Positions 1 to 21,743 of a DNA stretch of 21,743 nt are shown here, in pieces. The DNA comes from a virus: the IMG/VR virus record IMGVR_UViG_3300009129_000098, positions 1-21,743 of that record, one strand, 5' to 3'. The position numbers were made by a program, and so were the translations under genes. The notes beneath the pieces are model-generated. The model was not told where the DNA came from. It searched no databases and was given only the letters and a program-made list of their open reading frames with translations. How positions within the stretch are numbered: the first letter of the stretch is position 1; every line of letters starts with the position of its first letter.

Positions 1-42
1 CGGGCCGGCCTGTGCTGTAAGTCCTTGATAGTCAACGACTTA
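1..42. repeat. Partial copy of the 78-bp nested palindrome (copy A)
   Basis: This is the right part of the element seen in full at 894-971, 1665-1742 and 1997-2074, cut by the window edge. It shows the GC-rich centre (CGGGCCGGCCTGTGC) followed by the right arm at 18-42, which ends TCAACGACTTA like every other copy. The arm is an imperfect inverted repeat with one mismatched pair. Confidence 0.85.
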
Positions 43-63
43 TGACATCTTTTATGCGGGCAT

Positions 64-85
64 AAAAAAGCCCCCTTTCGGGGGC
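64..85 (-). terminator. Rho-independent terminator of the leftward cassette
   Basis: Read on the minus strand, GCCCCC and GGGGGC form a perfect 6-bp GC stem closed by a GAAA tetraloop and followed at once by six T. It lies downstream of the leftward gene ending at 164 and is the only textbook intrinsic terminator in the cassette array. Confidence 0.92.
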
Positions 86-106
86 ATGAATTAAGCAATC
101 TTTATT

Positions 107-160
107 TTAGCAGAAGATAAAAGAGACAATTACGACAAGGACAAAAATTGATAAATCCAT
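107..160 (-). CDS. Possible 17-aa hydrophobic peptide
   Basis: An ATG four bases after the stop of the 105-aa gene opens a 17-codon frame, MDLSIFVLVVIVSFIFC, that ends before the terminator at 64-85. Nearly all residues are hydrophobic, so it could be a single membrane-spanning peptide. It would be translated from the transcript of the upstream gene. There is no clear ribosome binding site. A frame this short can arise by chance, so the call rests only on composition and position. Confidence 0.25.
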   Translation of the reverse strand: MDLSIFVLVVIVSFIFC

Positions 161-163
161 TTC

Positions 164-481
164 TTAAACAGGGGTTGGCAATGCCGTTGCCGTTCCGTCA
201 TGGGTTTGAACAAACCAATCATTTTCGCAGATTGGTTCACCATCAAGACAGGCAACAAAGCCGACTTGGTGAAAATTCATTCCTGTAATGCCGTTGACTC
301 TTTCCATTGTGGTGCGAGTGTTCCAACCTGCAAGCGTGGCAAAAACTAAACCGCTTGGATCTCTTCTGACAATTTCGTTGCCATGAAGAAAAACGCTTGT
401 GCCGTCTGTTTTAGTGTTTCCTTTTGTTAAGGGCAAGCCTTGACAAAAGGCGTTTCTGATTTGTTCTGTTACTTTTCTCAT
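164..481 (-). CDS. Phage hypothetical protein with a WNTRTTMERVNG motif
   Basis: A 105-aa soluble protein. The segment from about residue 17 (LTKGNTKTDGTSVFLHGNEI) to the motif WNTRTTMERVNG near residues 53-64 resembles a small protein family common in tailed phages. That family has no assigned function as far as I know. The gene has its own promoter, with TTGACT at 511-516 and TACCTTTG in the -10 region, which puts the transcription start at or next to the ATG at 481. There is no Shine-Dalgarno sequence. It follows the 91-aa gene with only 38 bases between them, which the promoter fills. Function unknown. Confidence 0.8.
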   Translation of the reverse strand: MRKVTEQIRNAFCQGLPLTKGNTKTDGTSVFLHGNEIVRRDPSGLVFATLAGWNTRTTMERVNGITGMNFHQVGFVACLDGEPICENDWFVQTHDGTATALPTPV

Positions 482-487
482 ATTACA

Positions 488-516
488 AAGGTAAAGGGTA
501 AAGGGTTAAAAGTCAA
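488..516 (-). promoter_or_regulatory. Promoter of the 105-aa gene
   Basis: On the minus strand TTGACT (511-516) is followed by a 17-base spacer and TACCTT (488-493), which extends to TACCTTTG. This matches the Bacteroidota promoter form TTG-N20-TAnnTTTG exactly. Six bases separate the hexamer from the ATG at 481, so the mRNA is predicted to start at the A of the start codon. Confidence 0.75.
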
Positions 517-519
517 GGA

Positions 520-795
520 TTATCTCTCGTTAAAAACGCCTGCGTTTTGCTCACGAAAACGAAGCTCGGCATCAACATTGAGAGGGTGAGCGTCACGGAT
601 GCCCAAGACAGTCTTTGACTCTTCCATATCTTCCCGAATGGCGATTGATCGAAGCTCACGGGAAATCTCGAAACGAGCTTGCCAAGCTTGCTTGTATTCT
701 GCCGATTGATCTTGCAAGAATTTGCTATCATCCCACAGGCGGTTTACCTCATTATTGAGCGTTTCAAATTTTTCGTTTAGTTCTGCTTTATTCAT
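520..795 (-). CDS. Small helical protein of unknown function (91 aa)
   Basis: A 91-aa charged protein rich in Glu, Lys, Arg and Gln (starts MNKAELNEKFETLNNEV). It has the look of a continuous helix or coiled coil and no membrane segment or cysteine motif. The start at 795 is fixed by a promoter whose -10 element ends six bases before the ATG. Its 3' end is four bases from the -35 element of the next promoter. In general character it resembles the 63-aa protein at 1745-1936, which has a similar opening (M-x-K-x-E-x-x), but I cannot show homology. Function unknown. Confidence 0.75.
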   Translation of the reverse strand: MNKAELNEKFETLNNEVNRLWDDSKFLQDQSAEYKQAWQARFEISRELRSIAIREDMEESKTVLGIRDAHPLNVDAELRFREQNAGVFNER

Positions 796-801
796 ACTAA
801 C

Positions 802-830
802 AACATAAGGGCAAAACGGGCTAAACGCAA
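802..830 (-). promoter_or_regulatory. Promoter of the 91-aa gene
   Basis: On the minus strand TTGCGT (825-830), a 17-base spacer, TATGTT (802-807), then GTTAGT and the ATG at 795. The block from CCCTTATGTTG to the ATG is identical in the promoters at 1606-1634 and 2446-2474, although the spacers and coding regions differ. Confidence 0.78.
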
Positions 831-861
831 ACTTTTTTTTCGATTATTTTGCATTATGTCG

Positions 862-878
862 TAAGCCATTGGTTATCA
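862..878. repeat. Degenerate half-arm of the palindromic element
   Basis: TAAGCCATTGGTTATCA matches the first 17 bases of the right arm of copy C (1718-1734) at 15 of 17 positions. It lies just left of full copy B and is preceded by the same ATTATGTCG tail that precedes the complete copies C and D. It looks like the remnant of a decayed or recombined copy. Confidence 0.6.
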
Positions 879-893
879 GTAGAAGGGTTTTCG

Positions 894-971
894 TAAGTCG
901 TTGACTATCAACGACTTATGGCACGCCGCCGGGCCGGCTTGTGCTGTAAACCCTTGATAGTCAACGACTTA
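894..971. repeat. 78-bp nested palindromic element, copy B
   Basis: The left arm (894-918) is a perfect inverted repeat: 11-base stem TAAGTCGTTGA, loop CTA, and the complement. The right arm (947-971) is a weaker inverted repeat. The right arm is also an inverted copy of the left arm (22 of 25 positions), with a GC-rich centre (CCGCCGGGCCGGC) between them. The element can therefore fold either as two short hairpins or as one long one. It contains the stop codon (969-971) of the leftward 107-aa gene. Confidence 0.92.
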
Positions 972-1292
972 GGAGATCTTCTTTGCCTTGACGATCTTAG
1001 TGCAAGTCCATACCCAATTACCACCCTTGCCATTCAAGCCCTTGTAGTAACGCAAGCCCGCTTGCCAAACATTCTTGCCGTACTGATGCACAGTAAAGAC
1101 ATGGTTCATGGTTCGATTTTGTACAGTTAGGGCGTACAGGTTGCCTTTGCAATGAGCCTTGTATCTGCGTTGATTGCCTTGCCAAGACGGGTCGGCAGGA
1201 ATGTTACTCTTGCAAGTCTTGCCAACCTTGATATCATCCAATGCTTTGCATTGGTCATACATGGCTTGAGTGAATGGTTTTACTTTAAACAT
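969..1292 (-). CDS. Hypothetical protein, 107 aa, Cys/Trp/aromatic-rich
   Basis: The last of three genes in one leftward cassette. The 107-aa product is basic and rich in Lys, Asn, Tyr and Trp, with cysteines near residues 15, 27, 48 and 97, and no membrane segment. The ATG at 1292 follows the stop of the 50-aa gene by nine bases. There is no recognisable Shine-Dalgarno sequence, only an AT-rich leader. The stop codon lies inside palindromic element B. I do not recognise the family. The tryptophan- and glycine-rich C-terminal part (GGNWVWTCTKI) suggests a small beta-rich fold, but this is a guess. Confidence 0.72.
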   Translation of the reverse strand: MFKVKPFTQAMYDQCKALDDIKVGKTCKSNIPADPSWQGNQRRYKAHCKGNLYALTVQNRTMNHVFTVHQYGKNVWQAGLRYYKGLNGKGGNWVWTCTKIVKAKKIS

Positions 1293-1301
1293 TTAAAAAT
1301 T

Positions 1302-1454
1302 TCAGTTAGAGGGGAAAAGCCCATAACGACGAGAGCCGTCATTGGTAGCTTGGCGACGCTTGAGGAGACGCTTGGCGTCACGCTCACGCATGGCGATAGA
1401 TTCGACTTGCCAAACAGCACCTGCTTGGTTGAGGATAGACTTGAGAATGTACAT
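1302..1454 (-). CDS. Small basic protein, 50 aa
   Basis: Reading leftward from the ATG at 1454 gives 50 codons to TGA at 1302: MYILKSILNQAGAVWQVESI and then an Arg/Lys-rich half with RERDAKRLLKRRQ. An AGGA stretch lies about seven bases upstream. It is the middle gene of a three-gene cassette, 22 bases after the 40-aa gene and nine before the 107-aa gene. All six arginines are CGT or CGC, which is unlike random frame content. The basic half could bind nucleic acid. Function unknown. Confidence 0.6.
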   Translation of the reverse strand: MYILKSILNQAGAVWQVESIAMRERDAKRLLKRRQATNDGSRRYGLFPSN

Positions 1455-1476
1455 GATTTTCCTTTTCTTTTTGGGT

Positions 1477-1599
1477 TTATGCGTAACGCTTGGCGTGTTT
1501 TACCTTGCGAGTGTATTTGGACTTGTCCTTGTGAGGGCGAGCTTTAGTAAAGAGAATTTGAAGCCTTAGCTTGGGGGTCTTTGCCTTTCTTGTCTTCAT
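1477..1599 (-). CDS. Very basic 40-aa protein
   Basis: The ATG at 1599 sits six bases after a TATGTT -10 element identical to those of the neighbouring cassettes. The frame runs 40 codons to TAA: MKTRKAKTPKLRLQILFTK, then a Lys/Arg/His-rich tail with KYTRKVKHAKRYA. About 40% of residues are Lys, Arg or His, so nucleic-acid binding is plausible. It is the first gene of the cassette that continues with the 50-aa and 107-aa genes. The conserved promoter placed exactly at its start is the main reason to believe it is real. Confidence 0.65.
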   Translation of the reverse strand: MKTRKAKTPKLRLQILFTKARPHKDKSKYTRKVKHAKRYA

Positions 1600-1605
1600 A
1601 CTAAC

Positions 1606-1634
1606 AACATAAGGGTAAAAACTACTAAAGTCAA
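1606..1634 (-). promoter_or_regulatory. Promoter of the 40/50/107-aa cassette
   Basis: On the minus strand TTGACT (1629-1634), 17 bases, TATGTT (1606-1611), GTTAGT, then the ATG at 1599. It has the same geometry and the same -10 to ATG sequence as the promoters at 802-830 and 2446-2474. Confidence 0.78.
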
Positions 1635-1664
1635 ACTTTATTTTAGTTATTTTTCATTATGTCG

Positions 1665-1742
1665 TAAGTCGTTGACTATCAACGACTTAGGGCACACCGC
1701 CGGGCCGGCCTGTGCCATAAGCCCTTGGTTATTAACGACTTA
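1665..1742. repeat. 78-bp nested palindromic element, copy C
   Basis: The left arm (1665-1689) is the same perfect 11-bp hairpin as in copies B and D. The centre carries GGCACA and TGTGCC as an extra 6-bp inverted pair around CCGCCGGGCCGGCC. The right arm (1718-1742) is more diverged (TAAGCCCTTGGTTATTA...). It ends two bases from the stop of the leftward 63-aa gene. Confidence 0.92.
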
Positions 1743-1744
1743 TG

Positions 1745-1936
1745 TTAAAAGTCGTATTGGGCATGGTAGCCATAGTCGATGTCCGCGTTCTCATTACGGA
1801 ACTCAAGGAGAGCGAGCTTGTCCTCCCAGTAACCGATTTCATTGCGGAGCGAAACCCTATCAGCCTCACCGAGATCAGCGGTCTGAAGGTGGGCGTGAAG
1901 TTGGGAGATGTGGCTTTCTATTTCTGATTTAGTCAT
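1745..1936 (-). CDS. Small helical protein, 63 aa
   Basis: The product starts MTKSEIESHISQLHAHLQT and is acidic and predicted helical. An in-frame ATG farther upstream (2014) lies within palindromic element D, so I reject it. The start at 1936 is set by a promoter whose -10 element (TACCTT, 1942-1947) ends five bases before the ATG. It is a single-gene cassette between elements D and C. The repeated pattern of hydrophobic and charged residues suggests a short coiled coil. Function unknown. Confidence 0.7.
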   Translation of the reverse strand: MTKSEIESHISQLHAHLQTADLGEADRVSLRNEIGYWEDKLALLEFRNENADIDYGYHAQYDF

Positions 1937-1941
1937 ACCTA

Positions 1942-1970
1942 AAGGTAGCATGTAGCGCAAGCAATTGCAA
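1942..1970 (-). promoter_or_regulatory. Promoter of the 63-aa gene
   Basis: On the minus strand TTGCAA (1965-1970), 17 bases, TACCTT (1942-1947, TACCTTTA), then five bases to the ATG at 1936. It keeps the spacing of the other cassette promoters although its sequence is the most diverged. This argues for selection on spacing rather than simple copying. Confidence 0.68.
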
Positions 1971-1996
1971 GTTTTTTTTACTTTTTTATTATGTCG

Positions 1997-2074
1997 TAAG
2001 TCGTTGACTATCAACGACTTAGGGCATACCCGCCCCCGGGCCTGTGCCGTAAACCCTTGATAGTCAACGACTTA
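1997..2074. repeat. 78-bp nested palindromic element, copy D
   Basis: The left arm (1997-2021) is the perfect 11-bp hairpin. The right arm (2050-2074) is identical to that of copy B. The centre differs most here (CCCGCCCCCGGGCC), but its outer pair GGCATA/TGTGCC is kept with one mismatch. It starts eight bases after the end of the leftward 62-aa gene. Confidence 0.92.
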
Positions 2075-2081
2075 GGAGGTT

Positions 2082-2270
2082 TTACTTAAAAAAGGGATGA
2101 GGACGGACATCACGCAAGCGGATGCCGTGGACAATGTTTGTCCTGTACTTGCGTACATTGGCACAAGCTCCCCAAGTGGGGTGCTGAATTGGATTATCAG
2201 CAAGCTGATAGATTTTACCGCAACGAGTGACGACTACATCGCCCTTTTTGAATTTTGATTTGTTATCCAT
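2082..2270 (-). CDS. Small protein with a possible SH3-like fold, 62 aa
   Basis: The product MDNKSKFKKGDVVVTRCGKI... is basic. The segment FKKGDVVVTRCGKIYQLAD resembles the opening strand-turn-strand of KOW/SH3-like small barrels, but this is a visual likeness only. The start at 2270 lies ten bases after the stop of the 52-aa gene. A longer frame extends upstream to 2423, but that extension overlaps the better supported 52-aa gene and is rejected. It is the second gene of the rightmost cassette and ends just before element D. Confidence 0.7.
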   Translation of the reverse strand: MDNKSKFKKGDVVVTRCGKIYQLADNPIQHPTWGACANVRKYRTNIVHGIRLRDVRPHPFFK

Positions 2271-2280
2271 AATTTTTGTC

Positions 2281-2439
2281 CTAGTTGATGATTGAATCGA
2301 TTTGACCCTCGGAGATTTCGTGGTCGCCTCCGTCTTGATCGATGCACCAAAGCAAGCCTGTTTCTGAGTCGATCTCTTCGACCTTGAGCCACCCTTTGGT
2401 GAAAACGAGAATTTCTGTTCCAACTGTTATCTTATCCAT
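2281..2439 (-). CDS. Small acidic protein, 52 aa
   Basis: The ATG at 2439 lies six bases after the conserved TATGTT element. The frame runs 52 codons to TAG at 2281, beginning MDKITVGTEILVFTKGWLKV and ending ISEGQIDSIIN. It is acidic and probably all-beta. VGTEILVFTKGWLKVEEID and the KGDVVV segment of the next gene are both strand-rich openings, so the two could be related or act together, but I cannot show this. First gene of its cassette. Confidence 0.65.
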   Translation of the reverse strand: MDKITVGTEILVFTKGWLKVEEIDSETGLLWCIDQDGGDHEISEGQIDSIIN

Positions 2440-2445
2440 ACTAAC

Positions 2446-2474
2446 AACATAAGGGATAAACCTGTTAAACGCAA
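2446..2474 (-). promoter_or_regulatory. Promoter of the 52/62-aa cassette
   Basis: On the minus strand TTGCGT (2469-2474), 17 bases, TATGTT (2446-2451), GTTAGT, then the ATG at 2439. It is the rightmost of five leftward promoters with the same layout, and it borders the repeat-rich region. Confidence 0.78.
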
Positions 2475-2520
2475 ATTTTTTTTCAATTATTTTTCGCAGA
2501 AAAAGCGAATGCGGAATTTC

Positions 2521-2696
2521 TCAAATAGTCACTATGAGCTAAGCTAATAGTAAAATTGAAATTCCATAAGTTGAGTTAATGATAAGTTGAACTAATGAAA
2601 AGCAAAAGCTAAACTTATCAAATAGTCACTATAAGTTGAACTAATTAGCCTTATTAGTTCAACTAATGAAAAGCGAAAGCAAATCCAATCAAATAG
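2521..2696. repeat. Tandem degenerate direct repeats
   Basis: TCAAATAGTCACTAT occurs exactly at 2521-2535 and 2618-2632, with a third partial TCAAATAG at 2689-2696. ATAAGTTGAACTAAT occurs exactly at 2582-2596 and 2631-2645 and with two changes at 2566-2580. ACTAATGAAAAGC followed by AAAAGC or GAAAGC occurs at 2591-2609 and 2662-2680. The mosaic looks like iterated binding sites. Confidence 0.82.
2634..2664. repeat. 12-bp inverted repeat with 7-base loop
   Basis: AGTTGAACTAAT (2634-2645) and ATTAGTTCAACT (2653-2664) are perfect complements separated by seven bases. The left half is one of the direct repeats described for 2521-2696, so the same unit occurs in both orientations. Confidence 0.82.
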
Positions 2697-2745
2697 CAAT
2701 AATAAGTTCAGGTAATACCCCCTATTAGTTTATCTAATTAGTGTA

Positions 2746-2765
2746 GTTAGTGTATTTACACTAAC
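2746..2765. promoter_or_regulatory. 20-bp palindrome carrying GTGTA on both strands
   Basis: GTTAGTGTA and TACACTAAC form a perfect 9-bp inverted repeat around TT. A further TTAGTGTA lies directly upstream (2739-2746). The GTGTA core is the same motif found just upstream of many genes in this window, so this may be a two-way promoter or an operator for a dimeric regulator. Confidence 0.6.
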
Positions 2766-2829
2766 TGGCGGGGGGTGGTTTATTTCAAAATCAAAATTAC
2801 TTTCAAACATTTACATTAATAATGCAAGT

Positions 2830-2900
2830 CAAAAAAAATCGGCGCAAATATATAAAAACCTAAAAAACCATGTATAATTCAGGCCAAAAAAAATCGGCGC
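2830..2900. repeat. Two exact 16-bp direct repeats, 55 bp apart
   Basis: CAAAAAAAATCGGCGC is found at 2830-2845 and again at 2885-2900. Both are followed within two bases by an ATAT stretch. They precede the first rightward gene (2970) and may be binding sites. Confidence 0.8.
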
Positions 2901-2969
2901 CTATATTAATTTCCGGGGTAGATTAATAAATTATTATTGAAAATCATAAAATAAATTATATTATGAAGC

Positions 2970-3209
2970 ATGGATAAGGAAGAAATCATAACTCACGTAG
3001 CAAACGATATTTTAAACACTATGAATATCGGTCAAATCGTTAACGCCCTTCGGGAACATTCCGTGCAAAGAGCACTTGCATATTATGATGGTCTGAATGA
3101 AGATGAGCAAAAAGAATTAACGGATAAGATCCTAGCCGCGAAAGCTCAAGCTGAAGAAGCTTCTGCTACTGAAGAGGTTGAGACTGTTGAAACCGAAATG
3201 GTTTCTTAG
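2970..3209 (+). CDS. Small acidic protein, 79 aa
   Basis: A 79-aa product starting MDKEEIITHVANDILNTMN. The N-terminal 55 residues look helical (DGLNEDEQKELTDKILAAKAQ), and the C-terminal tail is a run of Glu, Val, Thr and Ala (EEASATEEVETVETEMVS). The net charge is strongly negative. A TATATT hexamer at 2957-2962 ends seven bases before the ATG, so its transcript would be almost leaderless. It converges on the leftward 75-aa gene, and the two stop codons overlap (TAG at 3207-3209 against TAA at 3206-3208). I do not recognise the family. Confidence 0.7.
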   Translation: MDKEEIITHVANDILNTMNIGQIVNALREHSVQRALAYYDGLNEDEQKELTDKILAAKAQAEEASATEEVETVETEMVS

Positions 3210-3433
3210 TTCCCGATCTTGACTTTGCTTTTTTTAAACCTCATTATTGCGGACTCTTGTCCGTGAGGGATAAATGATACGCATCTGAATCCCGCCATGA
3301 ACATTTTCAGTTCTATTCTTTCTACGAATTTTCGGGGAAGATTTAAGATAAAGACTGGATGATTGTCTTCCGACGGGTCAGCTAAAATAAATTCGTGGCA
3401 AAATTCCCAGCAAAAATTATACAGAGAGTTCAT
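3206..3433 (-). CDS. Hypothetical protein, 75 aa
   Basis: Leftward frame read from ATG 3433 (MNSLYNFCWEFCHEFILAD). A TTG start six codons upstream (3451) is possible but less likely. It overlaps the end of the preceding leftward gene (stop at 3417) by 17 bases, so the two are probably co-transcribed and translationally coupled. The N-terminal part has two Cys and many aromatic residues, and the C-terminus is basic (MRFKKSKVKIGN). Function unknown. Its stop overlaps that of the convergent 79-aa gene. Confidence 0.6.
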   Translation of the reverse strand: MNSLYNFCWEFCHEFILADPSEDNHPVFILNLPRKFVERIELKMFMAGFRCVSFIPHGQESAIMRFKKSKVKIGN

Positions 3434-3674
3434 CGTCGGATTTGTTGACAAGTTCCTGAACTAGTGTGAACTTTCCATCAATCATCAATTCCGCCGGCGT
3501 TTTTCCTTCTTCATTTTCGATTGGGGTGTTCAGCCATACTGTAGCTTCGTAAATGGTGTACTTTTTTGCAATAGCGGTCATGATATCATATTTCGTTATG
3601 GTGCCGTCCCCCAAGGCAACTTCTATCTGACCTTTGCTTTTCTTTACTGAAGCTTTATTAGCTTTTTTACTCAT
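3417..3674 (-). CDS. Small protein, 85 aa, N-terminal basic tail
   Basis: The chosen start, ATG at 3674, gives MSKKANKASVKKSKGQ, a basic tail followed by a compact domain of about 65 residues (GDGTITKYDIMTAIAKKYTI...). A longer frame from 3734 would cover a likely promoter, so I reject it. On the minus strand GTGTAAATA lies directly upstream and ends five bases before this ATG, the same layout as several rightward genes. I do not recognise the family. The two small leftward genes here form their own short unit inside an otherwise rightward block. Confidence 0.65.
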   Translation of the reverse strand: MSKKANKASVKKSKGQIEVALGDGTITKYDIMTAIAKKYTIYEATVWLNTPIENEEGKTPAELMIDGKFTLVQELVNKSDDELSV

Positions 3675-3679
3675 AAATG

Positions 3680-3688
3680 TATTTACAC
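3680..3688 (-). promoter_or_regulatory. GTGTA-type promoter of the 85-aa gene
   Basis: On the minus strand GTGTAAATA is followed by CATTT and the ATG at 3674. It is preceded by TTA, as in the palindrome at 2746-2765. The spacing from GTGTA to ATG (14 bases) equals that before the portal and protease-scaffold genes. Confidence 0.6.
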
Positions 3689-3739
3689 TAATTAATTTAT
3701 TTATTTTAGAAAAAAAGAGAACGAATTTCAACACCGCTA

Positions 3740-3748
3740 GTGTATATT
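3740..3748 (+). promoter_or_regulatory. GTGTA-type promoter of the PhoH-like gene
   Basis: GTGTATATT lies 32 bases before the ATG at 3772. The hexamer TATATT (3743-3748) is -10-like. No convincing -35 sequence is present 17 bases upstream. Predicted leader of about 17 AT-rich bases. Confidence 0.5.
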
Positions 3749-3771
3749 AATAAAAGCATTTGTTTTTAAAT

Positions 3772-4479
3772 ATGCCAAAAAAACCCAAGGTAGAAATACC
3801 TCAACTAAAATTAACGTTTAAAGTCAACAACTTAAGGCTGACCGAAAAACAAAAAGTATTTCTCGCTTTAGCCTTAAAATCGGACACCAATATTATGTTT
3901 GTTAGTGGCCCGGCGGGCTCAACGAAAACATACATGGCTGTTTATTCAGCCCTTCGCCATTTAAGCGCAAATGATGAATTGGATATGTTTTACGTTCGAA
4001 CAATTATCGAAAGCGGCGAAAAAGGCCTCGGCGCCCTTCCGGGAAATGTTGAAGAGAAGATTAATCCCTATATGGCCCCTTTGGAAGATAAGCTTATTGA
4101 AATGCTTCCCCAGAATAAAACTACTCGAAGAGATTTGGTTGATAGCGGACGAATACAAGCGATGCCCATAAATTACCTTAGAGGCGCGAGCTGGAAGGAT
4201 AAGGTGGTCGTAGCTGATGAAGCGCAAAATTTTACCTTTAAGGAATTAACTACATTAATAACTCGATTGGGGAAAAATAGCAAATTATTTATATGCGGCG
4301 ATTTCATGCAGAGTGACATTAATGGAAAGACTGGTTATTCCAGTATGTTTAATTTATTCAAGGACAAGGAAAGCGAAAAAAACGGAATCCATTGCTTTAG
4401 TTTTACAAAAGACGATATATTGAGAAGCGAGTTACAGAAGTATATTATAGGAAAACTAGAGGTTGCAATCAAAAAATAA
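3772..4479 (+). CDS. phoH: PhoH-like ATPase
   Basis: A 235-aa P-loop ATPase. Residues 46-53 form the Walker A motif GPAGSTKT, residues 145-153 the Walker B region VVVADEAQN, and GDFMQSD (176-182) the sensor-like motif typical of PhoH. The overall pattern (LTEKQKVFLALAL..., INYLRGASW, ELTTLITRLG) is characteristic of the family. PhoH proteins are frequent in phages and resemble the helicase half of RecD-like NTPases. Their role in infection is unsettled, with RNA or phosphate metabolism proposed. I chose ATG 3772 over TTG 3760 because the sequence MPKKPKVE begins a normal N-terminus. There is no Shine-Dalgarno sequence. The next gene starts 15 bases after the stop. Confidence 0.93.
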   Translation: MPKKPKVEIPQLKLTFKVNNLRLTEKQKVFLALALKSDTNIMFVSGPAGSTKTYMAVYSALRHLSANDELDMFYVRTIIESGEKGLGALPGNVEEKINPYMAPLEDKLIEMLPQNKTTRRDLVDSGRIQAMPINYLRGASWKDKVVVADEAQNFTFKELTTLITRLGKNSKLFICGDFMQSDINGKTGYSSMFNLFKDKESEKNGIHCFSFTKDDILRSELQKYIIGKLEVAIKK

Positions 4480-4488
4480 GTGTAAATT
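4480..4488 (+). promoter_or_regulatory. GTGTA-type promoter of the GAF-like gene
   Basis: GTGTAAATT begins one base after the stop of the PhoH-like gene. The hexamer TAAATT (4483-4488) ends six bases before the ATG at 4495, so the transcript is predicted to start at the A of the start codon. Confidence 0.6.
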
Positions 4489-4494
4489 CTATTA

Positions 4495-5085
4495 ATGGAT
4501 ACTTTAGTTCCGATTTTATCTGCTGTCATAACTGCGCTTGCAACACTCGCAAGTGTTTTACTTGGGCAGTACTTCATGAGGCGCAAAGCAAAAGATTGTA
4601 TAGTGCGGGAAACGGCCCAAAACGCCAATGTGTATGCTGCGTTGCAATATGTACTGGAAGAGATGAAAGCGGACAGGGCATATATCATGGAATTTCATAA
4701 TGGAGAAGCGTATTTTTCGGGTAGAGGCCAACAGAAATTTAGTTGCACACATGAGGTGGTGGAAGAAGGAATAAGTTCGGAATGTGAATTATCTCAAAAT
4801 CATAGGGTTTCAAATTATCACCATTACATTAATAAAATGATTAGAGAGGGCGCTTATTTTTTTCAAGACGTTGAAGAAATTGAGGAGCAAACATTTTATC
4901 AGATGATTCACAGAAAGGGAATAAAGAGCATATATAATGTACCGATAAAAACATTAAGTGGAAAAATTGTAGGAATATTAGGGGTCGATTATGTAAAAGG
5001 GAAAATGCCCAAGGCTGAGGACTTAAATAAGACAAATACCTTTATGCGCCGACAAGCCCGTACAATAGCGGGGTATTTAATATAA
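4495..5085 (+). CDS. Membrane-anchored GAF-like domain protein
   Basis: A 196-aa protein. Residues 5-26 are a hydrophobic membrane segment (LVPILSAVITALATLASVLL) followed by RRK, which predicts a cytoplasmic C-terminal domain. The rest has GAF-like features: ADRAYIMEFHNGEAYFSG (59-76), then near the end IKSIYNVPIKTLSGKIVGILGVDYV. The EFHNG motif and the GILGVDY strand are typical of a GAF-like sensor domain found in phages and bacteria. The ligand is unknown. I see no output domain such as a kinase or cyclase, so it would act alone or through a partner. It lies between the PhoH-like and zinc-ribbon genes. Confidence 0.75.
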   Translation: MDTLVPILSAVITALATLASVLLGQYFMRRKAKDCIVRETAQNANVYAALQYVLEEMKADRAYIMEFHNGEAYFSGRGQQKFSCTHEVVEEGISSECELSQNHRVSNYHHYINKMIREGAYFFQDVEEIEEQTFYQMIHRKGIKSIYNVPIKTLSGKIVGILGVDYVKGKMPKAEDLNKTNTFMRRQARTIAGYLI

Positions 5086-5110
5086 ACAGTAGAAAAATTT
5101 ATTTAATTAT

Positions 5111-5121
5111 TATACTATAAT
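5111..5121 (+). promoter_or_regulatory. Possible promoter of the zinc-ribbon operon
   Basis: TATACT (5111-5116) and the overlapping TATAAT (5116-5121) lie directly before the ATG at 5125, in an AT-only stretch. TATACT ends eight bases before the ATG. No GTGTA motif and no clear -35 element are present, and AT-rich DNA gives such matches easily. Confidence 0.4.
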
Positions 5122-5124
5122 AAT

Positions 5125-5505
5125 ATGATCACGGAATTTTGTATGTCATGCGGGGCGAAATTTAAATATTCGCTTAATAAACCTAATTTTTGCGCTTCCT
5201 GCGGGAGTCCCCTAGGAGAAGAGGTTGCAAAAGCTAGCGTTAACGAAACGGTTGAAGAAAAAGAGTTGCCGGGCAATGAATCGCCCAGTATTTCAAAATT
5301 AGAGTATACAATAAATAAAGCCCCACAAAGTCGAACTTTTGGAGATCTTATATCCGAAGCGTCACGAGACAGCTCTTCCGAATATACTAAGGCGCCCCCT
5401 CGGCCCCAGCCTTCCTATAATAGCGAAGAAGACATTATTCAGACCACCATGAAGCAATGTACCTCAACTCGGAAAACCGAAGACCTTGGTGGCCAAGAAA
5501 GCTAA
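5125..5505 (+). CDS. Zinc-ribbon protein with a disordered tail
   Basis: A 126-aa protein. The first 30 residues form a zinc ribbon with Cys6-Met-Ser-Cys9 and Cys23-Ala-Ser-Cys26 spaced by 13 residues. The rest is rich in Glu, Ser, Pro and Thr and looks disordered. Its last 20 bases overlap the start of the sigma-factor gene in another frame, so translation of the two is probably coupled. Zinc ribbons of this type often mediate contacts with nucleic acid or RNA polymerase. The position before a sigma factor makes a transcription role reasonable, but this is inference. Confidence 0.75.
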   Translation: MITEFCMSCGAKFKYSLNKPNFCASCGSPLGEEVAKASVNETVEEKELPGNESPSISKLEYTINKAPQSRTFGDLISEASRDSSSEYTKAPPRPQPSYNSEEDIIQTTMKQCTSTRKTEDLGGQES

Positions 5506-6208
5506 ATTAAAATACGAAGAGTGCTACCCCATCATCGAAGAAGAGCTGAACAAGAGAAAAGGAAAATGGTTCCTCACCTCCTTGGCTTGGATAGATTTTG
5601 ATGATGTAAAACAGATAATAGCTTCGCACCTTCATAAAAAATGGAAACAATGGGATCAAGAGAGACCATTACGCCCATGGCTAAACAGGATCATTTCCAA
5701 TCAGCTAAAAAACATACTCAGGAACTATTATAGCAATTATGCGAAACCATGTCTTAATTGCCCATTTAATCAAAGTGGCGTCACGGAGGAAGGAGAGGCT
5801 GGATTGTGCGGCTTTACCGAGAGCAAAACTCAATGTGGCGAATGTCCATTGTATGCAAAATGGGAAAAAACAAAAAAAGCAGCATATGATATTAAGATGG
5901 CCGTCACCTTGGAGAATCATGCACATGAATTAAAGTCCACGCAAAATTCATCTTTTGAAATAGAAGAAGCGGAAAAAAAATTGCATAAAGAAATGAAAAA
6001 AGCGCTAAGCGAAAAAAACTATGAAATATATACTATGCTATTTATTAAAAACATGACCGATGAGGAGGTAGCAAAACAACTTGGATATAAAACAACTGAA
6101 AAAGGAAGAAAAGCGGGCTATAAACAAATTAAGAACTTAAAGAAACAATTCAAGGCAAAAGCGGAAAAAATATTAAGAACAAAGGATATATTTTATGGAA
6201 AAAATTAA
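5486..6208 (+). CDS. Phage-encoded sigma-factor-like protein
   Basis: A 240-aa protein. Residues 30-85 (WIDFDDVKQIIASHLHKKW, then RPLRPWLNRIISNQLKNIL) resemble sigma region 2 of ECF-like and phage sigma factors. Residues about 175-230 hold a region-4-like helix-turn-helix (MTDEEVAKQLGY... and a basic recognition part). Between them is an insert with cysteines 89, 92, 108, 117 and 120 (CLNCPFN, CGF, CGECPLY) that probably binds a metal. The start is ambiguous: TTG at 5486 or GTG at 5489, both inside the zinc-ribbon gene. It likely redirects host RNA polymerase to phage promoters, with the GTGTA-type sites of this window as candidates. It overlaps the next gene by 14 bases. Confidence 0.78.
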   Translation: MVAKKAKLKYEECYPIIEEELNKRKGKWFLTSLAWIDFDDVKQIIASHLHKKWKQWDQERPLRPWLNRIISNQLKNILRNYYSNYAKPCLNCPFNQSGVTEEGEAGLCGFTESKTQCGECPLYAKWEKTKKAAYDIKMAVTLENHAHELKSTQNSSFEIEEAEKKLHKEMKKALSEKNYEIYTMLFIKNMTDEEVAKQLGYKTTEKGRKAGYKQIKNLKKQFKAKAEKILRTKDIFYGKN

Positions 6209-7253
6209 ATTAACGGACGATCAAAAAGGTTTTATAGACGAGAATCATAAAAAAATATCAAACCTCAACGAATTGACTAGAGCGGTTTTTATGGGGGAAG
6301 ATTTGGACGGACGAACAAAAGAGGGTCGTTCCGTACGTGCTTACATGGCGAAAAAGGACTATAAGTATAATACCACAAGAAAACAAAAAGTTCCAAATGT
6401 AAAGCTTACAAAGGCGCACAAGGAATTCATTCTTGCTCAAGCGGACGGGACAATGAAAGCTTTTGATATCGCAAAGTTATTATTTCCTGAAAAAGACATT
6501 ACCCCTTTAAGTAAGGAAACTTTGGTTGTGGCTGAATTTCTAAAAAACAATATGCCTGAAGACATGAACCCTGCGGATACTGCCGTAGGGGAAAAATATA
6601 GCCCCGTCACTTCTTTTGATAAAATTATTGATATGGTAAACAAAGTGACCAATCAAAACCTTGAAAAAGAACGCATGCAAATGGGCGTCAAGAAAGGCCT
6701 TGAGGCACTGATTCGTTTTTTAAAATCTCCTCGTTTGATTTTAACCATTGGGAATTATACGGACAAAAAGAACAGAGAACTGTTCGAAGCTGAATTTATA
6801 CGAGCTACATGGGACAAGCCTGATTTAACGTCCGATGAATTAAATCTTTATATTAACGTATGCATTGATTATATTAATTTGATGAATATACAAAAAGCAG
6901 TTGATAAATTGAATCATATGTTTGAGCAATGTGAGGATCAGCAGGATATGACCGTAAGGTTGGCCGAACTTTTAAAAACCAAGAGTGAGGAATATAATCA
7001 GTGCGAAAAACGCATGGAGAGCTTAATTACGCGCCTGAATGGCGACCGAGCAAAGCGGGTACAAAATAAACAAAATGCAAACGCTTCAATACTAAATTTA
7101 GTACAATTGTTTCAAGAAGAAGAGGAAAGAAAGGTCATGTTAAAAATTGCAAAGATGCAAAGGGAGATGGTAGCGGATGAGGCTAAGAATATTGAATCGA
7201 TGCCCGATTGGAAGGCTCGAGTTCTGGGATTGCGAAAAGATGACGTCACTTGA
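6195..7253 (+). CDS. Unknown protein with duplicated N-terminal helical module
   Basis: A 352-aa protein. Residues 5-55 (LTDDQKGFIDENHKKISNLN..., ending RAYMAKKDY) and 70-120 (LTKAHKEFILAQADGTMKAF..., ending VAEFLKNNM) look like two copies of one module of about 50 residues with a helix-turn-helix flavour. The remaining part is helical with long charged stretches, probably coiled coil near 240-340. The start at 6195 overlaps the sigma-factor gene by 14 bases, and the end overlaps the nuclease gene by 14. The place between sigma factor and nuclease suggests DNA binding or transcription control. A small-terminase role is also possible, but I see no direct sign of it. Confidence 0.7.
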   Translation: MEKIKLTDDQKGFIDENHKKISNLNELTRAVFMGEDLDGRTKEGRSVRAYMAKKDYKYNTTRKQKVPNVKLTKAHKEFILAQADGTMKAFDIAKLLFPEKDITPLSKETLVVAEFLKNNMPEDMNPADTAVGEKYSPVTSFDKIIDMVNKVTNQNLEKERMQMGVKKGLEALIRFLKSPRLILTIGNYTDKKNRELFEAEFIRATWDKPDLTSDELNLYINVCIDYINLMNIQKAVDKLNHMFEQCEDQQDMTVRLAELLKTKSEEYNQCEKRMESLITRLNGDRAKRVQNKQNANASILNLVQLFQEEEERKVMLKIAKMQREMVADEAKNIESMPDWKARVLGLRKDDVT

Positions 7254-8199
7254 TAAAGTACAATGCCTAAAATGCAAAAAAGAGTTTAAATCCGACTCTG
7301 GGCTTCATAAACACCTTAAGGTCCACAACCTTACGGTGCCGGAGTATTATACCTCCTTTTACCCACGGAAAAACGCATTGACCCAAGACCTTCTGCCATT
7401 TAAGAATAAATTCGATTATTTTAATAAAGACTTCACCACAAGGGCACAAATGATCAAATGGTGCAATACTCATGACAATAAAGAAGAGATAAAGGAATAT
7501 ATACTTAAACAATTAAAAACAAGAGTGGAAAAGAATAAAAGTACATATGCACCTAACCATCTGGAAATAGAAATAAATAAATTACCATCCATAGATATAT
7601 ATAAGGATAATTTTGGCGGTTATGGTCAAGCCTGTAAAGAGCTTGGCCTTGAGCCAATATACAATAAGGGAATACAAAAAGACCTTCTGGAAAAAAACTC
7701 CAAAATAGAAGAAATACAAATATACATCGACACAAGAGAACAAACACCTCTTTCTTTTAAAAATTCGAAGAATCACAAATTGGACTTTGGGGACTATACA
7801 ATGGGGGGTGAGAGCTATACCTATACTTATGTTGACCGAAAGAGCGAAAGCGATTTCAAGGGCACTATGGGGCTTGGATTCAACCGTTTTAGAAATGAGC
7901 TCCAAAGAGCGAAGGATTTCAATGCTTATTTATATATTGTAGTTGAAAAAAGCTTAAAACAAATTATTAAGAATAACGCATATTTAAAACGTAATAAAAT
8001 GAAAGGCGCTGTCAATATGGATTTTGCCATGCACAACATGAGAGTGTTGACCCATGAATTCAGGGGTCATTGCCAATTTGTTTTTTCCGGTAGCCGCCGA
8101 AACTCCGAATTGTTAATTCCGAATTTATTATATTATGGACCCCAATTATGGGATGTGGACATACAATACTTATTAGATCATTATGAAAGAAGATATTAA
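7240..8199 (+). CDS. Zinc-finger/ERCC4-type nuclease
   Basis: A 319-aa protein read from ATG 7240; a longer frame from 7177 would overlap the previous gene much more. Residues 9-29 are a C2H2 zinc finger (Cys9, Cys12, His25, His29). Residues about 110-143 (FGGYGQACKELGLEPIYN) resemble the repeat found next to homing-endonuclease domains. Residues 160-240 match the ERCC4/XPF nuclease core: IDTRE (163-167), LDFGDY (181-186), and VDRKSESD (198-205), which fits the ERK-x3-D active site with Asp for Glu. Such enzymes cut branched or flap DNA, so a role in recombination or resolving DNA before packaging is plausible. It overlaps the subtilase gene by 17 bases. Confidence 0.82.
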   Translation: MTSLDKVQCLKCKKEFKSDSGLHKHLKVHNLTVPEYYTSFYPRKNALTQDLLPFKNKFDYFNKDFTTRAQMIKWCNTHDNKEEIKEYILKQLKTRVEKNKSTYAPNHLEIEINKLPSIDIYKDNFGGYGQACKELGLEPIYNKGIQKDLLEKNSKIEEIQIYIDTREQTPLSFKNSKNHKLDFGDYTMGGESYTYTYVDRKSESDFKGTMGLGFNRFRNELQRAKDFNAYLYIVVEKSLKQIIKNNAYLKRNKMKGAVNMDFAMHNMRVLTHEFRGHCQFVFSGSRRNSELLIPNLLYYGPQLWDVDIQYLLDHYERRY

Positions 8200-9406
8200 A
8201 TTACCAGATTTTAAGGTAGAAGAAGTTTTTACAACTTTCTCTCAATCATTTGATTGGGGCTTGAAATATTCAAATATCCCTAACACTTGGAAGGTTACTC
8301 AGGGAGAAGGTATAACGATTGCCGTAATAGATACTGGAATGACCGACCATATAGACATTGGTGATAATGCAGTAGAAGGCGCCAACTTTATTGAAGGAGA
8401 AGATATTTATGATTATAATGGGCATCAGACGCATTGTGTTGGAATTATATCAGCTAAAAACAATCAACAGGGATTTGTCGGTGTAGCCCCCAAGGCTAAA
8501 TGCGTTTGCTTTAAAGCTTTAAATAAAAACGGATCTGGTAATTATACTCAGATAGCAAAAGCCTTGAAGGCTGTCAAAGAATTAAATCCTGATATAGTGT
8601 CAATGTCACTAGGGGGATCTCGTCCGTCTCCAGAAATGCACGAAGTTATCAAAGAGCTTTATGAAATGAATATACCTGTTGTATGCGCAGCTGGTAATTC
8701 TGGTTTTTCAGGGGTAGGGTATCCTGCAGCTTTCCCGGAAACTATTGCGGTTGCCGCTTATGATAAATACGGTAAAATTTCAAGTTTTTCCTCTAGAGGT
8801 CCTGAGGTTGATTGGGCCGCTCCGGGATCTAATATATATAGTACTTATTTAAATAATACGTACGCTTCCCTTAGTGGAACTTCTATGGCATGCCCTTTTA
8901 TGGCTGGAGTTATAGCGTTAATGATCGCTAAACATAACAAGCAAGAAAAAGAGACGGGCAAGAATGATTGCAAGACTGTAGAAGACATTCGTAATCATTT
9001 ATTGAAATATACCAATGACAAGGGAAGTGTTGGAAGAGATAATGACTGGGGGTATGGGGTTGTAGATGCTGAAAAAATGATTACCGGAGGTAGTTCCGAA
9101 ACAACAACTCAGAAACCTACTACTACAATGGCCCCAACTACTACTCCTAGCCCACCTGAGCCTCCTAAAATCAAACCTCCTGCAGCTCCTCCTGAAAGAC
9201 CTGTGCATGAAGAACCTAAAAAAAGCCCTGAAGTTCCTGAAACTCCTTTCTGGAAAAAGAATATTGCATGGATTGCAGTTGGGGCTTTCGTGCTTTTGTG
9301 TTTGGGCGCTTTCGCTTATCAGCAATTAACTAAGGATAAAAATTCAGTTGAATGGGACGCAGATTGGGATGAGCGATATAACAACGACCCTAATAAGATA
9401 AAATGA
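8183..9406 (+). CDS. Subtilisin-like serine protease with a C-terminal membrane anchor
   Basis: A 407-aa S8-family protease. The catalytic triad is Asp50 (AVIDTGM), His81 (NGHQTHCVGI; the usual Gly after His is Gln) and Ser234 (LSGTSMACP), with the oxyanion Asn172 in AAGNSG. There is no signal peptide and no clear inhibitory propeptide: the catalytic domain begins near residue 25, as in intracellular subtilisins. Residues 304-356 are a Thr/Pro/Glu-rich linker and 361-381 a membrane helix (WIAVGAFVLLCLGAFAY), followed by an acidic 26-residue tail. The stop overlaps the terminase start as ATGA. Placement in the packaging operon suggests a phage role, for example in particle maturation, lysis or anti-host proteolysis, none of which is shown by the sequence. 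Confidence 0.93.
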   Translation: MKEDIKLPDFKVEEVFTTFSQSFDWGLKYSNIPNTWKVTQGEGITIAVIDTGMTDHIDIGDNAVEGANFIEGEDIYDYNGHQTHCVGIISAKNNQQGFVGVAPKAKCVCFKALNKNGSGNYTQIAKALKAVKELNPDIVSMSLGGSRPSPEMHEVIKELYEMNIPVVCAAGNSGFSGVGYPAAFPETIAVAAYDKYGKISSFSSRGPEVDWAAPGSNIYSTYLNNTYASLSGTSMACPFMAGVIALMIAKHNKQEKETGKNDCKTVEDIRNHLLKYTNDKGSVGRDNDWGYGVVDAEKMITGGSSETTTQKPTTTMAPTTTPSPPEPPKIKPPAAPPERPVHEEPKKSPEVPETPFWKKNIAWIAVGAFVLLCLGAFAYQQLTKDKNSVEWDADWDERYNNDPNKIK

Positions 9407-11274
9407 CTTGGACTGACGGTAAACAACAGGATAGAGAAAAATACTCTGCTGACATTAATGAAATAATAGAGGCAAAGGAAGGCTTTCTTGATGAGAGAGA
9501 GGCTAAATTATTATTGTATAAATTTTTGCGAGCTAATACTACATTTGCAGTTGATATGCTTAGTGGGGTTAAATTATTTCCTTTTCAACATATGGCAATT
9601 AAAGCAATGTTGGAATCTGATTATTTTATGGGCGTCTGGTCACGCGGTATGTCCAAATCATTTACTACTGGCATATTTGCATTTCTTGATGCCATATTGA
9701 ACCAAGGTGTTGAGATAGGCATTATATCCAAATCATTTCGTCAGTCCAAAATGATATTTAAAAAAATTGAAGATATATTGGCAAAGCCGGAAGCTGCAAT
9801 GCTTGCGCAATGCATAACCCGAAAATCCAAGGCTAATGATCAATGGACGCTTGAAATAGGGACCAGTAAAATCCATGCATTGCCGTTAGGCGATGGCGAA
9901 AAGCTTCGTGGTTTTAGATTTCATAGAATTATTATTGATGAGTTTCTTCTTATGCCCGAAAGGATCTATAACGAAGTTATTGTTCCATTCCTTTCCGTTG
10001 TTGAGAATCCGACCGAAAGGGAGGATTTATATAACCTTGAAACTCAAATGATACAAGAGGGCAAGATGAAGGAGGAAGACAGGCACGTCTGGCCAAACAA
10101 TAAGCTCATTATGCTTTCATCCGCTTCCTATAAGTTTGAATATATGTATAAATTATATCAAAAATTTGAATCTCTTATAAATGGAGAGATTGTTGAGAGC
10201 GGTAACGCTCATCGCACTATTATGCATTTTAGTTATGATTGTGCGCCTAAACAATTATATGATCAAAATTTAATTAACCAAGCTAGAGCCAGTATGAGCC
10301 AAAGTCAATTTGATCGCGAATTTGGGGCTGTGTTTACGGATGATAGCTCCGGGTACTTCAAGATCTCCAAAATGGCTTCCTGCACCGTTCCTGACGGCCA
10401 GAGCCCATGCGTAGAGGTAGCGGGCGAACCTTCTGACAAATATTTAATATCCTTCGACCCCAGTTGGGCCGAGAGCGAAAGCTCGGACGATTTTGCCATA
10501 CAAGTATTTAAATTGAATGATGAGTCCAGACACGGGACGTTGGTTCACAATTATGCCATGTCAGGTGCGAGATTGAAAGATCATATATTTTATTTCCATT
10601 ATTTGCTAACTCATTTTAATGTCGTTGCTATCGTTGGGGATTACAATGGAGGAGTTCAATTTTTGAACGCCTGCAACGAAAGCAGCTTATTCAAACAAAA
10701 TAATCTGAAGATTGACACCATTGGATCAGATCTTGATAATTTGGATAATTATCAGCAAGGATTGCGAGATGCTAAGTTAGAATATAATTTAGAAAGAAAA
10801 AAAATATGCATATTACGCAAACCGACTTCCCAATGGATTAGACTTGCCAATGAATTATTACAATCTAATTTTGATCACAAACGAATATTTTTCGGAGCCC
10901 GCGCGGTCAATGACGATTATCAAAAACAAAGAAAAAAAAGAATACCAATTAAGGACCTGAAGTTTTTAAAAAACATTGAAAGTGAGAAGCAGGCCCCTCC
11001 CGCTAAAATGATAGATTTTGTAGAGTACCAAGTTGATTTGATGGAAAAAACGAAAGCCGAATGCGCCTTGATTCAAATCAAGACTACGGCCCAAGGAACT
11101 CAAACCTTTGACCTTCCCGACAATCTAAGGAGGCAGACGGGTCCAGAGAAAGCACGAAAGGACTCCTACTCCGCTCTTATATTGGGCAACTGGATGATAA
11201 AGATATATTACGACATGATGAATGTGGAAAGCGAAAACATACAGACCACTTTCACTCCTATGTTTGTTGCGTAA
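9403..11274 (+). CDS. terL: Terminase large subunit
   Basis: A 623-aa packaging motor. The N-terminal ATPase has a Walker A region WSRGMSKS (79-86, with Lys85), a Walker B RIIIDE (175-180) and a coupling motif LSSAS (238-242). The C-terminal RNase H-like nuclease shows Asp352 in YLISFDPSW, Asp413 in VAIVGDYNGG, and a likely third acid near residue 593 in KARKDSYSALILGNW. It cuts concatemeric phage DNA and drives it into the prohead through the portal. The Walker A form with Arg-Gly-Met-Ser-Lys-Ser is a deviation within the normal range for terminases. No separate small terminase gene is evident. A palindromic terminator follows directly. Confidence 0.95.
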   Translation: MTWTDGKQQDREKYSADINEIIEAKEGFLDEREAKLLLYKFLRANTTFAVDMLSGVKLFPFQHMAIKAMLESDYFMGVWSRGMSKSFTTGIFAFLDAILNQGVEIGIISKSFRQSKMIFKKIEDILAKPEAAMLAQCITRKSKANDQWTLEIGTSKIHALPLGDGEKLRGFRFHRIIIDEFLLMPERIYNEVIVPFLSVVENPTEREDLYNLETQMIQEGKMKEEDRHVWPNNKLIMLSSASYKFEYMYKLYQKFESLINGEIVESGNAHRTIMHFSYDCAPKQLYDQNLINQARASMSQSQFDREFGAVFTDDSSGYFKISKMASCTVPDGQSPCVEVAGEPSDKYLISFDPSWAESESSDDFAIQVFKLNDESRHGTLVHNYAMSGARLKDHIFYFHYLLTHFNVVAIVGDYNGGVQFLNACNESSLFKQNNLKIDTIGSDLDNLDNYQQGLRDAKLEYNLERKKICILRKPTSQWIRLANELLQSNFDHKRIFFGARAVNDDYQKQRKKRIPIKDLKFLKNIESEKQAPPAKMIDFVEYQVDLMEKTKAECALIQIKTTAQGTQTFDLPDNLRRQTGPEKARKDSYSALILGNWMIKIYYDMMNVESENIQTTFTPMFVA

Positions 11275-11301
11275 GTTAAAAGTCGACTTTTAACTTTTCT
11301 T
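11275..11301 (+). terminator. Terminator after the terminase gene
   Basis: GTTAAAAGTC and GACTTTTAAC form a perfect 20-bp palindrome right after the stop codon, followed by TTTTCTT. As RNA it gives an 8-bp AT-rich stem with a TCGA loop. It is weak in GC but well placed before the portal promoter. It could also be a protein-binding site. Confidence 0.6.
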
Positions 11302-11329
11302 AGACTTTTACTAGACTTTCGTGTATCAT
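11302..11329 (+). promoter_or_regulatory. Promoter of the portal gene
   Basis: GTGTATCAT (11321-11329) ends five bases before the ATG at 11335, so the predicted transcript is nearly leaderless. Upstream TAGACTTT is repeated twice, and the first copy sits where a -35 element would (TAGACT, 17 bases before TATCAT). Confidence 0.65.
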
Positions 11330-11334
11330 AAGGT

Positions 11335-13416
11335 ATGTCCAAGCGAAAATATACCAAAAAGTCCGACTATTGGGATCAGTTTAAGGATAAGGATTTAAAT
11401 GAATTAATTCAAGAGACGCGAGGGGAAGCTATAGAAACATGGGATCCGGTTTTAGCAGGGGAAGCTTACTATACGCAAAATATTCAAGCTAGTTACGAAA
11501 GAACTGGGAAAGGGGGTTCCTCTGAAGTGTCTCGCACAAAAAGCAGATTTAATGGGGCTGCCGTTCGGCGCAAGCCTTGGAAATACGCTAATATTCAAGA
11601 AGGGGGTTTGCCCTATCATTATAATAAGTCCGGATGTGATATTAGGGGCGCCATTATGCTTTGCCAAAAAGCTTACGCTAATATTCCTATTTTTCGCAAT
11701 GTGATTGACATAATGTCGGAGTTCGCAAATACCGAACTTCACCTTGAGGGAGGAACCGAAAAGTCTAGAAACTTTATAGATAAATGGATGCAAAAAATTA
11801 AAGTATGGTCCATCAAGGATCAATATTTTAGAGAGTATTATAGAAGTGGTAATGTTTTCATGTATCGTCTTGACACTAAATTTAGTAGCGATGACTTTAA
11901 TAAGATGTCTACTATTTATGGTTCTGAATTTATTGAGGCTGGAGAAATTCCAATACGTTATATTTTATTAAACCCTTATGATATTGCTACTATAAAGTCA
12001 GCCAGTTTTGATGGAGAGGTTTACAGGAAAGTTTTATCCGAATTTGAATTGGAAAGGCTAAAGGACCCTAAGACTGAATACGATAAAGAAGTCTTTGACG
12101 GGCTGAGCGAAAAAGATAGAGAGGCTATCAAAAAAGGTCGATTCGGGAGAGATGGGATATTTATACAGCTAGACCCAAAAAGATTATTATATTCTTTTTA
12201 CAAGAAACAGGATTATGAACCTTTTGCCATTCCTTTCGGTTACCCTGTGCTAGACGATCTTAATTGGAAACTGGAGCTTAAGAAAGTTGATCAGGCTGTC
12301 ACTCGTACTATTGAGAATGTCATTCTTTTGATTACCATGGGGAATACTCCGGATAAAGGAGGTATCAATCCTCATAATCTTAAGGCCATGCAATCTTTGT
12401 TTTCAAATGAAAGCGTTGGAAGGGTTCTGGTGAGCGATTACACTACCAAAGCGGAATTCGTAATTCCCGACCTTAATAGAGTACTTGGTCCTGAAAAATA
12501 TCAAATAGTTGATCAAGACATTAAGGAGGCTTTGCAAAATGTCGTCGTGGGCCATGAACGATATAGCAATACTCAGGTTAAAGCTCAAATATTTCTTGAA
12601 AGACTCAAGGAGGCTAGAAACACTTTTATTAATGACTTCTTACAACCTCAAATTAAATTAGTCTGTCAGAACTTAGGGTTTCGAAAATATCCCATTGTTA
12701 GGTTTCAGGAGATTGATCTTAAGGATGAAGTTCAACTTCAAAGAGTTACTACTAGGCTTATGGAACTTGGAATACTTACTCCCGAACAGGGCATTCAGAC
12801 CATAAAGACTGGAATTTACCCTGAGCAGAAAGATGTGGGGGAGGGGCAAGAGGAATATATTGAAGAGCGGCAAAAAGGACTTTATTCTCCACTGGTAGGC
12901 GGTCAACCCCTTCCGTTAAGCGAAGAAGAAGAGCTTGAGCAACAAAAAATAAATCATCTTAAAAAAATTGACAAAGAATCCAGTGGTCCCAATAAAAAGA
13001 CCCCCGATAAAAAGACTCCTGATAAAAATACCCCCAGTCAAGAAGGGCGTCCTTCAGGATCAAATACGAAGAGTAAAACCGCCTTTGCTGATAGAAAGAG
13101 CATTCAAAATACTATATACGAAACTGAAGAGTTGTTCTCTTTTGCTCAAAAGGAAATGAAGTCCAATAATAATATAAAGAGATTATCCAAGCAAAAAAAG
13201 AATTTACTTGATGAATTATGTAAAACAGTAATTATCTCCTCTTCAAAGGAAAACTGGAATAAGCAAATTAAGGCCTGTATAAAAGACTTTGGTGAAATAG
13301 AAAGCCTTTTGGCTATGCCGGAAATTCTTGAAGTGGCCAGAGAAAACGATATGGAACTCTATCCATCCGCCCTATACTATCATAGTCAGAGAGAAAAACA
13401 AGATTCTCAAAAATAA
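11335..13416 (+). CDS. Portal protein
   Basis: A 693-aa protein that follows the large terminase, as portals normally do. The portal-like core spans about residues 95-470 (FRNVIDIMSEFANTELHLEG; YRSGNVFMYRL; IRYILLNPYDIATIKS; PFGYPVLDDLNWKLELKKVD; ENVILLITMGNTPD). It forms the ring at one capsid vertex through which DNA enters and to which the neck attaches. The C-terminal 150 residues are charged and contain a short repeat (KKTPDKKTPDKNTPS, about residues 555-570), which is probably disordered. The gene starts a new transcription unit with its own GTGTA-type promoter. Confidence 0.9.
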   Translation: MSKRKYTKKSDYWDQFKDKDLNELIQETRGEAIETWDPVLAGEAYYTQNIQASYERTGKGGSSEVSRTKSRFNGAAVRRKPWKYANIQEGGLPYHYNKSGCDIRGAIMLCQKAYANIPIFRNVIDIMSEFANTELHLEGGTEKSRNFIDKWMQKIKVWSIKDQYFREYYRSGNVFMYRLDTKFSSDDFNKMSTIYGSEFIEAGEIPIRYILLNPYDIATIKSASFDGEVYRKVLSEFELERLKDPKTEYDKEVFDGLSEKDREAIKKGRFGRDGIFIQLDPKRLLYSFYKKQDYEPFAIPFGYPVLDDLNWKLELKKVDQAVTRTIENVILLITMGNTPDKGGINPHNLKAMQSLFSNESVGRVLVSDYTTKAEFVIPDLNRVLGPEKYQIVDQDIKEALQNVVVGHERYSNTQVKAQIFLERLKEARNTFINDFLQPQIKLVCQNLGFRKYPIVRFQEIDLKDEVQLQRVTTRLMELGILTPEQGIQTIKTGIYPEQKDVGEGQEEYIEERQKGLYSPLVGGQPLPLSEEEELEQQKINHLKKIDKESSGPNKKTPDKKTPDKNTPSQEGRPSGSNTKSKTAFADRKSIQNTIYETEELFSFAQKEMKSNNNIKRLSKQKKNLLDELCKTVIISSSKENWNKQIKACIKDFGEIESLLAMPEILEVARENDMELYPSALYYHSQREKQDSQK

Positions 13417-13423
13417 ATTTCTT

Positions 13424-13432
13424 GTGTATTAA
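13424..13432 (+). promoter_or_regulatory. GTGTA-type promoter of the DUF6582-like gene
   Basis: GTGTATTAA lies in the 41-base gap after the portal stop. The hexamer TATTAA (13427-13432) is 25 bases before the ATG at 13458, giving a longer AT-rich leader than at the other sites. An unused in-frame TTG at 13422 is not a good start because it would overlap this motif. Confidence 0.5.
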
Positions 13433-13457
13433 ACATTACAAACTTTTCAATATTATT

Positions 13458-14357
13458 ATGGAACTCGATTTCTCAAAGAACATAAATGACTCGACGGAGT
13501 TGCAGCATCTGATTGCTGAACAAAAAAGCCGCAAGGAAATTAATGATTTGCCTGATTCGGATTTTGCATACATTGAACCGGGCGGTAAGCAAATAGAGGG
13601 CAAGACCGTTCCTCGCTCACTTCGTCATTTGCCTATTATGGACTGCGCACATGTTCGTAATGCTTTGGCTAGATTGCCTCAAACGAAAATATCCTCAGAG
13701 GCAAAAGCTAGCGCTTTGAAGAAAATAAAGGCTGCTGCTGAAAAATGCGGAGTTAAATCCGACGAATCCAAAGCTAAGGATTGGGAAAAGACAGACAAGA
13801 AAGAACTGGATCGTGACTCCAAGAAAGAAAAAGAAAAGCACGAGAAGGACGCCGTTAAAGACGATCAGTCTAAAATTAATAAATTGAAAAAGGGTAAGCC
13901 TTCCGAGAAAAAGAGCGTAGAGACGCATGATCTTAAAAAGGATCAAGAGATGGATAAGGAAGACGACGTTAAGTATACGAAGGCGGAATCGGAAAAAGAA
14001 GCGAAAGCTGCGAGCGATAAGAAGAAAGCTGCCAAGGAAAGATTTTTAGAAATGATTCGCAAGAAAAAAGGTGGCGATGATGATAAGAAAGATTCTGATG
14101 AAAAATCTGATGATAAAAAGTCTAGTAAAAAAGATGAGTCAAAAGCCGAATGGGAAAAAACGGATAAAAAAGAACTTAAGCAAGATTCCAAGAAGGAAAA
14201 GAAAGCTCACGAAAAAGACGCCATCAAGGACGATAAGAAACAAGTTAAGGACCTTAAGGAAGATGAAAAGGAAGACAAAAAAGACCTTAAGAAGGATGAC
14301 GCAAAAAAGTCTATAAAAAAGACTACCGCCCCCAAGGGGTGCCCCGAGTGTTATTAA
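13458..14357 (+). CDS. DUF6582-like head-module protein with a Lys/Asp-rich tail
   Basis: A 299-aa protein. Residues 30-100 (LPDSDFAYIEPGG; VPRSLRHLPIMDCAHVRNAL; LPQTKISSEAKASALKKIK) match a domain I recall as DUF6582, often found near or within phage prohead protease genes. Residues 103-290 are almost only Lys, Asp, Glu, Ser and Ala and include a duplicated block of about 42 residues (103-145 and 227-268, each with WEKTDKKEL). The end is GCPECY with two Cys. The charged tail resembles scaffold or internal head proteins. Its position between portal and prohead protease supports a head-assembly role. Confidence 0.75.
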   Translation: MELDFSKNINDSTELQHLIAEQKSRKEINDLPDSDFAYIEPGGKQIEGKTVPRSLRHLPIMDCAHVRNALARLPQTKISSEAKASALKKIKAAAEKCGVKSDESKAKDWEKTDKKELDRDSKKEKEKHEKDAVKDDQSKINKLKKGKPSEKKSVETHDLKKDQEMDKEDDVKYTKAESEKEAKAASDKKKAAKERFLEMIRKKKGGDDDKKDSDEKSDDKKSSKKDESKAEWEKTDKKELKQDSKKEKKAHEKDAIKDDKKQVKDLKEDEKEDKKDLKKDDAKKSIKKTTAPKGCPECY

Positions 14358-14369
14358 AAGCCATTTTAG

Positions 14370-14378
14370 GTGTATAAG
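14370..14378 (+). promoter_or_regulatory. GTGTA-type promoter of the protease-scaffold gene
   Basis: GTGTATAAG ends five bases before the ATG at 14384. The spacing from GTGTA to ATG is 14 bases, the same as for the portal gene and the leftward 85-aa gene. Confidence 0.6.
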
Positions 14379-14383
14379 GTTCT

Positions 14384-16015
14384 ATGAGCGCACCTTTTAA
14401 GCACACATTATCTTTCAGCAATTCCATTTCGGCATCTTGTGTTGATGGAAGTTGCAAGCGGTTTCAAATTAGCGAAGCCTCATTAAAGAACTTGCAAGCC
14501 CTCATCCCCAAGGATGTTGATTTGACTAAAAACATTGATTTGCTTGGCGTTGCATTTAATGCAGCCGTAGTTAATAAATTCAATAGAAACGGAGATGGTA
14601 TAGATACTGAAACGGCCCTTGCCGTTTCTGATTACTTTATTCACAAACCTACAAATATTGAGCATCATAAAGAAAGAGTTGTTGGACATATAGTATCATC
14701 TTCCTTTAGCGAAATCGGAAGCAGCGAGATGTTAAGCTCTGAAGCTATAGCACCTAGGCGGGACCCATTTAATATATCATTAGGCGCACTTGTTTATAAA
14801 ATAGTAAATCCCGCATTTATAAATATGCTTGAAGAATCCAATGAAGGAGAACAATATCATAATGTAGTTTCCGCTAGTTGGGAAATAGGATTTAATGATT
14901 TTTACATTGCCGTAGGTAGTGATAATTTAAACGAGGCTGAAGTAGTCACCGATAAATCTCAAATCAAAGAGCTTAAACAATACCTAAAAGCTTATGATGG
15001 CGAAGGCAAGATGGAAGACGGTACAATCGTCAATCGTTTGGTCGTTGGGAATGTTTATCCCTTAGGCATAGGATTCACTTCTAACCCAGCCGCTGACGTT
15101 CAAGGTGTCTTCGTTGAAAGCGATGAAGAGTTAGAGATTAAAAAGGACACGGTGGACGCCGAAATTTTTCATGTAAATAACATGGATAGCTACAAAAAAG
15201 AAAATAAAACGGAAAATAATAGTTCCCTTTTGGAAAAAAACACTGTAAACAAAACAAATACATTAACTATGGATACTCAAGATCTACTTAAACAAATCGA
15301 GGGCATGCTTTCTGAAAAAATTGGCGATAGCCAACAATTCGAAGAAGCCATGGCCAGTGTCTCCAAGGTGATGATGGACGCGATCAAGGAAAAAGATTCC
15401 CAATGGCAAGAGGAAAAGGCTGCCAAGGAAAATGCTATTAACGAAGCCAAGGAAAGCCAAGAGGCTCTCGCAGGAGAAGTTAAAGAGCTACAGGAAAAAC
15501 TTGAAGCTTCAGAATCCCAATGGAACGAATTGGCCGAAGAAAAACGTCTTCGCGAAGCAAAGGATCTTTTTAATTCTCGAATGGCTGCCATTACGGAAGC
15601 TTTCGATTTGAATGAAGATGATCTCAAAATTGTTGCTTCCGAAGTTTCCGAACTTGAAAATGCTGAAGAAGCGTTTGCTGGATATCAAGAAAAGCTGGGA
15701 ATCATGTGGAATCACAAGACCAAGGCTCATATTGAAGAGCAGGAAAAAGCATTCAATGAAAAGCTTGAAGCTGAATTGCAAAAGCGCATTGAAGAGCTTG
15801 CCTCTAGCGAAGCCTCGGAGCAAGACGAGCCTCAGGAAGTTGAAAAGTCAGAAGAAACAATTGAAGAAGCTATTGAAGAAGTGCTCGATACGGTAGAAGA
15901 AGAATCTTCCGCCAGCATTTCCAACAATAACGAAGCTGCTTCTACTGAAGAGCCGACTTTACGTCAAAAATTTAACGAAGCTTTCTCAAAAGAAAACATA
16001 CAAATTAAATATTAA
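14384..16015 (+). CDS. Prohead protease fused to a scaffold-like coiled coil
   Basis: A 543-aa protein. Residues 50-245 look like a prohead protease of the herpesvirus-assemblin type: PTNIEHHKERVVGHI (89-103) gives the candidate catalytic His94 or His95, and NVVSASWEIGF (160-170) the candidate Ser163 or Ser165. Residues 300-470 are a long, highly charged coiled coil, followed by an acidic Glu/Ser-rich end, as in scaffold proteins. A Met at residue 296 (ATG 15269) could start a separate scaffold product in the same frame. Codon choice changes near there: eight of about 20 isoleucines are ATA before it, but one of about 14 after. The protease would cut the scaffold and mature the capsid. Confidence 0.8.
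   Translation: MSAPFKHTLSFSNSISASCVDGSCKRFQISEASLKNLQALIPKDVDLTKNIDLLGVAFNAAVVNKFNRNGDGIDTETALAVSDYFIHKPTNIEHHKERVVGHIVSSSFSEIGSSEMLSSEAIAPRRDPFNISLGALVYKIVNPAFINMLEESNEGEQYHNVVSASWEIGFNDFYIAVGSDNLNEAEVVTDKSQIKELKQYLKAYDGEGKMEDGTIVNRLVVGNVYPLGIGFTSNPAADVQGVFVESDEELEIKKDTVDAEIFHVNNMDSYKKENKTENNSSLLEKNTVNKTNTLTMDTQDLLKQIEGMLSEKIGDSQQFEEAMASVSKVMMDAIKEKDSQWQEEKAAKENAINEAKESQEALAGEVKELQEKLEASESQWNELAEEKRLREAKDLFNSRMAAITEAFDLNEDDLKIVASEVSELENAEEAFAGYQEKLGIMWNHKTKAHIEEQEKAFNEKLEAELQKRIEELASSEASEQDEPQEVEKSEETIEEAIEEVLDTVEEESSASISNNNEAASTEEPTLRQKFNEAFSKENIQIKY
15269..16015 (+). CDS. Possible internal-start scaffold product
   Basis: An in-frame ATG at codon 296 of the protease-scaffold gene would give a 248-aa protein (MDTQDLLKQIEGMLSEKIGD...) made only of the coiled-coil and acidic tail. 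This is how lambda Nu3 is made inside gene C. The change from ATA-rich to ATT/ATC codons at this point fits stronger expression of the downstream part. There is no Shine-Dalgarno sequence, only an AT-rich stretch, which in this genome does not argue against a start. Confidence 0.4.
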   Translation: MDTQDLLKQIEGMLSEKIGDSQQFEEAMASVSKVMMDAIKEKDSQWQEEKAAKENAINEAKESQEALAGEVKELQEKLEASESQWNELAEEKRLREAKDLFNSRMAAITEAFDLNEDDLKIVASEVSELENAEEAFAGYQEKLGIMWNHKTKAHIEEQEKAFNEKLEAELQKRIEELASSEASEQDEPQEVEKSEETIEEAIEEVLDTVEEESSASISNNNEAASTEEPTLRQKFNEAFSKENIQIKY

Positions 16016-16017
16016 TC

Positions 16018-16692
16018 ATGTCAATTAGATTATTACCATTCCGTCAGTACGCTGAAGAAGACGTTGTTAATCTGTTCGCTAATGATGCCGCTAATAATAG
16101 CGTTACTGATTCAGGGGACGGAGATGCTGGCGTTTTTGTTACGGTTAGTGCTGGGGATTTCGGGCTTGACCCCGTTCAATACGAGACGAACTCTTACTTA
16201 GGTAAGACGGACTATCCTTTTATTGGACGAGATCAGTATCCGGTAGTCCCGTTAAAAGTGACAGCAGCTAGCGCCGGCGAATCATGTGTCGGTGTTACTT
16301 TGCTTCAAACCGCCCAATATGACGAAAACGGCGAAAAGCTCCTCTATTACCCTCAGAAGAAACTTGAAGTTCAAGCCGTTCTGACCGGAGAAGCTGTTCC
16401 TATCCTTGGAAAAGGAATCGTTACTTTGGATTCTGCTACCGCTGTTGACGGTTCTCCGGGAGCCGGAGACTGGTTGACGCTCAGCTCTAATGCTGGTAAG
16501 ATAACTGGAGTCAGCACCATCCCTGTTCATACGGGTGAAGCAGGCTCTATTCAAGTTATCGGCCAAGTTTTGGCTACTGGACAACGTATTAATCGTGGCG
16601 TTTCGCCTGACCAATTCGCTGGTCCCTCTATTGGGAATGGCGCTGTTGTGGCGGGAAGCGGAGATTATATTGTTGCTCGTATTAACTGCTAA
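16018..16692 (+). CDS. Probable capsid decoration protein
   Basis: A 224-aa protein, two bases after the protease-scaffold gene and directly before the major capsid gene. It is rich in Gly, Val, Ala, Thr and Asp with alternating strands (GIVTLDSATAVDGSPGAGDW, SIQVIGQVLATGQRINRGVS), as in beta-rich decoration or head-stabilising proteins. This position between protease and capsid gene is the usual one for decoration proteins. It has one Cys near residue 110 and one at its C-terminus. I see no signature that fixes the family, so the call rests mainly on composition and order. Confidence 0.65.
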   Translation: MSIRLLPFRQYAEEDVVNLFANDAANNSVTDSGDGDAGVFVTVSAGDFGLDPVQYETNSYLGKTDYPFIGRDQYPVVPLKVTAASAGESCVGVTLLQTAQYDENGEKLLYYPQKKLEVQAVLTGEAVPILGKGIVTLDSATAVDGSPGAGDWLTLSSNAGKITGVSTIPVHTGEAGSIQVIGQVLATGQRINRGVSPDQFAGPSIGNGAVVAGSGDYIVARINC

Positions 16693-16710
16693 CTTTAGGA
16701 ACTTAAGAAA

Positions 16711-17832
16711 ATGAATATTACTCTTAAACGCACCGACGAACAAGTCGAGCTTGTAAAAGCTATGGCTTCTCGCAATCGTGACGTAGCCTATGAAGCTCAA
16801 GCTGCTTTAGCTGAGTTCATGAGCCCCGTTCTTGCTGAAGTAGTTAATCAAGCACCGACGCTGAGCAATTTGTTTAGCTCTTTCTCGTTTAACGCTGATA
16901 GCAACCCAAGTCTTCCGCTTGATCTCTATTACGACATCAACGCTGATGATTATATCAAGGTTTACAGCACCACGGTTCCGGGCGGTCTTCCGACCAACCA
17001 AGTGCTTCCGACTGCTAGCGAACTGAAGTTCACGACTTATCGCCTTGATAGCGCGGTTAGTTTTGATCGTCGTTATGCTGCTCAGTCACGCCTTGATGTT
17101 GTAGGCAAATCCTTTACTAGGCTTGCTCAAGAAGTTTTGCTTAAGCAAGAATCTACCTCTGCGAACTTGGTTCTTGGTTCTTTGGCTGATGCCGAGACCA
17201 ATGCAAAGGCGCACGTTAAGGATCAAGTGGACGCAACCCTTGGTTTTACTCTCGCCGATTTCAATTCTCTTATTACTCTTGCAAAGCGCATCAATACGGC
17301 TTGGACCGGTGGTACGCCAGAAGGAGCTATCAAGGGAATCTCCGACCTTCTTGTTTCTCCGGAAACTATGGAAGATCTGCGTGCGATGGCTTACAACCCA
17401 GTAAATACTTCTACTGGCCCTGCCGGTGGAGCCGGAACTGGATTGGTCGCTGCTCCTGAATCGTATCGTTCCAGCGTATTCACCAATGGTGGATCGCCTG
17501 AGCTTTATGGTATCGGATTGATGGAACTTAACGAACTCGGACCGAACCGCAAGTTCTGCCGTCTGTTCGAACAGTTTCAGGCTTCGTCTAGCGCAACAGC
17601 CCCGGTTAGTTTTACTTCTACAGATGATCTTGTAGTAGGAATTGACCGTTCTCGCGAATCCTTGATTCGTGCGGTTGCTACCGACGCTGAAAGCGGAGCT
17701 GAATTCTCCTTATCGGCTGATGATCAATACAGTGTTCGCCAACAAAAGATTGGTTACTATGGTTCTCTCGAAGAGGGTCGTATGGTTATCGATAACCGGG
17801 TTCTTACCGGTATTGTTGTCGCCGGACACTGA
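16711..17832 (+). CDS. Major capsid protein
   Basis: A 373-aa protein with HK97-like features: an N-terminal helical region (about 1-45), then a body including LYYDINADDYIKVYSTTVPG and a region near 100-150 (TASELKFTTYRLDSAVSF, RLAQEVLLKQESTSANLVLG), and a C-terminal part ending LEEGRMVIDNRVLTGIVV. Position after protease and decoration genes fits. Codon use is that of a very highly expressed gene: 18 of 19 arginines are CGN and only one is AGG, whereas neighbouring genes use AGA freely. An AGGAA sequence lies 11 bases before the ATG. A strong terminator follows. Confidence 0.85.
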   Translation: MNITLKRTDEQVELVKAMASRNRDVAYEAQAALAEFMSPVLAEVVNQAPTLSNLFSSFSFNADSNPSLPLDLYYDINADDYIKVYSTTVPGGLPTNQVLPTASELKFTTYRLDSAVSFDRRYAAQSRLDVVGKSFTRLAQEVLLKQESTSANLVLGSLADAETNAKAHVKDQVDATLGFTLADFNSLITLAKRINTAWTGGTPEGAIKGISDLLVSPETMEDLRAMAYNPVNTSTGPAGGAGTGLVAAPESYRSSVFTNGGSPELYGIGLMELNELGPNRKFCRLFEQFQASSSATAPVSFTSTDDLVVGIDRSRESLIRAVATDAESGAEFSLSADDQYSVRQQKIGYYGSLEEGRMVIDNRVLTGIVVAGH

Positions 17833-17858
17833 TTGTAAAATCAGATAACATCTTAAAG

Positions 17859-17885
17859 ACCCGCCCGTCATGGGCGGGTTTTTTT
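17859..17885 (+). terminator. Rho-independent terminator after the capsid gene
   Basis: ACCCGCCC and GGGCGGGT form a perfect 8-bp GC-rich stem with a five-base loop (GTCAT), followed by a T-run to 17885. It is the strongest rightward terminator in the window. Confidence 0.95.
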
Positions 17886-17897
17886 GTTCTCGGATAC

Positions 17898-17925
17898 TTG
17901 ATTTTTGTGTATCTGGAGTTATAAT
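17898..17925 (+). promoter_or_regulatory. Consensus-like promoter before the SAP-like gene
   Basis: TTGATT (17898-17903), a 16-base spacer and a perfect TATAAT (17920-17925) resemble a classical sigma-70 promoter. A GTGTATCTG motif sits inside the spacer (17907-17915). The ATG at 17951 is 26 bases after the -10 hexamer. Two kinds of polymerase could therefore use the same site. Confidence 0.6.
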
Positions 17926-17950
17926 ATAGTATTATTAACTAATTATTATT

Positions 17951-18400
17951 ATGCCAGCTAAAAAAACAAAATCATCGAAATCAGCACCTAAAAAAAAGGC
18001 TGTTAGCTCCAAACCTGCTAAGAAAAGTACCCCAAAGAAAAGCGCTGTAAAGAAAGTTAAAGATCTTAAGGTGGCTGACGGAAGGACGGATTTGGAAAAA
18101 GTAAAGGATCTGGAAGAGCTCTTGAGCGTAAAACAAGTCAATCCTTTCGGAACTACAAATAAAGAAGTGCTTGAAGATAAAATGCAGGAAATGACCTTGA
18201 CTGATTTGCAAACTTTCGCAATTAAGGTGGGGATCCTACCAAGCGGAAGTAAGTTGTCCCTAAAGAATAAACTTATGAGAGCTTTTAAGTCTCATGCAGG
18301 GGCGGGAGCCGGATACAATACCGGGTTTAATAAACCACTAGTTGACCCTAAGAGTAAAGCAGCCGCCGAGATCTTAAAGATTTCACAAGAAGGTTTTTAA
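17951..18400 (+). CDS. Lysine-rich protein with a C-terminal SAP-like domain
   Basis: A 149-aa protein. The first 40 residues are histone-H1-like, mainly Lys, Ser, Ala and Pro (starts MPAKKTKSSKSAPKKKAV). Residues 75-115 (MTLTDLQTFAIKVGILPSGS, then LKNKLMRAFKSH) look like a SAP/HeH DNA-binding helix-extension-helix. Both parts suggest DNA binding. It is expressed with the neck genes just after the capsid gene. It might be an internal virion protein or organise DNA near the portal, which is inference. The next gene starts two bases after its stop, with AGAAGG about 11 bases before that ATG. Confidence 0.72.
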   Translation: MPAKKTKSSKSAPKKKAVSSKPAKKSTPKKSAVKKVKDLKVADGRTDLEKVKDLEELLSVKQVNPFGTTNKEVLEDKMQEMTLTDLQTFAIKVGILPSGSKLSLKNKLMRAFKSHAGAGAGYNTGFNKPLVDPKSKAAAEILKISQEGF

Positions 18401-18401
18401 A

Positions 18402-18881
18402 ATGTCAAGCATTGGGGAAATTGCAACAAGGATTTACGATAATGAATTCAACGACGCTCCTACGCAATTAGAGAGAGAATTTCGCATCGAGTACATTTCA
18501 GGGTGGCTTGATGCAAATGTAGGGCAATTTAATACTCTTACTTATCAAAGTTATAGTAATACCGGCAGTTTCCTTCAAGAAGAAGAGGCTATATTGACCC
18601 AATTGTATCTTAAGGATTATTATACCAAACAAGCAAGATCAGTTCTAATTGGTGGCTCCACGGGCAGTATGGAATGGACTAGACTGAGCGAAGGAGATAC
18701 GACTATTGTTCGAACCAATAAAATAGATTTTGCAAGAGAATATAAGAATTTAGCCAAAATGGCTTCTGAAGAATTAACCACCTTGGTATACTCCTACAAT
18801 TCCTACCAAGGAATGCCAAGGCAAACTGCGGGCATTGACGGTGGGTGGGTGTCAGGAAGCGGGACCTATATATATGTATAA
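18402..18881 (+). CDS. Probable head-tail adaptor protein
   Basis: A 159-aa protein, acidic and mostly helical in its first 110 residues (IGEIATRIYDNEFNDAPTQL, EAILTQLYLKDYYTKQARSV) with a Gly/Ser-rich end (GIDGGWVSGSGTYIYV). Size, position after capsid and SAP-like genes, and linkage to two further small genes by TAATG overlaps suit a connector that binds the portal. I do not recognise a signature motif. Confidence 0.6.
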   Translation: MSSIGEIATRIYDNEFNDAPTQLEREFRIEYISGWLDANVGQFNTLTYQSYSNTGSFLQEEEAILTQLYLKDYYTKQARSVLIGGSTGSMEWTRLSEGDTTIVRTNKIDFAREYKNLAKMASEELTTLVYSYNSYQGMPRQTAGIDGGWVSGSGTYIYV

Positions 18882-19327
18882 TGGGATCCTTAATTCCAGA
18901 CTCTGACAAGCTATCCGTTGGTGCTGTATTTGATGACATACATGATACTTTTGCTAGAGATATAGTAGTATTTAAAAGAGATAATGAAATTTTTGTCGCT
19001 ACTAATTCTACATATAACGCTCTTTACTCAAGAATAAAAAATGCGCCTAATGTAAGAACAAAGGTCACTCAGGCCACGGTCAAGGCCAGAATCTTATATC
19101 ATCAAGATCAAAGAGAGATTGATATTCCCGGGAGTCACGCACAATTGAATGTTCAACTGGGAGAGGGTGTAGTTAGGGTAAAAATTGATGAAGCTGGTTA
19201 TAAGCTTTTTTCTCAAGCCTCCAAGATTGAAATTGATGGCGAAGTATTCAGAATAGTTAGTGACCCGTCCAAAGTTGGCCCTTTTGTTGTAAAGTTCTAT
19301 ACGATTTTCTTAAGAAGGGCTGATTAA
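18881..19327 (+). CDS. Probable head-tail stopper or neck protein
   Basis: A 148-aa protein read from ATG 18881, which overlaps the previous stop as TAATG. A frame extending upstream to 18845 is rejected for this reason. The product appears beta-rich (RDIVVFKRDNEIFVATNST; GVVRVKIDEAGYKLF; KIEIDGEVFRIVSDPSKVG). A strand-rich protein of this size next to an adaptor-like gene resembles phage stopper or head-closure proteins. Its stop overlaps the next start, again as TAATG, so the three genes form a translationally coupled set. The assignment is by context. Confidence 0.6.
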   Translation: MGSLIPDSDKLSVGAVFDDIHDTFARDIVVFKRDNEIFVATNSTYNALYSRIKNAPNVRTKVTQATVKARILYHQDQREIDIPGSHAQLNVQLGEGVVRVKIDEAGYKLFSQASKIEIDGEVFRIVSDPSKVGPFVVKFYTIFLRRAD

Positions 19328-19938
19328 TGGCTAGGGTAAATATGAGAGGCTTACAGGCGGAGATTGCCCGAAAGGGATATAAGGCGATAAGGCCCCAAGC
19401 CGAAGCAAGAGTTAAGAAAATATTTAACAAAGCTAAACAGGAATTAATTTCCGACTTCGATCATCACCCTGTTACCGAAGAGATACAGGGCGGCCCAAAT
19501 TCAGCAAATACATCAAATACACTAGGGGGATACGGAAATTTATTTTCTTTTATTGGGTTTGATGCCGGGGCCGATCCCATCTCTCCAGTTAGAAGTTTAT
19601 TGGCCAAATCAATTCAAATAAAGAGCTTTAGAAGAAAAATGAATGTATTGGGCTTTAAGCTCAGGTTTACCGTTCCAACTATTGAAGAAATAAAAATGGT
19701 CGCCCCAATGCCTTGGTCAACGGATAACTGGGTAGAAGCTGTGGAAAGAGGGATAAGCGGGCTTGGTCAATATTTTCACAGAGTGGACAAATCCTTTAAT
19801 GCCAGTAGATCCGGGCCAGCTATCCAGCTTGACGTTGAGCTACCCGCTCGAGGAGGAAATTCTTCACCCACTGATTACATGACTGGAATTTTATCAAGAA
19901 TGCTTAAAAATATAGAGAGCAATCTGCGTCGATTATGA
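19327..19938 (+). CDS. Probable tail-completion or neck protein
   Basis: A 203-aa basic protein. The N-terminal 50 residues are helical and basic (GLQAEIARKGYKAIRPQAEA; KKIFNKAKQELISDF), followed by a mixed domain with VEAVERGISGLGQYF and a C-terminal helix ending SNLRRL. The order and the N-terminal helix recall HK97 gp10-type tail-completion proteins, but the likeness is weak. Its start overlaps the previous stop (TAATG) and its end overlaps the next start (ATGA). Confidence 0.55.
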   Translation: MARVNMRGLQAEIARKGYKAIRPQAEARVKKIFNKAKQELISDFDHHPVTEEIQGGPNSANTSNTLGGYGNLFSFIGFDAGADPISPVRSLLAKSIQIKSFRRKMNVLGFKLRFTVPTIEEIKMVAPMPWSTDNWVEAVERGISGLGQYFHRVDKSFNASRSGPAIQLDVELPARGGNSSPTDYMTGILSRMLKNIESNLRRL

Positions 19939-21185
19939 AACCCCAGTTTGATCAAAAATTACTTAGTAGTTTCTATCTATGGTTTGATGATAGAGTGGTC
20001 AGGTATGGAGAAGCGGTAGAGTCAGAAATTAATCAACAATTCTATTACTCTCCAAATAGTGTTGACATATCAGATAATCAAGTTGCATATTATAGTCCTG
20101 ATCGTCAATTTGTAGCTCTTGGATATAATGTACCTAGTGGAGTATACATAGACAGTACGGGAGCTTATGATTTTATAGATCAAAACCCAAATAATGTAAC
20201 GGGGTTAATGATTGACCATGATCAAGGGCGTGTTATTCTTAATTCCACCATGGGTACCGGTTTATCCATTAGTGGTAATTTTTCAAGAAAGACCTTGAAT
20301 ACTTACATAACTAATGAAAGTGAAGAAGAACTTTTGGTAAATACGGATTTTTTATTAGCCGGACAAGATGATGAGACTTTTTTACAATCAATTACTGGAT
20401 TTTCTTCTTTAAATTATACTGTTCCAGCTGTTTTCTTAAGTTATAATTCAAGTGTTAATAATCCTTTTGCATTAGGGGGGTTGCAAGATACCAGAAGTAA
20501 CATAAGGGCGGTAGTCCTTGCAAATGATAATTATACATTGGATTCTACATTATCTTTATTTCGAGATTCCACGGAAGTATGCGTGCCCATTATTGATTAT
20601 GCCGAATTTCCATATGGTGAACATTTTCATCTCAAGAGTCCGCCATTTAATTATGAAATACTTTATGAACAAAAGATGCAAGCAAATGCTCAATATGCAT
20701 TTATAGAAAAGATAAGCTCAAGTAAACTTTATGACACTTCCAGTTCTGCACTTAATTTACCAAGGGGGATGAGAATTGGATTTATTGATTTTCTATTGAG
20801 TACTCCTAGAATGCCAAAGATTGAACTTGGTACACCTACCCTTGTACCACCCGAACCTATTCCTCCATTGGATGAAGTTTCAGTTACCATTACCGGGCCT
20901 GAATTAAGATCTTTTTATCTTGACCCCGGGCTATGGCCTGAAAATCGAGGGTTCACGAGTTACTCCATTAAGGAGAATGAATCCCTCCCAAGTACCTATC
21001 TTTCTTACTTCTTTACTGATGAAATAAGTACCAAGCCAGATAGCATAACGAGTACCGCAGGTATGAAACTTGCAACATTTAAAATGTATGAAACAAATAG
21101 GCTATTTGTGGAAATGGAATACAATTTCGGACTATACAGTTTGGACTCGACAATGACCATAACTTTTACTTTACAATATTTTTAA
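19935..21185 (+). CDS. Structural protein of the neck or tail, unknown function
   Basis: A 416-aa protein rich in Ser, Asn, Tyr, Thr and Leu and poor in Lys/Arg clusters, as in virion structural proteins. It has strand-rich segments and a proline-rich hinge near 300-320 (TPTLVPPEPIPPLDE), after which a smaller C-terminal domain of about 100 residues follows. It sits between a neck-like gene and the tail-tube-like gene, joined to the former by an ATGA overlap. I do not recognise the family. A neck, tail-terminator or sheath-associated role is possible. Confidence 0.6.
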   Translation: MKPQFDQKLLSSFYLWFDDRVVRYGEAVESEINQQFYYSPNSVDISDNQVAYYSPDRQFVALGYNVPSGVYIDSTGAYDFIDQNPNNVTGLMIDHDQGRVILNSTMGTGLSISGNFSRKTLNTYITNESEEELLVNTDFLLAGQDDETFLQSITGFSSLNYTVPAVFLSYNSSVNNPFALGGLQDTRSNIRAVVLANDNYTLDSTLSLFRDSTEVCVPIIDYAEFPYGEHFHLKSPPFNYEILYEQKMQANAQYAFIEKISSSKLYDTSSSALNLPRGMRIGFIDFLLSTPRMPKIELGTPTLVPPEPIPPLDEVSVTITGPELRSFYLDPGLWPENRGFTSYSIKENESLPSTYLSYFFTDEISTKPDSITSTAGMKLATFKMYETNRLFVEMEYNFGLYSLDSTMTITFTLQYF

Positions 21186-21213
21186 TAAAAATGTTCTCTT
21201 TTTATAAGTTTTA

Positions 21214-21222
21214 CTGTATATT
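21214..21222 (+). promoter_or_regulatory. Possible GTGTA-type promoter before the tail-tube-like gene
   Basis: CTGTATATT differs from the GTGTA motif in the first base only and contains the -10-like hexamer TATATT (21217-21222), identical to that of the PhoH-like gene. The ATG at 21245 is 22 bases downstream. The 59-base gap after the previous gene shows no hairpin terminator. Confidence 0.45.
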
Positions 21223-21244
21223 GTTGTAATCATTTATATTTATT

Positions 21245-21743
21245 ATGGCTAGAAAACGTGTTATATACCAAAGCGAAGCGCTCTACAGCGCGAAGACTGG
21301 AGCAAGCGGACCAGCAGATATCCAACAAATCCACAGGGTTCAGGATATTTCTCATTCCGTTGAAGTCGCGCGAACCGATGTTAATGAATTCGGTAAGCTC
21401 GCCGCTCTTAGTCGAGAAGTTATCGAAGTTCCAACTGTTAGTTGTGACTTTAGTTATTATGTCATTGACGGGCAGAACGAAGCTTCCGGGCTTGGATTGA
21501 CCCTTGACGGACATAATGCATCAGTATCCACCAATTGTCTTTCCGGAATCATGGCGGAAGACTCCGAAGTTGCAGAAAAGAATTATTACATTTTGACCAC
21601 TCCCGAAGGATCGGATGCAACAAGAGAGAGTGCTTATACGGCCCCTCAATTCGCGACCTTCGGTGTTATTGGCGTAGGTAACGGATTTGTTACCAGTTAT
21701 GGATTCAGCGCCTCTGTTGGTGAAATTCCAAGTGCTAGTGTTT
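21245..21743 (+). CDS. Probable tail tube (major tail) protein, partial
   Basis: The frame opens with ATG at 21245 and is still open at the window end, giving 166 complete codons. It begins MARKRVIYQSEALYSAKTGA and continues with IQQIHRVQDISHSVEVARTD and a strand-rich body (REVIEVPTVSCDFSYYVIDG). The early statement of a ligand-free beta protein and the position after the neck genes fit a tail tube or other major tail subunit. It uses CGT/CGC/CGA arginine codons more than the preceding gene does, which suggests strong expression. It starts a new transcription unit. The tail type cannot be decided from this window. Confidence 0.6.
   Translation, partial: MARKRVIYQSEALYSAKTGASGPADIQQIHRVQDISHSVEVARTDVNEFGKLAALSREVIEVPTVSCDFSYYVIDGQNEASGLGLTLDGHNASVSTNCLSGIMAEDSEVAEKNYYILTTPEGSDATRESAYTAPQFATFGVIGVGNGFVTSYGFSASVGEIPSASV

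Follow-up and report, generated by a model that had tools for sequence, protein, structure and literature searches.

Twin-palindrome arrays as a possible joint between accessory gene cassettes in a widespread family of aquatic phages

We found, in phages of a large, widespread aquatic family, arrays of a two-palindrome element lying between small accessory genes, with one spacing per genome, conserved box sequences, cassettes shuffled between relatives, and, in one case, an exchange boundary. From these sequences, we favor a reading, held at about even confidence, in which the element joins gene cassettes at the DNA level within a hypervariable accessory array of this family. A cassette would be made up of at least one small gene with a promoter and, in many cases, a terminator of the ordinary kind. 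The joint would consist of four 11-nt boxes (TAASTCGTTGA) that form two palindromes on either side of a GC-rich core. Cassettes would be gained, lost, inverted, and exchanged by recombination at the joint repeats, with each phage retaining its own core and spacing through the whole array.

The stretch of DNA analyzed here (the window) is a whole IMG/VR record of 21,743 bases. It contains three copies of the element on the minus strand, at 894 to 971, 1665 to 1742, and 1997 to 2074, and, at 1 to 42, about 42 nt from the right side of a fourth minus-strand copy, which is cut by the contig end and includes a palindrome at 18 to 42. As originally predicted, the three copies are of equal length (exactly 78 nt) with a constant step of 53 nt; their pairwise identity is 65 to 68 of 78 positions. 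Each has two 25-nt palindromes of the form TAAgTCGTTGA-NNN-TCAACGAcTTA, which flank a GC-rich core of 28 nt (919 to 946, with equivalents at 1690 to 1717 and 2022 to 2049). The promoter-side palindrome (894 to 918) reads TAAGTCGTTGA-CTA-TCAACGACTTA on the plus strand and recurs unchanged at 1665 to 1689 and 1997 to 2021, in agreement with the prediction of a left-arm hairpin identical in all three copies. In the palindrome on the gene 3' side (947 to 971, with equivalents at 1718 to 1742 and 2050 to 2074), the outer arm is intact and the inner arm has diverged (TAAACCC or TAAGCCC). The two halves had also been described as inverted copies of each other; the inverted relation is there, so that either two hairpins or a single long one can be drawn for the element, but the match is imperfect, with the right inner arm diverged. 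A degenerate additional half-site (TAAGCCATTGGTTATCAG...) can be read from the sequence at 862 to 886, 32 nt from copy 1. No T-run was found at the window elements, as had been noted, and the predicted RNA minimum free energy of the elements with their flanks is −38 to −55 kcal/mol.

All window cassette genes left of 2439 are on the minus strand, and in gene order the unit runs from a promoter-like region through one to three small genes to the element. The array gene calls are mechanical open reading frames supported by homology between arrays. The first cassette, whose promoter has no element upstream, contains genes of 52 aa (2281 to 2439) and 62 aa (2082 to 2270), and the second consists of a single gene of 63 aa (1745 to 1936). 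The third encodes proteins of 40 aa (1477 to 1599; its DUF7230 match is weak and below the cut-off), 50 aa (1302 to 1454; kept by relatives in other cassettes), and 107 aa (hypothetical; 969 to 1292), the stop codon of the last being the first TAA of element copy 1 (971 to 969). Beyond this copy lie a hypothetical gene of 91 aa (520 to 795) and a Kyano_Gp96/phrog_554-like gene (164 to 481), followed on the same strand by a canonical intrinsic terminator at 60 to 85 (GCCCCCGAAAGGGGGC-TTTTTT), between the latter gene and the left-end half element. On the minus strand, the cassette that begins at 795 has a promoter-like repeated region (direct repeat D4, 791 to 850) with equivalents at 1595 to 1654 (TTGACT-17-TATGTT) and 2435 to 2494, all of which we assign as putative promoters by their sequence. 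Where the array and phoH diverge (2485 to 2723 and 2814 to 2906), the region between them is filled by a 38-nt repeat, AAAAAAAATCGGCGC, and three 71-nt repeats, which are possibly regulatory or origin sequence. A small gene at 3417 to 3674 has a weak match, below the Pfam cut-off, to the C-terminal part of antitoxin Xre/MbcA/ParS.

Our detector found all three window copies, with none in a shuffled control, and the 13 related records that were fetched fully or nearly so each gave 5 to 21 elements (0 to 1 in shuffles). A 23-nt single-palindrome pattern matched 22 viral stretches. The two-palindrome pattern matched at least 119 stretches in viral_contigs, versus none for a control pattern with permuted arms; given that shuffled and permuted-arm controls yielded 0 to 1 matches, the occurrence of the element is not due to chance. 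In the deduplicated set, 64 arrays had at least three elements each, for a total of 393 to 411 elements, the count varying with the filter because loci overlap. Arrays hold about 3 to 21 copies, and in large records (100 to 194 kb) the elements are mostly in one cluster. When spacing was detected freely, 240 of 254 elements (48 arrays) had the modal spacing of their array, while the spacing of different genomes ranged from 41 to 60, with 41, 42, 48, 50, 53, 57, and 58 being frequent values. A search of Rfam gave no match to the element, and isolate phages had neither an array nor a match to the window array region. No published description was found in a search that took in a minority of subscription papers, which makes this a weak negative. 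A 211-kb relative (G031), with none upstream of phoH, has four sparse elements with a spacing of 51 to 52 near the contig start (1938 to 12661).

The arrays adjoin a conserved module that encodes PhoH, a sigma-like protein, an ERCC4-type nuclease, TerL, portal, protease, and capsid. TerL matches at 37 to 77% identity were found in 20 of 33 further array records. In INPHARED, TerL found no phage match over 80% of the query length, and the best 25 of 75 matches, from Bacillus, Geobacillus, and Clostridioides phages, reached at most about 26% identity. Since the best of the matches listed are about 25% identical and none covers 80%, the family appears to be uncultured. An element was detected upstream of phoH in 22 of the 60 loci that had over 1.5 kb of sequence there; two relatives of the same synteny (L314 and the 203-kb G033) have no element, which indicates that the family can do without it. 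Because IMG/VR records are fragments, a gene missing from a record may still be in the phage. A subtilisin-like protease gene lies between the ERCC4 nuclease and TerL in the window (8183 to 9406) and also occurs in G017 and G021/G022; no match to it was found in G023 and G024 despite TerL identities of 86 to 89%.

Gene content between elements differs among relatives, and whole cassettes are found beside differing neighbors. For example, the window genes at 164 to 481 and 2082 to 2270 lie at opposite ends of the array, three elements apart, and their homologs share one inter-element region in five relatives (G021, L291, L318, G006, and L255). The genes at 520 to 795, 1302 to 1454, and 1745 to 1936 come from three window cassettes but fall in one cassette in L318. 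A comparison of G012 (spacing 42) with G006 (spacing 41) shows c5 and c21 in exchanged places, c13 in inverted orientation, and four cassettes (c20, c49, c50, and c51) that G012 has and G006 lacks. Tandem elements with no genes between them were also found. Most cassette matches span less than 80% of the cassette, which indicates that breakpoints fall within cassettes too. Among the Pfam names assigned within cassettes are DUF932, GP88, ArdC with a zincin domain, SprT-like, and DUF7249. The original prediction had proposed a hot spot for recombination that brings in new genes, and the element is supported as a recombination joint by the existence of further array copies in many related phages and by the variable gene content that they flank. 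Near-exact duplicated cassettes or elements occur inside single arrays in G017 (25632 and 26876) and G024 (14789 to 15246 and 17623 to 18080).

The clearest view of an exchange comes from G017 (spacing 53), with a TerL 88% identical to that of the window, and L348 (spacing 42), which have in common a cassette of about 91% identity. On the gene 3' side, the adjacent 25-mer is identical (TAAGTCATTGACTTACAGTGACTTA), whereas the core and far half differ, each matching the class of its own phage. On the promoter side, identity spans the promoter and the first arm and stops before the core. The neighboring promoter is similar too, over about 70 nt, which implies that the core was replaced within otherwise homologous DNA. 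The simplest reading of these sequences is that cassettes carry their adjacent palindromes and that the resident array homogenizes the core. The exchange boundary across spacing classes rests on this one clear case; G024/L255 and L245/L343 also have cassettes in common across spacing classes, with less clear borders.

By analogy with what has been proposed for T4-type phages, the most economical mechanism would be homologous recombination between repeated joints. The element itself may promote exchange, which would be carried out by the homologous recombination machinery of phage or host; several phages carry a RecA/UvsX-like gene (RecA-family matches in 6 of 14 records, 5 of them over the cut-off). 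Homologous recombination alone is insufficient to account for the conservation of the boxes at TerL identities of 37 to 40%, or for the per-genome spacing. These two features, box conservation across diverged phages and per-genome spacing, suggest a sequence-specific protein that would keep the boxes and their spacing. Against the joint reading, hypervariable regions of phages are shuffled even where repeats are absent, and the proposed recombination is read from sequence comparison.

The functionally most similar system is the promoter early stem-loops (PeSLs) of T4-type phages (Arbiol 2010, Comeau 2014), which as described in PMC4503421 are repeated units of stem-loop plus promoter between small genes of a hypervariable region, proposed as mediators of modular shuffling. 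The element arrays resemble PeSLs, as described there, in placing a stem-loop and a putative promoter between genes of a hypervariable region. The element is not itself a PeSL. The phages are not of T4 type (TerL best matches, among those listed, are to the Bacillus, Geobacillus, and Clostridioides phages), and the element has two 25-nt palindromes, boxes resembling protein sites, a GC-rich core, and genome-fixed spacing. It also has no T-run, often has a separate terminator upstream, and keeps its arms by sequence and not by pairing; the terminator activity of a PeSL stem-loop would thus have to be exerted without a T-run and behind other terminators. Two relatives with the same phoH synteny, L357 and L359 (210 to 8094), have up to nine copies of a different, simple hairpin, TTGGCACGG...CCGTGCCAA, in the position between gene and promoter, often followed by a TTGACT-type promoter region. 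This hairpin is likely a PeSL-like substitute for the twin palindrome.

An alternative hypothesis, which we regard as tentative and rather unlikely, is an integron-like cassette system of phages with a site type of its own (two 25-nt palindromes, a resident core, and genome-specific spacing), in which the 25-nt palindrome would be the core site, the pair would be attC-like, and the site-specific recombinase would be host supplied or of an unrecognized kind. Such a system would fit the four 11-nt boxes kept as inverted pairs with short spacers, the single spacing per genome, the conservation of the boxes by sequence in very divergent phages, the inversion and swap of single cassettes, and the location of the exchange boundary within half-sites. 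It has a precedent in the integrase-less attC clusters (CALINs) known in phages (PMC9892861), with which our arrays have in common an imperfect inverted repeat at gene 3' ends that bounds arrayed cassettes, a stop codon sometimes within the site, and a phage without an integrase. However, tyrosine recombinases (PF00589) were found in none of 25 and none of a further 20 records (controls, 14/14 positive), serine recombinases in 0 of 17 records, and Y1 transposases (PF01797) in 0 of 14 phage records. No phage protein tracked the presence of the element, the nearest being a 130-aa protein in 7 of 9 element-bearing genomes. In G017/L348, unlike attC, the core stays behind with the array when the cassette moves, and spacing is fixed per genome. 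The attC R box GTTRRRY was present at both ends in 0 of 411 elements and at one end in 10 of 411, and the ends of the window elements are CTTANNN. A true integron attC is thus rejected by the absence of R boxes, the PF00589 result (0/45), and the immobile core of the one clear case; the integrase negative covers phage records, and an enzyme might come from the host.

Through such an integron-like system, a widespread uncultured aquatic phage family would trade anti-restriction and other accessory genes. If the joint reading favored above is right, it pinpoints where a common family of aquatic phages rearranges its accessory genes (ArdC anti-restriction, SprT-like, DUF932, GP88, and many unknowns). 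A simple sequence signature would then make variable gene arrays findable in metagenomes, and it would become a testable question what reads the box across highly diverged phages and what causes the per-genome spacing.

We consider it quite improbable that the element is primarily a 3'-end RNA element, such as a bidirectional terminator or a processing or stability hairpin. Its position between a stop codon and the following promoter would suit such a role, as would the leading TAA, which terminates the gene's reading frame in 24 of 172 supported junctions, the very stable predicted folds, and the simple GGCACGG hairpin that occupies the same position in L357/L359. The covariation data argue against it. 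In 393 elements from 63 arrays, with four variable arm positions and within-array shuffles, short-hairpin pairing equaled that of the shuffles (z = −0.2 and +1.4), and long-hairpin pairing was below it (outer arms, z = −3.6; inner arms, z = −7.5), also when G-U pairs were allowed. A switch between two hairpins and one long hairpin, as first envisaged, is not supported, given this lack of arm covariation and the long-hairpin complementarity below chance. All four arms match the box TAASTCGTTGA (mean, 9.1 to 9.7 of 11 positions) without compensatory change, which points to a binding site, another of the roles first proposed. Nor does the core behave as a conserved hairpin, as it is not reliably more stable than shuffled sequence (mean z = −0.7; 38% above the shuffled mean).

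The position of ordinary terminators leads in the same direction. Like intrinsic terminators, the element is a stem-loop 3' of a stop codon; unlike them, it has no T-run (31 of 822 element ends, or 3.8%, versus 7.8% of random positions), and ordinary terminators lie separately, often just upstream, which sets it apart from an intrinsic terminator of the T-run kind. In a strict search, a T-run terminator was found between gene stop and element in 39 of 201 gaps (≥35 nt) and between element and next start in 0 of 225 gaps. Many transcripts, including that of the window gene at 164 to 481, should therefore end at canonical terminators before the element, which weakens the proposed function in RNA processing or stability. 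An element that often lies past the expected transcript end favors a DNA role, although it may have an extra RNA role where the stop codon falls inside it.

The least probable of the readings weighed here, to which we give little credence, is an operator, in which paired dimer sites would bind a phage or host regulator about 60 to 95 nt from a promoter. The sequence conservation of the palindromes, their fixed spacing, and the median distance of 94 nt to the next start codon are consistent with this idea. However, the first window cassette, beside the divergent phoH region, has the promoter-like repeat without an element, and elements also occur between convergent genes, with no promoter near. 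A GC-rich core would be unexpected in an operator, and the spacings (41, 42, 48, 50, 53, and 58) have no clear helical phasing. Comparison of convergent with divergent junctions is suggestive, with too few well-supported divergent pairs for more. REPINs/BIMEs are likewise paired inverted intergenic palindromes, homogeneous per genome, but are rejected as an explanation by the clustering of the element, which in most large records forms one group and is not dispersed, and by the absence of a RAYT (Y1, PF01797) from all 14 phage records.

GC-core element pairs were also found in two MAGs, both of which contain TerL contigs of the phage family, and these pairs are therefore probably binned phage. 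Exact single 25-nt palindromes (L108 to L112 and L115 to L122) occur in MAGs of Fibrobacter, Akkermansia, Verrucomicrobiales, Lentisphaerae, and Bacteroidota; in one of these (L121), the palindrome is about 10 nt from a tRNA-Arg gene.
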